53,968 nucleotides of DNA, taken from a virus. The position numbers were made by a program, and so were the translations under genes. Positions 1 through 53,968 of this stretch are shown here, one piece after another. The notes under the pieces are model-generated. The model saw only the letters and a list, made by a program, of their open reading frames with translations, searched no databases and was not told where the DNA came from. The stretch covers positions 1 through 53,968 of IMG/VR virus record IMGVR_UViG_3300049020_000042; one strand, written 5' to 3'. Within the stretch, counting starts at the first letter, position 1; each line of letters opens with the position of its first letter.

Positions 1-1
1 G

Positions 2-139
2 TTCTTGACAGTATTCATCCTAAATTGGAGAAAGCCTGGGGAGGACGAGCTTGATAAGCTTCAGGAAAGATTATCTGATTATGACTTCGTGAATTACAAT
101 GGCCACATTCCTGTTTTCGAGAAGAAAAAGGGTATTTGA
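2..139 (+). CDS. C-terminal end of an unrecognised gene cut by the window edge
   Basis: Only the last 45 codons are present, open from base 2 to the TGA at 137-139. The visible tail is polar and charged and ends in EKKKGI. Nothing in it identifies a family. Its stop codon lies inside the -35 hexamer of the next promoter, a compact arrangement that recurs at 831 and 51976. Confidence 0.6.
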   Translation, partial: FLTVFILNWRKPGEDELDKLQERLSDYDFVNYNGHIPVFEKKKGI

Positions 140-184
140 TAAAATAGCTCCTCGCCAGTAAAATATGGCACAAGGAGCTATTTT
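136..184 (+). promoter_or_regulatory. Sigma70-like promoter inside an inverted repeat that covers the next RBS
   Basis: TTGATA (136-141), 17-base spacer, TAAAAT (159-164). A perfect 11-bp inverted repeat (141-151 with 174-184) brackets the -10 box. Its right arm contains the GGAG ribosome-binding site of the gene at 186. A transcript started locally (about 171) lacks the left arm; a read-through transcript carries both arms and would hide the RBS. The right arm ends in TTTT, so it may also terminate upstream transcription. Confidence 0.6.
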
Positions 185-185
185 C

Positions 186-563
186 ATGACAGAGCATTCA
201 ACTATTTTCGTTACCTTCCAGAAAGAAGGTATTCATCGTTATCCAGCAGCAGCGACAGATCCCAAGCTCGCGACTGGTGACGAATATGATGTGAGTTTCC
301 TCGCCCACCCACATCGCCATATGTTTCACTTCCGAGTTACCATGGAAGTTTTCCATGATGATCGTGACGTTGAATTCATTCAATTCAAGAGATGGTTGGA
401 AAAGTTGTACAGTGACAAAACGTTGGTTCTGGATTACAAGAGCTGTGAAATGATGGCTAGAGAATTGTCCACCACGATTTTCGCGAAGTACCCCGACAGA
501 AGTCTGTCTATTGAAGTATCTGAGGATGGAGAAAATGGCGCAACACTCGCATTCACTCGCTGA
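186..563 (+). CDS. QueD/PTPS-like T-fold protein
   Basis: 125 residues. The ATG at 186 is preferred over an in-frame ATG at 165 because AAGGAG sits 8 bases upstream of it. The core HPHRHMFHFRV followed by EVFHDDRDVEF resembles the histidine-rich first half of 6-pyruvoyl/6-carboxy-tetrahydropterin synthases. CEMMARELSTTIF matches their central helix, and the C-terminal IEVSEDGENGATL matches the usual xVxET/Dxxxxxx end. The zinc ligands are not in the classic spacing, so enzymatic activity is uncertain; it may be a diverged partner of the clearer QueD at 48557. No other family looks better. Confidence 0.45.
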   Translation: MTEHSTIFVTFQKEGIHRYPAAATDPKLATGDEYDVSFLAHPHRHMFHFRVTMEVFHDDRDVEFIQFKRWLEKLYSDKTLVLDYKSCEMMARELSTTIFAKYPDRSLSIEVSEDGENGATLAFTR

Positions 564-834
564 TAAAGCAGCGAGGATATTCCTGATATCTACTGGAGTA
601 GCCAGTCGTGATATCAAGCGGTATCAACGATATAAAGTTCTCAAAGACAATGCTGATCGTTTGATGCATGTTTACGATTCTGTCTCAAACAACGATCTCT
701 TCAAAGCTGAGACGCAGTTGAAGATTGTTCGCGAAGTTAATGGCATCAATGAAGAATGTATTGCTCTCAAATCGAAGTTTGGTAGATTTGCCATCGCGAT
801 GGAACTCCAGGACGAATTGGCAAACAGACCTTGA
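535..834 (+). CDS. Hypothetical helical protein
   Basis: 99 residues from ATG 535 (AGGA about 9 bases upstream); ATG 526 is an alternative. Overlaps the T-fold gene by 29 bases. Mostly helical and charged (KIVREVNGINEECIALKSKF), no recognised domain. Its TGA lies within the TTGATT -35 box of the next promoter. Confidence 0.55.
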   Translation: MAQHSHSLADKAARIFLISTGVASRDIKRYQRYKVLKDNADRLMHVYDSVSNNDLFKAETQLKIVREVNGINEECIALKSKFGRFAIAMELQDELANRP

Positions 835-892
835 TTCGTTCTTCAGGTGAAAGTAAAATTGGCACTCTAAACAAGGAGTGCCAATTGTTTTT
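831..892 (+). promoter_or_regulatory. Sigma70-like promoter with hairpin over the next RBS and start codon
   Basis: TTGATT (831-836), 17-base spacer, TAAAAT (854-859). A perfect 11-bp stem (857-867 with 876-886, 8-base loop) follows, ending at a T-run (888-892). The right arm contains part of the AAGGAG RBS (873-878) and the first two bases of the TTG start at 885. Predicted initiation near 866 removes nearly all of the left arm. It could equally be an intrinsic terminator for upstream transcripts. Confidence 0.6.
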
Positions 893-1262
893 CCAACAGA
901 TTATCGTCAGAGTCAAGCAGTTCTTCTCTGAAGTCGACCGTAGGAAGACTGCATCAGCTCTTAGAAAGATTGCTGAATACGAAAAACAGAATTCTGCAAG
1001 ATTGCAGTCACTGGCTGCAATCAAGGATGATTACAACTTTACATATTACAACGTTCAGATGGCGTTCGTGAAAATGATTTCGACTCAAATTCAACGATAC
1101 GAGATACATCGTCAATGCTCACCAGGAGCATTTGCTGAGGAAATGATTCAGCAAATGAGTTCTGATCTTGAGCAACACGAAAAGGATGCTAAATCGACAT
1201 TTGATAAGCTCAGCCCGCAATATCAAGAACGAGTAATCTTAGAAAAGTTGTCCGAAGATTAA
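885..1262 (+). CDS. Hypothetical helical protein
   Basis: 125 residues if TTG 885 is the start; this codon lies 6 bases after AAGGAG (873-878), whereas an upstream TTG at 831 falls inside the promoter. Rich in Lys, Glu and Gln and predicted helical throughout, including YEKQNSARLQSLAAIKDDY and EQHEKDAKSTFDKLSPQYQ. No family recognised. Confidence 0.5.
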   Translation: MFFQQIIVRVKQFFSEVDRRKTASALRKIAEYEKQNSARLQSLAAIKDDYNFTYYNVQMAFVKMISTQIQRYEIHRQCSPGAFAEEMIQQMSSDLEQHEKDAKSTFDKLSPQYQERVILEKLSED

Positions 1263-1264
1263 TA

Positions 1265-1301
1265 TTGAGCGGCGTTGATGGAAATGCCATAATAATGGCA
1301 T
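1265..1301 (+). promoter_or_regulatory. Sigma70-like promoter predicting a leaderless mRNA
   Basis: TTGAGC (1265-1270), 17-base spacer, CATAAT (1288-1293), then only 6 bases before ATG 1300, so transcription should start at or next to the start codon. A 7-bp inverted repeat (1284-1290 with 1295-1301) covers the -10 box and the first two bases of the ATG. No good Shine-Dalgarno is present. Confidence 0.5.
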
Positions 1302-2400
1302 GACTAACACCATCTACATCGTCGATCTCGAAAGCGTCCCCACCCGTTACACTTGTCAATGGAAAGCGGGACTTCCAAACTCACTGCGAGAGTTCGTAAA
1401 ATCTCTTGGTACTGGGCATCAAGTAGTCAACATCAGTGGTGGTGATGTTGAAATGATTGCCACCCCAGGTGCGTTCCTCAACTTCGCAGGGACGAACGTT
1501 TACAAAAGCAATCAAGCCATTGAAATCTCCAAACTGTTCTCCGAGGGGAAAGTTCGTGATGGTGATCGCTTCCTATTCACCGATGCATGGAACCCCGCAA
1601 TCATCATGGTAAAGTACATGGTAGAGCTTCTGGGGATCAAAGCAGAGCTTCACGGAATTTGGCATGCTGGGTCATATGATCCGCAGGATTTCCTCGGTAG
1701 ACTGGTAAAGGACAAGCGTTGGAGCTTGTCAACTGAGAATGCCATCTATCATGCTCTTGACTACAATTACTTTGCAACCAACTTTCATATCAAACTGTTC
1801 CGTGACAATGTCCTCAACACGGTGGGTTTTGGTTCCAACCACGATGAGTCCAAGAAAAAGATGGTCCTCAGCGGCCAGCCACATGAGCATTTGATGTCGC
1901 ATTTGACACCATTCCGTGGTATGAAAAAGCGTGATTTGATCTTGTTCCCTCATAGAGTTGCGCCCGAGAAGCAGCCTGAAATCTTCCGTGATCTGGCCAC
2001 TTACCTGCCAGAATACGAATTCGTGGTTTGCCAAGATAAGCAGCTAACCAAGGATGAATATCACACACTTCTGGGTGAGTGCAAGATGGTGTTCAGCGCT
2101 AACTTGCAAGAGACTCTTGGTATCTCTGCCATGGAAGGCATTTACCTAGATGCCCTTGCTCTAGTTCCAGATCGTTTGTCATACTCTGAAATGTATGGCG
2201 ATCACTGCAAATATCCGTCCTTCTGGACTGAAGATTTCAATACCTACCAATTCCATCGTGATGAACTCGTGGCTCTAATCCGTGAAAAGATGACCAACTA
2301 CGAACGTGACATCAACCTGGTCTGGGAACAGAATGTCAAACTGGTAAGAGATTATCTTACTGGTGAAGTCATGTACAAAAACCTTACGACAGTGAGATAA
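1300..2400 (+). CDS. GT-B fold glycosyltransferase
   Basis: 366 residues. The C-terminal half has features of GT4-type enzymes: strand LILFPHRVAPEKQPEIF (about 212-228, the Rossmann strand with the basic HRxxxEK stretch), a VVCQD strand, and the donor-site block FSANLQETLGISAMEGIY (about 263-280), where Glu residues occupy the place of the family E-x7-E motif. The N-terminal half contains IFVTDAWNP-like and LHGIWHAGS segments as in acceptor domains. It may glycosylate phage DNA bases or a surface glycan; the nearby 7-deazaguanine genes make the first attractive, but that is inference. No SD: probably translated from a leaderless message. Confidence 0.6.
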   Translation: MTNTIYIVDLESVPTRYTCQWKAGLPNSLREFVKSLGTGHQVVNISGGDVEMIATPGAFLNFAGTNVYKSNQAIEISKLFSEGKVRDGDRFLFTDAWNPAIIMVKYMVELLGIKAELHGIWHAGSYDPQDFLGRLVKDKRWSLSTENAIYHALDYNYFATNFHIKLFRDNVLNTVGFGSNHDESKKKMVLSGQPHEHLMSHLTPFRGMKKRDLILFPHRVAPEKQPEIFRDLATYLPEYEFVVCQDKQLTKDEYHTLLGECKMVFSANLQETLGISAMEGIYLDALALVPDRLSYSEMYGDHCKYPSFWTEDFNTYQFHRDELVALIREKMTNYERDINLVWEQNVKLVRDYLTGEVMYKNLTTVR

Positions 2401-2402
2401 GC

Positions 2403-2885
2403 ATGCATCGGAACAATTTCATAGGTACCTTTAGCTCCGTCATGGGGAAACTCAAGGGTTGGGATGAATCATTCATTGATTCTTATCTTTACAAGATTAG
2501 CGAGATCAAGATCAATCCCAAGCAACAAACTGAGGTCACTCTGACGTTCACCGAAGATTTCGAATCGAAGGTTTTGGAGAGGCTTTTTGATTTGTCCAAT
2601 GAGATGACCGCCAACAGTGAGATTCATTTCAAGTTGGCATTTAGGGCGAAGAACGGGAAAAAGATTGTCCGTCAAATAATTATACCAGTTGAGGATATTG
2701 ATGTCACTCTAAATGAATTTGATTACAATTGTCGTGACAACCGGAATAGCCAGATTGTAGTCAAACTCAAATACTCGGAAACAAAAGTTGAAGTATTCAA
2801 AGTCGAGGAAGCCAATGAAGATGGTGATGTTTATGCAGACGAAGATGACTTTGATTATGAAGATGATGACGATTCTGATTATTGA
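2403..2885 (+). CDS. Hypothetical protein with a strongly acidic tail
   Basis: 160 residues, starting 2 bases after the glycosyltransferase stop. The body has alternating strands (TEVTLTFTEDFESKV, RQIIIPVEDIDVTL, SQIVVKLKYSETKVEVF). The last 25 residues are almost all Asp, Glu and Tyr, ending DDDDSDY. The strand IxVKLKxS resembles one in the next protein (2901), suggesting a diverged paralogous pair. An acidic tail can mimic DNA or bind basic partners; function unknown. Confidence 0.6.
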   Translation: MHRNNFIGTFSSVMGKLKGWDESFIDSYLYKISEIKINPKQQTEVTLTFTEDFESKVLERLFDLSNEMTANSEIHFKLAFRAKNGKKIVRQIIIPVEDIDVTLNEFDYNCRDNRNSQIVVKLKYSETKVEVFKVEEANEDGDVYADEDDFDYEDDDDSDY

Positions 2886-2900
2886 GATACGGTTGAAATT

Positions 2901-3302
2901 ATGATTCCACAACCATTCATTGTTTCGAATTTTAGAGTGCGATTCATGTCGATGATTGGTGTGCTCACAGATGATTTCAAAACGATGTCATCGCAAGTTA
3001 CTGGAGTGGATCAATTTGATCTGGCCGTTGAACAGGGTGGCGATTTGATGGTCAACATCAGACAAGATGACAAGGGTGTTGTTTTTCGTGAACTGACTAG
3101 ATTCATGGCTTCTGCAAAGGGAGATTCTGATTGTTGCATCATCATCGAACAACTTGATACAAAAAGTGATGACATTCGAGTGAAACTGAAATTCAGTAAT
3201 TTGAATTGCAAACTGACGTACCAGAAATTGAGATATGCAGTCCTAGATGCTCATCAACTTAATTTGATGATTGCTTACAAATCATGGGAATTGGTAAATT
3301 AG
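2901..3302 (+). CDS. Hypothetical protein, possible paralogue of the preceding gene
   Basis: 133 residues, 15 bases downstream. DIRVKLKFSNLNCKLTYQKL parallels the IVVKLKYSETKVEVF stretch of the previous protein, and both place it after a long strand; the acidic tail is absent. No named domain. It ends just before the late promoter serving folE. Confidence 0.55.
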   Translation: MIPQPFIVSNFRVRFMSMIGVLTDDFKTMSSQVTGVDQFDLAVEQGGDLMVNIRQDDKGVVFRELTRFMASAKGDSDCCIIIEQLDTKSDDIRVKLKFSNLNCKLTYQKLRYAVLDAHQLNLMIAYKSWELVN

Positions 3303-3305
3303 AAG

Positions 3306-3343
3306 ATAAATAATATTGTAAGCATCACGAGGATGCTTACAAT
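3306..3343 (+). promoter_or_regulatory. T4-type late promoter followed by a 12-bp hairpin
   Basis: ATAAATAA (3306-3313) matches the T4 late -10 element. A perfect 12-bp inverted repeat (3315-3326 with 3332-3343) begins 1 base later, and initiation near 3319 would cut into its left arm. The right arm holds an ATG (3342) opening a 12-codon ORF (3342-3380, MVIVDLTRVASQ) that could be a leader peptide for folE. Confidence 0.55.
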
Positions 3344-3437
3344 GGTGATAGTTGATTTAACTAGGGTGGCATCGCAATGATACGTCCTTCCATAACATGA
3401 GGTTATGGTAAATTTTCGCAATATGAGGTTGCAAAAC

Positions 3438-4115
3438 ATGAGCTACAATAAGAATAAATGTGATCCAGAGTTGGGCAAAGCAGTCCAAGCACACTTGGAA
3501 AAGTTGGGTCTCCACACCCCCATGTCCACCAATACCCTGAATGCAAAGCAAAAGATCGCCAAGATCGAAAAGCACATGCAGGGTATCATGCAAACTTTGG
3601 GACTGGATCTCACTGACGACTCCTTGATTGAAACGCCTATTCGCGTTGCCAAGATGTACGTCAACGAGGTATTCTGGGGTCTTGATCCAGAAGCATTCCC
3701 CAAATGCACCGCAGTAGACAACAAGATTTCCTATGATGAAATGGTAGTTGAAGAAGACATTACTGTGATGTCAAACTGCGAACACCACTTCGTAACCATC
3801 GACGGCTTTGCCACCGTAGCCTACTTGCCCAACAAGAAGGTCTTGGGTCTGAGCAAGATGAATCGCATCGTGGAATACTTCAGCAAGCGCCCACAGATTC
3901 AAGAACGTCTAACCGTTCAGATCGCCGAAGCACTCAAGTTTATTCTTGACACTGAGCATGTGGCCGTTCTCATTAACGCATCACATTATTGCGTGAAGAG
4001 TCGTGGTGTTGAGGATACAAACTCCCACACTATTACTAGCCACCTGAGCGGCAAGTTCAGGGAAGACGCTTTGGTTCGTGGTGAATTCATGGCACTGGCC
4101 ACCAGACGCAAGTAA
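3438..4115 (+). CDS. folE: GTP cyclohydrolase I
   Basis: 225 residues, close to the usual 220. It converts GTP to dihydroneopterin triphosphate, the entry step to folate, pterins and, with QueD/QueE/QueC, to preQ0. Zinc ligands are visible: CEHH (C114, H117) and C185 in HYCVKSRG. SKMNRIVEYFSKRPQIQERL is the family signature. Start ATG 3438 chosen because GAGG lies 8 bases upstream; ATG 3405 has its GAGG only 2 bases away. With QueE at 8527 and QueD at 48557 it points to 7-deazaguanine synthesis rather than only folate supply. Confidence 0.93.
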   Translation: MSYNKNKCDPELGKAVQAHLEKLGLHTPMSTNTLNAKQKIAKIEKHMQGIMQTLGLDLTDDSLIETPIRVAKMYVNEVFWGLDPEAFPKCTAVDNKISYDEMVVEEDITVMSNCEHHFVTIDGFATVAYLPNKKVLGLSKMNRIVEYFSKRPQIQERLTVQIAEALKFILDTEHVAVLINASHYCVKSRGVEDTNSHTITSHLSGKFREDALVRGEFMALATRRK

Positions 4116-4143
4116 GTAGTCATTTAAGACTCCTAGCCCTCAG

Positions 4144-4162
4144 ATAAATATTCCTTTATCTG
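4144..4162 (+). promoter_or_regulatory. T4-type late promoter inside an inverted repeat
   Basis: ATAAATAT (4144-4151) lies in the left arm and loop of an 8-bp repeat (4141-4148 with 4155-4162). The right arm runs into GGGGG, the likely RBS of the gene at 4174. This is the same arrangement T4 uses to restrict translation of some genes to late transcripts. Confidence 0.55.
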
Positions 4163-4173
4163 GGGGCATTTTC

Positions 4174-4668
4174 ATGGCTGTACTACAGGGCAGGAGTCCT
4201 AAAACAACATTTGCCAATCTTCTTACTGTAGAGGGAGGATTGACCGTATCTTTGACGCCGGTAGAGAGTGGTGGGGGAAAAACAACCCCATTGAAGCTTT
4301 CAACCACTTCGATTTCAATTCACGATTTAACTTTTCCATCCACAGGCGTAGCCGCTGGTAAGGTACTGACTATCTCTGCTGATGGTCTATCCATGGAATG
4401 GAAAACACCTGCGGCAAGTTCAGGTGGCGGGGGTGGTGGAACAGTTCTGGAGACCGAAGCCGACGCGATCTATTACGAATACAACGATGATGAAGTCGTG
4501 AGTGTGATGACTGAGCATTTTGGTTCTGAGACCAGAGTAACCACCTATAGCTACAGCGTAACTGGCAAGGTGGACACTATCACAATCGAATATTTGGGTC
4601 AAACTCGAATCGAAACTTACACATACATCAACGGCAAAGTGACCTCTATGGTTGCTTCTTCTCTTTAA
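4174..4668 (+). CDS. Small virion/fibre-associated protein
   Basis: 164 residues behind a late promoter and directly before the large fibre gene. The first half is a repetitive Ser/Thr/Gly-rich beta sequence (KTTPLKLSTTSISIHDL) typical of fibre shafts and fibritins, followed by a poly-Gly hinge SSGGGGGG near 88. The second half has YD-like beta repeats (TTYSYSVTGKVDTITIEYLG). Probably a fibre or fibre-base component; exact role not determinable. Confidence 0.55.
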   Translation: MAVLQGRSPKTTFANLLTVEGGLTVSLTPVESGGGKTTPLKLSTTSISIHDLTFPSTGVAAGKVLTISADGLSMEWKTPAASSGGGGGGTVLETEADAIYYEYNDDEVVSVMTEHFGSETRVTTYSYSVTGKVDTITIEYLGQTRIETYTYINGKVTSMVASSL

Positions 4669-4680
4669 AGGTTTTCCAAA

Positions 4681-6924
4681 ATGGCATTTGATCCAATCAC
4701 ATACAACGAAGTTCTTTCAGGCAAGAATCCAGTTGGTACGCTTCTCCGAGTGGTTAGCGACTTCCAAGACCCCAAATATATCGACTCTGGTGCAAGCTTC
4801 AGCTCAGATCTCTACCCAGATCTGGCTACAAAAGTTCCTGGTGGCTTCCAGGGTGACTACGTGAAAGAAATCCCCATCGCCAGTCTGCCATCAAGTTTCA
4901 GTTCTTCATCTGCTGCCTTGGGTTCATACCTTATTGGTTTCGTGTCCGATGGTAAGATGAATTTCCTCTTCGCTAGCAGTGGTGTTATCACACGCTACAC
5001 GTCAGTATCAAGCAATATGGCTGATGGTATCGTATTCAATGGTTACTTCGTAGTTCCTGGTGGTACAGGCTCTGACACCGTGACTCCGGAAATGTCAGTC
5101 AACAACGATGGTACGTTCATGTACGCGTCGCTGGCTGATAGGCATTATCGCTTCGATTTGTCAGATCCCACACTGGCCACCTACAAGAGATTCACCCTCC
5201 CGACTTCCACCAACAGATACAAGTTTGCTGATGGTAATGGTTTAATCATGGCAGCGGCAGGCAACATCAGCGTGTCTGGGAATATCCACTATTCGTCAAA
5301 TGGCGGTGATAGCTGGACGGTTGGTGGCATCGCGACTAACACCGCTGGTAGTAGCCCACAAGGTCTGAGTTATGGCGCAGGTGTATTTGTTATGGTCACT
5401 GCCGCATCAACCAACAATATCACTAGATCAGCTGATGGTGTTACTTGGACTACCCAGACCGCTGGTTCGATTGGCCACAACGCCGTTAAATTCAATCCAG
5501 TGTTGAGTTTGTTTGTAACCACTCCATTCAATACTGGCGCAGCGTATTCATCCCCCACGGGTGTGACCTGGACTGCTAGAACGTCCATCAATGGTCAACA
5601 ACGAGTCATCAGTATTTCATCCCTGACCGGTGACATGATTTGTTCACCTACTTCAAACTCCAGTGGTGCAAACAGTGGTTTCTGGAGGAGCTCAAATGGC
5701 ACTTCATGGGCAAACAGACAAACCACTACTCCGTTCAGCACCACAACCAACAACGCCTACCGGGCTATCTACGCCGTGGACAGTTTTCCAGGGTTTGCAA
5801 TTGCGTTCACGGGTCCGGCAAACACAACTGGTTACGGTCCAATGTTGTATTCATTCAGCACGGATAGCGGGGCGACATGGAGTTCTGTCAGAAACGTACC
5901 ACCCACCAATGCAACCACCAAAGCATTCCGTCCACCAGTCATGAGTAGCTCTGGTGATAAGATTGTGTTGATGGAAACCCTCGCCAGTGGTAACGATCAA
6001 GTGTCAAATACTTGGAATGGTATTCTGTCAACTGACGGTGGTGATAATTGGCAAGCATTTGCTATTTCAGCCGGTACTGAAATGGTTTATTGGAAGGAAG
6101 TGATTCCAACGTTTGATAACAAGTTGATTGCTTGGGGTCAAGCATCCAATGATACCGCAACCGCTAGAGCAATGTGCACCGCAGTAACGAGCGATGGTGC
6201 CTCTTGGCAATATACGTCATATACCGCATTGCCTGTTGGTTTGCAGTCTATCACGCCCTCAACCGTAGCTATTGGTAACGATAATCGCTTATATTTTGGA
6301 AATAACTCCACGAGTACTGGTGCGATGTCAGCTGATTATGGTGCTACTTGGACTCAGAAAGCTCTTCCATTCACTGGTGGTAAATTGGTATCATTCAAGA
6401 GTAGGATCATGATCTTGGTGAACGGTCAGGTACCACGTTATACCGTTGACGGAGCGACTAACTGGCTTACTGGTCAATTGTCATCTCTGCCCGCCACCAC
6501 TCCTATTGGATTTGCCGCAAATGATAGAGTTGCCGTTGCCGTGATTGCCAACTCAGCTTCATTCTACTACACATATGATGGTGTGATTTGGATGCTGGGT
6601 ACTTTGCCGGCATCAATGCCCGGTTCAGTGGGTATTATCAATGATTGGATCATGTTCCCAACTGGTGCTGGTTCAATCTACAGAACCAAGGATTTCACAA
6701 ATTGGGATCTGGTGGTTATTGGTGATGACAACAAATATTCCACTATGGCTCTGAGTTCGATCTCCTCTAACCCGGCAGGTTCTGAAGGTTTCTTCCACGG
6801 AGTTGCCGCGAACAATACGGCTGGTTATCTGTTGAAGGCTGATACGGAAGTCACAGATCGTAGACGATTGCCAGTGATTGCCTCTGATCTCCCACACACC
6901 AAGTGGGTTGTATTGGCAAAATAA
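4681..6924 (+). CDS. Tail fibre with Asp-box (BNR/sialidase-type) beta-propeller repeats
   Basis: 747 residues. The N-terminus (FQDPKYIDSGASFSSDLYPDL) resembles attachment modules of T4-like fibres. From about 200 onward there are repeated Asp-boxes of the SxDGxxW type: SSNGGDSWTV, SADGVTWTT, SSNGTSWAN, STDSGATWSS, STDGGDNWQA, SDGASWQY, SADYGATWTQ, TYDGVIWML. Such repeats close blades of beta-propellers in sialidases and photosystem-assembly factors. The catalytic Arg triad of sialidases is not evident, so receptor binding is more likely than hydrolysis. Followed by a strong terminator. Confidence 0.75.
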   Translation: MAFDPITYNEVLSGKNPVGTLLRVVSDFQDPKYIDSGASFSSDLYPDLATKVPGGFQGDYVKEIPIASLPSSFSSSSAALGSYLIGFVSDGKMNFLFASSGVITRYTSVSSNMADGIVFNGYFVVPGGTGSDTVTPEMSVNNDGTFMYASLADRHYRFDLSDPTLATYKRFTLPTSTNRYKFADGNGLIMAAAGNISVSGNIHYSSNGGDSWTVGGIATNTAGSSPQGLSYGAGVFVMVTAASTNNITRSADGVTWTTQTAGSIGHNAVKFNPVLSLFVTTPFNTGAAYSSPTGVTWTARTSINGQQRVISISSLTGDMICSPTSNSSGANSGFWRSSNGTSWANRQTTTPFSTTTNNAYRAIYAVDSFPGFAIAFTGPANTTGYGPMLYSFSTDSGATWSSVRNVPPTNATTKAFRPPVMSSSGDKIVLMETLASGNDQVSNTWNGILSTDGGDNWQAFAISAGTEMVYWKEVIPTFDNKLIAWGQASNDTATARAMCTAVTSDGASWQYTSYTALPVGLQSITPSTVAIGNDNRLYFGNNSTSTGAMSADYGATWTQKALPFTGGKLVSFKSRIMILVNGQVPRYTVDGATNWLTGQLSSLPATTPIGFAANDRVAVAVIANSASFYYTYDGVIWMLGTLPASMPGSVGIINDWIMFPTGAGSIYRTKDFTNWDLVVIGDDNKYSTMALSSISSNPAGSEGFFHGVAANNTAGYLLKADTEVTDRRRLPVIASDLPHTKWVVLAK

Positions 6925-6937
6925 TAGCCAATGAATG

Positions 6938-6968
6938 AATGATGGTCGGTTCTTCCGACCATCATTTT
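6938..6968 (+). terminator. Intrinsic terminator after the fibre gene
   Basis: 12-bp stem (6938-6949 with 6955-6966, TTCTT loop) ending in a short T-run. The T-run is shared with the TTGAGT -35 box of the next promoter. Confidence 0.75.
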
Positions 6969-7000
6969 GAGTAAATGAAGACAGGCTTTATACTTTGGTG
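6967..7000 (+). promoter_or_regulatory. Sigma70-like promoter predicting a leaderless mRNA
   Basis: TTGAGT (6967-6972), 16-base spacer, TATACT (6989-6994), then TTGGTG and ATG 7001. Six bases from -10 to ATG leaves no room for a leader. Confidence 0.5.
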
Positions 7001-7363
7001 ATGGCCTTTCTCAATAAAGACGACATTCCAAAATCCAACTGGACACAAGCCAGAAAGAACGGATATTCGTTCACCAACGATAAAACCATCCTGCTCGATG
7101 GTTGGTATGCGTTAGCGTTGCGAGCTCATCTCATGCGAGAACAATCCACAGAAGGCCTGGGTGTGAATTGGTATAAGGCTCTGAACATTGCCAAATCAGA
7201 CAATGCTGGAACTGTCAAACGAAACAATCCGGAATTTCAATGGCCGAATGCGCCATGGGAGGTCGAGCCCATGAAGAGAGGTGATCCTGATCGGGTTACT
7301 TTCTTCTTAATCGAATTTGAGAACCCAGAAGATTTGATTACTTTCAGATTGAAGTATTTGTAA
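7001..7363 (+). CDS. Small FKL-motif protein
   Basis: 120 residues. It ends in the family motif FLIEFENPEDLITFRLKYL (strand, acidic turn, helix FRLKYL at the extreme C-terminus). The N-terminal 90 residues are Trp-rich (NWTQARKNGY, EFQWPNAPWEV) and unlike any known domain. GTG 6995 is an alternative start but lies at the predicted transcription start. Confidence 0.55.
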   Translation: MAFLNKDDIPKSNWTQARKNGYSFTNDKTILLDGWYALALRAHLMREQSTEGLGVNWYKALNIAKSDNAGTVKRNNPEFQWPNAPWEVEPMKRGDPDRVTFFLIEFENPEDLITFRLKYL

Positions 7364-7364
7364 A

Positions 7365-7399
7365 TTGGCTTTTGGTGTTGATCCAAGTAAAATACTCGG
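7365..7399 (+). promoter_or_regulatory. Sigma70-like promoter predicting a leaderless mRNA
   Basis: TTGGCT (7365-7370), 17-base spacer, TAAAAT (7388-7393), six bases, ATG 7400. The -10 box is centred in an imperfect dyad (CCaAGTA/TACTcGG, 7383-7399) that ends at the ATG. Confidence 0.5.
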
Positions 7400-7867
7400 A
7401 TGACAATTCCAAAACTTATCTACACTCACGACAGCATGGCTCGTGATTTACATTCCATGTACCGCACAATGCACCTCGAGGGCTTTAAGCCTGATGTGGT
7501 GGTTGGTATCACTCGTGGTGGACTCATCCCCAGCGTTTACGTCAGCCATTACTTTGATGTTGATTTGGTAACAATCAACGTGAGCTTTCGAGACACGAAG
7601 GTTCTTGAGCCAACGACTGAAATCGAGGAACTGCTCAAAGCTGGCAGAACCATCTTGCTGGTTGACGACATTTGTGACAGCGGTGAAACCCTTGAATTCA
7701 TCTATAACCAGCTGCAACAAACGGTGCCTGATCGTCTTGATACACAAATGAAGACCGCGGTACTTATTCATAACGAAGGCTGCCAAACCTTCACGCCTGA
7801 GTATTCCGGTACTACAATCAATAAATCGGAACAAGACGTTTGGGTGTGCTTTCCTTGGGAACAGTAA
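7400..7867 (+). CDS. Type I phosphoribosyltransferase
   Basis: 155 residues. It contains the PRPP-binding loop ILLVDDICDSGETL (about 95-108) and the early VVVGITRGGLIPSVYVS segment (about 35-51) of purine/xanthine-guanine phosphoribosyltransferases. Likely salvages a purine-like base using PRPP. Beside queE it could act on a deazapurine, but substrate cannot be read from sequence. Its 3' end overlaps the GIY-YIG gene by 13 bases. Confidence 0.8.
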   Translation: MTIPKLIYTHDSMARDLHSMYRTMHLEGFKPDVVVGITRGGLIPSVYVSHYFDVDLVTINVSFRDTKVLEPTTEIEELLKAGRTILLVDDICDSGETLEFIYNQLQQTVPDRLDTQMKTAVLIHNEGCQTFTPEYSGTTINKSEQDVWVCFPWEQ

Positions 7868-8517
7868 TCTACACAATGTATCAGATACGAAACTTGATCA
7901 ATGACAAGCTCTATATCGGTTATACGAAACAAGAGCCCATCAGCTATATCAGGAATCATTTCCGAAGAGCAAGGCTTGGTGAAGATCCCAACAAGTTGCT
8001 CTTCAAAGCCATTTTGAAATATGGTGAAGATGCGTTTGAGGTGACTTTGATTGCACAAACCACTGAAAAGGCAAACGCAACGTATCTTGAGAGATTCTTT
8101 ATTGGTGATCGTAATAGCCATGCAGTGTCAGGACATGGGTACAATTTGACACTGGGTGGTGATGGCGGAGATACTAGTCAATCGCCGAACTATAAAGCTG
8201 GTATAGCTAAAAGAGATCTTCGAGGTGAAAAGAATGGCAACTGGGGTGGATTCTCTGAGGATCACAAGAAAAACCTGAGTGCCGCAAAAAGAGGAAAGAG
8301 ACCCAAGAGTTGTGATGTTTGGTCAAAAGCTGCTACTGGCAAAATTTACCTTCACGATGCAATAAAAATGATTGAGAAAAGAGTTCACCCTGATGAAGCC
8401 ACCCAATTCAAGAATAATGGCTTCGTTCTTGGGAGACTGAAGTTAGAATGTAAAATCTGTGGCAAATATGCTGACGTTTCGAACCTGAAGCGCCACCATA
8501 GACACGATGAACAATAA
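7855..8517 (+). CDS. GIY-YIG homing endonuclease with NUMOD-like region and zinc finger
   Basis: 220 residues if TTG 7855 is the start; ATG 7876 would remove the first half of the catalytic core. VIY...LYIGYTK is the GIY-YIG pair, and residues about 60-85 include the catalytic Glu region (ATYLERFFI). GEKNGNWGGFSEDHKKNLS is a NUMOD3-type DNA-binding stretch. The C-terminus CKICGKYADVSNLKRHHRH is a C2H2-like zinc finger. T4-like seg genes have the same layout. It sits between the phosphoribosyltransferase and queE, probably as a free-standing mobile gene. Confidence 0.85.
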   Translation: MGTVIYTMYQIRNLINDKLYIGYTKQEPISYIRNHFRRARLGEDPNKLLFKAILKYGEDAFEVTLIAQTTEKANATYLERFFIGDRNSHAVSGHGYNLTLGGDGGDTSQSPNYKAGIAKRDLRGEKNGNWGGFSEDHKKNLSAAKRGKRPKSCDVWSKAATGKIYLHDAIKMIEKRVHPDEATQFKNNGFVLGRLKLECKICGKYADVSNLKRHHRHDEQ

Positions 8518-8526
8518 GGATCAATG

Positions 8527-9552
8527 ATGGCAGAAAAACAATATCAATATTCCGAAATTTTCGGAAACACAATTCAGGGTGAAGGCCAATATACCGGTGT
8601 ACCAACCGTTTGGGTTCGCTTCTGGGGCTGTAACCTAAATTGCAACGGCTTCGGACAGACTGACCCCACCGACCCAAGCTCATGGATCTTGGATTATCAA
8701 ACGATTGATATTTCGTCCATCACCAAGATGGAAGATCTGCCAGTATTCAATCGCGGTTGTGATTCATCCTACAGCTGGTCGAAGAACTATGCTCACTTGG
8801 CCCACAAAGCCACTGCGGCCGAAATCTGCGATAAGCTGGAAGCGTTCATGAAGAACGAACACAATCCAGAAGGAAAGTTTCTCCACCCCAAGAGTAAGCA
8901 GTGGCAACACATGGCTTTTACTGGCGGTGAGCCCATGATGTCCCAAAATGCCATCGTGGACATCATGTTGGAATTCGCCAAGAGAAACAACGTCCCCAAG
9001 TATGTGACAGTTGAAACAAACGGCACCCAGAAAGCTCGTGACAAAATCAGTGACTACATCAGAGGTTACCCGGTAACTGATGATGCTCAAGTCGAATTGT
9101 TCAATCAAGATTTTGACTATGAGAAAAGCTTCTACATGGCTGGTAAGATTTGGATGAATTCAGAATCACTGATCGGTTTAACTCCTGAGCTGGAAGCTCT
9201 CAAGGGTGTTGAATGGTTCTGGTCAGTCAGTCCCAAGTTGTTCCTGAGTGGCGAAACATGGGAAGACGCAATCAAACCAGAAATCGTGGCATCATATAAA
9301 GAGCTCAGCAATGCTGGTCAACTCAAGTATGTGAGTGATGGTTCACAGCGTTCATGGGATGAAATCGAGAAAGCGACGGCATTGTTCCGTGAAGCTGGGG
9401 TGAACTGGAAAGTATGGGTGATGCCGGTCGGTGCCACTGTAGATGGTCAGAATTTGGTTGCAGCGAAGGTGACTGAAGAAGCGGTTGCTCGCGGTTATAA
9501 TGTTGCGGCAAGAGTTCACGCTTACATCTTCCAAAATATCATTGGCCGTTGA
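8527..9552 (+). CDS. queE: 7-carboxy-7-deazaguanine synthase, phage-type (radical SAM)
   Basis: 341 residues, longer than bacterial QueE (about 210-240). Start ATG 8527 is 6 bases after AAGGA; ATG 8524 is an alternative. IFGNTIQGEGQYTGVPTVWVRFWGC is the QueE N-terminus. The FeS cysteines are C35 and C39 (GCNLNC), but the third, C78 in GCDSSYSW, comes about 38 residues later, an insertion between the second and third cysteines as in some phage enzymes. AFTGGEPMM is the SAM-binding GGE motif. It ring-contracts carboxytetrahydropterin made by QueD. Residues about 180-260 form an extra segment of unknown role. Confidence 0.88.
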   Translation: MAEKQYQYSEIFGNTIQGEGQYTGVPTVWVRFWGCNLNCNGFGQTDPTDPSSWILDYQTIDISSITKMEDLPVFNRGCDSSYSWSKNYAHLAHKATAAEICDKLEAFMKNEHNPEGKFLHPKSKQWQHMAFTGGEPMMSQNAIVDIMLEFAKRNNVPKYVTVETNGTQKARDKISDYIRGYPVTDDAQVELFNQDFDYEKSFYMAGKIWMNSESLIGLTPELEALKGVEWFWSVSPKLFLSGETWEDAIKPEIVASYKELSNAGQLKYVSDGSQRSWDEIEKATALFREAGVNWKVWVMPVGATVDGQNLVAAKVTEEAVARGYNVAARVHAYIFQNIIGR

Positions 9553-9639
9553 TTTGTAAATCAATGTTCCCACTGTGAAATAACAGTGTAACCCTGGCTT
9601 CGTAATTTTTCTTCGACGACCACGTTCAAGGGCCCTAGA

Positions 9640-9828
9640 TTGAATTGGTCGAACAAAGTGATCATTCGAGTGCCTCATAAATTCTGCCAGAAAACACAAT
9701 ATTTTGATTGGTGGCGACTCTATCACACGTTGAAAGAGTTGAATCCTAACATTGTATATGGTGATGACATCATCATGGCATTCGATACCGAAATCGAAGC
9801 CGTGGAATTCAAATTGAAATATCTATGA
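9640..9828 (+). CDS. Small FKL-motif protein, minimal form
   Basis: 62 residues from TTG 9640, with AAGGG 7 bases upstream; no ATG is available in this frame. This is the shortest family member and so shows the core: strand KVIIRVPH, helix WWRLYHTL, strand DIIMAF, turn DTEIEA, helix VEFKLKYL. First of four overlapping genes. Confidence 0.5.
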   Translation: MNWSNKVIIRVPHKFCQKTQYFDWWRLYHTLKELNPNIVYGDDIIMAFDTEIEAVEFKLKYL

Positions 9829-10109
9829 TTCATACCATCACAGACTCCAGATACTTAAAGTCACTGATCCATTTCAGATCGACCAATAACAAGATTTGGG
9901 TCGATCGGAGTGCTTATCATTTACAAGATGAAATCTTGTTGTGGGTGACGACTACTATCCCTGATGATTATCAGAGAATGTTTGCTTTTGGGTGTCAATC
10001 ATGGGAATTCAGCAGTCACGAAATTGCCATGGATTTCTATTTGCAATGTTTGCGTATATTCCATAAGAATGGCCTATTGGATCTTAGAAAGATGCGAATA
10101 TGCGGATAA
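9825..10109 (+). CDS. Small protein, divergent FKL-motif member
   Basis: 94 residues, ATGA overlap with the previous gene. WEFSSHEIAMDFYLQCLRIF is the degenerate motif, here followed by 25 further residues (LDLRKMRICG end). Confidence 0.5.
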   Translation: MIHTITDSRYLKSLIHFRSTNNKIWVDRSAYHLQDEILLWVTTTIPDDYQRMFAFGCQSWEFSSHEIAMDFYLQCLRIFHKNGLLDLRKMRICG

Positions 10110-10381
10110 AGGCAACAGTTGAGAACATGATTTTCGTCTCCAACTATCCCGGGAATTGGTTCACAGAACGATTTGTAACTAGTGATTCTATGTATGAATT
10201 CTTGGACGCAATTGAAATGATACCATCAGATATTGGTAAAGATTATCTGATGGGATACAACGGTAGAATCTGTGAGGGAACATTGCATGCGGTTAGTCCC
10301 TATGGTGAAGGTGTCTGGTTAGATTTTGAAACCAAGGGCGACATGATGCTGTTCGTGTTGAGTCATAGTGAACCCAGATAA
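10100..10381 (+). CDS. Small FKL-motif protein
   Basis: 93 residues, overlapping its neighbour by 10 bases. GVWLDFETKGDMMLFVLSHS is the C-terminal motif with FVL in place of FKL. FVSNYPGNWFTERF near the start is aromatic and may form the first strand. Confidence 0.5.
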   Translation: MRIKATVENMIFVSNYPGNWFTERFVTSDSMYEFLDAIEMIPSDIGKDYLMGYNGRICEGTLHAVSPYGEGVWLDFETKGDMMLFVLSHSEPR

Positions 10382-10712
10382 CAGTATCGTCATCAGTTCC
10401 GAACATTTCAAGCTGAGTAGTTCAGTGTTGCGAATGCATTACGATAGAATAATTCCGCTAAAGGGTTTTATATCGAAATCAGGATCGTTTTGCTCAATGG
10501 ATGAATATCCGGCAAATCAAATCGTCATATCTATGGACCCCCAAGCCCAAGAAAGCCTACATGAAGAATTGATATCAGACCGGATTGTTGGTATCTTCTT
10601 GCAAGAGAACACCGGGATAGTGGTTGAATATGAGACCGAATCACAAGCATGTATGGCCGCATTGGAATTCAAGGAATATTTGAGAAATGAAAAAGAAACC
10701 AATCCTAAGTGA
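10368..10712 (+). CDS. Small FKL-motif protein
   Basis: 114 residues from GTG 10368, inside the end of the previous gene. IVVEYETESQACMAALEFKEYL keeps the strand, acidic turn and helix, with two extra residues before EFK. The tail NEKETNPK overlaps the next start by 26 bases. Confidence 0.5.
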   Translation: MNPDNSIVISSEHFKLSSSVLRMHYDRIIPLKGFISKSGSFCSMDEYPANQIVISMDPQAQESLHEELISDRIVGIFLQENTGIVVEYETESQACMAALEFKEYLRNEKETNPK

Positions 10713-11073
10713 CAAACCACCCAGTCACGAATTTCTGAGTGTGGTTCGTGGTGGTGGAGGACCATCCATTGACTGTTCAATGTGTGGTCGAGTTCATTAT
10801 TCCATTGACTCGCCTTATTACGAGGAAGGTGAATTGGCTAGTTATCAGGAACTCAGAGCTGAAGATCCCGACGGATATATAGAAACAGAGGGTGAGTGCG
10901 TGCACTATTCAGCCATTCAAGGACAAACGGTCCCAGATGGTTGCCCCTGTAATGGATTGCGAAAGTATGAGGATTTCATGTGGTCACATCGTGATTTGTG
11001 GTGTTCGTACTTGATGGCAAGAAAGCTTTCTGCTCAAAAGGAAGCTGACTCGATTTTTATTCCCAACATATGA
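10687..11073 (+). CDS. Cysteine-rich, probably zinc-binding hypothetical protein
   Basis: 128 residues. Paired cysteines CSMC (about 30-33), GEC (about 68) and GCPC (about 83-85) could hold one or two metal ions. No family recognised. Shares no motif with the FKL proteins upstream, yet is translationally coupled to them. Confidence 0.6.
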   Translation: MKKKPILSDKPPSHEFLSVVRGGGGPSIDCSMCGRVHYSIDSPYYEEGELASYQELRAEDPDGYIETEGECVHYSAIQGQTVPDGCPCNGLRKYEDFMWSHRDLWCSYLMARKLSAQKEADSIFIPNI

Positions 11074-11504
11074 CACTTCGTATTGGCATCGTGGGTTATT
11101 CCACCACTGAGTTTGATGAAGAAAGAGCAAAGTTTATCCTAGATGCCGCGATAGCGTATGTTCGGATAGAACGAGACGTTGAACAAATTGAAATTGTCTC
11201 AGGACTGACCAACATCGGTATACCAAAATTGGCATACGAATTGGCTGAAAAGTATGGATACCCTACTCGTGGTATTGCTTGTTCCAAAGCTACCGATTAT
11301 GCCTGTTTCCCATGCGATCACGTACATATCGTTGGACAAGAGTGGGGCGAAGAAAGCACGATGTTTCTAACATCGATTGATTTCCTCATACGAATTGGTG
11401 GCGGAGTTCAATCACATGCCGAGACAGTAGAAGCTATCAGACTTGGGATTCCCATCCTGGAGTTTGATTTAGATGAAGAAGATGAAGGAAACACAGATGA
11501 CTAA
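11070..11504 (+). CDS. SLOG-fold (LOG/DprA-like Rossmannoid) protein
   Basis: 144 residues, ATGA overlap with the gene before. IGIVGYST opens a Rossmann-like fold. IVSGLTNIGIPKLAYELAEK corresponds to the SGG-x-GI-x-A nucleotide-binding loop, and FLIRIGGGVQSHAETVEA to the second glycine-rich loop with its conserved helix. SLOG proteins bind or process nucleotides and nucleotide-derived signals. A second SLOG protein is at 36691. Confidence 0.6.
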   Translation: MTLRIGIVGYSTTEFDEERAKFILDAAIAYVRIERDVEQIEIVSGLTNIGIPKLAYELAEKYGYPTRGIACSKATDYACFPCDHVHIVGQEWGEESTMFLTSIDFLIRIGGGVQSHAETVEAIRLGIPILEFDLDEEDEGNTDD

Positions 11505-12114
11505 GCCATGGATACCATTTAAATTGATGCCCGCCAGTTGGGGATTGAAGGGTATGAGCCGAGAGATTGCTCAAATTGAATATGAGTGCCAGGATTCGTA
11601 TGAGAAGCAAACGCGCATTGCCAAGGTAAAGTATGCTGATGATCTACCTAAACTGAAAAGAGTTCTCCTAGACATCGAAGCCAATCATGGCAAGATTGGC
11701 GATTACGAATACGACAAAGCCAGAGTTGATTTGGAATATGAAGCCAATTCCGAAGCTTTCAAGTTGGCAATGAACGAAGTTGAATTCCATCACGACAAGA
11801 TTTCAGAGAACGACAGAGACAAGAATGCGGCCACCATCAAGGGTGAACCATACGTAAAGGTTATCAATTCGTCCTTTGATCCTGGTAAGGGTGTTGATGG
11901 TGTCTATTTTGAACTTGATTGGAATCAAGCATGGATCGACTTGCTGCGAGAGAATGGATACGTGGGCGCCGTCGATGAACTCTTGGTGGATCAATGGTTT
12001 GAAGACGTGTGTAAATCGTCAGCCAACGAAAAGTTCAATAACGAGCCAGTTCCATTCAACAGTCGACGTGCCAACAGTCGACCAGTTGATGGCAAGAGAA
12101 CCGATTATTTCTAA
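11497..12114 (+). CDS. Conserved-looking phage hypothetical protein
   Basis: 205 residues from ATG 11497, 6 bases after AAGGAA. A long charged helical first half (YEKQTRIAKVKYADDLPKL, KIGDYEYDKARVDLEYE) leads to a globular part, GVYFELDWNQAWIDLLRENG. No function recognised. Confidence 0.6.
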   Translation: MTKPWIPFKLMPASWGLKGMSREIAQIEYECQDSYEKQTRIAKVKYADDLPKLKRVLLDIEANHGKIGDYEYDKARVDLEYEANSEAFKLAMNEVEFHHDKISENDRDKNAATIKGEPYVKVINSSFDPGKGVDGVYFELDWNQAWIDLLRENGYVGAVDELLVDQWFEDVCKSSANEKFNNEPVPFNSRRANSRPVDGKRTDYF

Positions 12115-12115
12115 A

Positions 12116-12150
12116 TTGCTCAATGAGTACGAGCCATTGTAAAATGGCTC
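12116..12150 (+). promoter_or_regulatory. Sigma70-like promoter with -10 in an inverted repeat
   Basis: TTGCTC (12116-12121), 18-base spacer, TAAAAT (12140-12145). The 8-bp repeat 12131-12138/12143-12150 spans the -10 box. AGGAGA (12155-12160) serves TTG 12166; a small CTCC-TTTA-GGAG hairpin can pair with that RBS. Confidence 0.5.
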
Positions 12151-12165
12151 CTTTAGGAGAAGATT

Positions 12166-13194
12166 TTGAGCAGATACATCGTCGTTGACACTTACAACCT
12201 GTTCTTCCGTTGTCTCCACAACGGAATGATGGGTGATGCATATTCAAAGGCTGGATTGAGCCTGCATATCGTTTTGCGTTCAATCAGAAAGCTGTGGCGA
12301 GAACTCAAGGCCGATCATGTGGTATTTGTTCTTGAAGGTGGTAGTTGGAGATACGACGTATATCCCGATTACAAGAAAAGCCGCCAAGTTGCAAAAGCGC
12401 TTGCATCCCCACAAGATCAAGAAGATCAACAGGTTTTCATAGAGACTCTGGGTGAGCTGGTTACTTTCCTGACCGAGAAGAGTAACTGCACGGTACTCAA
12501 AACCAAACGGGTTGAAGGGGATGATTTCATTGCTCGGTGGGTTCAAAACCACCCAGATGATGAACATGTGATTGTCAGCGGTGATACTGACTTCATCCAA
12601 TTGCTATCCGACAAGGTCTCGATCTATGATGGCGTCAGGGAAGTAATCATCAAGCCGGATGGTGTTTTCAATTCGGACGGCCAACCAATGGATTTTGGTC
12701 TTCGTAGTAACGGCCACCTTCGAGTAGGTAATGAACTTGATTTGCTTACAAGCGATTTCAAGATTGAACCAGAGTGGTGGAGATATGCAATGTTCCTGAA
12801 GTGTATCAGAGGCGATTCCGGTGACGGCATCTTTTCCGCATACCCAAAGGTTCGTGAGAACAAAATCAAAGCCGCTTGGAACGATCGCAAGGATCAGGGC
12901 TACGATTGGAACAATCTCATGCTGCAGAGCTTTACCTTGGGTAAGGGTGAAGATGCTGTCACGAAGGAAGTCAGGAAGGAATATGACTTCAATTTGTCCC
13001 TGATTGATCTTACCAAACAACCAGAAGACATCAAGGACTTGATGGACCAAGCTATCATCGAAGCTGTCACCAAGCCCAAGGTTAGTTCAGTTGGTATCCA
13101 CTTCATGCGCTTCTGTGACCAGAATGGATTGATTAACATCGGCAAAGAAGCAGCCGATCATGCCGTATATCTCAACGCACCGTACGTAAAATAA
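12166..13194 (+). CDS. rnh: RNase H / 5'-3' exonuclease (FEN family, T4 Rnh-like)
   Basis: 342 residues from TTG 12166. The N-terminus VVDTYNLFFRCLHN has the first metal-binding Asp. VEGDDFIARW and VSGDTDFIQLL carry the acidic clusters of the FEN active site, and FLKCIRGDSGDGIFSAYP the last acidic pair in the helix-turn-helix region. It likely removes RNA primers and flaps during lagging-strand replication. T4 RNase H has 305 residues. Confidence 0.8.
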   Translation: MSRYIVVDTYNLFFRCLHNGMMGDAYSKAGLSLHIVLRSIRKLWRELKADHVVFVLEGGSWRYDVYPDYKKSRQVAKALASPQDQEDQQVFIETLGELVTFLTEKSNCTVLKTKRVEGDDFIARWVQNHPDDEHVIVSGDTDFIQLLSDKVSIYDGVREVIIKPDGVFNSDGQPMDFGLRSNGHLRVGNELDLLTSDFKIEPEWWRYAMFLKCIRGDSGDGIFSAYPKVRENKIKAAWNDRKDQGYDWNNLMLQSFTLGKGEDAVTKEVRKEYDFNLSLIDLTKQPEDIKDLMDQAIIEAVTKPKVSSVGIHFMRFCDQNGLINIGKEAADHAVYLNAPYVK

Positions 13195-13739
13195 TGGCAA
13201 TCGAAAACGAACGAAAATACATCCTTGATATCACCGCTCCGGTGAAATACATGAAGATGTTGAAACAACAACCTGGTGTTGTTTCATACAACATCGAGCA
13301 ATCATACTTGGATGATCGGGCTCGTATCAGGATGCGAGAAAACCAAGCCACAGGTGAGTCGGAATTCTTTTTCACTTACAAGGTGAAAACCCAAAACGGA
13401 TTGGTTGAAATCGAGAAGGAAATCGACGAACGGGAATGGAAGATGCTGAATCCATCCTGTAAGACCACCATCAGGAAGACTCGCGTCTGTGTTCCCGTTG
13501 GCGACTTGGTCTGGGAAGTTGATTTCTTCATCCACGATACCATTGAAGGGCCATATTTGGTTATGGCCGAGGTTGAACTGGCTGAAGATGCTGAACTCCC
13601 GGATTCAGAGCCAGCGTTCATCTCTGATTACAAATTGCATTTGGTCGAACGTGATGATCGTAGATTCGACAATGCAAAACTAGTCAGACCACTGACTATC
13701 AAAATACTCATTGAGAAAATGAAAAATGGCCAACTATAA
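13194..13739 (+). CDS. CYTH-domain (triphosphate tunnel) protein
   Basis: 181 residues, TAATG-coupled to the nuclease. IENERKYIL is the defining E-x-E-x-K motif. EIEKEI, WEVDFF and AEVELAE supply the alternating acidic and basic residues lining the tunnel. Family members hydrolyse triphosphates (thiamine-triphosphatase, inorganic triphosphatase) or make cAMP. The substrate here is unknown. Confidence 0.8.
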   Translation: MAIENERKYILDITAPVKYMKMLKQQPGVVSYNIEQSYLDDRARIRMRENQATGESEFFFTYKVKTQNGLVEIEKEIDEREWKMLNPSCKTTIRKTRVCVPVGDLVWEVDFFIHDTIEGPYLVMAEVELAEDAELPDSEPAFISDYKLHLVERDDRRFDNAKLVRPLTIKILIEKMKNGQL

Positions 13740-14193
13740 TTTGAAGAAGATCACCGAGAATAGCTGGTTGGCAACAACGAACGGTTCTCCGTTGGCAGTA
13801 GTTCATCGCTCTGAGCTGGGTTTTGAATACATGACTCCCGAGTCCATTCAGAAATTCGATACCCTGACCGCCATCAAGGAATATCTGGGTGGTAATGTCC
13901 AAGAGCAGATGATCGAAGCCACCACTGGTCTTGATACCACTGCCACGGAAACAATTGATGGCTTCCCCGTCAAGCATACCGGGATTTCCGTGGAACAAGC
14001 TGGCGAACGCCCCGTTTACGTGCGTGGCAAGACGCAACACGTTGCGGGGTACTGGTGTATCAAATTCAGTAAAAGGTGGGTTCCCAGCTATTGTCCACTT
14101 CTCCGAACCGTTGAGCAGTACCAGAGCACTGGTCCGTTCAAGGATCGGATGGGAATGATGGCTGAGCTTGGAGTGCTGAATAGACAAGTATGA
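13726..14193 (+). CDS. Hypothetical protein
   Basis: 155 residues, overlapping the CYTH gene by 14 bases. Contains two tandem-looking segments, SPLAVVHRSELGFEYMTP and KRWVPSYCPLLRTVEQYQ, but no domain I can name. Ends with an ATGA overlap to the next gene. Confidence 0.55.
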   Translation: MANYNLKKITENSWLATTNGSPLAVVHRSELGFEYMTPESIQKFDTLTAIKEYLGGNVQEQMIEATTGLDTTATETIDGFPVKHTGISVEQAGERPVYVRGKTQHVAGYWCIKFSKRWVPSYCPLLRTVEQYQSTGPFKDRMGMMAELGVLNRQV

Positions 14194-14411
14194 GCTACAG
14201 AATCCGACCACCAGAGTCCTGGCTTGTTCGGTTCTTCAACTCAAGAACGTTTGAAGTTTCGACTAGAGTATCCCTCCCCAAAGAGATCGACACCAGAGAA
14301 TTACCGTATCTTCGGATAATCGAAATCATTGACTCCCGGGATGCGTGGTTGGAATTTGATAATGAAGAGCAAGCGATGATGTTCAAACTGGAACATTTCG
14401 ATCGCTCATAA
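14190..14411 (+). CDS. Small FKL-motif protein
   Basis: 73 residues. AWLEFDNEEQAMMFKLEHF near the C-terminus is one of the clearest versions of the motif. The N-terminal strand SWLVRFFNS matches the equivalent strand of other members. Confidence 0.6.
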   Translation: MSYRIRPPESWLVRFFNSRTFEVSTRVSLPKEIDTRELPYLRIIEIIDSRDAWLEFDNEEQAMMFKLEHFDRS

Positions 14412-14476
14412 ACTAATGGGTTAAATGAAAACCCCAGTGAGGTAAATACTCACCCGAAATTAACAAGGAATGAAAA

Positions 14477-14740
14477 ATGGAAGTGATTGTTTACTCAAAG
14501 ACCGTGTGCCCGTATTGCACACAAGCCAAGGCCTTTCTGAAGAAGAATGAGATTGAGTTCCAGGAAGTAAACCTGGATGATGATCTTGAAAGAGCTAAGT
14601 TCTATGAAAAGGTCGGCGCCGGTGTTCGTTCAGTACCCCAGATTTTCCTAGATGGTGAACGTATTGGTGGTTATACGGAATTGATGAAGTCTGATATTCT
14701 GGATCGCAAGCAAGCGACATCTTTTAACGAAGATTTCTAA
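14477..14740 (+). CDS. Glutaredoxin
   Basis: 87 residues. Active site CPYC (residues 11-14), cis-Pro stretch SVPQIFLDG and GGYTEL glutathione-binding turn are all present. In T4-like phages such proteins reduce ribonucleotide reductase. AAGGAATG precedes the start. Confidence 0.9.
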   Translation: MEVIVYSKTVCPYCTQAKAFLKKNEIEFQEVNLDDDLERAKFYEKVGAGVRSVPQIFLDGERIGGYTELMKSDILDRKQATSFNEDF

Positions 14741-14822
14741 ATTCAGATATTATTGGCATTTGCGGTGCTACAATAGCGACAAGCCACAAAAGGCCCGATA
14801 AACTTCCCAAAAAATAATAAAG

Positions 14823-14846
14823 CGAAACACCCCTTGGGGTGTTTCG
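14823..14846. terminator. Bidirectional intrinsic terminator
   Basis: Perfect 11-bp stem (14823-14833 with 14836-14846), 2-base loop, A-rich on the left and T-rich on the right. Confidence 0.75.
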
Positions 14847-14881
14847 TTCATTTGAGCGTTACGCCAGAAGCTGCATTTAGC

Positions 14882-14889
14882 ATAAATAT
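14882..14889 (+). promoter_or_regulatory. T4-type late promoter
   Basis: ATAAATAT 30 bases upstream of ATG 14919, with CGAGG as RBS in between. Confidence 0.6.
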
Positions 14890-14918
14890 TTGACTAAATT
14901 GCAATTTCGAGGTATCCA

Positions 14919-15230
14919 ATGTCAAGACCCAAACCAGTAGTGATCCTGAATCATACTGACAACAAGACATATAAGAGTGAGCAGATCCTGGCCTCAGACG
15001 CCATCTATGCGGTGTTTTACGACAACAAACCCATCAATCTGCGTTCTCTCAATAGCTTGGTGAATTACCCAGGACCAAAATATAAGAAAGTCAGCTTCTC
15101 GAATCCAGGCCACGCTTTTAACCTAGCGGAAAAGTTGAACAAACTTTTCAAAACTGATAAGTTTGATGTGTACAAACTCACCGTAGGTGAGAAAGTCCTC
15201 GAATACACGGATAACGGTCAGGGCGAATAA
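14919..15230 (+). CDS. Conserved-looking hypothetical protein under a late promoter
   Basis: 103 residues. KKVSFSNPGHAFNLAEKLNK has a strand-turn-helix layout a little like the FKL motif but internal and richer in Asn. Bounded on both sides by terminators, so it is a single-gene transcription unit. Confidence 0.6.
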   Translation: MSRPKPVVILNHTDNKTYKSEQILASDAIYAVFYDNKPINLRSLNSLVNYPGPKYKKVSFSNPGHAFNLAEKLNKLFKTDKFDVYKLTVGEKVLEYTDNGQGE

Positions 15231-15241
15231 TCCTGTTCTAC

Positions 15242-15292
15242 TTGGGTCAGTTGAACGCACTTTTCATAAATTGAGAGTGCGTTCAATTTTTT
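15242..15292 (+). terminator. Terminator with a promoter in its loop
   Basis: Perfect 11-bp stem (15251-15261 with 15276-15286) and T6 tail. The 14-base loop contains CATAAA (15265-15270), 17 bases after TTGGGT (15242-15247), so a promoter for the gene at 15323 may start within the right arm. Confidence 0.65.
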
Positions 15293-15322
15293 GGATATTC
15301 AACTTGGGCAAATGTAACAATT

Positions 15323-15745
15323 ATGAGTGTACATCATAAGATCGCCGCTCTCATCATAGAGCTGGCAGAAAAACAACAACATCCTCTTAGGACTCTGATC
15401 ACAGGTGAAACACCCAGTGATGCGTGTCATCAGATCTTCTCCAGCTATAGAGGGGGAGCTACTTCAGGAAAAGGCCTTCGTCTGTCAGATGTTGGTCTGC
15501 AACTCATGAAGACCTTCTTTAAGTGTTATGAGATACCACTGCCTGGAGGGTACAAGATCACCGCGCCGCACCTCATATATCTAGACAGAATCGCTGAGAT
15601 GCCATATTGGTTGAACCATCAATACATTTCAGTCTTCGACTCTGATCTCGCGATGATGCTCCGATTGATGGATGGCAACCTGCAAAGTCTAGTAGACTCC
15701 CGGTACCGTCTAGATACTTCTGACGATTCAGCTATTACTAGATAG
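15323..15745 (+). CDS. Hypothetical protein with FKL-like segment
   Basis: 140 residues. YISVFDSDLAMMLRLMDGN (about 98-116) is a variant of the small-protein motif, followed by a 25-residue tail. LRLSDVGLQLMKTFFKCYEI is a helical core not seen in other members. No RBS is obvious before ATG 15323. Confidence 0.5.
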   Translation: MSVHHKIAALIIELAEKQQHPLRTLITGETPSDACHQIFSSYRGGATSGKGLRLSDVGLQLMKTFFKCYEIPLPGGYKITAPHLIYLDRIAEMPYWLNHQYISVFDSDLAMMLRLMDGNLQSLVDSRYRLDTSDDSAITR

Positions 15746-15951
15746 AGCGAGTCAAGGCACTTTACGCCGCGGAATTGAAAGTGTTTGTTTTCTGCTATTC
15801 GCCAACTGGTAGTCATTGTTACAATTTTTTTTCACACTTTTCTGAACAATACGCCAAATTTCAGTTATAGTACACCCTGTGAGCAGATAGAGAGTTCAAC
15901 AAGCTGCTAACAACAAACCGCCCGTAATTGAAATATTCAAGGAGTGAATAC
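15746..15951 (+). other. Intergenic region upstream of the AAA+ gene
   Basis: 206 bases without a credible gene. AT-rich with a T8 run at 15828-15835. TATAGT near 15866 and AAGGAG at 15938-15943 suggest a promoter and RBS for the gene at 15952, but the -35 is poor. Confidence 0.4.
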
Positions 15952-17094
15952 ATGTCGACTAAGAAGAATACCGCACGCATCGAAACTCTGGTCATGAAGC
16001 CCAGTGAAGTTTCCAAGGTCATCCAGCATTTTGCCTCCATGCAAAAGCAACGTTCCCTGTTCATCTGGGGTCCCCCAGGTATCTCGAAGTCCAGCGTGAT
16101 CGCACAAGTAGCCAAGGAACTGGGTTACGACTTCGTTGACGTCCGCCTGTCCCAAATGGACCCAACCGACCTGCGCGGTATTCCTCACCCTGTGAAGGAA
16201 ATCGACGAGAAGACCGGCAAGGAAGTTTCCGGCATGCGTTGGTCCGCTCCCCTGGTTCTCCCACGTGATCCCAAGGCTAAGGCATTCATCCTGCTTGATG
16301 AATTCAACTCGGCCGCCCCAAGCGTGCAAGCTGGTGCGTATCAGCTGATCCTGGACCGCAAGCTGGGCGAGTACACGGTTCCAGAAGGTTGCGTGATCAT
16401 CGCAGCTGGTAACCGTGAAAACGACAAGGGCATCACGTTCCGTATGCCCACTCCAATCGCAAACCGCTTCGTTCACATCGAAATGAAGCACGACTTCGAC
16501 GACTGGCAGCGTTGGGCTCTGAACGCGAACGTTGACCAATATGTGGTTGGTTTCCTGAGCGCTTTCAAGCACGAACTGTTCAACTTCGACGCAAACTCCG
16601 CAAGCCGTGGCTTCCAAACGCCCCGCACTTGGGAATTCGTTAGCGACATTCTGCCCGGCTCTGAAAAGCTTCCAGAACTGGTCCTGATGGGTCTGGTCGC
16701 TGGTTGTGTGGGTGATGCTGCTGCTGCCCAATTCATGGAATACCGCAAGAATGCTGCTGATCTGCCAGCAAGCTCGGACATCCTGAACGGCAAGGTTACC
16801 AAGCTGAAGCGCAACGACGTCAGCCTGTGCTACGCTCTGACGACCGCACTGTGCTACGAACTGCGTGACAACTACGTTGAAGTGGAACGCAACGGCAAGA
16901 AGGCCGCTGACCACGAAAACTGGCTCAAGCAAGCGAACAACTTCATCGGCTTCATGCTGGAAAACTTCAACCCCGAAGTTTGCATCATGGGCGCAAAGAC
17001 CGCGCTGAGCGTGTTCCGTCTGCGCTTTGAAGCCAAGAAGATGCCCAACTTCGACACTTTCACGAAGCAGTACAAAGACCTCATCATGAACTGA
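15952..17094 (+). CDS. MoxR-type AAA+ ATPase
   Basis: 380 residues. Walker A GPPGISKSS (about 38-46), Walker B AFILLDEF (about 103-110), sensor-1 AAGN and an arginine-rich finger region. The LRGIPHP segment is typical of the MoxR branch. MoxR ATPases act as chaperones with VWA-domain partners; one follows immediately at 17512. Codons are strongly biased to CTG, CGC, AAC and AAG, unlike most of the window, suggesting very high expression. The start has a perfect AAGGAG. Confidence 0.85.
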   Translation: MSTKKNTARIETLVMKPSEVSKVIQHFASMQKQRSLFIWGPPGISKSSVIAQVAKELGYDFVDVRLSQMDPTDLRGIPHPVKEIDEKTGKEVSGMRWSAPLVLPRDPKAKAFILLDEFNSAAPSVQAGAYQLILDRKLGEYTVPEGCVIIAAGNRENDKGITFRMPTPIANRFVHIEMKHDFDDWQRWALNANVDQYVVGFLSAFKHELFNFDANSASRGFQTPRTWEFVSDILPGSEKLPELVLMGLVAGCVGDAAAAQFMEYRKNAADLPASSDILNGKVTKLKRNDVSLCYALTTALCYELRDNYVEVERNGKKAADHENWLKQANNFIGFMLENFNPEVCIMGAKTALSVFRLRFEAKKMPNFDTFTKQYKDLIMN

Positions 17095-17100
17095 TGAGGC

Positions 17101-17121
17101 GGTGGGGACAAGTTCCCCACC
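17101..17121 (+). terminator. Terminator-like hairpin after the AAA+ gene
   Basis: 8-bp GC-rich stem (17101-17108 with 17114-17121) then CCAAGTTTT. A second small stem (GCACG/CGTGC, 17131-17148) follows. Confidence 0.6.
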
Positions 17122-17150
17122 CCAAGTTTTGCACGGGCGGTCTCGTGCTA

Positions 17151-17181
17151 GGTGAGGCTGAGCAATTAGCCTCACCTTTTT
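17151..17181 (+). terminator. Intrinsic terminator
   Basis: 9-bp perfect stem (17151-17159 with 17168-17176) and T5 tail; third hairpin in 80 bases. Confidence 0.8.
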
Positions 17182-17195
17182 ACCAAGGAAACTTT

Positions 17196-17363
17196 ATGAA
17201 GATCAAAGATTTAATCGAAATCCTCTCAACTCAAGATCCTGAACAAGAGATCGCAATTGTTGATAACGGCAGTATTCTGAAGTCTAGTTCTGTTGAGGCT
17301 ATGATTGAATACAATCAGGACAACGATACTGGTGAATATTTCATTCCCACAGAGGAATATTGA
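17196..17363 (+). CDS. Small hypothetical protein
   Basis: 55 residues with AAGGAA 5 bases upstream of ATG 17196. Acidic; DLIEILSTQDPEQEIAIVDN resembles short phage proteins with a helix-strand pattern (LxxxLxxxDPDxEVxxxD). No function assigned. Confidence 0.55.
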   Translation: MKIKDLIEILSTQDPEQEIAIVDNGSILKSSSVEAMIEYNQDNDTGEYFIPTEEY

Positions 17364-17511
17364 ATGACGCCCAAGCTGATCACAGAATACGGTGGTGGGC
17401 CACGGGTGTTCTTTCTGATTTGCTTTTCATAATCAAATATTTTTGTGCCATATCAACAATTGGCATCACCATGACTATATAATGGTTGTGTCTTAAACGA
17501 ACGAGGTATAC

Positions 17512-18798
17512 ATGTCCACCCTTAGCTCCCCATCCAATCTGAACCTCAATGATGAAGTGGTTCATGCCATCGTGGCAGCTCGCGTCAAGCTGCTCCTGGA
17601 AAAGCCGTTCTTCGGTAACTTGGCAACTCGCCTGATCCTCAAAGAGGCGGATGGTTGGTGCAAAACCGCAGCAACTGATGGCCGTCACCTGTATTACAAC
17701 CGAGAATTCATCAAGGGTCTGACGCAAGCTCAACTCCTGTTCCTGGTTGGTCACGAAGTGCTGCATTGCGTGTACGATCACTTGGGCCGCCGTGGTCAAC
17801 GTGACCCCAAGATCTGGAACATGGCGAATGACTACATCGTCAATGACACGCTGGTGAAGGAAGGCGTGGGCAAGATGCCTGAAGGCGGTTTGCTGGACAA
17901 CAAATACAACGACACGATGACTTCTGAAGAAGTCTACGAAATCCTGAAGAAGAACAGCGTCACGATCAAGATGCCTCTCGACCAGCATTTGGATGCGGCC
18001 GGTGACAGCAAGGGTGATGATGACGGTGATGGTAGTGGTGACGGTGACGGTGGCCAGCCCAAGAAAATGGGCAGCGGCAGCGGCGGCAAAACTGTTGATG
18101 TCACGGTCATGGGCAAGGACGGCCCACCCAAGCTGACTGAAGACGATCTGAACAAGATTCGTACTGAAATTCGCACCGCAACGATCCAGGCAGCACAAAC
18201 TGTTGGCGCTGGTAAGGTCCCCGCAGGCGTGCGTCGCATGATCGAAGAGCTGACCAGCCCCAAGATGGACTGGCGCACTCTCCTGGACTCGCACATCAAG
18301 AGCTCCATCAAGGACGACTACACGTTTGCCAAGGTGAACCGTCGTAGCTGGTCTCTGGGTGCATTCCTCCCCGGCCAGGATTACCTGGAAACCGTGGAAG
18401 TTGCTGTGGCGGTTGATACGTCGGGCTCCATGACTGACGAAATGCTGCGTGATATCCTGGGTGAAGTAAAGGGCATCATGGAAACTTTCCAGGACTTCAA
18501 GCTGACCTTGTGGACGTTTGACACCCAGGTGTACAACCCCAAGGAATTCACCAGTCACAACCTGGATGAACTTCTGCAGTACGATCCCAAGGGTGGTGGT
18601 GGTACGGACTTTGACGTCAACTTCGAGTTCATGAAGGAAAACGGTCTGGAGCCACATCGCTTTGTGATGTTCACTGACGGTTACCCATGTGGTAGCTGGG
18701 GTGATGAAAACTACACTGACACGTTGTTCGTGATTCACGGCAACACCAGCATCGTGGCTCCGTTTGGTATCACGGCATACTACGACGACGCCAAGTAA
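17512..18798 (+). CDS. DUF2201-type metallopeptidase-like/VWA protein, MoxR partner
   Basis: 428 residues. The N-terminal domain has the zinc motif HEVLH in VGHEVLHCVYDHLG (about 83-96). A Gly/Asp/Ser-rich linker (about 165-200) leads to a VWA domain with the MIDAS start VAVDTSGSM (about 302-310), a GGGGTDF Thr region and MFTDG. The layout is that of proteins encoded beside MoxR ATPases, as here. Codon use is as biased as that of the ATPase. GACGAGG precedes ATG 17512; TATAAT at 17478-17483 is a plausible -10. Confidence 0.8.
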   Translation: MSTLSSPSNLNLNDEVVHAIVAARVKLLLEKPFFGNLATRLILKEADGWCKTAATDGRHLYYNREFIKGLTQAQLLFLVGHEVLHCVYDHLGRRGQRDPKIWNMANDYIVNDTLVKEGVGKMPEGGLLDNKYNDTMTSEEVYEILKKNSVTIKMPLDQHLDAAGDSKGDDDGDGSGDGDGGQPKKMGSGSGGKTVDVTVMGKDGPPKLTEDDLNKIRTEIRTATIQAAQTVGAGKVPAGVRRMIEELTSPKMDWRTLLDSHIKSSIKDDYTFAKVNRRSWSLGAFLPGQDYLETVEVAVAVDTSGSMTDEMLRDILGEVKGIMETFQDFKLTLWTFDTQVYNPKEFTSHNLDELLQYDPKGGGGTDFDVNFEFMKENGLEPHRFVMFTDGYPCGSWGDENYTDTLFVIHGNTSIVAPFGITAYYDDAK

Positions 18799-18800
18799 TC

Positions 18801-18827
18801 AGAGGGGAATGCGCAGACATTCCTCTT
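18801..18827 (+). terminator. Hairpin after the VWA gene
   Basis: About 10 bp stem with two G-T pairs (18802-18811 with 18818-18827); weak T-run. Confidence 0.5.
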
Positions 18828-18844
18828 ACTGAGTAGACGCTTGT

Positions 18845-18872
18845 AGGGGTACCAGGACGTCCTGGTACCCCT
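18845..18872. repeat. Perfect 28-bp palindrome
   Basis: Each base from 18845 to 18858 is mirrored by 18859-18872, with no loop. It is GC-rich, lacks a T-run and lies 17 bases before ATG 18889. Could be an operator or an mRNA hairpin. Confidence 0.7.
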
Positions 18873-18888
18873 AACCATTGAGGGATAC

Positions 18889-19125
18889 ATGAATAAAGAA
18901 CGACAAAAGTTCTACGCCATTCGAGAACTTAAGGTGATGGCCGTAGTATTGGCTGTATATGGAGCATGCGCTTTTGGCATATCGACGGGGAAGAGCATAG
19001 TTCAGAACAAGTGTCGAACCGATCACATGATTCAGATAGAGGAAGAACCCCTTGATGGTAAGGGCGTGTCACGTACCGTGAACTATCTCTGCTTGCCAAC
19101 TTCTTATCCGGTGATTGATAAATGA
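18889..19125 (+). CDS. Small single-span membrane protein
   Basis: 78 residues. One hydrophobic segment, VMAVVLAVYGACAFGIS (about 15-31), after a short basic N-terminus, then about 45 polar residues with two Cys. ATGA overlap with the lipoprotein at 19122. An inner-membrane protein followed by an overlapping lipoprotein recalls spanin pairs, but the periplasmic part is short and not coiled-coil, so this is only a possibility. Confidence 0.5.
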   Translation: MNKERQKFYAIRELKVMAVVLAVYGACAFGISTGKSIVQNKCRTDHMIQIEEEPLDGKGVSRTVNYLCLPTSYPVIDK

Positions 19126-19298
19126 TTGATATGAGAACAATCATTACCGCAATCATCATTGCATCAACTTTACTTCTGTCTGGCTGCATAGTTACGCTCG
19201 CTCCTGGCTATTATCAGGGAACCGTTTATGTTCACCAGCCAGCGGGATATTATCATCATGGCCATTACCATCGTCATGGTGGATGGCACAAGAGATAA
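19122..19298 (+). CDS. Small lipoprotein
   Basis: 58 residues. Signal peptide with lipobox LLSGC (Cys about 22), so the mature product should be lipid-anchored and only about 37 residues long. It is rich in Tyr, His and Gly (GYYHHGHYHRHGGWHKR). The His-rich end might bind metal. Candidate outer-membrane spanin subunit with the preceding gene, or a surface/exclusion lipoprotein. Confidence 0.6.
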   Translation: MIDMRTIITAIIIASTLLLSGCIVTLAPGYYQGTVYVHQPAGYYHHGHYHRHGGWHKR

Positions 19299-19368
19299 TT
19301 TTGAAATAATCAAAGTTTCATTAAATTCGCATACCATTTCAGTATAATGGTGACAAGGACGGATAATA

Positions 19369-19716
19369 ATGATTCATCAAACAGTTAGATTCACTGGCTT
19401 GACAGTGAGATCAGAACTTCTGTGCTCCAAGCTGGGCAACAGAAAATCCCAAGGACCAATACCAGCATCTTGGTGTCGCATTTCAATCCCGGATGCGCCC
19501 CAAGATGGTGCATCCATGGATCGCCTAGATCGATGGGTAACGGAAACAATGCAAGGAAGATGGGGAGTTTACCAGCCAGAATACGGCGCGGTGATCTTCG
19601 GAGCTTCCGGAAAAATCGTCATAGCATTTGAAAATGACGACGACGCACTCATGTTCAAGCTGATGGACGGTGGGGCGATTTGGAAAGACATGGCAGACAC
19701 AAAAGAAGGATATTGA
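19369..19716 (+). CDS. Small FKL-motif protein
   Basis: 115 residues. [20 protein letters not shown] matches the motif almost ideally, followed by [20 protein letters not shown] (19343-19348) and AAGGACG precede it. Its stop is 2 bases before clpP. Confidence 0.6.
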
Positions 19717-19718
19717 AA

Positions 19719-20297
19719 ATGATGGTTCCGATGATTCTCGAAAACACTGGTCGCGGTGAACGTGCGATGGATCTCTACAGCAAGATGCTGATGGAGCGCG
19801 TCATCTTCCTAAACGGTCCAGTGGAAGACAACATGGCAAATCTTATTTGCGCACAGCTCCTGTATCTGGAGTCCGTGGACCCAAGTAAGGATATCTCGAT
19901 GTACATCAACTCACCAGGTGGTTCAGTTAACGCTGGTCTGGCTATTCGTGATACGATGAACTTCATCAAATGCGACGTTTCTACTGTCTGCATGGGCATG
20001 GCCGCTTCCATGGGGGCCTTGCTGCTGAGTTCAGGCACCAAGGGCAAGCGGTTTGCGCTCCCAGACGCTAGAATCATGATCCACCAAGTGTCATCCGGTA
20101 CTCGTGGTACCGTTATGGATCAGGAAATTCAACTGAAAGAAAGCGTTACATTGAATGATCGCCTGCATCATATCATGACCGAAGCTTGCGGTCAGTCCTT
20201 TGAAAAGGTCAAGAACGATTGCTCGCGTGACTATTTTATGTCGGCAGCTGAAACTGTCACTTACGGTCTCATTGACCGCGTTATTGACAAGCGTTGA
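19719..20297 (+). CDS. clpP: ClpP-type serine protease
   Basis: 192 residues, the usual ClpP size. The catalytic Ser is in [11 protein letters not shown], His in ARIMIHQ and Asp in [11 protein letters not shown]. The [12 protein letters not shown] loop is present. ATG 19719 lies 8 bases after AAGGA; a second ATG follows directly. No Clp ATPase is in the window, so it may use the host's unfoldase or act in virion protein processing. Confidence 0.9.
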
Positions 20298-20320
20298 AAG
20301 TTCTTACCAACTAAGGAAAG

Positions 20321-20563
20321 ATGAATCAAATTGAGTATAGGGCTGGAAGTGAAACACCCATGCCCCATATTATCAGAGTCTCACTGAAGGGCTCGGATCA
20401 AACTCGTTCTGATTTAATCACTAGGTGGATAGAATTCTGGTGTCAAACCAACTGCGAAGCTGGTTGGCACCTTCGTGAATACGAGACCCACGTGGAAATA
20501 GGATTCGAGGACTTGAGTGAACTAGTTCACTTCAAGTTGAGCCCCGAATGTGATTCAAATTGA
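20321..20563 (+). CDS. Small FKL-motif protein
   Basis: 80 residues. VEIGFEDLSELVHFKLSPE is the C-terminal motif. The first strand PHIIRVSLKG resembles KVIIRVPH of the 62-residue member. AAGGAA precedes ATG 20321. Convergent with the secreted-protein gene. Confidence 0.6.
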   Translation: MNQIEYRAGSETPMPHIIRVSLKGSDQTRSDLITRWIEFWCQTNCEAGWHLREYETHVEIGFEDLSELVHFKLSPECDSN

Positions 20564-21067
20564 TCCCTTGGGATCAATGTCTTCCTTGTACCAACGAACA
20601 CATCTGATAATCGCAGGATTCAAAGAATAGGCATTCTCATAGGATGCCTTTTCTATATCCGTCAAATGATCACTGTTCATGACCTGTTGATATCTTTCCA
20701 TCTGGGTTTTGAAGGCGTTTGACTTAGCTTCTTGGACATTCTTCCATTTGAGATTGTCCATACCAGCTTGTGACATATTCTTCTTTTTAAAGTATTCATT
20801 GAATACTTTAAAGTTCGCTGCCATCTTATCCTGATAATCAGAGAGTTCGACTAGTTTTTCCGGTGGGATAACTATCTTTAAGGCAGTCATCTTTGCATAA
20901 GCCTGCTCCGTTAGGTGATGGGCAGCGATGAACGTAGCTTGGCATCCACCGATGAATCCAGCTTCGTTCTCATGAAAAGATTTGATTTTGATAATTGAGT
21001 CCTGATTGAACGCTGAAGAACTCAGCGTCAGGAGCATTATGGCGATAATGGCTTTTTTAATTGGCAT
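20555..21067 (-). CDS. Secreted hypothetical protein
   Basis: 170 residues from ATG at 21067; an upstream in-frame start at 21139 would bury the signal sequence. MPIKKAIIAIMLLTLSSSAF is a typical Sec signal peptide. The mature part is helical and basic with conserved-looking GGCQATF and a second Cys near the end (IIRCVRWY), which could form a disulphide. It is the only (-) gene in this part. A role at the envelope, such as superinfection exclusion or lysis control, is possible but unproven. Confidence 0.6.
   Translation of the reverse strand: MPIKKAIIAIMLLTLSSSAFNQDSIIKIKSFHENEAGFIGGCQATFIAAHHLTEQAYAKMTALKIVIPPEKLVELSDYQDKMAANFKVFNEYFKKKNMSQAGMDNLKWKNVQEAKSNAFKTQMERYQQVMNSDHLTDIEKASYENAYSLNPAIIRCVRWYKEDIDPKGSI
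20560..20577. terminator. Hairpin between convergent genes
   Basis: Perfect 8-bp stem (20560-20567 with 20570-20577), 2-base loop, overlapping both gene ends. Confidence 0.5.
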
Positions 21068-21137
21068 AGTAATCGTAATGTTTTTGCTGCCAGTGTACAT
21101 TGACGCCATACGAAATAGGTTGTAAACTTGGTGCAAC

Positions 21138-22307
21138 ATGAAAAAGATTTCCCTTAACAGCTTGGTGTTCTTGATCGATGTAACAACTCAACAGGTTGAA
21201 GATCGATTCCGTCACCACGAATTTATCTCCTACGATTCAGTCAGTGCGGCACTCTTTGGAAGCTCCACTAGGCCTGATATGCGTGATGCCGTACATGCGG
21301 AAATTGAACGTCAAATCAGCCTGCGATTGTCTCTGGGTCAACGAGTGGTTGTTGAAGCTCCCGATTTGAAGCGTGATGTGCGAGTCAGTATTGCCATGCA
21401 TGTCAATTCTATTGGCTATAACGTCTACTATTTGGTGGATGAACACGGTGCCAAGCGCGATACCGTGCGCAACGATCGTGGTGTCGAGGTAATCGATGTG
21501 AACAATACCCAGGTACAAGTCGTAAACAAAACTTCTGATTCGATGTTTATTCAACATCTGAAGTCTTTGGACTATGACGGTATCACGGTTGTAGGGGATG
21601 TCCACGGAATGATGAATCAACTCCAGAACGCCGTGAGTTGGGCAAAACGTAGAAACCACTTCCTCCTGTTTTTGGGCGATGTGCTTGATTACGGTAATGA
21701 AACCCTCGAGGTGACTGACGCGGTGTACCAATTGGTAATTCGTGGGGAAGCGGATGCACTTTTGGGAAATCACGAACGTAAGATTTTCCGGTATCTGTCT
21801 CCGAAGAACAAAAACGTAAATCATATGCGTTTGAGTTCCGGCAACAAGGTAACGATTGATCGAGTCGAATCACTGAATTCCTTTGACAAGGAACGTTGGG
21901 TAAACCGTTTCAACTCTTTGGTTCACCTAATGAGAAACCATAGAACTTTTGACAATTTCATCTTTGCTCATGGTGCGGTTTCCCCGGAGTTGTGGAATAA
22001 CAACGATCATAGATTGCGTGGTGCGCTGGAAGAAATTACTCTGTTCGGAGAAGTAGACGATTCGATTAAAAGATCTGACAACTTCCCCAATAGAGTCTAC
22101 AATTGGGTAGACCAATTGCTCCCGGGTCAGACTGCCATTGTTGGTCACGACATCAGAAGCAATTATGAACCTTTTTCTCATATTGGCATCAAGGGTGGAA
22201 AAGCTATTTTCCTTGATACTGGTTGTGGCAAAGGCGGGCATTTGAGTACTCTGGATATCAGATTCTCAAATGATGGTCCCCGTATAGAAAACACCAACAT
22301 TCATTGA
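21138..22307 (+). CDS. Calcineurin-like phosphatase with degenerate kinase-like N-terminus (Pnkp-like)
   Basis: 389 residues. The second half has all metallophosphatase motifs: VVGDVHG (about 152-158), FLGDVLDYG, LLGNHE, FAHGAVS and VGHDI. The first 130 residues resemble the kinase domain of bacterial Pnkp (FISYDSVSAALFG, RLSLGQRVVVEAP, GYNVYYLV), but the P-loop is missing: the expected position reads LVFLIDVTTQQVEDRF. So 5' kinase activity is unlikely. It may remove 2',3'-cyclic or 3' phosphates from cleaved RNA, as in T4-type tRNA repair, or act on proteins. Confidence 0.75.
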   Translation: MKKISLNSLVFLIDVTTQQVEDRFRHHEFISYDSVSAALFGSSTRPDMRDAVHAEIERQISLRLSLGQRVVVEAPDLKRDVRVSIAMHVNSIGYNVYYLVDEHGAKRDTVRNDRGVEVIDVNNTQVQVVNKTSDSMFIQHLKSLDYDGITVVGDVHGMMNQLQNAVSWAKRRNHFLLFLGDVLDYGNETLEVTDAVYQLVIRGEADALLGNHERKIFRYLSPKNKNVNHMRLSSGNKVTIDRVESLNSFDKERWVNRFNSLVHLMRNHRTFDNFIFAHGAVSPELWNNNDHRLRGALEEITLFGEVDDSIKRSDNFPNRVYNWVDQLLPGQTAIVGHDIRSNYEPFSHIGIKGGKAIFLDTGCGKGGHLSTLDIRFSNDGPRIENTNIH

Positions 22308-22308
22308 T

Positions 22309-22515
22309 ATGTTCGCAGAAATTTATGGAAGTGAATACTCCGGCTGCGATGGATGGCATTCATGGTTGAAAACAACTCTGGAAGTCATTCCTCGCGAAGG
22401 GGAAACGGTAGCTCAGTGCAAGGTGCGAGCTGAAAAGGAAATTGACGAAAAGTATTCAAGTACCTACGTCAGAACGACAGTTAAGTGGTTGGAATCGCTA
22501 CCTCAGTTGGAGTAG
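22309..22515 (+). CDS. Small hypothetical protein
   Basis: 68 residues, starting 1 base after the phosphatase stop. Acidic with GETVAQCKVRAEKEIDEKY helix. No family recognised. Confidence 0.5.
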   Translation: MFAEIYGSEYSGCDGWHSWLKTTLEVIPREGETVAQCKVRAEKEIDEKYSSTYVRTTVKWLESLPQLE

Positions 22516-22519
22516 CGGG

Positions 22520-22527
22520 ATAAATAT
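22520..22527 (+). promoter_or_regulatory. T4-type late promoter
   Basis: ATAAATAT, 17 bases before ATG 22545, with GGAGG at 22535-22539. Confidence 0.6.
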
Positions 22528-22544
22528 CAAAAATGGAGGTTGCT

Positions 22545-23108
22545 ATGGATTTGAGTATTCATGTTGGAGGAGACACACTGGTTTTGAACAGTGATGGTCT
22601 GCCTTTGGATATCATTCCCATTAGCACCGTGAGCTGGCGTGATGCCATTAAGGCTCAATACCAGGGCAATATCGACGTCTTGCATCACTATAGTGATTGG
22701 GTTGTTCGCAGCCCCAGTGTGGAGCTTCAGGTGCCATCGGTCATCATGATGCGTCAATGGGTTAAAATGGGTAGGAGAGTAAAGTTCTCCAGACGAAACG
22801 TGTACATTCGTGACCGTTTCACATGTCAGTATTGCAATGAGGTTTTCCCTCATGATGAACTGACTATGGATCACGTCGTGCCACGACTGGAAGGTGGTAA
22901 GACCGTCTGGAATAACATCGCTTCTGCTTGCAGCCCATGCAATCATGAAAAGAGTCACTTCAGCAAGATGAAGCCCAGGAATGCACCACGTAAGCCATCG
23001 TATGGTGAAATGTTGGCAATCCTGCGTACGAGCAAAATCACCATCCGTGATCCAGCTTGGAACTTCTACTTGGGATGGCCTGAACATTTAGTCACCATTC
23101 AACGATAA
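22545..23108 (+). CDS. HNH endonuclease
   Basis: 187 residues. Zinc and catalytic elements in order: CQYCNEVF, MDHVVPRLEGG (the HNH His), NNIASACSPCNHEKS. The N-terminal 85 residues (LVLNSDGLPLDIIPISTVSW) match the stand-alone HNH family common in bacteria and phages, whose members begin with this beta segment. ATG 22545 is 5 bases from GGAGG. Late-promoter control suggests a packaging- or DNA-processing role rather than pure homing. Confidence 0.85.
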   Translation: MDLSIHVGGDTLVLNSDGLPLDIIPISTVSWRDAIKAQYQGNIDVLHHYSDWVVRSPSVELQVPSVIMMRQWVKMGRRVKFSRRNVYIRDRFTCQYCNEVFPHDELTMDHVVPRLEGGKTVWNNIASACSPCNHEKSHFSKMKPRNAPRKPSYGEMLAILRTSKITIRDPAWNFYLGWPEHLVTIQR

Positions 23109-23137
23109 AATAATCCCCTTAATTGGGGATTATTTTT
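23107..23137 (+). terminator. Intrinsic terminator
   Basis: 12-bp perfect stem (23107-23118 with 23125-23136), T5 tail. Confidence 0.85.
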
Positions 23138-23193
23138 GACTGGCACGCTCGTCATATGTAAAATCACCTTTGTCAAAGAACAAGGAGAATTAA

Positions 23194-23502
23194 ATGACGA
23201 CTGAAAACACTACCGCAGGTGCTGCACCTGAAGCCGCTCAGCCAAACATCAACATCAACGATCTGCAAGCCGCAGTTCAGATTATTGATTACGCTGCCGA
23301 TCAAGGTGCGTTCAAGGGTTGGGGCGTTATCGAACAAGTGAAGGTCATCCGTGATCGTCTCAATGCGTTCGTAGTCGCCACCGTGCCTAAGAAGGCAGAA
23401 CCAGCTCCACAAGCTGCAAAGGCAACTCCCAAGAAGATCACCAAGGCTCCAGCTGGTGCAAAGAAGTCTGCTTCGGTTGCAAAGACTGCTGCTAAGAAGT
23501 AA
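23194..23502 (+). CDS. Protein with H1-like Lys/Ala/Pro-rich tail
   Basis: 102 residues. A small helical domain (INDLQAAVQIIDYAADQG, about 20-50) is followed by a 40-residue tail of AKKxPKK-type repeats (PKKITKAPAGAKKSA), like histone H1 or bacterial H1-like proteins. Probably binds nucleic acid through the tail. A strong AAGGAGA lies before ATG 23194, and codons look well expressed. Confidence 0.65.
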   Translation: MTTENTTAGAAPEAAQPNININDLQAAVQIIDYAADQGAFKGWGVIEQVKVIRDRLNAFVVATVPKKAEPAPQAAKATPKKITKAPAGAKKSASVAKTAAKK

Positions 23503-23541
23503 TACAGAAGGGCATCAGCCCTTCTAATTTGAGGATCAAAT

Positions 23542-24168
23542 ATGTCAGATATTAAGAAACACGTCGGTAGAGTAAAGTCCACCGACCAACGTTGCGTGGT
23601 AGTATTCATGCAACTCCCTGACGATAAGGAAAAGGCCCTGATCGTTAATGTTGAGACTTTGCCAGAACGCCTTGAGCAACTGGTAATGGAAATTCTCAAC
23701 TCCCCAGAAGGCCAACAAGCTGGTGATTTGGCTGATACCCTGGGTCGCAGAATGGTACCAGAACAACGAGTTACGGTTCTGACTGAGTTGCATAATCGTG
23801 GTTATCTGCGAGCAGAAACTATCGATAACATCATCATGTTCCCTCGTCCAAATTCACCATTCCCACTGCGTGATTTGTTGGCTGCAATGGGCAAGCTGGA
23901 TGGTGTAACTGCTGCGACTGCTGATACTGGTGATTCGGATGGCAAGTACAACCAACACGTTCAAAACAAGAATGTGGCAGTCACGGAAGAAAAGATGGCA
24001 ACGGCCATGAATATCCTTGCAGAAGCCGAGATGCTCCAACTGGAAGCAAATCGCAAGCGCGAACAAGCCTACAAGATTGCACCTGGTCTCCGTCCAGAAC
24101 AAACCGCAATCAAGGAAGTTGCAGCCGTAACTTCCAAGGATCAGAAGGCTGAGGCGAAAGCAAAATGA
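23542..24168 (+). CDS. Hypothetical protein with helical basic C-terminus
   Basis: 208 residues. The N-terminal half looks globular (RCVVVFMQLPDDKEKALIV, then LADTLGRRMVPEQRVTVL). The C-terminal 70 residues are a predicted long helix ending KDQKAEAKAK. Probably co-transcribed with the H1-like gene. No family recognised. Confidence 0.6.
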   Translation: MSDIKKHVGRVKSTDQRCVVVFMQLPDDKEKALIVNVETLPERLEQLVMEILNSPEGQQAGDLADTLGRRMVPEQRVTVLTELHNRGYLRAETIDNIIMFPRPNSPFPLRDLLAAMGKLDGVTAATADTGDSDGKYNQHVQNKNVAVTEEKMATAMNILAEAEMLQLEANRKREQAYKIAPGLRPEQTAIKEVAAVTSKDQKAEAKAK

Positions 24169-24455
24169 CCACTTCATCGAGAGATTCCTTTCTGCATCTC
24201 ATCGAAGCGGAGAGGGCTCGTCAGAGCGATCTCCCGGGATCAGAATTTGACCTCAACAATTCAGTCAATGACTGGATTGCCATTGCAACTCATTATTTGA
24301 GTGAACCTGCGAAGCGTCCTGCTTCAAAGCAGATGGGTCGTGGTCTTCGGATTACACAAAGCGAATTTGAGGATTCTCTCGTTAAGGCAGCCGCAGTTAT
24401 TTTGGCAGCTTTGGAGCATTCGGATTCTCTAAAGAAAAAGGACCATCTCCTTTGA
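24165..24455 (+). CDS. Small helical hypothetical protein
   Basis: 96 residues, ATGA-coupled. FLHLIEAERARQSDLPG and FEDSLVKAAAVILAALEH recall the helix pattern of small phage proteins sometimes grouped with MazG-like folds, but metal-binding EExxE/ExxD motifs are absent. Confidence 0.5.
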   Translation: MTTSSRDSFLHLIEAERARQSDLPGSEFDLNNSVNDWIAIATHYLSEPAKRPASKQMGRGLRITQSEFEDSLVKAAAVILAALEHSDSLKKKDHLL

Positions 24456-24456
24456 T

Positions 24457-24486
24457 AAAGAAGCTCTTTTTAAGAGCTTCTTTTTT
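24457..24486 (+). terminator. Intrinsic terminator
   Basis: 12-bp stem (24457-24468 with 24472-24483), 3-base loop, T6 tail. Confidence 0.85.
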
Positions 24487-24546
24487 ATGGCAAAATTTAA
24501 GTTAGACTGGCTTTTGGTACAGCCACATCAATAAACAAAGTAAATA

Positions 24547-24828
24547 ATGGACAAACAGCAAGAGGTACCAAGCATGGACTGCACTGACATGATCAACGAC
24601 ATGATTGACACATTGGAGCCAGAATTAGTTCCATCCGATTTCATCGTGTGTGCGCAACTTTCCATGAATGACGGATCTGAGATTATGGTGAACGGCTCCG
24701 AAATGGCCGAAGCTCTCAGACTCAGACGTTCCAATCTAGTGAAGTACAAAGTGGTGCTCAATTCCAAATTGATCCACGATCGAATCAATATCCAGACCGC
24801 ATTTATTCTTGCGGCAGTTTTCGGATAA
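24547..24828 (+). CDS. Hypothetical protein
   Basis: 93 residues. Acidic first half (DMINDMIDTLEPELVPSD), then FIVCAQLSMNDGSEIMVNG strands and a hydrophobic end, TAFILAAVFG. Single-gene unit between a terminator and the folA/thyA promoter. Confidence 0.5.
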   Translation: MDKQQEVPSMDCTDMINDMIDTLEPELVPSDFIVCAQLSMNDGSEIMVNGSEMAEALRLRRSNLVKYKVVLNSKLIHDRINIQTAFILAAVFG

Positions 24829-24835
24829 TTGAAAA

Positions 24836-24875
24836 TTGACGATTACTGAATATCACAGCATAATTCAGTAATCGT
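24836..24875 (+). promoter_or_regulatory. Sigma70-like promoter nested in a 12-bp inverted repeat
   Basis: TTGACG (24836-24841), 17-base spacer, CATAAT (24859-24864). The repeat 24839-24850/24864-24875 puts the end of the -35 box in the left arm and the -10 in the loop. This is the likely promoter of the folA-thyA operon. Confidence 0.65.
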
Positions 24876-24954
24876 TCTAACCCCATGCAATGTGGGGCAC
24901 TAGCTCGATAATGTCGGGCTTGTGATATCTTTGTCCAAGCCATAAAGGAATATT
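24876..24954 (+). promoter_or_regulatory. Structured 5' leader of the folA-thyA operon
   Basis: About 80 bases with three possible hairpins: 24881-24897 (CCCCA/TGGGG), 24902-24920 (7 bp with one G-T pair) and 24917-24941 (GGCTTG/CAAGCC). The last two share 24917-24920 and exclude each other, and the third ends 3 bases before AAGGAA (24945-24950). A translational switch is possible; it does not look like a riboswitch class I know. Confidence 0.4.
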
Positions 24955-25215
24955 ATGGTAGAATATGGGGACGAATCATACATAACGGCTGAAGGGCGAA
25001 TGGTCGCCAAACAAGCCCAGATTATCACAAACCTCAACGATCAAATCCGTCGACTCAAGGCTGACTTGGTTGATCTTGAAAAACTCGCAAATGAATCTAG
25101 ACCAAACCATCTAATGTATTTGGCTATCATGAAGGCTGTTCAAGAGCACCCACACCTTCAAGGTATCTGGGATGAACTTGTGACTGCCATGAGATTGTTG
25201 GAGGTGAAATTCTAA
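24955..25215 (+). CDS. Coiled-coil hypothetical protein
   Basis: 86 residues. QAQIITNLNDQIRRLKADLVDLEKLA is a regular heptad coiled coil (shown in parts: IITNLNDQIRRLKADL). First gene of the folA-thyA operon; its TAA overlaps the folA ATG. Confidence 0.6.
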   Translation: MVEYGDESYITAEGRMVAKQAQIITNLNDQIRRLKADLVDLEKLANESRPNHLMYLAIMKAVQEHPHLQGIWDELVTAMRLLEVKF

Positions 25216-25709
25216 TGTTGGAAATGATTCTAGCCACCGCAATTGGCGGAGCGATGGGAAACAAAAATGGTCTTCCTTGGCCAAACATTCCAGAAGACAT
25301 GAAATGGTTCAGGGAGAAAACCAGAGACAAAGTGGTAGTCATGGGGTCAAATACTTGGTTCTCACTTCCTGAACAATTCAGACCACTTCCCTTCAGAACC
25401 AACGTTGTTATATCCACCAAAGATATTGATGGTCCTGATATGGTTCTGAGTGGGACGCCGGATTCAATCAATGATTTGCTGCTTGATGCATATCCAAAGA
25501 AAGAAATCATTCTGATTGGTGGTAAGAAAATCTACGAAGATTTCTTTCCCCACGTCAACCGTGTGTTCCACACGCTCATCAACAAACATGTTGAACATGA
25601 CACTCAGATAGATATTGGTACCATGTTGTGGACCAATGGTTTCCACAGAGAAAATTTTGAAAATAACAAGGACAAGGGACTCTTGTTCGAAGAATGGGTT
25701 AAGAAATGA
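25215..25709 (+). CDS. folA: Dihydrofolate reductase
   Basis: 164 residues. AIGGAMGNKNGLPW is the substrate/NADPH loop, PEDMKWFREKT holds the catalytic acid region, VVMGSNTW and NVVIST are the cofactor sites, and ILIGGKKIYEDF the C-terminal Gly-Gly. Regenerates tetrahydrofolate used by the thymidylate synthase that overlaps it (ATGA). Confidence 0.93.
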   Translation: MLEMILATAIGGAMGNKNGLPWPNIPEDMKWFREKTRDKVVVMGSNTWFSLPEQFRPLPFRTNVVISTKDIDGPDMVLSGTPDSINDLLLDAYPKKEIILIGGKKIYEDFFPHVNRVFHTLINKHVEHDTQIDIGTMLWTNGFHRENFENNKDKGLLFEEWVKK

Positions 25710-26653
25710 AACAGTATCACGACGCAATGCAAAAGATTATGGATCAGGGGGTTGATCGCCCTGATCGCACCGGAACTGGGACTCGCTCCTTGTTTGGTAT
25801 GCAGATGAGATTCGATCTTCAACAAGGATTTCCGGCGGTTACTACCAAGAAGCTGGCATGGAAATCAGTAGTCAGTGAACTGTTGTGGTTCCTGGAGGGT
25901 TCTGGTGATGAGAACCGCCTCCGTGAGATTCTTTACGGAGAAGAAGATAGCACCAAGACTACGATCTGGACTCAAAATGCCAATGCGGATTATTGGAAAC
26001 CAAAAGCCAAGTATGTTGGCGATCTCGGTAGAGTGTATGGTGTTCAATGGCGTCATTGGCAAAAGCCCGCAGCTCCAGGCTTTATGGGTTGGTTGAAGTC
26101 TCTGGTGGGTATGGTTGACACCGTGGACCAAATCGCAGAATTGATGGAAGGTTTGAAGAATGATTCCTATGGCCGACGCCACGTATTGACAGCATGGAAC
26201 CCAGGTGAACTGGATCAAATGGCGTTGCCACCATGTCATATGTTTGCTCAGTTCTACGTGGAGCCTATGTCCATTGATGAGATGAAGCATTTGAGCCTAA
26301 TGAATCAAGATGCGAGTGTTCCAACGCAAAAGCTCAGCTGTCAACTATATCAACGTTCGTGTGATATGTTTCTGGGAGTTCCATTCAATATCGCCAGCTA
26401 TTCATTGATGACTCACATGATGGCCCAATGCTTGGGTATGGCGGTGGGTGACTTTGTTTGGACTGGTGGTGATTGTCACATCTATAACAATCACTTCGAT
26501 GCTGTGAAGGTTCAATTGGAAAGAACTGAATTCCCATTGCCACAATTGAAACTTAATCAAGACATCATGACCATTGATGGATTTACCATGGCTGATATCG
26601 AGATGATTGGGTATGAATCTCACGGTACCATCAAAGCACAAATGGCAGTTTAA
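25706..26653 (+). CDS. thyA: Thymidylate synthase
   Basis: 315 residues. DRTGTGTRSLFG binds phosphate, LPPCHM holds the nucleophilic Cys, and SCDMFLGVPFNIASY the Asn that selects dUMP. T4 dCMP hydroxymethylase has Asp there, so dTMP synthesis is predicted. HIYNNH is the usual C-terminal motif. A stretch around 112-130 (KPAAPGFMGWLKSLVGMVD) is the normal variable insertion. Confidence 0.93.
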   Translation: MKQYHDAMQKIMDQGVDRPDRTGTGTRSLFGMQMRFDLQQGFPAVTTKKLAWKSVVSELLWFLEGSGDENRLREILYGEEDSTKTTIWTQNANADYWKPKAKYVGDLGRVYGVQWRHWQKPAAPGFMGWLKSLVGMVDTVDQIAELMEGLKNDSYGRRHVLTAWNPGELDQMALPPCHMFAQFYVEPMSIDEMKHLSLMNQDASVPTQKLSCQLYQRSCDMFLGVPFNIASYSLMTHMMAQCLGMAVGDFVWTGGDCHIYNNHFDAVKVQLERTEFPLPQLKLNQDIMTIDGFTMADIEMIGYESHGTIKAQMAV

Positions 26654-26673
26654 AAGCCTCACCAAGGCATACA

Positions 26674-26693
26674 GAAGGGCCCTAGGGCCCTTC
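26674..26693. terminator. Palindromic bidirectional terminator
   Basis: Perfect 20-bp palindrome between convergent thyA and the (-) gene, overlapping the latter's stop. Confidence 0.6.
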
Positions 26694-26999
26694 ATTCATG
26701 GTGATTGACGTGGTGTGTTGATGCAATTCGTAATAGCGTTTGCGATCCTGGTAGTTGTCAGGATTTGCTTTCTTGAACTCACTAACCATCAGATCAAGTT
26801 CAACTCTACTCAGTAGAGTAAACGTTCGCACCATCGTATGTCCATCATCACTGATTTGAGAATGATTGGACAACAGAATGCCTTCCTCCAACATTCGTTT
26901 CTTCACGTGAGTGATGGTACCTTCGTGAGCTTCCGGCAATTCAAACCAGAATGGAACGCTGACATCTGGCCTGTAGATAGTTTCAGTTACCGTTAGCAT
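26682..26999 (-). CDS. Hypothetical protein
   Basis: 105 residues. VPFWFELPEAHEGTITHVKK and DDGHTMVRTFTLLSRVELD suggest an alternating strand/helix domain; His-rich end (HQHTTSITM). Overlaps the upstream gene by 17 bases. No family recognised. Confidence 0.5.
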   Translation of the reverse strand: MLTVTETIYRPDVSVPFWFELPEAHEGTITHVKKRMLEEGILLSNHSQISDDGHTMVRTFTLLSRVELDLMVSEFKKANPDNYQDRKRYYELHQHTTSITMNEGP

Positions 27000-27660
27000 A
27001 GGTTTCCTCGTACCGAACTCTTAACCAATTCCAATCATTTATTGGTGATATATCAGGTGACAGGGTGGCAAAATCCCTGCCATCTTTTGCTCCCTTGATT
27101 GCGCATTTCCCATTCAGAACTTCTGCCCCGACGGTAGTCCACACCTGGAGTCTGTGATCATTCTCTACTGAGTTTTGATTCTTGAATTTACCGTGAGTGA
27201 GTTTGGCACCCTCGCGGAACCCACTACGCCATGCTTCAAAAGGGGTGGAGTTAAAGTGGGTGATACTGACCGTTTCCTGGATAATCTTCAACTCAAACCC
27301 CGTAGTCATATCAAAGCCCATGGAAGACGCGGCAAGGACCTCTCTTTTGGGGAAGAGCTTAAGGCCTCCCCAACCATACTCCAGACGGTTTACGGGGTTT
27401 CTGGCGTACCACAGATGCACGTATTGACGATCATGTTCTCCCACCTTAAAGGCAGGATTGAAATTGGGCAACAGTTCATTGTCTGCATCCACGACAAAGA
27501 AATGTGAGGTCAAGCTCCTCCTCGCACATTCCTGATGTGCGGCAAGAATACCCGTTACACCATCCACTCGTTTTGCATGGGAGAATCGTTCTTTGAACGT
27601 CGCCCATTTCTGGTCGGCATCTGGTTCTTGAAAGGACAGAAAGAATAAGTCGTAAGCCAT
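26983..27660 (-). CDS. Putative GT-A glycosyltransferase
   Basis: 225 residues. LFFLSFQEPDADQKW opens the fold; HFFVVDADNELLPNF has a DxD metal/nucleotide-sugar motif (DAD, about 59-61). YARNPVNRLEYGWGGLKLFPKREV is a conserved-looking acceptor segment seen in phage and giant-virus GT-A proteins. A second glycosyltransferase (GT-B) is at 1300. Targets could be phage DNA or virion proteins. TAAAAT 6 bases before the ATG again suggests a leaderless message. Confidence 0.5.
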   Translation of the reverse strand: MAYDLFFLSFQEPDADQKWATFKERFSHAKRVDGVTGILAAHQECARRSLTSHFFVVDADNELLPNFNPAFKVGEHDRQYVHLWYARNPVNRLEYGWGGLKLFPKREVLAASSMGFDMTTGFELKIIQETVSITHFNSTPFEAWRSGFREGAKLTHGKFKNQNSVENDHRLQVWTTVGAEVLNGKCAIKGAKDGRDFATLSPDISPINDWNWLRVRYEETYANGN

Positions 27661-27676
27661 AATTGTATTTTATCGA

Positions 27677-27761
27677 ATTCCTCAAAATCTACCTGGAGTT
27701 TACGACATCAAAGCAATGTTTCCGCTACATCTAAACTATGCTTAAGACATTATTCCGAAAG
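27677..27761. repeat. Dispersed intergenic element, copy 1
   Basis: Bases 27678-27710 match 46806-46839 except for one missing T. After this core come three ACGACATC-type repeats (ACATC at 27705, ACATC at 27727, ACATT at 27747) spaced 22 and 20 bases. The element fills the space between two (-) genes. Confidence 0.7.
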
Positions 27762-28280
27762 AATTCGTGAAGAATTGGTCACCAGATAGTCATCAAACTC
27801 GATGGGGGAAATGTCATAACCAACAGTTCTGTAGCGATAACGAATACCCAGATTCCGTTGATCATGTCTGGGGTCGTCAAGCTCTGAGTCACTGAAAGGA
27901 ACTTCACCAATTGCTTCCAGCCTTGTAATCAGTTCCTGATACCACCCAGAAAACCATTCCTCATACTCTTGACGATACGCTGAATCGTATATTGGTTCCA
28001 GGAATGTAACGTTGTCGACATAATTTTTGGAGTTCTCCACAAAGGACTTACTGTTATCAGGGGTGTAATTTACTTCCTTCTTTCTTGGTTCCTGATGAAA
28101 ACCCCTATATGCTCGTATCCACTGGTATATGGTGTCAACCAATGCATCAAGTCTTTGAGATTTCGCCCAAAGATCATCCGCATATTCCTTCGCTTTTATC
28201 GGACATTTGAATGCGCGAATTGGTTTTGTGAATATGTCAGTCCCAGCGATGTTTTGCTGGACTATAAACAAGGTTTGCAT
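27750..28280 (-). CDS. Hypothetical protein
   Basis: 176 residues from ATG at 28280 (AAGG just upstream). Charged, with KEYADDLWAKSQRLDALVDT helix and YEEWFSGWYQELITRLEAIG. A C-terminal NSSRILSE stretch is coded by the sequence that also ends the other intergenic element (TTCGTGAAGAATT). No family recognised. Confidence 0.55.
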   Translation of the reverse strand: MQTLFIVQQNIAGTDIFTKPIRAFKCPIKAKEYADDLWAKSQRLDALVDTIYQWIRAYRGFHQEPRKKEVNYTPDNSKSFVENSKNYVDNVTFLEPIYDSAYRQEYEEWFSGWYQELITRLEAIGEVPFSDSELDDPRHDQRNLGIRYRYRTVGYDISPIEFDDYLVTNSSRILSE

Positions 28281-28284
28281 AGCC

Positions 28285-28524
28285 TTACAGCCAAGCAACA
28301 GTTGCGATTACGTTCTGGCCATCACGCTTCCAGGAAAGCAGACGCACGCCCTTCTGGCGACAATCAATCCGCAGAGAATATTCAGCGAATTCCACGCCAT
28401 CATAATGGGGACGGCGATCGGCCCATGCCCCGAGATCGCCTTGTCCACGTTGCAATACCAGAACACCATCCTTAGTGATCATCTTGAAATAAGGATCGCT
28501 TTGAGCTTTAGTGTTTTTAGCCAC
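28285..28524 (-). CDS. Small basic hypothetical protein
   Basis: 79 residues if GTG at 28524 is the start; it overlaps the upstream gene by 8 bases. The continuous frame to 28632 has no good RBS. GVLVLQRGQGDLGAWADRRP and GVRLLSWKRDGQNVIATVAW look like beta strands. Confidence 0.45.
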   Translation of the reverse strand: MAKNTKAQSDPYFKMITKDGVLVLQRGQGDLGAWADRRPHYDGVEFAEYSLRIDCRQKGVRLLSWKRDGQNVIATVAWL

Positions 28525-28840
28525 GACGTTTCGCCTTCTCGATAGTAAGATGTACTTGATACCAGATTTTACCCTGTGGTCCAACTTCGTGATTGGCTCT
28601 GGCGTGAATAGTTTGGGAATTAAAATTCCCACCTTTGTCTTGCCACCGCATCATTTCGCGGCAGATCCAACCAATGTCTGATTGCGTGTCACAAGCCATT
28701 TCATCCAAGATATCTCCTGTTTGGTTCAGGAGTCTGGCGTGCCAACGATCATTGATCTTGGTGACCTTCACATCCATGCCTGGTGGCAGATCTACCAATG
28801 GTTTGGTATTCTTCGCGCTGTTGTGTTGAATGTGGGTCAT
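28517..28840 (-). CDS. Hypothetical protein
   Basis: 107 residues. ATG at 28840 is 6 bases from AAGGAG; ATG 28846 abuts it. MDVKVTKINDRWHARLLNQT and DIGWICREMMRWQDKG suggest a small alpha/beta domain. Confidence 0.5.
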   Translation of the reverse strand: MTHIQHNSAKNTKPLVDLPPGMDVKVTKINDRWHARLLNQTGDILDEMACDTQSDIGWICREMMRWQDKGGNFNSQTIHARANHEVGPQGKIWYQVHLTIEKAKRRG

Positions 28841-28864
28841 CGTCATCTCCTTGCTATTAAATCA

Positions 28865-28893
28865 AGTATATGACGAATGTTCATTTGAGTCAA
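28865..28893 (-). promoter_or_regulatory. Strong sigma70-like promoter on the (-) strand
   Basis: TTGACT, 17-base spacer, TATACT, reading leftward from 28893. Drives the genes from 28840 down; lies over the end of the terminase-like gene. Confidence 0.65.
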
Positions 28894-29420
28894 GTGTTCT
28901 TTTGGCTCTGTTGCAATCTCATTTGTTTGATGAGTTCGTTTCTGTCTTCCACGATTGTGGTTTGGCCGTCAACCACTTCTCCAGCACCACCGGCACCAGC
29001 CTTAGTTTGACGTTCCACGATGTCGACCTTACGCTCCTCCAGCTTTAGCTTCTGAAGTTTCATTTGTGCATCTCTCTTGGAGTTCTTTGCATCAAGAGCG
29101 ATCTTCAACATGTTGGCTGCGGTTTCAAACATTCTTCCTGAAGATCTAGTGTCAACGTTATAACCCAGATCCATCAAGTCCTGGGAATGTTTGATGGCTT
29201 CTTTGTGAATGGCATCCATGGAACTTTCATGATCCCTTTCCTTCCTTTCATCAGCCATCTCTGGGGTTATCAGATTGTTTTCCAGATTTTCGATCAGCTC
29301 ATGGTTATCAGCCATCTCGTCAGTGATTTCAGGTTCGACTTCGCCTTCCTGATTGCTACTCGCTCTGAGTAGATCTTCTAGCACTGGCAAATCCAATGCG
29401 TCTTGGATGCTCTTACTCAT
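28890..29420 (-). CDS. Probable small terminase subunit (gp16-like)
   Basis: 176 residues. The acidic N-terminus is followed by a helical core, SSGRMFETAANMLKIALDAK (about 98-117), then LQKLKLEERKVDIVERQTKA coiled coil, matching the FEvAa-x-LKtalDAK pattern of T4-type gp16 proteins. Recognises or activates packaging with the large terminase, which is not in the window. Located in the head/tail block. The match is to pattern, not a strong signature. Confidence 0.45.
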   Translation of the reverse strand: MSKSIQDALDLPVLEDLLRASSNQEGEVEPEITDEMADNHELIENLENNLITPEMADERKERDHESSMDAIHKEAIKHSQDLMDLGYNVDTRSSGRMFETAANMLKIALDAKNSKRDAQMKLQKLKLEERKVDIVERQTKAGAGGAGEVVDGQTTIVEDRNELIKQMRLQQSQKNT

Positions 29421-29848
29421 TGTTCTTTCCTTTTGATATGAAACGTCACGAAGTCCGGATCCGTGAGATTGGAATCTAATTCTCGTTCATAATTTGGTGG
29501 CATGTATCTGCTCACCATACGGTGATATACCTTGACTCTGCTGTCTTCACTCTTACTGGCAGAAAATACTATTTCCTTGGGTTGGTATTTTTCAATGAAT
29601 ATGTCCATGATTTTCTTCACGGTTGACATCACATCAAACTCACCACCATCATTTGTCATGTCATATACTTGATTCGCATCTCCAGAACCAAGTTGATAGA
29701 ACGACATATGCCAAATTCCTGTACTGTTGCTATCACCTCTAAAGATAATAGTTCTGTCACCCACATGAAAAGCGGCTTTGAACAGATATAAGCCTGTATT
29801 CATAATGTTGATTTCGGCTGGACGATTGAACAGTTCAAATAATTTCAT
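29417..29848 (-). CDS. Tandem paralogue A, function unknown
   Basis: 143 residues. QVYDMTNDGGEFDVMSTVKK and KEIVFSASKSEDSRVKVYHR align with the next gene upstream (29845), showing a tandem duplication. KEIVFSA...RVKVYHRM resembles the fold of small phage proteins with acetyltransferase-like C-termini, without a cofactor motif. Confidence 0.6.
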   Translation of the reverse strand: MKLFELFNRPAEINIMNTGLYLFKAAFHVGDRTIIFRGDSNSTGIWHMSFYQLGSGDANQVYDMTNDGGEFDVMSTVKKIMDIFIEKYQPKEIVFSASKSEDSRVKVYHRMVSRYMPPNYERELDSNLTDPDFVTFHIKRKEQ

Positions 29849-30264
29849 TGCTTGTCCCTAGTTAGTGAAAAGATTCGATCAGAACTGTTGAGTGAATCTC
29901 TAGATGACTTGGTATAACCTGGAACTTCCAAGGAATTCATCATTCGACCGTAGAGTTTGGCATGGCCACTGTGTTGAGATCCTGAGAATTGAACTCTTTC
30001 TGGTTTCTTTTCTGCCATGAACTTCTTCAGGATTTCCAAGATTGTGGCCATACTCTTGAATGCATCACCGGAACCCGTCACATCGTAAGTTCTTTCGTTC
30101 TCGCTACCACCGCTGAACATAACTTCCCAATCATTCTCATATCCACTGGCTTTGAATCGAATCAAATTTCCATCCTGAGTGGTAAATTCTGCCCACCAGG
30201 AAAGGTCCGATGAAGACTTTACTTCATATTGATAAGTCTTGTCGAATAATTCTGTCAAAATCAT
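29845..30264 (-). CDS. Tandem paralogue B, function unknown
   Basis: 139 residues. RTYDVTGSGDAFKSMATILE and ERVQFSGSQHSGHAKLYGRM correspond to paralogue A (roughly one residue in three identical by eye). Overlaps both neighbours by 4 bases. Confidence 0.6.
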   Translation of the reverse strand: MILTELFDKTYQYEVKSSSDLSWWAEFTTQDGNLIRFKASGYENDWEVMFSGGSENERTYDVTGSGDAFKSMATILEILKKFMAEKKPERVQFSGSQHSGHAKLYGRMMNSLEVPGYTKSSRDSLNSSDRIFSLTRDKQ

Positions 30265-30698
30265 TTCTTCCCACCTTTGTGGAACATCTGATCTTCAGTT
30301 AATACGCGGAAGGTCAGACCGTTCTTATGACACCAAGCCATCGCGGCTTGCCATTTAGCCTTATTTACCGCCAGGACCAACTTGTCTTTTTTACTTTTGG
30401 CTCTGTCATCATATGCTTCCTTGGCTGGCTTTACTTCGATGATCTCCGCACGTTTGTTTCCGTGTTTATCAACAAAAACAATCATGAAATCTGGGATATA
30501 GAAGGTCCACTTGCCAGTCAGTGGATGCATATAGGGAATTGACAAAGATTCACTAGCCCATTGAGTCACACTTGGATGTTGATCCAACACTCGCATTAGA
30601 CTCAATTCCCAGGATGAACGATATGTAATCGGACTCTTGCCGATATATTTTCCTGGGTTCTTGGGCTCGAAAAAACCCTGGCTGTATTTTGTGCTCAT
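30261..30698 (-). CDS. 4: Head completion protein (T4 gp4-like)
   Basis: 145 residues. KNPGKYIGKSPITYRSSWEL and ASESLSIPYMHP match T4 gp4 segments (ITYRSNWE, GSETAVIPY). PDFMIVF...AEIIEVKPAKE holds the D-x(n)-E-x-K nuclease-like core, and LTFRVLTEDQMF the C-terminus. T4 gp4 completes filled heads. TAATG-coupled to the gene upstream. Confidence 0.8.
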   Translation of the reverse strand: MSTKYSQGFFEPKNPGKYIGKSPITYRSSWELSLMRVLDQHPSVTQWASESLSIPYMHPLTGKWTFYIPDFMIVFVDKHGNKRAEIIEVKPAKEAYDDRAKSKKDKLVLAVNKAKWQAAMAWCHKNGLTFRVLTEDQMFHKGGKK

Positions 30699-32047
30699 TA
30701 GAAATCGTTAGGATCAAAGTTGTCAAGAGGATTTGCCAGCTTTGATGACCTGAACCCCACTTGAGCTGTTGGATTTCTTGAGCTATTGAGAACACTCAAG
30801 ATATTGGAACCCGTGGAGCCACTCTGCATGAATGATGCAGCCATGCCCAGTTGTGGGATTCCCGAACCACTACTTGCACCAGCGGCACCTAGAGCTACAT
30901 CCAGGAGTTGACCGTTGATGGATTTTTGTGGGTTTGTGAAATAGTTGACCATGCTACTGGCGTTGCCAATTGCACCTTGTCCCAGAGAGATAACATCACC
31001 GTTGATGATCTGACCGATGGCATTGTTTCCAGTAACGACGTTACCGAAGTTCATGTTGCCCAAACTACCCAAGGCACCACCAGGTTTCAAAATACCACCC
31101 ACTGCACCACTGATGACGTTGCCCAGCTTGTCTCTGGCTTGTCCCAAAAGGTTACCAGTACCAAACATTTGATTCTGATTCAATGGGCTATTGTTGAACA
31201 GACTACCGGTGTTACCATATGAAGTTGATGGCACGTTGGGGTAATTTGGCGCACCAGGATCTGGCAGCGCGTATGCATCACCATCAACACCTGCCGCAAC
31301 CAAGACGTTCTTCACATCTTCTGATTGTGCGATATCTTGTGGAATTGCCTTGTTGTGAGTTATGATTGTCTCAAACTCCATACTCATACGAATGGTATTG
31401 GAATTGGGAGATTCATAATCCATTTCATCCGGATTGAAAGATGTGATCTTTGGATGAATCAAATCGAATTGAACGAACTTTCCACCAAACAGTTGATAGA
31501 CTTCAACTTTCTTGAAGAAGAAACTAGAGCTTAACGCTGATGCTTCGTTGGGTGAATCCGGGAGGGTGAAACCAAACCCTTCACCAGAGTTTAGGAACCC
31601 ATTGGGTCCAGACACAACATCATATGTCCAATCTGAATCCGTGGTATGACGTTGATCACCAAAATAGTAAGATGAGTATTCATTCCACATGCTGTGGACT
31701 ACCGAGTCCGTGGTATCGTGGAAGTCGATGTTAATCGCACCGTACTTGATTCCGGTTTGAATCAATCGCTTTTTGTTGTATTGGTTCAGCTCCTGGACAA
31801 TGGGGCTGATTGTAGGTCTATCGATTTTTCTTACTGCGATAGAAAGACCATCACTCCATGCTTGCCCGCCTTCACCCACATTACGGATGAAACGCACGAC
31901 AAACAGGAATTTTGGGCGTGGCACGGTAGTGGTAGCGCCTGTTGCGCTACCATTGAAAGATGCCTGATCTAATCCAAAATTCTTAGAAGCCTGTCTGGGG
32001 CTTCTAAGAATAAGCGGACGACCATTCTCGTCCGTAGTTTGAGCCAT
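30698..32047 (-). CDS. Tail-tube-fold baseplate/tail protein (gp54-like candidate)
   Basis: 449 residues, immediately downstream of the tail tube gene. RPKFLFVVRFIRNVG and KKRLIQTGIKYGAINIDFHD are typical of the tube fold shared by gp19, gp48 and gp54. A Gly/Asn/Ser-rich, low-complexity second half (about 270-430, NMNFGNVVTGNNAIGQ) is unlike gp54. Probably caps or extends the tube; exact T4 equivalent uncertain. Confidence 0.5.
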   Translation of the reverse strand: MAQTTDENGRPLILRSPRQASKNFGLDQASFNGSATGATTTVPRPKFLFVVRFIRNVGEGGQAWSDGLSIAVRKIDRPTISPIVQELNQYNKKRLIQTGIKYGAINIDFHDTTDSVVHSMWNEYSSYYFGDQRHTTDSDWTYDVVSGPNGFLNSGEGFGFTLPDSPNEASALSSSFFFKKVEVYQLFGGKFVQFDLIHPKITSFNPDEMDYESPNSNTIRMSMEFETIITHNKAIPQDIAQSEDVKNVLVAAGVDGDAYALPDPGAPNYPNVPSTSYGNTGSLFNNSPLNQNQMFGTGNLLGQARDKLGNVISGAVGGILKPGGALGSLGNMNFGNVVTGNNAIGQIINGDVISLGQGAIGNASSMVNYFTNPQKSINGQLLDVALGAAGASSGSGIPQLGMAASFMQSGSTGSNILSVLNSSRNPTAQVGFRSSKLANPLDNFDPNDF

Positions 32048-32048
32048 T

Positions 32049-32642
32049 TTAGATACCGATCATTGGGTTGCCTGGCAGAGTGATCTGTGGCACCAATGGC
32101 ATCAAATCGCCAGATTGTGTTGCGTTATCGTAACGAACTTCCAAGCTGATCGTCATCGGATCGCTGGAAGAGTAATCAAACGAACTGTAGTTCACGGAAG
32201 AAAGGAAACAACCTTCCAAGTACCATTGCTCGATGATGGTGTCGTTACCACCGTCCAAAGTCTCCAGGTAGGTGTTGAACTTGTAATTCACACCAGCCAA
32301 TGGGCTAGTTTGTTCGAAGTGGTTGGTTTGCTTTTGAACCTGGTGACCAACAAGGCGGGACACTGAGTTAGAAACATCGTCTCTGAGCTCAATGGAGATA
32401 CCTTGCCATTCATGCTTCGAGGCATAGTATGCCGTTGAAACATAGCTGTGAACTGTGACTGGACCTTGATTCAGAGAAGGACGGCTGGCCGTCATAACCT
32501 GTTGTGAGAGTTCCAGACCGCCTTGGACTGGTCCGAAGTTGATTACTCGGACACGAAATTTATGCTTGACCTTTGGTTGGAGAATACCGCCTCTACCGGT
32601 ACCACCACCCATTGGAACGCCGAACCGGCTTAACGTTGTCAT
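32049..32642 (-). CDS. 19: Tail tube protein (gp19-like)
   Basis: 197 residues from ATG at 32642; longer frames upstream cross the late promoter. HKFRVRVINFG (about 29-39), the central SVSRLVGHQVQKQTNHFE and the C-terminal SSDPMTISLEVRYDNA are in the positions expected for T4-like tube monomers. Encoded near the sheath gene, as usual. Confidence 0.7.
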   Translation of the reverse strand: MTTLSRFGVPMGGGTGRGGILQPKVKHKFRVRVINFGPVQGGLELSQQVMTASRPSLNQGPVTVHSYVSTAYYASKHEWQGISIELRDDVSNSVSRLVGHQVQKQTNHFEQTSPLAGVNYKFNTYLETLDGGNDTIIEQWYLEGCFLSSVNYSSFDYSSSDPMTISLEVRYDNATQSGDLMPLVPQITLPGNPMIGI

Positions 32643-32670
32643 ATTGACTATCCCCCTAAGAGTGTTCTTG

Positions 32671-32677
32671 TATTTAT
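32671..32677 (-). promoter_or_regulatory. T4-type late promoter for the tail tube gene
   Basis: Reads CATAAATA on the (-) strand, about 30 bases before the ATG; AGGGGG serves as RBS. Confidence 0.6.
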
Positions 32678-32716
32678 GAAAAAATGACAAAAAATAAAGA
32701 GCACTTTTAGAAGTCA

Positions 32717-32750
32717 ATAAAAAGAGCGGATACCTTTCGATATCCGCTCT
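32717..32750 (-). terminator. Intrinsic terminator on the (-) strand
   Basis: Perfect 10-bp stem (32723-32732 with 32741-32750) followed on the (-) strand by TTTTATTG. It ends the candidate RNA below. Confidence 0.8.
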
Positions 32751-32992
32751 AGTAACAACAAATATGCCGCATCACGTTTACGCGGCATAATGGTTTCAGC
32801 CACCCCCAAGATCAGAGATATTGTTGTCGTTGATCTAATGATCGTCCTGCGCGTGAATTCGCGCTCTCGTATCTGAAACCCAGTAACCACACTGGGACAT
32901 TTCTTTACATGGATGGCAACCACACCCTAGTCGCCCCCAGATACGCTTATAGGTTCAGGAGAACAAACTCCGGATGACCACACATTACTGAT
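32723..32992 (-). ncRNA. Candidate structured noncoding RNA, about 270 nt
   Basis: No credible gene. On the (-) strand a TATAAT (32999-33004, reverse) precedes it and an intrinsic terminator ends it. Between them are stems 32764-32770/32782-32788 (7 bp), 32792-32799/32873-32880 (8 bp, closing a multiloop), 32809-32813/32832-32836, 32849-32853/32860-32864, 32879-32884/32891-32896 (6 bp) and 32981-32985/32991-32995. T-loop and anticodon signatures of tRNAs are absent. It lies in the late tail block but has an early-type promoter. Confidence 0.4.
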
Positions 32993-32999
32993 GTGGCTA

Positions 33000-33371
33000 T
33001 TATACGTCTTTTCTTTTTCTAGTTCTAGAAAAATGCAGGTTTATAACCCTCAGAACTATAGTAGTTGCATTGGTAACCGGTAGGGTTTTCATTTGACTAG
33101 CTTCGTTCGTGTGGAAATATTGAATCATCTCATTTTCCTTAATCTGTCCGTTTGCCACATAGTCCAAAATGTCTCGTTTCGAGCTTGGATATTTGTGATT
33201 TCCTATTTGGCTTCTTCCCCAATAATAGCCAAATTTCAATAGCTTGGGGGCGATCACGTCTCGAATGAACAAATTTCTGGGTCCTGTGTAGGAATGGAAT
33301 TCGATGTTCTTCTTAAAGGGCGCATTCTCAAAGACTACCTTGAGGTTTCTGTACTTCTTATTCTTGGGCAT
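33000..33371 (-). CDS. Basic hypothetical protein
   Basis: 123 residues with Lys/Arg-rich ends (MPKNKKYRNLKV, SRTRKRKDV). IRDVIAPKLLKFGYYWGRSQ and KRDILDYVANGQIKENEMIQ suggest helices. Possibly nucleic-acid binding. Transcribed from a promoter whose -10 is 6 bases from the ATG. Confidence 0.55.
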   Translation of the reverse strand: MPKNKKYRNLKVVFENAPFKKNIEFHSYTGPRNLFIRDVIAPKLLKFGYYWGRSQIGNHKYPSSKRDILDYVANGQIKENEMIQYFHTNEASQMKTLPVTNATTIVLRVINLHFSRTRKRKDV

Positions 33372-33377
33372 GGTGCC

Positions 33378-33383
33378 ATTATA
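33378..33383 (-). promoter_or_regulatory. Extended -10 promoter predicting a leaderless mRNA
   Basis: TGA-TATAAT on the (-) strand, then GGCACC and the ATG at 33371. No clear -35. Confidence 0.45.
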
Positions 33384-33416
33384 TCACACAACCACACAGA
33401 TTCATAATGAAAGGCA

Positions 33417-33445
33417 TTGATGTGATATTCATTTGGTGTTACCAT
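33417..33445 (+). promoter_or_regulatory. Promoter with TTCATTTGGTG element
   Basis: TTGATG (33417-33422), 17 bases, TACCAT (33440-33445). The 11-mer at 33428-33438 recurs next to the -10 boxes at 43829 and 52517. Confidence 0.45.
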
Positions 33446-33466
33446 CAAGTAAACAGGAGAGTCCAT

Positions 33467-33652
33467 ATGTCTGATGAAGCTAACGAATTTGTGAAAACTT
33501 ACGGCAAAACGGTTGAACGAGTCGAAGTTCAAACTTCTCATCATGGTGATGTCAATGGTTTTACCATGTACTTCACTGATGGGACGGTGTTGGATGTGAG
33601 CAGTAAAGGCCATTACGATTGCTCATCGAGCATATCAGTAGATGTAGACTGA
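33467..33652 (+). CDS. Small acidic hypothetical protein
   Basis: 61 residues from ATG 33467, 7 bases after AGGAG; a longer frame from 33407 would cross the promoter. FTMYFTDGTVLDVSSKGHYD suggests strands. A lone (+) gene inside the (-) block, closed by a palindromic terminator. Confidence 0.55.
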   Translation: MSDEANEFVKTYGKTVERVEVQTSHHGDVNGFTMYFTDGTVLDVSSKGHYDCSSSISVDVD

Positions 33653-33654
33653 AA

Positions 33655-33682
33655 GAAAAGGGGAGCAATTGCTCCCCTTTTC
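33655..33682. terminator. Perfect 28-bp palindromic bidirectional terminator
   Basis: A-rich left end and T-rich right end flank a GC core; serves both the (+) gene at 33467 and the sheath gene. Confidence 0.85.
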
Positions 33683-33695
33683 TACCTAAATTACT

Positions 33696-36599
33696 TTATA
33701 CCAGGTCCAAGCTGTCTCCGGAGTTGCGGATACGGATTGGAATGTAGATGAATTCAATTGCCTTGATAGGCTTGATCATCAAATCCGCCCACAATTCGTT
33801 GCGGTCACGTCTTTCTGCTGTGTTGTTGGATTCGTCACAAACCACAGCAAAGTCTTCCAGAGCTCTGAGACCAACCAAACCATTCAAGAAACGCTCAATC
33901 GTGATACGGAATGCGTCACGTGTCAGCATGTCGTTCTGTTCGAACAGGAACGGCTTAGCCAGAATATCCAAGTGATAACGCATGTAGTTGGTCAAACGAG
34001 CAACGTTCACGCGATCCATCGCGGAGCTGATTGGGCTCATGGTCTTTTGACCATATACCACCAGACCACGGTTTGGAATGTAGGCAATTGGGTTGATGTT
34101 GTTCAAATACAGAACATCGCGTTGACCTTGATTCAAGATCACTGGTTGATATTCGTTTTCTGATGTCAAGTAACCAACTGACGCTGCATTGCTAACCAGA
34201 CCACGAGTGTAACCCGCTGGGGCAAACCAAGGATAAGCCACCAAGTCGTTGTAAGCCAGAGTGCGGAGTGCCATTGTTGATGGTGGGACCATGATTTCCA
34301 TGCCGTCAACGTTTGTGCTGAGACCCCATGGGTAGTAGACGCCCAAGTAGTGGTTTCTAGTCGTGAGAGCCAGATCACCATTGCTTGGTGCATTTCTTAC
34401 GTTTGAAGCCCATGCGCTAACTGAAGTTGCATCTGGAGACAAACGTGCTGGTGTATCACCAACGATAAACGCAACTTCCTTCTGATCCACGTTCAATGTT
34501 ACCATTTCGTCGATGAGTTCAGGATAGCCTGGAACTGCCATCAAGTTGAAGTAAACCAGTTCAGAACGGATATCTTCGTTTGCTGCGATGATGGATTGCA
34601 GTTGACGAACGATCATCTGGCGTTGTGCCTTACGACCCATGAATGGGGCGCCATCAACTTGGTTACCAGAAGCAGTCACCCAACGGCCACGCTTGATAAC
34701 AGGTTCAAAGATCACTTGATCGAAACCAACAGTGTATTGTTCGTAGAAGTAATCAGTGTTTTCGTCAAAGTCACCATTGTCGAACAGATTTGGTTCCCAC
34801 TTCTTCACGTTGTATGTGGAGAAACGTGTGTTGAACAACAGAGTACCAGCGCTGTATGTGCGTGGATCTGGTGCATCTGGGTCAACATAGTTGCTCAGTG
34901 CCAAGTCCTGCTCTCTGATAGAATAACGGGTGTAGTCATTGCTGGCATTTGTGTATTCACCACCACTGTCTTCACGAGCATCGGCAAACACAATACCGAA
35001 CGGAGTTGTTTGGTCTGAATTGTCGATTACGGCCCACTTACGGGTGGAAGCCGTGTAGCGATAGATTCGTGGATAGTTCTCCAGATCCGAAGTGTCGATC
35101 CACAGATCGTTGTCAACCAAAGGAGTGTCGTCACTTTGGAACAATGGAGGAGCGGAACCCAGATGTGGACCAATCGGATCAGTAGCTGGATATGCACGGC
35201 GATAGCCAATCCACTGGTTACCGTCAAAGTCACAAACCATCAGGTCGACTTGGAAGTTGGTGTTGTACCACAGAGCGCCAGCTTCTGGGGGAGTAGTTGG
35301 AGCCTCGAAGTCTTCTTCGTAAGCCAATGAAGACCAAGCATTACCACCCCAACGCATCAATTCTGCACCACCAAGGGGATCAGATGACGTTCCTTCAGTG
35401 TTGTAACGGACGTAGAGGGTGCCAGTAGCTGGACGTGAGCCCAGAGCGGCATTTGCCTTAACGTCATTTTCGTAGAATGGAGTGTCCATTGTTACAAACG
35501 AACCAGTCGTTGCGCTGTAGAACTTCACAACATACTTGCTGCCGTTATTCAGATCGGTAGTCTTGATCCAGACGTCACCGGCGATTGAACGGTTGCTTGA
35601 GCTTGTTGGTGGGCGATTGTGTGGGGCATACGTGAGCTTGACGCTCTTGTATGTACCAGCAGCGAAACGCATTGCTGTCAGAGGAGTTCCTGATACGTTT
35701 TCGATAACCAGTGACTGGGATGGATCTGTGGAGTCGAACGCAAAGTTGAACTTCAGGCGACCTTGACTGTCGTGAGCCATCACAACCTTGTCTTCCAGAG
35801 CAGTACCAACCATTTGTGCGTTAACATCAGCAACCAGATCAGATACGGAAGTGCTGTTGATAACAAATGTGATGTTGTTCAAGCTGAAGCTGTTACCCAC
35901 AGTGACGGTGCCCATAGCGGAGCTACCATTCAGTTGGTTACGAGCAAATTTCCAAGCTGTAGAACCAACGTGCAACCAGTTACCAGCGACCTTTTCAAAC
36001 ACGCGGTTTGTGGCTTCCACAGTTACCACAGCAAAGTCACCTTCTTCACCAACGGCCTGCTTTGGCTTACCAGTCATGGTATCCAATTCAGTTTCACGAT
36101 AGATCAGAATTGCGTTCTGCTTGAGGAAAGGATCCAGGGAAGGATTACCTGTGGATTGGAAAATACCAAAACGGGATTCGCTCAGATCAAACCAGTAGGT
36201 GCCGTTGATTGGCTCGCCCATTGGAGGGTTAACTGACGGCTCCAATTGACTTGTATCAATATTGGCACGCATAACGTAAGCGCGATTGCTGATACCCAGA
36301 TATTGATATGCAGCGTGCAGACCGTATTCGTTCAGTTCGTCACCATGGATAGGTGTACCTTGAACAGTCTTGAAAATTGGGTTACCGAACGTTTGGATCA
36401 ATTCACGTTGGCTGGTCATCAAGTACAGCTTGTTGGCCTGACTTTCGACAGTACCAGGAGCGATACCAACGCCAGTGGGGGATGGTTTGTTGCTTGCAGT
36501 TGCAAACACGATCAGGGGAACAGTGCCCGGACCAGCGTTACCATAAAACGACTCGTCGATTACCGATACTTGTACGCCTGGGCTTACTAGATTACTCAT
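33696..36599 (-). CDS. 18: Tail sheath protein (gp18-like)
   Basis: 967 residues, much longer than T4 gp18 (659). The N-terminus SPGVQVSVIDESFYGNAG and the early YLGISNRAYVMRANID are standard sheath features. The C-terminus contains NYMRYHLDILAKPFLFEQND and ALEDFAVVCDES, the conserved core of contractile sheaths. The extra length lies around 150-560, a Ser/Thr-rich region with repeated DLWIDTSDL and DVWIKTTDLN-like units that probably form surface-exposed domains. Late promoter and AGGAG precede the ATG. Confidence 0.9.
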   Translation of the reverse strand: MSNLVSPGVQVSVIDESFYGNAGPGTVPLIVFATASNKPSPTGVGIAPGTVESQANKLYLMTSQRELIQTFGNPIFKTVQGTPIHGDELNEYGLHAAYQYLGISNRAYVMRANIDTSQLEPSVNPPMGEPINGTYWFDLSESRFGIFQSTGNPSLDPFLKQNAILIYRETELDTMTGKPKQAVGEEGDFAVVTVEATNRVFEKVAGNWLHVGSTAWKFARNQLNGSSAMGTVTVGNSFSLNNITFVINSTSVSDLVADVNAQMVGTALEDKVVMAHDSQGRLKFNFAFDSTDPSQSLVIENVSGTPLTAMRFAAGTYKSVKLTYAPHNRPPTSSSNRSIAGDVWIKTTDLNNGSKYVVKFYSATTGSFVTMDTPFYENDVKANAALGSRPATGTLYVRYNTEGTSSDPLGGAELMRWGGNAWSSLAYEEDFEAPTTPPEAGALWYNTNFQVDLMVCDFDGNQWIGYRRAYPATDPIGPHLGSAPPLFQSDDTPLVDNDLWIDTSDLENYPRIYRYTASTRKWAVIDNSDQTTPFGIVFADAREDSGGEYTNASNDYTRYSIREQDLALSNYVDPDAPDPRTYSAGTLLFNTRFSTYNVKKWEPNLFDNGDFDENTDYFYEQYTVGFDQVIFEPVIKRGRWVTASGNQVDGAPFMGRKAQRQMIVRQLQSIIAANEDIRSELVYFNLMAVPGYPELIDEMVTLNVDQKEVAFIVGDTPARLSPDATSVSAWASNVRNAPSNGDLALTTRNHYLGVYYPWGLSTNVDGMEIMVPPSTMALRTLAYNDLVAYPWFAPAGYTRGLVSNAASVGYLTSENEYQPVILNQGQRDVLYLNNINPIAYIPNRGLVVYGQKTMSPISSAMDRVNVARLTNYMRYHLDILAKPFLFEQNDMLTRDAFRITIERFLNGLVGLRALEDFAVVCDESNNTAERRDRNELWADLMIKPIKAIEFIYIPIRIRNSGDSLDLV

Positions 36600-36630
36600 T
36601 ACCTTTTCTCCTACTGAGGAATTATCAAGT

Positions 36631-36637
36631 TATTTAT
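36631..36637 (-). promoter_or_regulatory. T4-type late promoter for the sheath gene
   Basis: Reads GATAAATAAC on the (-) strand, about 32 bases before the ATG. Confidence 0.65.
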
Positions 36638-36690
36638 CTGGAGGAGCGGTTTTTCAGCACCAACCAGACGATAACCTGAGTGTTAATTCT

Positions 36691-37266
36691 TCAGTTGGCG
36701 GTAGAGTATCCCATCAACTTTCTAATCGCATTTTTGCCACAAGGCAACAGATCTCTAGTACCAACTCCAGCCCAGAGACCCTTTGGTTGAACTGGGTCTG
36801 CGAAATCCCATTGCTTTTCCTGATAGTCCCATTGGAACCAATTTTCCGTGGGTTGATCGTAGAAGTAACAAGGCAGAACAGTTGCTCTATTCAAAAACAT
36901 CTGAACCGCCCATGCCGTACCACCACTAGGTTTACCGGTATCCATGAGTTGGCCCACGGCATATAGCGAATCGCTCCAGGCTACCTGATAGTGATTCCTG
37001 CGCAATAGATTCAGAATGTAGGAATTCTTTGGCAGATTGCGTTGCAAATCTACCTTGGCAATTTGAAGGAATGGATCAGCGGCTTTCAATTGTTCGTCGT
37101 CGAGCCTAACAACTTCACAATCTGGTGCGTATGTGGTATGGCCTTGAAAACTCCAATGAATAACGTTGTGACCCAAACTACCGGCACACATCCCCCATTG
37201 CAAATCTGCACCCTCAGCGCCACCACTCAAACATAGATTTTCTGAATACAGGCTTCTTAGATCCAT
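36691..37266 (-). CDS. SLOG-fold protein (YAcAr-like)
   Basis: 191 residues. CLSGGAEGADLQWGMCAGSL is the SGGA-x-GAD nucleotide-binding loop with its helix. VAWSDSLYAVG and KPSGGTAWAVQMFLNR are the second strand and glycine loop. Predicted to bind a nucleotide or nucleotide-derived molecule. Together with the SLOG protein at 11070 and the deoxyribosyltransferase-like protein at 51512 it suggests handling of nucleotide signals or modified bases. Confidence 0.65.
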   Translation of the reverse strand: MDLRSLYSENLCLSGGAEGADLQWGMCAGSLGHNVIHWSFQGHTTYAPDCEVVRLDDEQLKAADPFLQIAKVDLQRNLPKNSYILNLLRRNHYQVAWSDSLYAVGQLMDTGKPSGGTAWAVQMFLNRATVLPCYFYDQPTENWFQWDYQEKQWDFADPVQPKGLWAGVGTRDLLPCGKNAIRKLMGYSTAN

Positions 37267-37931
37267 GATCGATCCCCCGCTACTGATATCACCTTGTTAT
37301 GGAGATTCTCAATAGTGGAATTGTTTTCAATCGTCACTGCCGAAGAGTTGGCGAAAGAATTCCATTCCCATTCACTTGGGTGAATCTGAGGGTAATTCTG
37401 TTCCATGTAATCCCTCTTGAGATCAAGAGAATACATGAAGTCTGGGGTGCTGGTAACGCCCCAATGATTTGGAAGAGAACCCTTCTTAACATGAATGAAC
37501 AATGGGCCCTTGCCATTGATAGTCCCGATATCGGTGGCGAATTTTATTTCATGTCGATGTCTGATATCAGACAACACGATTCGGTCACCGCCCCGAAGCA
37601 GCATCTTTCTATAGAGAGAATTTAACCATATATCATCATGGATATACCTTCTCATTATATCAGTACCCAGATACGTCATTGCTACTCGTGGTGTAAAATT
37701 TGGAATACCCAACTTTTCCGACCACCAGACATCGACTGTTTCTCGCCACTGTCGGCTTTCAACCGTATTGCCTTCCATCAAGTCACGTTCCCATACAAAT
37801 ATCGAGGAAACCATGTCCTTGATACTGTCGGCAAACGCCATCTTGGTGAAACCAGAGTCTAGAAGTGGTTGAGCACCACTGTCTTTACCCGCGCCCTTGA
37901 ATCCAAAAAAACCAACTATTTTCATACTCAT
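37257..37931 (-). CDS. 1: Deoxynucleoside monophosphate kinase (T4 gp1-like)
   Basis: 224 residues. P-loop GFKGAGKDS (about 9-17), then FADSIKDMVSSIF and LGTDIMRRY as in T4 gp1-type dNMP kinases; IVLSDIRHRHE is the Walker B-like region. Phosphorylates dNMPs, possibly including modified ones. A second in-frame ATG 6 bases on is equally possible. Confidence 0.8.
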   Translation of the reverse strand: MSMKIVGFFGFKGAGKDSGAQPLLDSGFTKMAFADSIKDMVSSIFVWERDLMEGNTVESRQWRETVDVWWSEKLGIPNFTPRVAMTYLGTDIMRRYIHDDIWLNSLYRKMLLRGGDRIVLSDIRHRHEIKFATDIGTINGKGPLFIHVKKGSLPNHWGVTSTPDFMYSLDLKRDYMEQNYPQIHPSEWEWNSFANSSAVTIENNSTIENLHNKVISVAGDRSWI

Positions 37932-37933
37932 AG

Positions 37934-38509
37934 TTATGAAATCTGCCAGTTGGTAGATACCGGTATAAGTGCATTCAGGGCTTTTTCTTCATCAGCGATT
38001 GGTACGATTTTTTCGTCAAAGCTCAGTAGCTTGATTCTAGCCACAACTTCTGGATCACGCACCCAGATCCATTCATCAACTTTCTTGTAATGTCTTGAGC
38101 TGTAGCCCAACCCCTTCAAGGATTCTCTGAATTCTGGGAAGACTGAGTTCTTGATGTTGACGGCGTAGTTGTATGGCTCGGTGATTGATTTGTCACTCTT
38201 TATCTTCTTATAGCTTCTGAGGAATTGAACACCGTATTGTTTGCCTAGATATTCATGGAACCGGTAAACCATCACGCAATGTTTTGCCGTTTGGGTTTCC
38301 TTTTCCTGAATTATGATTTCGTATTCAACGACCTCGGCTGTTTTAATCCAGTCACTGACGTCATATTTCATCTTGAATTGCGAATCAATTCGCAATCCCG
38401 CGTCCTCGTAAGAGGAAAATACTGTTCCGGATTCAGAGAAGCTGGAACTATAACCGTTCCAGAATAGACCAGTTGCTGTGTTTTTTATTTTGAATTGTTT
38501 TTGTCTCAT
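37934..38509 (-). CDS. Hypothetical protein
   Basis: 191 residues. KIKNTATGLFWNGYSSSFSE and GTVFSSYEDAGLRIDSQFK look like a beta-rich N-terminal domain of a type common in phage unknowns. DEWIWVRDPEVVARIKLLSF lies near the end. Overlaps the next gene by 4 bases. Confidence 0.55.
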   Translation of the reverse strand: MRQKQFKIKNTATGLFWNGYSSSFSESGTVFSSYEDAGLRIDSQFKMKYDVSDWIKTAEVVEYEIIIQEKETQTAKHCVMVYRFHEYLGKQYGVQFLRSYKKIKSDKSITEPYNYAVNIKNSVFPEFRESLKGLGYSSRHYKKVDEWIWVRDPEVVARIKLLSFDEKIVPIADEEKALNALIPVSTNWQIS

Positions 38510-38754
38510 GCGTCATCTGAACCACCCGAGAACGGGTCTCCATATAACCACATGCGAAACATAATCAATTCAGATTCTAGTTCAAACGTTACTAGAAACT
38601 CCTTGATTTCGACTTCCACGTAAGACCAACCAGACGTATTGGTCTCCAGCCACTTTGTGATAATTTGGAGGCATTCCGAGTCACCGGCACTAAATTTGCA
38701 CCAGTAAAAGGTTCCCTTTACCTGCCTCCATTGTGCGTAACTCAAGCATGCCAT
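38506..38754 (-). CDS. Small FKL-motif protein
   Basis: 82 residues. FLVTFELESELIMFRMWLYG is the motif with FRM for FKL, ending GGSDDA. SYVEVEIKEF adds a preceding strand. The only clear member on the (-) strand. Confidence 0.55.
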   Translation of the reverse strand: MACLSYAQWRQVKGTFYWCKFSAGDSECLQIITKWLETNTSGWSYVEVEIKEFLVTFELESELIMFRMWLYGDPFSGGSDDA

Positions 38755-38755
38755 G

Positions 38756-39118
38756 TCAAATACCTGACATCAGTTCTGTGATCTGTTTCAGCTTTTGATT
38801 GACGCGTTCACCATCTTCGGTATTCAACATTCCCATTGAATAGAAGATCGGATATCCGTTGATGTTCATGTTCACGGCTTCAGAATAAAGGCCGTAAAAA
38901 TGCACGATACCATCACGGATGAATTCTTTTCTCGTGATTTCATCGATGAACACAAGGGGCATGAAGATGTTGGGGAGCAGGTTGATATCGTGCGCAGCGA
39001 TCATCCAACTGGTAAAGATTTCACCACGGAAAAGTTGCATGGCTAGATCCTTGATCTCAGCATCAGTCTTTGCCGTATATTGCGACTCTTCCTTAAACTC
39101 GCCAGACCTGAATTCCAT
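38756..39118 (-). CDS. Hypothetical protein
   Basis: 120 residues. EIKDLAMQLFRGEIFTSWMI and PNIFMPLVFIDEITRKEF are helix-strand segments; no family name recognised. It has its own regulated-looking promoter. Confidence 0.6.
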   Translation of the reverse strand: MEFRSGEFKEESQYTAKTDAEIKDLAMQLFRGEIFTSWMIAAHDINLLPNIFMPLVFIDEITRKEFIRDGIVHFYGLYSEAVNMNINGYPIFYSMGMLNTEDGERVNQKLKQITELMSGI

Positions 39119-39119
39119 G

Positions 39120-39174
39120 ATTATGAGCTCCGTTGTTAGGAGCTCATAATATTTTCATTTGATGCCTAAGTCAA
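39120..39174 (-). promoter_or_regulatory. Sigma70-like promoter with 12-bp repeat over the RBS
   Basis: On the (-) strand: TTGACT (39174-39169), 17-base spacer, TATTAT (39151-39146). The perfect repeat 39120-39131/39139-39150 overlaps the -10 box on one side and the GGAG RBS (39131-39128) on the other, one base before the ATG. Confidence 0.65.
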
Positions 39175-39175
39175 C

Positions 39176-40603
39176 TCAGAGACGAAGACGCCAAAATCCT
39201 GGATGGTATTCACCGTCAATAGCCATAATCCAAGTTCCATCAGTGAACTTCAGTTGCTTTCCGCTTCTAAGGTTCACCAAATAATGAACTGTCGTTGTTG
39301 TGCTGGCATCAAAGTCTATCGACCATCTGCCATTCCTGAACTCGATGATATCCCCTGCTTGGGCTGAGAATGGTGCACCGTTGGAATCCTGAATGTCACC
39401 CAACTTGTTTGACAGAGTTCCCCAAGCGATGGTTCTTCCCAAGTCTTCCAAGAGCATGTAACGTTGTCCTTCGGCTTCTGCTGGTAGAACCCCTTCACGA
39501 TTGCCATTCAGATCACTCAATGGAAAGTGCTTCATAGGATCAATGATTGCATCTACGGGGGCTTGTGTGTTACCCGGGAGTGTGTCTGGATCAACTTGCC
39601 AATGAATGACGTTGGGTCTTGATGGATCCAAGTTCAGAGTTCCAATGATGTCAAGGTCGATGTCTTGTTCAATATCAGCTCTCAGTCTCAACTGACTTTC
39701 ACCAGCACGGAATGGACCGTACGGCTTCAAGAGATCTTCCCAACTCATTAAATTACCATTGATATCGGTCTCAAGTCCTTTCACAGCAAGTAACGTGATC
39801 TCATCACCAGATATCCTGATTCGAGCATTCTTCGGAGTAACTATAACCCTAGACATTAAGGCACTTGAATCCATTTGGATCTCGTTGTCACCCAATCTAT
39901 CAGGCTTGCCCTCAAACTCACCCTCAAGAATATTGGTGACGATTTGATGGATAAGCTTCTGTTGTTTGACCTTTGCCGGAGGGGTAATCCAAACTGGCAA
40001 TTTGAAAACAAAACTGGCTACGTCGATTTCTTCATTCGTCCCTACTGGAATGTTCCTTGATGACCATGTCGTGGATTCAAGTTCAACCCTAGTAAGAGCA
40101 GTCCAGTCAATGGGGTTCTCACTGCTTTGAATATCAAAGCCGATATTGAACGCCATGTAGACTTGCTCCCACAATTGATGCTTCTGGTGTTCGTTGGAGG
40201 TCCAGAGATCAACCTGAAGTGTGATATCAAGTGGGTGTGGCATTTGTCTTTCGACTGTGTATCCGTTGCCACGTTCACCGGTATAGTTACCATTAGAATC
40301 GATTGCTCTCTCAGTCACCTGTACGGTTGATACGTGGCTGGGGTTCTGCGTTCTATTTCTGTTGGGTGACATTTCTTTCACCCATATGGTGAACATAGGA
40401 ACACTCAGAATTGAGTTCTCACTGTTGTTCTTCATAATGTGTGCGACTTGTCTATTCTGATTTGCCATCCTACATGGTACGGTACGAAGAGTTGGCGGTC
40501 CACCATCTCTCCCACCAACCATGTATTGGAAACCAGTAAAGGCTCGAACGAACTGCGTCAGAAATCTTCTGATTTGTGAATCATAAAAATAGTCATAGGA
40601 CAT
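39176..40603 (-). CDS. 15: Tail sheath stabiliser/completion protein (gp15-like)
   Basis: 475 residues against 272 in T4. The N-terminus MSYDYFYDSQIRRFLTQFVR parallels T4 gp15 (MFGYFYNSSFRRY); SVPMFTIWVKEM and PLDITLQVDLWTSNEH also fit its conserved part. The extra C-terminal 200 residues (EFRNGRWSIDFD, KFTDGTWIMAIDGE) look like added beta domains. Its 5' end overlaps the homing endonuclease, and a second copy of that 5' end lies upstream at 41195. Confidence 0.7.
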   Translation of the reverse strand: MSYDYFYDSQIRRFLTQFVRAFTGFQYMVGGRDGGPPTLRTVPCRMANQNRQVAHIMKNNSENSILSVPMFTIWVKEMSPNRNRTQNPSHVSTVQVTERAIDSNGNYTGERGNGYTVERQMPHPLDITLQVDLWTSNEHQKHQLWEQVYMAFNIGFDIQSSENPIDWTALTRVELESTTWSSRNIPVGTNEEIDVASFVFKLPVWITPPAKVKQQKLIHQIVTNILEGEFEGKPDRLGDNEIQMDSSALMSRVIVTPKNARIRISGDEITLLAVKGLETDINGNLMSWEDLLKPYGPFRAGESQLRLRADIEQDIDLDIIGTLNLDPSRPNVIHWQVDPDTLPGNTQAPVDAIIDPMKHFPLSDLNGNREGVLPAEAEGQRYMLLEDLGRTIAWGTLSNKLGDIQDSNGAPFSAQAGDIIEFRNGRWSIDFDASTTTTVHYLVNLRSGKQLKFTDGTWIMAIDGEYHPGFWRLRL

Positions 40604-41198
40604 CTGGTTTCTTTTTCCGGTTAGTGTTGCCTTTTAATTTATCAGCAATCTTCTGTTTTGTTTCTTCTGTCCGAACCCAACTAGACATTTTGGATTTCGC
40701 TTCATCTGAACGAGTCTGGCCTTTTAACTTTTCAACTCTTTTTGCAATCCATTCAGGGTCCTGCTTTTTCCCTAACATATGATTACTTTTTCCTCTTAAG
40801 TGTTCGTGAAGCTTAGTCATAGCTTCCTTTTTTCGCTCACTTTTCTTTAAAGATTCTATTAAATTCGCTATATGCTCAGGAGTTTTTGCCTGTCCTTTCA
40901 GTCTAGACGAGATATATTTGGCATGTTCTTTTCTGAGCCATTCATAAGTTTTGCCATTTATTCGAACATCCGCCTTGTTCGTCATGAACCAAAATGCATG
41001 AATCATCGGGCCACCATGTATCCTAGCCAACAACCAATGAGCTATAAAGTGTTCTCGTGCAGTCAAATCAACCAAGTTATTAGCATCATCACTTCCGCCC
41101 ATTGAGCGAGGGACTATGTGATGTGATTCTTTATACGAAGTGAGAATTCGATCTTTGGCTTTTTCAATAAGCCTTGAATAATGATTTTCGTAATTCAT
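40593..41198 (-). CDS. HNH homing endonuclease with NUMOD3-like repeats
   Basis: 201 residues. KESHHIVPRSMGGSDDANNL then LTAREHFIAHWLLARIHG form the HNH/His-Me finger core. Repeated K-x-S/T-x-E-x-K helices (KTPEHIANLIESLKKSE, SDEAKSKMSSWVRTEETKQK) are NUMOD3-like DNA-binding units. It lies between the M15 peptidase and gene 15 and overlaps the latter by 11 bases. Its ATG overlaps the stop of an 11-codon relic of the gene-15 start. Confidence 0.85.
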   Translation of the reverse strand: MNYENHYSRLIEKAKDRILTSYKESHHIVPRSMGGSDDANNLVDLTAREHFIAHWLLARIHGGPMIHAFWFMTNKADVRINGKTYEWLRKEHAKYISSRLKGQAKTPEHIANLIESLKKSERKKEAMTKLHEHLRGKSNHMLGKKQDPEWIAKRVEKLKGQTRSDEAKSKMSSWVRTEETKQKIADKLKGNTNRKKKPDVL

Positions 41199-41230
41199 GG
41201 TTGTTCGTCATAAAAGTAATCATAAGACAT
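41195..41230 (-). pseudogene. Relic copy of the gene-15 start (MSYDYFYDEQP)
   Basis: Eleven codons and a stop. The first eight amino acids are identical to those of gp15 at 40603, and about 24 of 30 bases match, the differences mostly synonymous. Its ATG is TAATG-coupled to the peptidase gene upstream, the normal position for gene 15 before the endonuclease arrived. Confidence 0.7.
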
Positions 41231-41649
41231 TATTGAATCTTTTTCCCTGCACGGAGATCAGCAAGAGTCAACCCACCCGTGTATTGGCAATGTGCCAGTT
41301 CTTTAAATGATCTCCAATTGCCAGCCCATTCGAGACCACAGAGATCTACCGCCAGTTTGCCACATTTGGTGAATGTAGCGGTGTCGTTCCAATCGATCCT
41401 GCCATTTTTCACAGGGGCGAAATCAAAGGCACATCGGAAATTATGCCAGCTTTCACCAGCTCTTGCGTTTGTTACGATAGCTCCAGGCTTGGTTCTACCC
41501 TGAGCGTAGAGTGCATTTTGTGATTCATTGTCACGATAGGTCGAAGTGATAATCACTTCAATTCCTTCCAGCAGACAAGCTGCAATAAAAGCCTTGCATT
41601 TGTCTCGTACTATCGGATTCAAATCATCGATATTTCTAGAATTGATCAT
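41230..41649 (-). CDS. M15-family peptidase endolysin
   Basis: 139 residues. STYRDNESQNALYAQGRTKP, then ESWHNFRCAFDFAP (zinc His and Asp) and ELAHCQYTGG (catalytic/zinc His) match L-Ala-D-Glu and VanY-type endopeptidases such as T5 endolysin. Cleaves peptidoglycan cross-links. No signal peptide, so a holin must export it, or it is virion-associated, as its place among tail genes may suggest. Confidence 0.85.
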   Translation of the reverse strand: MINSRNIDDLNPIVRDKCKAFIAACLLEGIEVIITSTYRDNESQNALYAQGRTKPGAIVTNARAGESWHNFRCAFDFAPVKNGRIDWNDTATFTKCGKLAVDLCGLEWAGNWRSFKELAHCQYTGGLTLADLRAGKKIQ

Positions 41650-41658
41650 TGTTGTCCC

Positions 41659-42729
41659 TCAAAAATCTGATTTAGGCAAAATTGCCTTTGAAAGTGGAGT
41701 CTTCTCTGGAAGAATCGTACCGTCGTCGTGAACGCTCGTTGCTCGGTTATTGATGAAGGATTTCAACAACCTATGAGCCATACTCCATTCGCCTTGACGA
41801 TAGTCAACTTCACGTCTTGCCCATTTGTTGCCATCCTTTTGGTAAAGGATGTAGGGCTCGTAATCGGTTCTCAAAAAGTAGTCACCCTGAACTGCATCGT
41901 TGGGGAATCTAGTTCCCGACCTCGTGAGTTCAGCACCATTTGGTGGTTCACCGTCACCAGCAAACACCCAAGGAAATTGCATTCCCATATCATCACCCGG
42001 AACCACATAAAACTGGCGAGTTTCAAAGTTCCGCTGCATGACATGTTCTCTTGCTTCATCCAATACAGCATCATTGATCTCAAATTCTCGATTGATGTTG
42101 CTCATTAGGTTTCGCAGATTGTCATCCATGGACAAACCAAACGGATCATCAGCTGTCTTATCCAAGACATCGATATATTCCTGACTGTCGGTTATTGGTT
42201 CACACTTCACTCTCCAAATATGAGGAAACCAAGTCTGTGAATAACCATCGCTGGCTCGCATAGCGTCGACTACCACGTAGAACTTGTTGATAGCTTTTGC
42301 ATCTGGATCTAACAATGCATCATCACGCAAATGTGGCAGTTCCAATACGTCACCATTCATCAATTTCCTACCCAGATCCGCAATCATATCGCTCAGGTGG
42401 AATTCAATGAATATCGAATCGTTACTCAAGAACAAACCGAATTGCTTCAGATCGAATTCACTGTCTTGAATGTTGTAGATTGCTCGCAGTTCTATGATGT
42501 CCTTGGCGTATCGACGATCACGATTTTCCATGAACAACATGTCTTGAATCTTCAGAACACCCTTGGGATCATCCGGATCCGTTGGGTTTCCTTGGGCATC
42601 GTGGACTCCCAAGTATTTGTGAATATAGGCGGCAGTCCCACCAATGCTGAAGTATTCAGAGATCGTTCGATCAATGAATCTGTAGTCATTTGACTTTCGT
42701 CCGCTGTTCCATATCGAGAGCTTTGGCAT
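41659..42729 (-). CDS. 14: Neck protein (gp14-like)
   Basis: 356 residues from ATG at 42729; T4 gp14 has 256. ISEYFSIGGTAAYIHKYLG, LFMENRDRRYAKDIIELRAIY and VLELPHLRDDALLD are characteristic of large T4-like neck proteins, and HIWRVKCEPITDSQEYIDVL follows the same order. Divergent from gp13, with back-to-back late promoters. Confidence 0.65.
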   Translation of the reverse strand: MPKLSIWNSGRKSNDYRFIDRTISEYFSIGGTAAYIHKYLGVHDAQGNPTDPDDPKGVLKIQDMLFMENRDRRYAKDIIELRAIYNIQDSEFDLKQFGLFLSNDSIFIEFHLSDMIADLGRKLMNGDVLELPHLRDDALLDPDAKAINKFYVVVDAMRASDGYSQTWFPHIWRVKCEPITDSQEYIDVLDKTADDPFGLSMDDNLRNLMSNINREFEINDAVLDEAREHVMQRNFETRQFYVVPGDDMGMQFPWVFAGDGEPPNGAELTRSGTRFPNDAVQGDYFLRTDYEPYILYQKDGNKWARREVDYRQGEWSMAHRLLKSFINNRATSVHDDGTILPEKTPLSKAILPKSDF

Positions 42730-42751
42730 GAACCCATCCTGATGTTTCAAG

Positions 42752-42759
42752 TATTTATA
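42752..42759 (-). promoter_or_regulatory. Consensus T4 late promoter
   Basis: Reads TATAAATA exactly on the (-) strand, about 23 bases before the gp14 ATG. Confidence 0.7.
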
Positions 42760-42764
42760 TGTCA

Positions 42765-42772
42765 ATAAATAA
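42765..42772 (+). promoter_or_regulatory. T4-type late promoter
   Basis: ATAAATAA, about 21 bases before the gp13 ATG; CGGAG is the RBS. Back to back with the (-) promoter. Confidence 0.65.
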
Positions 42773-42793
42773 CTGATAACGGAGTAGAAATTC

Positions 42794-43558
42794 ATGACCC
42801 CTAGACAAAGACTCATCAAGGAAATCCAAATCAGATTGGGTGGAGGTATGATTGACCTAGAAGCGGACCCGGTTCATTACGATCTGGCGGTCACTATGGC
42901 GCTTGACCGCTATCGTCAAAGATCTGGCAATAGCATGGAGGAAAGTTTCATCTTCGTTGATACTACTCCAGGCCAGGACACGTACACTCTTCCAAATGAA
43001 ATCCAATTGGTTCGATACGCTTATCGCCGTGGTATTGGTTCAAACGGTGGTACCGGAGCTATCGATCCGTTCAGCTTGGCATTCACCAACAACCTGTACC
43101 TTCTGAGCGGTAGCGGTGGTGGCGGCGGGACTAGCTCTGGTGGTACGGGTTCCCTCGCCACCTATGACCTCGCTATGGGATTCCAGGAATTGGCTGGTAG
43201 ATTGTTTGGTAGAGAAGTCATATTCTCTTTCAGCCAAACCTCCCACACAATTCAATTCCATAGAAAGTTTGGTGGTATTGAGACCATATTGCTTCACGCC
43301 TACATGTCCAGACCAGAGGGGGCCATTATTGATGGTATCTACTCCAAGCCATGGATCAGAGATTGCGCGGTTGCCCATTCAAAGATCATCATTGGTGAAG
43401 CTCGAAGCAAGTTCAGCCAGATCGCAGGCCCACAAGGTGGTTCAACGTTGAACGGTGAAGCGATGAAACAAGAAGGCTTGGCCGAACTCGAAAGATTGGA
43501 AAACGAAATTAACCTTCAGATTGATGGAAATGAAGGATATGGAATGACCATTGGTTAA
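42794..43558 (+). CDS. 13: Neck protein (gp13-like)
   Basis: 254 residues. RLGGGMIDLEADPVHYDLAV, LDRYRQRSGNSMEESFIF and TYTLPNEIQLVRYAYRRG form the T4-like gp13 N-terminus. A Gly/Ser loop (GSGGGGGTSSGG) follows, and KPWIRDCAVAHSKIIIGEAR with GPQGGSTLNGEAMKQEG the conserved C-terminal half. Joins head and tail together with gp14. Confidence 0.75.
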   Translation: MTPRQRLIKEIQIRLGGGMIDLEADPVHYDLAVTMALDRYRQRSGNSMEESFIFVDTTPGQDTYTLPNEIQLVRYAYRRGIGSNGGTGAIDPFSLAFTNNLYLLSGSGGGGGTSSGGTGSLATYDLAMGFQELAGRLFGREVIFSFSQTSHTIQFHRKFGGIETILLHAYMSRPEGAIIDGIYSKPWIRDCAVAHSKIIIGEARSKFSQIAGPQGGSTLNGEAMKQEGLAELERLENEINLQIDGNEGYGMTIG

Positions 43559-43578
43559 TGGTGCTAGACTTATAGAGT

Positions 43579-43812
43579 ATGGCAATCAAACAAATCAGCG
43601 AACACGTTCTTCGAATAACTGAGAAGGATTGGGATCGGATTCGTTTTGCGTTCAATCAGCAACAAACCATCAAGCAGGTCAAACCACCTAGTGGTGATCT
43701 TTCCAAATTCTTAGATGTTGACGATGCCGAAATCCTGTTTGGTTCGATACTCGAAGTGTACATCGAGGATCCAGTCAGGATGTTGCAATTTAAATTTGAT
43801 TGGTCGGCATAG
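43579..43812 (+). CDS. Small FKL-motif protein
   Basis: 77 residues. ILEVYIEDPVRMLQFKFDW is the motif with FKF. EHVLRITEKDWDRIRFAF resembles strand one plus helix one of the 62-residue member. Confidence 0.55.
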   Translation: MAIKQISEHVLRITEKDWDRIRFAFNQQQTIKQVKPPSGDLSKFLDVDDAEILFGSILEVYIEDPVRMLQFKFDWSA

Positions 43813-43816
43813 ATTG

Positions 43817-43852
43817 TTCATTTGGTGTTATAATTCCTCCATCAACAGGAGG
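43817..43852 (+). promoter_or_regulatory. Extended -10 promoter with RBS hairpin
   Basis: TTCATTTGGTG (43817-43827) next to TATAAT (43829-43834, preceded by TGT). CCTCC (43836-43840) pairs with the RBS GGAGG (43848-43852), and initiation near 43841 would remove CCTCC. Confidence 0.5.
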
Positions 43853-43856
43853 TCTT

Positions 43857-44111
43857 ATGTCGTTAGTTCGCTTCATTATTCAATATCAGAACACTGACGG
43901 GTATACGTTCTTCTGTACCGAGACTCGTCCGGTGGAATATTCGTCAATCCCAGAATTCCTGAACGACTTTGAGTTGGCTGCGATCAAAGCCTATACTCAA
44001 GACCTCGATACCATTTCCGTAGGTCGGTATACCTTCCCGATCAACGCCGGGATAGAAGATGGTGAATACTACGCACCACAAACCATCACCCTTGACGAGT
44101 GGTTCCGATAG
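43857..44111 (+). CDS. Hypothetical protein
   Basis: 84 residues from ATG 43857 after AGGAGG; the longer frame from 43800 crosses the promoter. LVRFIIQYQNTDGYTFFCTE and DFELAAIKAYTQDLDTISVG suggest a small alpha/beta fold. Confidence 0.55.
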   Translation: MSLVRFIIQYQNTDGYTFFCTETRPVEYSSIPEFLNDFELAAIKAYTQDLDTISVGRYTFPINAGIEDGEYYAPQTITLDEWFR

Positions 44112-44156
44112 CCAAAAGGTGTTATAGTACAGACCATATTCAATAAGAAAGAAATT

Positions 44157-44684
44157 ATGAGTCTGTATAGCGTTGATGTTGAAGCTGATGGCCCTTGTTC
44201 TGGCCTCTACAGTATGGTTCAGGTTGGGGCTATCAAGGTACAACCAGCTCTGGATCAGACATTCTTTTCCACATTGAAGCCAATCACTGACAACTGGATT
44301 GATGAAGCTCTTGCTTCTTGCAATCTCACTCGTGAAGTAACGTTGGCGTACGACGACCCGCAGACGGCTATGATCGCCTTCCGGGACTACGTGTTGAACA
44401 CCACGGTTGGGAAACCAGTATTCATCAGTGATAATCCAGGTTTCGACTGGCAATTTGTCAACTACTACTTCCACTATTATCTGGGTGACAATCCCTTCGG
44501 ATTCAGTTCACGTCGTATCGGTGATGTTTTTAGTGGTTTGACTAACAATTGGCGTGGTGCCTCGAGATTCAAGAAGTTCAGAACGTTCCCCCATACCCAC
44601 AATGCATTGGATGACGCGAAGGGGAATGCGTCAGCAATCCTGGGGTTTGCTGAAAAATACAAACTTGAAATTGATTATGCCTGA
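44157..44684 (+). CDS. DEDDh 3'-5' exonuclease (DnaQ/RNase T-like)
   Basis: 175 residues. Exo I SVDVEADGP (about 5-13), Exo II DNPGFDWQFVNYY (about 92-104) and Exo III HTHNALDDAKGNA (about 146-158, with the HxxxxD signature). No polymerase domain, so a stand-alone nuclease for RNA or DNA ends or degradation. TATAGT with extended TGT lies at 44123-44128. Confidence 0.85.
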   Translation: MSLYSVDVEADGPCSGLYSMVQVGAIKVQPALDQTFFSTLKPITDNWIDEALASCNLTREVTLAYDDPQTAMIAFRDYVLNTTVGKPVFISDNPGFDWQFVNYYFHYYLGDNPFGFSSRRIGDVFSGLTNNWRGASRFKKFRTFPHTHNALDDAKGNASAILGFAEKYKLEIDYA

Positions 44685-45000
44685 CTTTCCGGACATGATA
44701 CAATTCAACAATGACTTGTATATCAGTGCCAGCAACGTGCAAAACTTCATTGACGCGTATTATGGCGTTGATGTGATTCCCAAGGCATCATCGGAAACAA
44801 TGAGTGTTTTGGTGACACCTGAGATCAGATTTCATCTATATACCGTATGGAACAACCCAAAAATAAAAAGAGGTTCCACTACTGAAATCTGTCGGTTAGA
44901 GTTCCTTAACCCCAGCAACCTAATTATCCTCAAGCTGGCACAATCTGATTATATCAAAGATTACGATAATTTACCAGATCACTTCATAGGCCCAGAATGA
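44677..45000 (+). CDS. Small protein, divergent FKL-motif member
   Basis: 107 residues from ATG 44677, overlapping the exonuclease by 8 bases. CRLEFLNPSNLIILKLAQSD is the degenerate motif, followed by about 20 residues. ATGA-linked to the next gene. Confidence 0.5.
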   Translation: MPDFPDMIQFNNDLYISASNVQNFIDAYYGVDVIPKASSETMSVLVTPEIRFHLYTVWNNPKIKRGSTTEICRLEFLNPSNLIILKLAQSDYIKDYDNLPDHFIGPE

Positions 45001-45221
45001 AATTCAAAGTAATGGAAGGCGAGTCTATCGTCATGACTAAGGATTTCTTTCTGGAGTTGCTCTCTGAATTTGACACAGACAGTCAACACAATGGCGCCGT
45101 ACAGGAATTCAAAAATCGATACGGTGCGAAAAAGGTAACAGTGGCTACATGTTTGGTGTTACTGGAATTCAATTCTCCGGAAGAAGCTGTTCAATTTAGA
45201 TTGGGTTTACCAAATGGATGA
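44997..45221 (+). CDS. Small FKL-motif protein
   Basis: 74 residues. CLVLLEFNSPEEAVQFRLGL is a clear motif at the C-terminus. SIVMTKDFFLELLSEFDTDS contains helix one. Overlaps the next gene by 8 bases. Confidence 0.55.
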   Translation: MKFKVMEGESIVMTKDFFLELLSEFDTDSQHNGAVQEFKNRYGAKKVTVATCLVLLEFNSPEEAVQFRLGLPNG

Positions 45222-45531
45222 TTTAGAAATCGAAGAACACATTCAGAGGTGTTTGGTACATAGTCGATGGACTGGTAGAGGAAGTTTGATTGCACCATCT
45301 GGTCTTTTGGATTTCATGATCTATAAACAGACTCGTGGATTCCCCAAACATTCACCGGTCCTTGAGTTCAGGGAAATTTTTGGTCTTAGGGCATCTCGCT
45401 GGGTGGACAATTCAATTCCATGTGTGATCATTAATCTTTCATCAGATGATGAAGCTATGTTATTCTTCCTGGCAACGGGAGCTAGAAAACCAAATGCGAA
45501 AAAAGATCGAAGATCCAAGCAAACCTCATAA
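45214..45531 (+). CDS. Small FKL-motif protein
   Basis: 105 residues. CVIINLSSDDEAMLFFLATG is the motif with FFL. LEFREIFGLRASRW parallels VQEFKNRYGAKK of the previous protein, suggesting tandem duplication. The tail KKDRRSKQTS is basic. Confidence 0.55.
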   Translation: MDDLEIEEHIQRCLVHSRWTGRGSLIAPSGLLDFMIYKQTRGFPKHSPVLEFREIFGLRASRWVDNSIPCVIINLSSDDEAMLFFLATGARKPNAKKDRRSKQTS

Positions 45532-45892
45532 AAATTGGGTTCATGCCGCCCAATCCGGCCTTCCAATCAAAATGACGGTTCGGGTTGCATTAGATCTCAC
45601 CCAATTGAAAGAGATTGGCCTCGATGATCTGGTAGTTGCTAAAAATTGGATTTTTGCCCATCAGATAAAATCGAAAATCACCGACATCGTGTACAAAGAA
45701 CTCAATGAGTTTGTGGGAGAGCGAAAGGTTGCGTGGAGGACACTAGCAAACCGACCAGAAAACAACGAAGTTGATTATTTGACTATTTTCATGGCAGATG
45801 ATGATTGGATGGTCACAGCCAAACTCAATGGTGCTATAGTGGCTTCATTACCAAGAACTTTTGAAAAGCTGGAAATCCAAAATGACCAATAA
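45494..45892 (+). CDS. Hypothetical protein with DDW-LxG ending
   Basis: 132 residues from ATG 45494. FMADDDWMVTAKLNGAIVAS near the C-terminus resembles TTSDDWLVMARLSGSNMN in the protein at 46295, and more loosely TTNDNWEMFLSLSG at 50006, so these may form a second small family. Confidence 0.5.
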   Translation: MRKKIEDPSKPHKNWVHAAQSGLPIKMTVRVALDLTQLKEIGLDDLVVAKNWIFAHQIKSKITDIVYKELNEFVGERKVAWRTLANRPENNEVDYLTIFMADDDWMVTAKLNGAIVASLPRTFEKLEIQNDQ

Positions 45893-46298
45893 GACGCCAA
45901 TTCTGTATATCCTGATGCGTACTGATATGGCCAGTATGAACCCCGGTAAAGCGGTGGCACAGGGATCGCATGCTGCAAACCAGATGCAAACCAGAGTTGC
46001 ATCTGCCACCCAATATATCCAAGACTGTTTCAATGAATGGCAAAACCAAGGTGCTTCTGGGTTCGGTACTGCCATCTGTCTGAGCGTAGACGATAGAATG
46101 ATGCGTCGCGTTATGGACGGTCTCGCGATTTCGGTCATGGCTCCTGACTTTGCTCTGGGTGGAATTGTCCGCGATCCCACTTACCCATTACGCGATGGTG
46201 AAGTAACCCACCTCATCCCAGTTGATACCTGTGCCTACTTGTTTGGGTATAAGGAAGACATTGGGTACCTTGTATCAACTCTGAGCTTGATGTCATGA
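45882..46298 (+). CDS. Peptidyl-tRNA hydrolase 2
   Basis: 138 residues. MNPGKAVAQGSHAANQ is the Pth2 signature with catalytic Lys and His. PDFALGGIVRDPTYPL and THLIPVDTCAYLFG complete the domain. Pth2 recycles peptidyl-tRNA and is mostly archaeal/eukaryotic, with phage members known. It could rescue drop-off peptidyl-tRNAs late in infection. Confidence 0.85.
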   Translation: MTNKTPILYILMRTDMASMNPGKAVAQGSHAANQMQTRVASATQYIQDCFNEWQNQGASGFGTAICLSVDDRMMRRVMDGLAISVMAPDFALGGIVRDPTYPLRDGEVTHLIPVDTCAYLFGYKEDIGYLVSTLSLMS

Positions 46299-46792
46299 GT
46301 GAAATCAAAAGCGCCGTCCGCAAGGTTCGATCTTTCAAAGATCTGATCTATTGGTACCTGGCTCCATCGACAGCCAAGGTCAAGACTCGAATCAGCGATG
46401 GTGAGTCTGCGTTCAGTAACTCTGCGGCTTACATCATGCGGCGCATTTGGTGGGCATACGCGGATCCAAAATACCAAGTTGCATTCATCATCCCCACCAA
46501 CGACTTAATTCTTTCCTTCTTCTCCAAGTCCGCTCCCATGCGGGATGTTCCTGAAGAGATAAAGAAGTCCCTTGTGGACATTATCGACCACATGGGTACT
46601 CGTGGTGAGGACTGGGAAATTATTGATTTTGGTGATCCATTCTTCCATGCATTGGTGACCACATCGGATGATTGGTTGGTAATGGCCCGACTGAGTGGGT
46701 CAAATATGAATATTATCAGAACGTTGTTTAACAACTACATCGAGTACAAACCAGGTTCTGAAATTGCGAAGAGTCGAAAGTCACGCAAATGA
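46295..46792 (+). CDS. Hypothetical protein with DDW-LxG ending
   Basis: 165 residues, ATGA-coupled to Pth2. ALVTTSDDWLVMARLSGSNM (about 128-147) is shared with its neighbour upstream. Basic C-terminus AKSRKSRK. Confidence 0.5.
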   Translation: MSEIKSAVRKVRSFKDLIYWYLAPSTAKVKTRISDGESAFSNSAAYIMRRIWWAYADPKYQVAFIIPTNDLILSFFSKSAPMRDVPEEIKKSLVDIIDHMGTRGEDWEIIDFGDPFFHALVTTSDDWLVMARLSGSNMNIIRTLFNNYIEYKPGSEIAKSRKSRK

Positions 46793-46805
46793 TGTTTGAG
46801 GCGAG

Positions 46806-46889
46806 TTCCTCAAAATCTACCTGGAGTTTTACGACATCACTTCATCGTTTTTACTACATCGCCTCACCTTTTACGACATATTCGTGAAG
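46806..46889. repeat. Dispersed intergenic element, copy 2, with three 21-bp iterons
   Basis: The core 46806-46839 matches copy 1 at 27678-27710. It runs into three exact 21-base units at 46827-46847, 46848-46868 and 46869-46889, each beginning TTTT(T)AC-G/T-ACAT. TTCGTGAAGAAT follows at 46881 and again at 46915, as at 27764 in copy 1. Confidence 0.75.
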
Positions 46890-46933
46890 AATAGGTAAAG
46901 ATACGTGTGAAAGATTCGTGAAGAATTACCCTA

Positions 46934-47266
46934 ATGTCAAATACACCTAACACCAAAAGATCTCAAAGAATAGGTACATTCACATTAGAGAAATACGATC
47001 TACGTAGAGTAACGGAACTGTTTGACGAACCTCTACCAGAATACGTATGGGAGACTGCACTAGCTAAGACACCAGAACTCGTGGAGTGGTTGGAGACCTA
47101 TGCTTCCAGTAGGTACCACTTCACAACCAGAGGAATAGGCAGTGTTGCTATTATACTCCGTGGACCAAAGCCAATTTACTTACAAATGGAATCAGAGCAG
47201 GATGTACTTCTTCTACATCTCACCATGGGTGATTCCTTGATTCCAAAAGAATGGATTAATCGATGA
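46934..47266 (+). CDS. Small protein, divergent FKL-motif member
   Basis: 110 residues downstream of the iteron element. IYLQMESEQDVLLLHLTMGD is the degenerate motif with LHL. FTLEKYDLRRVTELFDE may form the first strand and helix. Confidence 0.5.
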   Translation: MSNTPNTKRSQRIGTFTLEKYDLRRVTELFDEPLPEYVWETALAKTPELVEWLETYASSRYHFTTRGIGSVAIILRGPKPIYLQMESEQDVLLLHLTMGDSLIPKEWINR

Positions 47267-47481
47267 TCTTACCTAGTGATATAGGTTCAATTGTCTGGTA
47301 CACGGGTACTGACGATAAACCACATGTTGAAGTCCCCCTCCAATTGATAAGTATCGTGGGGGATGCGGCGTTTCTAGTAGACGAACATGGTGTTGTCTAC
47401 GGGGTTTCCACCTTTAGATGTGCACCCAACAGACCAGGACTAACCCTGGAGCCAATGGACAAACGTCCCCGTTATTGGTAA
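47263..47481 (+). CDS. Small beta-rich hypothetical protein
   Basis: 72 residues, ATGA overlap. DIGSIVWYTGTDDKPHVEVP and AFLVDEHGVVYGVSTFRC suggest an SH3- or OB-like barrel. Confidence 0.5.
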   Translation: MILPSDIGSIVWYTGTDDKPHVEVPLQLISIVGDAAFLVDEHGVVYGVSTFRCAPNRPGLTLEPMDKRPRYW

Positions 47482-47486
47482 CATTC

Positions 47487-47708
47487 ATGAAAACTTATTC
47501 ACTCGACTTGCCGGAAATTCGTACCGGACTCATCACTTCTGTTTCTTTGTCAGATCGCACCGCTATCGTTGATATAGACGGCTGTTCTTACAACATCCCC
47601 ACCACAGTGTGGGAAGCGGGGCCAGGCGCTCTGCAATCTGGTTTTGAGGTCCGGGTATTACTTGCTTATTCCACTGCTACCATCCTGGCTATTTCTGAGA
47701 TCTTGTGA
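47487..47708 (+). CDS. Small OB-like hypothetical protein
   Basis: 73 residues from ATG 47487. LITSVSLSDRTAIVDIDGCS and GFEVRVLLAYSTATILA resemble S1/OB strands. Its 3' end overlaps the convergent kinase-like gene by 51 bases. Confidence 0.5.
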   Translation: MKTYSLDLPEIRTGLITSVSLSDRTAIVDIDGCSYNIPTTVWEAGPGALQSGFEVRVLLAYSTATILAISEIL

Positions 47709-48482
47709 TCCTGAGGTTCTGCTGGCAGTCTTACCACCTTCTCTCCTGTCCTTGGGTCTGAAGGCAAACTTCAGAAACTCATTGTTCAATGCCACGTCTT
47801 TGTTGTTTGCAATCGGGTCGAGAATCACCAGTTGACCATCGGCTCGTTTCATAACATTCCCCGCATGTAGGTCCAGGTGGTTATCGCCCAGTTCCATGAT
47901 ATCCATGATAGTGTTAACCAATAGAGTCAACACTGGATCAAAGTTCGTCGGATTGTAGGTAAAGTTGGCACCACGATTGTTTTGCATCGCGTGTGTGAAA
48001 CCATTCAGATCTTTGAACAGTGCCTTCTCACAAAGCTGCACTACGTTTTCAAAGTTCACATAACGGTAACTCCCCCATTCATCCTCTTCTTCCTCATCCT
48101 GGAATTCTGGGTGGACTTCCCAACTGTTGCCCGTTAGATGACCCACTGGGATCAACTTTTCCATCTTCACGTATTTGACCACGTCGGGTGCATTACTGGA
48201 TCTAAGGAAGAATGCAGGCATGGTTTTGATTCCACCATGGAACTTTGGTAGGAATTGATTCCCCTGATTCGCCATGCAATATCGGGCGAAAGCTTCATAT
48301 GCCGAATCAACTAACCAGAATTTGTAAACTTCTTCGCCAATCTGAAGAGCCATAGCATGCATCCCCACACCCAGAAGTTTCACAGAATTGAAATTGCCAC
48401 CAAAGAACTTTTCTATATCGGCAGACGTCATGTTTTGAAACTTCTTCACACCGACCATTTCCTCGATTTCACTGTATCGCAT
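47658..48482 (-). CDS. Protein-kinase/APH-fold protein with possible capsid-targeting N-terminus
   Basis: 274 residues from ATG at 48482 (GAGGG about 7 bases upstream). LLGVGMHAMALQIGEEVYKF is a degenerate glycine-rich loop with the Lys; NHLDLHAGNVMKRADGQLVI is the catalytic loop (HxDxHxxN) leading to LDPIANN in place of DFG. An acidic insertion (DEEEEDEWG) lies mid-domain. It starts MRYSEIEEMV; MRYSQIVEAS at 51421 is similar, and both end in I-x-E, the T4 prohead-protease cleavage pattern. It may therefore be packaged and injected; that is inference. Confidence 0.6.
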   Translation of the reverse strand: MRYSEIEEMVGVKKFQNMTSADIEKFFGGNFNSVKLLGVGMHAMALQIGEEVYKFWLVDSAYEAFARYCMANQGNQFLPKFHGGIKTMPAFFLRSSNAPDVVKYVKMEKLIPVGHLTGNSWEVHPEFQDEEEEDEWGSYRYVNFENVVQLCEKALFKDLNGFTHAMQNNRGANFTYNPTNFDPVLTLLVNTIMDIMELGDNHLDLHAGNVMKRADGQLVILDPIANNKDVALNNEFLKFAFRPKDRREGGKTASRTSGSQDLRNSQDGSSGISK

Positions 48483-48506
48483 TGCCATTCCCTCACTTTG
48501 TTCTAT

Positions 48507-48536
48507 TTAGACGGAATGGCACGTTCAAACTATAAT
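48507..48536 (+). promoter_or_regulatory. Sigma70-like promoter for queD
   Basis: TTAGAC (48507-48512), 18-base spacer, TATAAT (48531-48536); AAAGG RBS at 48546-48550. Confidence 0.55.
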
Positions 48537-48556
48537 CACATTCATAAAGGATCAAT

Positions 48557-49057
48557 ATGAACCAACCAATCAACTACAAATTTGTATCCACGAAAGAATA
48601 CGTGGATGCCTATCCTGTCGCCTATCGCCAGTGGCGTGCTGACAGTCATTGCAATCTCATCCATGGATATTCCTTCTCAATGAAGTTTTATTTCGGGACC
48701 AACGACCTCGATGTTCGTAACTGGGCAGCCGACTATGGCGGCCTCAAGGAACTCAAAGGCATCCTGAACGACATGTTTGATCACCGCCTACTGGTTGCTG
48801 AGGATGATCCTGAGCTGGCCTTCTACAAGGAAATGGAAGCTCGCAAGCTGGCAAAGCTGACGATCTTGCCACGACTGGGTTGCGAGGGTCTGGCCGATAT
48901 GCTGTACCGTTATGTGAACTCGGTATACATTCCAGATATGTGGGGCCAAGCTGAAGCAGATCGTCTGTGGTGCTTCCGTGTTGAAGTAAGGGAAACCCAA
49001 GCCAACATGGCCTATCGTGAAGGCCATCGTGAATGGAATGAGGACTTGATTGGATGA
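48557..49057 (+). CDS. queD: 6-carboxytetrahydropterin synthase (QueD/PTPS family)
   Basis: 166 residues. SHCNLIHGYSFSMKFYFG holds the zinc/substrate cluster (C-x3-H-G-Y in place of the usual LHGH). ADYGGLKELKGILNDMFDHR is the conserved D-x-x-x-LK...LDH block. GCEGLADMLYRYV replaces the classic PTxE helix, and VEVRETQANMAYRE has the terminal Glu. Converts dihydroneopterin triphosphate from FolE to the QueE substrate. Note the atypical Tyr where the second HGH histidine is expected. Confidence 0.8.
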   Translation: MNQPINYKFVSTKEYVDAYPVAYRQWRADSHCNLIHGYSFSMKFYFGTNDLDVRNWAADYGGLKELKGILNDMFDHRLLVAEDDPELAFYKEMEARKLAKLTILPRLGCEGLADMLYRYVNSVYIPDMWGQAEADRLWCFRVEVRETQANMAYREGHREWNEDLIG

Positions 49058-49239
49058 AAGATATCAAGGAGAAACTCACCTATGAGGAATGGCGGGCCAC
49101 CATCAAAGTCGATGCATCAGACGAGTACGTGAATGACGTGTTCGCCCTGCATGGAATAGACTTTGAAGCCCAGGTTGAACAATCCCTCAAGGGTGAATAC
49201 CTGATCTATTGTCGGGAATTTGAAGACTTCGACATGTAA
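49054..49239 (+). CDS. Small acidic hypothetical protein
   Basis: 61 residues, ATGA-coupled to queD. EKLTYEEWRATIKVDASDEY; ends YCREFEDFDM. No family recognised. Confidence 0.5.
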   Translation: MKDIKEKLTYEEWRATIKVDASDEYVNDVFALHGIDFEAQVEQSLKGEYLIYCREFEDFDM

Positions 49240-49248
49240 CCCCAATCT

Positions 49249-49656
49249 TCATTTCTTTTCCGCTCTTCTCTTTTCCGCCCTGGCACCAGCCTCCAGGGCG
49301 GTTTTTGCCTTATGGCATGGAACGCATAACGTTTGGAGATTGGGTAATTGCCAAAACGTTAGATCACCCTGAGCTTCAATCAATGGCTGGATGTGATCCA
49401 GATGCCAACCGTGATTCCGTCTCTCACATTGAGTTCCGCAGGAACGACAGACTCCCTTATCTCTTTTCCACACAACCTTTCTGGCCTCACTGGGCCAGAA
49501 CATAAGTTGATATTCCTTAACGCAAGCTGGATGCCATCTTGCTCTTGATTCCTTGCCAGTCCTAGTAAGACCAATGGCTTGATTGCACCAACGGCATGTT
49601 CCAACCGGAGTGCAATCAAAGTGAGGGGGAAGTGGTGGTTTTCTATGAGCGCTCAT
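49249..49656 (-). CDS. HNH endonuclease (late)
   Basis: 135 residues. Four CxxC-type pairs: CRWC, CRSC, and CVPC with the HNH centre WHLDHIQPLIEAQGD and LQTLCVPCHKAKT. Of the type found as stand-alone phage HNH nucleases. Controlled by a late promoter inside a hairpin that overlaps its ATG. Confidence 0.85.
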   Translation of the reverse strand: MSAHRKPPLPPHFDCTPVGTCRWCNQAIGLTRTGKESRARWHPACVKEYQLMFWPSEARKVVWKRDKGVCRSCGTQCERRNHGWHLDHIQPLIEAQGDLTFWQLPNLQTLCVPCHKAKTALEAGARAEKRRAEKK

Positions 49657-49676
49657 TGGGGATATTTATCCCCAAT
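49655..49676 (-). promoter_or_regulatory. Late promoter inside a 10-bp hairpin over the start codon
   Basis: Perfect 10-bp repeat (49655-49664 with 49667-49676, 2-base loop). The (-) strand late box ATAAATA (49669-49663) is at its centre and the ATG (49656-49654) overlaps its end. Late initiation would give an mRNA with almost no leader and no hairpin. Confidence 0.6.
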
Positions 49677-49679
49677 TTA

Positions 49680-49970
49680 TCACATGAAATCTTTAGGATC
49701 AAGTCCGCTACTGCGCCACACAATTTCAGCAGCGAATTGCCCTTGATGTGTAGCTCGACGAAGTCGTTCCTGGAACGTAATAGGTGGTGAACCTTTGGGA
49801 TCCTGATAGGCTTCCATCGAACCAAGCAGAATCCTATCATGGAATGCACGGCCTTTCTGATCTTCTGCTTTTCGACGGATTCTGGCTTTGTCCACTGCAT
49901 TAAGTGGCGGTAGCCCGAGATCATTTCTATTAGCTTCTACGAAGCGTTGGAGTTGAAGTTTGGGGTGCAT
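49680..49970 (-). CDS. Small basic hypothetical protein
   Basis: 96 residues. VDKARIRRKAEDQKGRAFHD and FQERLRRATHQGQFAAEIVW are helical and Arg-rich. A 7-bp repeat (49972-49978/49986-49992) lies next to a possible -10 (TATCAT, 49996-49991 on the (-) strand) and its right arm covers the AGGATG RBS. Confidence 0.55.
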   Translation of the reverse strand: MHPKLQLQRFVEANRNDLGLPPLNAVDKARIRRKAEDQKGRAFHDRILLGSMEAYQDPKGSPPITFQERLRRATHQGQFAAEIVWRSSGLDPKDFM

Positions 49971-50005
49971 AATTCATCCTTTCTAGATGAATGATAGCAT
50001 GAAAT

Positions 50006-50362
50006 TCATTTAACCAAATCAGATTTCATAATCTTCTTTATGATGCCTCGATACTGATGCGGATGTTCGCCACTAAGACTCAAGAACATCTCCCAGTTGT
50101 CATTGGTAGTCCAGAGGTTCATGAACTTTTCACCGTTCATGTCAATCACATATTCATTGGGATCATAGATTGATCCCAAGTATGCCAAGAACTTCAGCAT
50201 GAACATTTGGGGAATCTTAGGAAATGCTGCTGGTGACGTTCTATTCTTGGAGTCACGATAGAACGGGGTTGAATCCACTCCATCACTGCATCGAGTCCTG
50301 GCGATCTGAAAGTAGAAATTCATACCAGGACGGTCAACAAACGGGTTATCACTGATTCTCAT
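50006..50362 (-). CDS. Hypothetical protein
   Basis: 118 residues. LWTTNDNWEMFLSLSGEHPH near the C-terminus is loosely similar to the DDW-LxG proteins at 45494 and 46295. No further clue to function. Confidence 0.5.
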   Translation of the reverse strand: MRISDNPFVDRPGMNFYFQIARTRCSDGVDSTPFYRDSKNRTSPAAFPKIPQMFMLKFLAYLGSIYDPNEYVIDMNGEKFMNLWTTNDNWEMFLSLSGEHPHQYRGIIKKIMKSDLVK

Positions 50363-50388
50363 AATACTGAATGAAGTTGATGCGTGCC

Positions 50389-50417
50389 AGTATACTGCTA
50401 AATCAAATTCTTTTCAA
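50389..50417 (-). promoter_or_regulatory. Sigma70-like promoter on the (-) strand
   Basis: TTGAAA (50417-50412), 17-base spacer, TATACT (50394-50389). ATACTG/CAGTAT (50388-50393 with 50364-50369) pairs the -10 region with bases just before the ATG. Confidence 0.55.
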
Positions 50418-50810
50418 TCCCAAGTGAAGATTGTCTGCCAATATTGGGGCATGTTTGAACCTATCATTCACTGACTCAACGGATAGACGAGAATCGATAA
50501 TCTCAAAGAGTTTGTCGTCGTAGACGGTCATCACGTCAACCTTCACACTCAGGTCTGAGATCGAAATCGTTCTCAAATCCTCAATAAGAGCGCCGATCAT
50601 TTTGGAGCATCCAACGGTCCATATACCATCTGGTATATAATCGACAAAGTTTTTCCTTAGTTCGGTAATCGCCACCCCTCTCCGCAGAACTTCTGCGAAC
50701 AAGTTATCTCTGAACTTATCCACACTGGCAGTCATGAAGAATTTGGTATTGAACACCATATGTTCATGTTCGTCATCGTAGGTGCCGTAAGATATAATTG
50801 CTTGTTCCAT
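50403..50810 (-). CDS. Hypothetical protein
   Basis: 135 residues. KFFMTASVDKFRDNLFAEVL, SKMIGALIEDLRTISISDLS and VKVDVMTVYDDKLFEIIDSR give an alpha/beta pattern. No SD before the ATG; a 32-bp palindrome lies 14 bases upstream. Confidence 0.55.
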   Translation of the reverse strand: MEQAIISYGTYDDEHEHMVFNTKFFMTASVDKFRDNLFAEVLRRGVAITELRKNFVDYIPDGIWTVGCSKMIGALIEDLRTISISDLSVKVDVMTVYDDKLFEIIDSRLSVESVNDRFKHAPILADNLHLGLKRI

Positions 50811-50824
50811 AAAGATGAGAAATG

Positions 50825-50856
50825 ATAATGGCAGGTAGAATTCTACCTGCCATTAT
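50825..50856. repeat. Perfect 32-bp palindrome overlapping a -10 box
   Basis: Bases 50825-50840 mirror 50841-50856 exactly. On the (-) strand TATAAT occupies 50857-50852, so the palindrome starts in the -10 box and covers the initiation site of the gene at 50810. Confidence 0.7.
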
Positions 50857-50872
50857 ACGACTGAATGATGAA

Positions 50873-51421
50873 TCAATGACTCACTGTTACGTCGATCCAA
50901 TTCTTTTCACTGGTACTTGCTTGGATTTTTAAATGAGGGTACTTGGCCTTGGCAACCTGGATTCGACTATCTAAGATCTTACTCGATTCTCTGGATAGAA
51001 TTTCCCAGTCGTAATCACCGTCATCTTCTTCACCCGGAGGCATCTCCCAAATCCCCCAATGACGCAAACCAAATGTAGCCACCGTGTTATTGCTGTGGAA
51101 GTCTTCCTCCAGTTCTGGTTCACGAACATCCATCCATCTGTCATGTGGATAATTCATCAAGTCATTATGAATTTCATTGGCCACATCTAGGAGAATTTTT
51201 GTATTCTTGTGACTGGGTGGAACAACACTATAGAGACCACGACCGACTTTCTGCCCCGCAATATAACCTGGAACTTGCAATCCATGTTCTGCGGCTACAC
51301 TGAGAATTTCTTCCCTCGTCAGTGAACCAACCCTGCTACCAAACTTCATCTTGGCAAGATCGTGAAATCCTTCTGGAGTTGCTCGCTTCTTGGAAGCTTC
51401 TACGATTTGGCTGTATCTCAT
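50873..51421 (-). CDS. Hypothetical protein with possible capsid-targeting N-terminus
   Basis: 182 residues. Starts MRYSQIVEASKKRATPEG, sharing MRYS-x-I-x-E with the kinase-like protein at 48482. QVPGYIAGQKVGRGLYSVVP could be a small glycine-rich loop. The rest (DYDWEILSRESSKILDSRIQ) is unrecognised. The (-) leader shares a 10-bp inverted repeat with the divergent gene at 51512. Confidence 0.55.
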   Translation of the reverse strand: MRYSQIVEASKKRATPEGFHDLAKMKFGSRVGSLTREEILSVAAEHGLQVPGYIAGQKVGRGLYSVVPPSHKNTKILLDVANEIHNDLMNYPHDRWMDVREPELEEDFHSNNTVATFGLRHWGIWEMPPGEEDDGDYDWEILSRESSKILDSRIQVAKAKYPHLKIQASTSEKNWIDVTVSH

Positions 51422-51511
51422 GCTATTCCTTACAATGAAAATTGTCTATTGTCTATTTACAATTCGTTTAGGACGTACTTTCATTGTACAATGAATTGAA
51501 AGGAACAAAAC

Positions 51512-51979
51512 ATGAGTGCTCAAATTTTTAAGCCACCGAGATCGGAATATTTGTTGAACAACAGCCCCTCAGTATTTCTAGCTGGGTCGATTGACAATGG
51601 AAAATCCGGAGATTGGGCCAAAACACTCACGGACTCTCTTTCTGATCTGAATATCAACATTCTGAATCCCAGGCGTGATGATTGGAATCCTAACATCACC
51701 CAGTCTATTGATGACCCTACGTTCAATGAACAAGTCCATTGGGAATTGAGGGGCATGGAAGTAAGTAAAACGATTGCGATGTATTTTGAACCAGAATCGG
51801 TATCGCCTATTACCTTGCTGGAATTCGGTCTGTGGGTTCGCTCTGGAAAACTCGTCGTTGCTTGCCCACCTGGGTTCTGGAGAAGGGGAAATCTGGAGGT
51901 CACGGGTGATCGATATGATGTTCCTATCCTGAATTCATTGTCTGAGCTTTCACAAGAAATTAGACGCAGACACTCTTGA
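51512..51979 (+). CDS. Nucleoside 2-deoxyribosyltransferase-like protein
   Basis: 155 residues. SVFLAGSIDNGKSGDWAKTL, NPRRDDWNPN, VHWELRGMEVSKTIAMYFEP and ITLLEFGLWVRSGKLVVACP follow the order of the Nuc_deoxyri_tr2 family, with the catalytic Glu in LLEFG. Such enzymes cut or transfer the N-glycosidic bond of (deoxy)nucleosides; some are signal-degrading or base-modifying. AAAGGAAC precedes the ATG. Confidence 0.75.
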   Translation: MSAQIFKPPRSEYLLNNSPSVFLAGSIDNGKSGDWAKTLTDSLSDLNINILNPRRDDWNPNITQSIDDPTFNEQVHWELRGMEVSKTIAMYFEPESVSPITLLEFGLWVRSGKLVVACPPGFWRRGNLEVTGDRYDVPILNSLSELSQEIRRRHS

Positions 51980-52017
51980 TGTGCTGAATAACGGTGTTAG
52001 ATTAGTCAAATGACTAA
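51976..52017 (+). promoter_or_regulatory. Sigma70-like promoter predicting a leaderless mRNA
   Basis: TTGATG (51976-51981, overlapping the previous stop), 16-base spacer, TAGATT (51998-52003), six bases, ATG 52010. A 7-bp repeat (52002-52008/52011-52017) is centred on the ATG. Confidence 0.5.
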
Positions 52018-52492
52018 AAAGCCCGTCTCACCGTTATTTCCATCCAAGAGCGCAAAAGCGAGAGTCAAGGACGCTTTACCCGTACCTACTACCTGTCATC
52101 TGTGTAATGGTCGGGTGGAAATGATCTGCAACTCAAAGATCTATGGTCAGATGTACGGTATATGGCCTTGGGCTTATCGGTGCACTGAATGTAAGGCCTA
52201 TGTGGGTATTCATGAATACACGGATATTCCCCTAGGTACCCTCGCCAATTACGAGATGAGGGAAGCCAGAAAGCACGCTAAGAAGTTATTCAATCCCTTG
52301 TGGCAAGGGGGTGAAATGACTAGAAGCGAGGCATATCAATGGTTGGCGGAACAACTACAAATACCAGCTAGTGAATGTCATATTGCGATGTTTGATGTTG
52401 ATCGTTGTAATGCTGCGATCCATTGCATCGTAAATCGCAAAGAGAAAACCTACACACTTGATGACTTAGCGGCAAAATTTTCCCGTAGATGA
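52010..52492 (+). CDS. DUF3268-type zinc-finger protein
   Basis: 160 residues. CHLCNGRVEM (about 31-40) and YRCTECKAYVGIHEYTDIPL (about 58-77) supply the two CxxC pairs; GTLANYEMREARKHAKKLFN follows as in DUF3268. The C-terminal 60 residues (MTRSEAYQWLAEQLQIPAS) look like a small helical add-on. Molecular role unknown. Confidence 0.75.
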   Translation: MTKKPVSPLFPSKSAKARVKDALPVPTTCHLCNGRVEMICNSKIYGQMYGIWPWAYRCTECKAYVGIHEYTDIPLGTLANYEMREARKHAKKLFNPLWQGGEMTRSEAYQWLAEQLQIPASECHIAMFDVDRCNAAIHCIVNRKEKTYTLDDLAAKFSRR

Positions 52493-52493
52493 G

Positions 52494-52522
52494 TTGACCT
52501 TTTCGTTCATTTGGTGTATAAT
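52494..52522 (+). promoter_or_regulatory. Near-consensus promoter with TTCATTTGGTG element
   Basis: TTGACC (52494-52499), 17-base spacer, TATAAT (52517-52522). The 11-mer lies at 52506-52516, touching the -10 box. AAGGAGA precedes ATG 52552. Confidence 0.7.
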
Positions 52523-52551
52523 ATCAACATCAACGGAACAAGGAGAACAAC

Positions 52552-52839
52552 ATGTCGCAAGGAAAATACAGCCCAGTACTCGTCGTTAAGCCCCGCAATT
52601 TCAATTGCTACGGCAAGGTTCCAGCTCCTTGGTCCTTGGAATTGGAGAAGGCTGGCGTGGTTTATGACGAAAAGACTATGTTCGCCGATTTCGATGATGA
52701 AGGATATGATTCCTACGGTTATTCCAGCTTTGACTCAGGGGGTAATTTTGTGGGGTTTGGTCAAGGCGTCGATCGCCAAGGTTACACGGAACTGGATTAT
52801 CTGCGCATGAGCCCAGAAGAGTTCCATGACTGCTACTAA
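52552..52839 (+). CDS. Small acidic, Tyr/Gly-rich hypothetical protein
   Basis: 95 residues. The middle is low complexity (DDEGYDSYGYSSFDSGGNFV). The strong promoter and RBS predict high early expression. Could be a host-directed protein; no homologue recognised. Confidence 0.6.
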   Translation: MSQGKYSPVLVVKPRNFNCYGKVPAPWSLELEKAGVVYDEKTMFADFDDEGYDSYGYSSFDSGGNFVGFGQGVDRQGYTELDYLRMSPEEFHDCY

Positions 52840-52855
52840 ATTGCCTGGAACAATT

Positions 52856-53065
52856 ATGACACTCGAACGCAAGATCAAGATCGAAATGGAAATCTGGTGT
52901 TCAACACCACTGGAATTCCATAACCTAATGGCAGACCTGCAAAGTGCTGATCTTTGCCATTATGTCAATGGCAAAGATGGTGGTTATGGCTTTGAAGTCA
53001 AGACCGAACAGTTTGATGAAACCACGATTCGCAAGGCACTCGGGTTTAAGAAGTCTCAGGTTTGA
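52856..53065 (+). CDS. Small hypothetical protein
   Basis: 69 residues from ATG 52856; an upstream ATG at 52826 lies inside the previous gene. KIKIEMEIWCSTPLEFHNLM and YGFEVKTEQFDETTIRKALG suggest a beta-alpha-beta fold. Convergent with, and overlapping by 20 bases, the next gene. Confidence 0.5.
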   Translation: MTLERKIKIEMEIWCSTPLEFHNLMADLQSADLCHYVNGKDGGYGFEVKTEQFDETTIRKALGFKKSQV

Positions 53066-53666
53066 CCTGGTACGATTGTTCCAACTGAGTCAACAAGGTA
53101 TCAAGAATTATAATCGCCAGCTCTTCGTTGTTAATACCTCTGTTGCTTTGAGATTTAAACCAGATCTGCTCACCGAAATTATTTTTGGTCATCCTCAGGG
53201 AGTTTGAACTTGGCCAACCTTGAAAAGGATTGTAGTTTTCCTTTTCAAGGTTTTCATCATTGAACACCTTGTATTCTTCCCAAGGAATATAGGTGATCGA
53301 CTGCATCTCAAGAAAAGGTTCAACCTTTGCATGTCTCGTTGATTGATCGTCACTCATGATTGTGTACATGATGTGAGTATTTTTTAGAGATGGGAACTTG
53401 ATATAGAACGCATTCTGAATGTCAATCAGATGTTCGAATGGCACATCCACGTAATCAAGATCTCGATACTTGCCAATTTGAATCAATGATTGAAGCTCCG
53501 GATCCAGGCATTCCACCTCTTTGGTTATGATATCGAAAATCACACCCAAGGCAATATCACCATCGTGAATTCTATCCTCGATGGGCTTCAGGTTGTAGGC
53601 CAAGATGGCGTCATCGAGTTTCTTTTTATTTGAGACAGCTTTTAACCGTTCGTTGAAGGTGCGCAT
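53046..53666 (-). CDS. Hypothetical protein
   Basis: 206 residues. DRIHDGDIALGVIFDIITKE and ITYIPWEEYKVFNDENLEKE are the most distinctive parts. No known domain. Starts MRTFNERLKAV, slightly like a T4 capsid-targeting sequence but without the I/L-x-E site. Confidence 0.55.
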   Translation of the reverse strand: MRTFNERLKAVSNKKKLDDAILAYNLKPIEDRIHDGDIALGVIFDIITKEVECLDPELQSLIQIGKYRDLDYVDVPFEHLIDIQNAFYIKFPSLKNTHIMYTIMSDDQSTRHAKVEPFLEMQSITYIPWEEYKVFNDENLEKENYNPFQGWPSSNSLRMTKNNFGEQIWFKSQSNRGINNEELAIIILDTLLTQLEQSYQVKPETS

Positions 53667-53670
53667 TGCT

Positions 53671-53715
53671 TTGACTTTATTTCATTTGATGCCATAATGG
53701 TACCATTATGGCATC
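53671..53715 (+). promoter_or_regulatory. Promoter with 28-bp palindrome over the -10 box
   Basis: TTGACT (53671-53676), 16-base spacer, CATAAT (53693-53698); TTCATTTGATG at 53681-53691. A perfect palindrome (53688-53715) covers the -10 and the initiation site. Confidence 0.6.
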
Positions 53716-53735
53716 TTCCCCGAAAGAGAACAACA

Positions 53736-53968
53736 ATGACAGATTCAGATTTGGTGGAAATAAAGCTCACACAAGCAATTACGAAGGAATTTGCTATTGC
53801 CTTTCTGGAGGTTTTCTTCATCCTGAATCCCTTAATCAGAACCAAAACTTCCTTGCAAATGCGAGCAGCCCGTGACAGAGATATGGACCGGCTTGTTAAA
53901 TGGGACATTGACAACTGGTTTACTGACGAAGAAATGAAAGGTTTGAGTTTGGTTGGAGTGACGGAAAA
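53736..53968 (+). CDS. N-terminal part of a gene cut by the window edge
   Basis: 77 codons visible. ATG 53736 lies after GAGAAC. FAIAFLEVFFILNPLIRTKT is hydrophobic; the rest is charged (RDRDMDRLVKWDIDNW). No family recognised. Confidence 0.5.
   Translation, partial: MTDSDLVEIKLTQAITKEFAIAFLEVFFILNPLIRTKTSLQMRAARDRDMDRLVKWDIDNWFTDEEMKGLSLVGVTE

Follow-up and report, generated by a model that had tools for sequence, protein, structure and literature searches.

Promoter-spanning hairpins as candidate insulators of translation against read-through RNA in a group of jumbo phages

Perfect stems whose right arm lies at a ribosome site are in large excess in seven genomes of a group of jumbo phages, and their left arms are fitted to the promoters of the genes that they precede. 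We propose, with a probability of roughly 0.8, that these hairpins are cis-acting translation insulators that are built into promoters and that silence read-through RNA genome-wide, at sigma70-type promoters as well as at late ones. The left arm would be situated in DNA that its own promoter leaves untranscribed, this being either the spacer between the -35 and -10 boxes or the stretch between the -10 box and the transcription start, and the right arm would be situated in the 5' leader, where it covers or adjoins the Shine-Dalgarno sequence or the start codon. RNA that is started locally would lack the left arm, leaving the ribosome site open, and RNA arriving from a co-directional upstream gene would contain both arms, so that the hairpin hides the ribosome site. 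As a result, each hairpin gene would be translated on the schedule of its own promoter, and both sigma70-type (TTGAC-17-TAnnnT) and T4-late-like (TAAATA) promoters would carry the device. The proposal is built on the computed excess of stems, the fit between left arms and promoters, a bias in gene orientation and covariation between the arms, and from these observations we infer the transcription starts, the actual read-through and the translational silencing.

The window, by which we mean the whole stretch of DNA that was analyzed, is a 53,968-base record of a virus fragment. Of the named phages, Sinorhizobium phage Phosso and Agrobacterium phage Atu_ph07 have the tail sheath proteins nearest to that of the window (about 50%) and, judging from sequence comparison, the window is part of the genome of a jumbo myophage that is kin to both. 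The IMG/VR contig G032 is closer to the window than the named phages are (tail sheath 67%, largely syntenic), and no close DNA relatives of the window were found in the phage collection. Within the window, no tRNA was found and Rfam gave no matches at the gathering score. Genes were called by a simple coding-score caller, and promoters and transcription starts were placed by consensus; for three Phosso hairpin genes that lie in an annotated stretch, the called starts are the same as the GenBank starts. Stems were enumerated directly. A stem was counted at a start region when it was perfect, was at least 9 bp long and had a right arm overlapping positions -14 to +2 of the start, and dinucleotide shuffles were used for the gene-start counts in the window.

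A sequence-only reading of the window had listed nine sites, here S1 to S9, at which a promoter lies in or beside the left arm or loop of a perfect repeat whose right arm contains the next ribosome site or start codon. This listing was partly confirmed, in that the layout is real but uneven. Strong stems are present at S1, S2, S4, S5 and S7. On the plus strand, the S1 promoter (136-164) consists of TTGATA (136-141), a 17-base spacer and TAAAAT (159-164), with a predicted transcription start at about 171; its perfect 12-bp hairpin (141-184; arms 141-152 and 173-184, loop of 20) has the left arm in the promoter spacer and AAGGAG (172-177) at the right arm, followed by the ATG at 186 of a phrog_17812 gene (186-563). 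The S2 promoter, also on the plus strand (831-859), reads TTGATT-17-TAAAAT (-10 box at 854-859) with a predicted start at about 866, and the right arm of its 11-bp hairpin (857-886; 857-867/876-886) overlaps both the Shine-Dalgarno sequence AAGGAG (873-878) and a TTG start codon (885). This hairpin is followed by a T-rich tail and therefore may double as a terminator. At S5, on the minus strand, the promoter (39146-39174) is TTGACT-17-TATTAT with a predicted start at about 39139, and a 12-bp hairpin (39120-39150; 39150-39139/39131-39120) lies over the GGAG of gene 38756-39118(-). The minus-strand site S7 (49655-49702) has TTGATC-17-TAAATT and a 9-bp stem (49676-49668/49663-49655), the right arm of which holds the ATG (49656) of an HNH endonuclease gene (49249-49656, minus strand). 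S4 (4137-4166, plus strand) departs from this promoter type: the box there is TAAATA (4145-4150), which is T4-late-like, not TTGA-17-TATAAT, and lies in the left arm, and the 12-bp stem (4137-4148/4155-4166) requires one G-U pair (8 bp Watson-Crick). Its right arm covers GGGGG ahead of the ATG at 4174.

The other sites are weak or marginal, and in them the window had been overcounted. S3 (1265-1301, plus strand; TTGAGC-17-CATAAT) has a weak 7-bp stem (1284-1290/1295-1301) with a 4-base loop over the ATG at 1300, and its predicted transcription start is the ATG itself, i.e., leaderless and without a Shine-Dalgarno sequence. The stem of S8 (49972-49996, minus strand; extended -10 box TATCAT) is likewise weak, with 7 bp over the AAAGGA of gene 49680-49970(-). 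Marginal cases are S6 (43829-43857, plus strand), with an extended -10 box TGTTATAAT and a 5-bp CCTCC/GGAGG pairing over the Shine-Dalgarno sequence of gene 43857-44111 that is not the favoured fold, and S9 (50364-50417, minus strand; TTGAAA-17-TATACT), with a 6-bp stem directly ahead of the ATG at 50362 and without a Shine-Dalgarno sequence. One site had not been listed: at 48483-48521 on the minus strand, a 9-bp stem has a loop of 21 bases containing TAAATA and a right arm that abuts the ATG (48482) of gene 47658-48482(-). The read-through logic is weaker here, because the upstream neighbour is divergent.

Compared with shuffled sequence, the window contains an excess of such stems, as the sequence-only reading had expected, and the excess is far stronger in its relatives. 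The window has 4 stems of 9 bp or more over called gene starts, against 0.15 after shuffling. For stems of at least 7 bp the count is 9 against 3.2; since this barely tops the shuffle maximum of 8, the sites with 5-7 bp are individually indistinguishable from chance. In the whole window, perfect stems with 10 bp or more and a loop of up to 40 number 29, whereas a shuffle yields about one; many of the 29 are ordinary intergenic stem-loops, and it is therefore the position relative to starts that counts. For the 634 starts of Phosso, 29 stems of 9 bp or more were counted, compared with 1.5 in shuffles (23 against 0 for at least 10 bp), and Atu_ph07 has 34 against 5.3 (19 against 0.25 at 11 bp). 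The corresponding numbers for stems of at least 9 bp are 36 against 1-3 in G037, 24 against 1.5 in G032, 9 against 1.3 in G034, and 6 against 0.7 in G038. Altogether, a stem of 9 bp or more is present at about 4-5% of genes overall and at about 10% of genes with a TTGAC promoter. The Shine-Dalgarno sequence or the start codon is inside the right arm in 108 of the 144 hairpins of this length; the others, about 36, have neither in the right arm and adjoin the start region, an example being the UvsY family, in which the stem lies just upstream.

The trait is not shared by the whole of the wider group, because G033 (5 against 2) and G035 (1 against 1) show little or no excess of stems of at least 9 bp; the rows near these two on a quick tail sheath tree are also hairpin-poor. 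T4 itself has 6 such stems over starts against 2 after shuffling. In the phages 121Q, PA5oct, CBB, phiKZ, SCTP-2, KVP40, G and SPO1 there are about 10 in total against 5.6 expected, SCTP-2 being the highest, and the host replicons pSymB of S. meliloti and pAtC58 of A. fabrum have 1 and 3, together 4 in 385 genes against 1. As these other phages and host replicons show little or no excess, the trait is concentrated in the Phosso/Atu_ph07 phage group. Back-to-back TAAATA late promoters between divergent genes (L144, L163, L164; T4 77337/77385) create inverted repeats by themselves, and hairpin counts at late promoters are confounded for this reason. The high counts at the distant loci L144, L163 and L164 are due to such divergent palindromes and were not taken as support.

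Several lines of evidence connect the hairpins to promoters. Firstly, TTGAC is present between -85 and -35 in 43% of hairpin genes versus 18% of other genes. Secondly, when positions are counted from the first T of TTGAC (n=60), left-arm coverage starts past the -35 box and ends at about the predicted transcription start, with two maxima, one in the spacer and one in the region between the -10 box and the start, and right-arm coverage begins at about the point where left-arm coverage ends, at the predicted start. Thirdly, the predicted start, as placed by consensus, coincides with the end of the left arm or lies beyond it in 61 of 65 TTGAC-type sites and in 23 of 27 TAAATA sites. It falls between the arms in 57 of the 65 TTGAC sites, whereas exchanging promoter positions among hairpin genes gave a mean of 50.4, with 14 of 2000 permutations as high; the excess over the permutations is the fair measure, because typical spacings already give part of the agreement. 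Finally, when only the promoter interior was shuffled and the leader was kept, the number of stems of at least 9 bp in 570 TTGAC genes dropped from 56 to 0-3. The TAAATA box is concentrated between -40 and -25 relative to starts, as expected of a late promoter, and in 22 of the 27 hairpin genes with this box the predicted start again lies between the arms. Only a subset of sites, namely S4 and the TAAATA sites, qualifies as T4-type late promoters (TATAAATA); most hairpin sites are sigma70-type, and the involvement of sigma70-type promoters had been anticipated correctly. Atu_ph07 encodes a T4-like late sigma factor (PMC6102473).

The orientation of neighbouring genes is strongly biased. Among genes with a TTGA[CT] promoter that are separated from the upstream gene by 30 bases or more (80 hairpin, 553 non-hairpin), the upstream neighbour is on the same strand for 79 hairpin genes and on the opposite strand for 1, versus 450 and 103 for non-hairpin genes (p=3.8e-6). 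In the late class, the neighbour is on the same strand for 19 of 20 hairpin genes versus 134 of 236 non-hairpin genes (p=3e-4); these p values from pooled orthologues are approximate, as the genes compared across genomes are related. Such a bias fits a device against read-through, because the device is needed only where read-through can arrive. Operators or 5'-leader structures would not give this bias, and terminators would.

Folding predictions point in the same direction. In 60 TTGAC hairpin genes, the mean unpaired probability from -12 to +3 rises from 0.27 for read-through RNA to 0.53 for the RNA that the local promoter is predicted to make; shuffling the promoter interior brings read-through RNA to 0.40. 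In the window, the change between read-through and local RNA is clearest at S1 and S5, but at S2, S8 and S9 this crude folding measure shows little change at the Shine-Dalgarno position.

The same-strand bias would also follow from translational coupling, in which the start is closed unless a ribosome finishing the upstream gene opens the hairpin. Left arms start at a median of 16 bases past the upstream stop codon, and because about one third of them (32%) begin within 12 bases of it, a terminating ribosome could open the hairpin and couple translation. On the other hand, the left arm overlaps the upstream reading frame in only 4% of cases, 65% of left arms begin at least 12 bases past the stop, and the placement of the promoter exactly between the arms is left unexplained. 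We consider coupling unlikely as an explanation of the hairpins. Quite unlikely, too, is that they are intrinsic terminators of the upstream gene, which the local promoter escapes with an RNA that has no left arm. Terminators likewise predict the bias, and a minority of hairpins, among them S2 and several sites of Atu_ph07, combine a T tail with a loop no longer than 9 bases; a T tail is present at 23 of the 144 hairpins, and some short-looped ones may also terminate. Like intrinsic terminators, the hairpins are stem-loops between co-directional genes; unlike them, they have long loops that contain the -10 box or the transcription start, few T tails, and a right arm at the translation start. 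The median loop is 14 bases and the T-tail frequency 16%, against a loop of 4 and 46% in the convergent gaps of the same genomes. The stems moreover track the Shine-Dalgarno sequence or the start codon, as described above, and the bias persists after removal of short-looped or T-tailed hairpins (48 of 49, p=7e-4). Coupling with upstream translation and partial termination are possible at individual sites. We hold it to be very improbable that the stems are sites for RNase III or another processing activity that matures the downstream message in read-through RNA: both arms would be needed only in that RNA, which accounts for the orientation bias, but processing would not require a site on the Shine-Dalgarno sequence, and stems of 9-17 bp are short for efficient cleavage by RNase III.

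Insulation by pairing is further supported by covariation. In the family of the UvsY-like recombination mediator (PHROG 231), 11 homologues retain a stem that lies between the -35 region and the start. In 11 of 15 pairs, both sides have changed while pairing is preserved, none of 500 shuffles attains the covariation score, and 88.5% of cells pair, versus 64.5% when shuffled and 30-46% when slid. The S5 family was compared by eye: the TTGA -35 box, the -10 box and the hairpin over the start are kept in L386, L388 (from G032), L392 (from G034) and L393, with arms in the window and these four relatives that can be as different as ATTATGAGCTCC, TGATGGC and TCACGCATC; when L392 is compared with L393, one pair is changed on both sides and two become G-U. 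The sequence-only reading had held that the arms differ at every site, which is correct save for the shared Shine-Dalgarno complement, and that pairing rather than a shared operator is conserved, which is borne out by these double-sided changes between unlike arms; its interpretation is thus supported. It is scarcely credible that the repeats are DNA operators of a repressor or otherwise DNA-level promoter elements: although they overlap promoters, and back-to-back TAAATA promoters form palindromes unaided, the arms vary between sites, covary within the homologues of one gene and are often 10-30 bases apart, and the hairpins are nearly absent at divergent promoters, which operators would not avoid. 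Over all genome pairs, orthologues have hairpins in common 21 times against about 8 expected (p=2e-5, approximate because the pairs are not independent). The orthologues of S1 and S3 are without such a hairpin, and hairpins at individual genes turn over.

The proposed insulation has precedents. In the case of the T4 genes e, soc, 49 and I-TevI, the Shine-Dalgarno sequence or start codon is sequestered in a helix of the early read-through RNA, and a promoter in the 5' strand of the helix gives RNA lacking that strand (PMC3014915). In T4 this concerns a few genes with late TATAAATA promoters and has been shown experimentally, whereas the hairpins described here, predicted from sequence, precede many diverse genes with mostly sigma70-type promoters, and the left arms are often in the -35/-10 spacer. 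S7, an HNH endonuclease gene with its ATG in the right arm, may be compared to the masked starts of the homing endonucleases I-TevI and Aeh1 mobE. The transposase genes of IS10 and IS50 are likewise protected from impinging transcription. Transcripts that enter IS200 from outside fold and block the ribosome site of the transposase, and are also terminated (PMC3196728). These are single genes of mobile elements facing host promoters, whereas here many phage genes in their own clusters are concerned. The logic matches that of T4 e, and the differences concern the scale, the promoter class and the lineage. The papers that we found on Atu_ph07 and on a Sinorhizobium jumbo phage say nothing about promoters or hairpins, and we found no genome-wide account of such read-through-silenced starts in a literature search with subscription journals mostly outside its coverage, which is weak evidence.

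We lean slightly towards a broader reading, in which this phage group insulates its transcription units at translation and not by terminators. A large share of internal promoters would hold, in the part that they do not transcribe, the complement of the ribosome site downstream; pervasive read-through would be tolerated in this way, since only RNA from near the promoter would serve as a message. The device would be lineage-specific, would evolve fast and gene by gene, and would operate at early-type and at late promoters. The timing of phage gene expression is usually framed in terms of promoters and terminators. If, throughout the genome, genes can be read only from their own promoters, RNA abundance alone would misjudge which genes are active, and, if insulation is true, RNA-seq data of jumbo phages would have to be interpreted together with 5' ends. 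A curiosity of T4 would become a general principle whose predictions are simple and testable, the DNA of promoter spacers and discriminators would be seen to be under selection for RNA pairing, and a promoter design that resists leakage from read-through would be on offer.

Some other hairpins of the window deserve mention. At 50825-50856, a perfect 14-bp stem with a loop of 4 containing ATAATGGCA lies upstream of gene 50403-50810(-) and ends about 15 bases before its start. Upstream of folE (GTP cyclohydrolase, 3438-4115), the region 3310-3440 contains three small hairpins with loops ACGAG or ATGAG followed by G, and at the folE orthologues of G032 and G034 there are two hairpins with the loop AAGAG and different stems. 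These ANGAG-loop hairpins have no Rfam match and are a local, not a genome-wide, motif. The first of them (3315-3343) has a 12-bp stem after GATAAATAATA, and the ATG in its right arm (3342) opens a reading frame of 12 codons, which possibly encodes a leader peptide with a similarly masked start.
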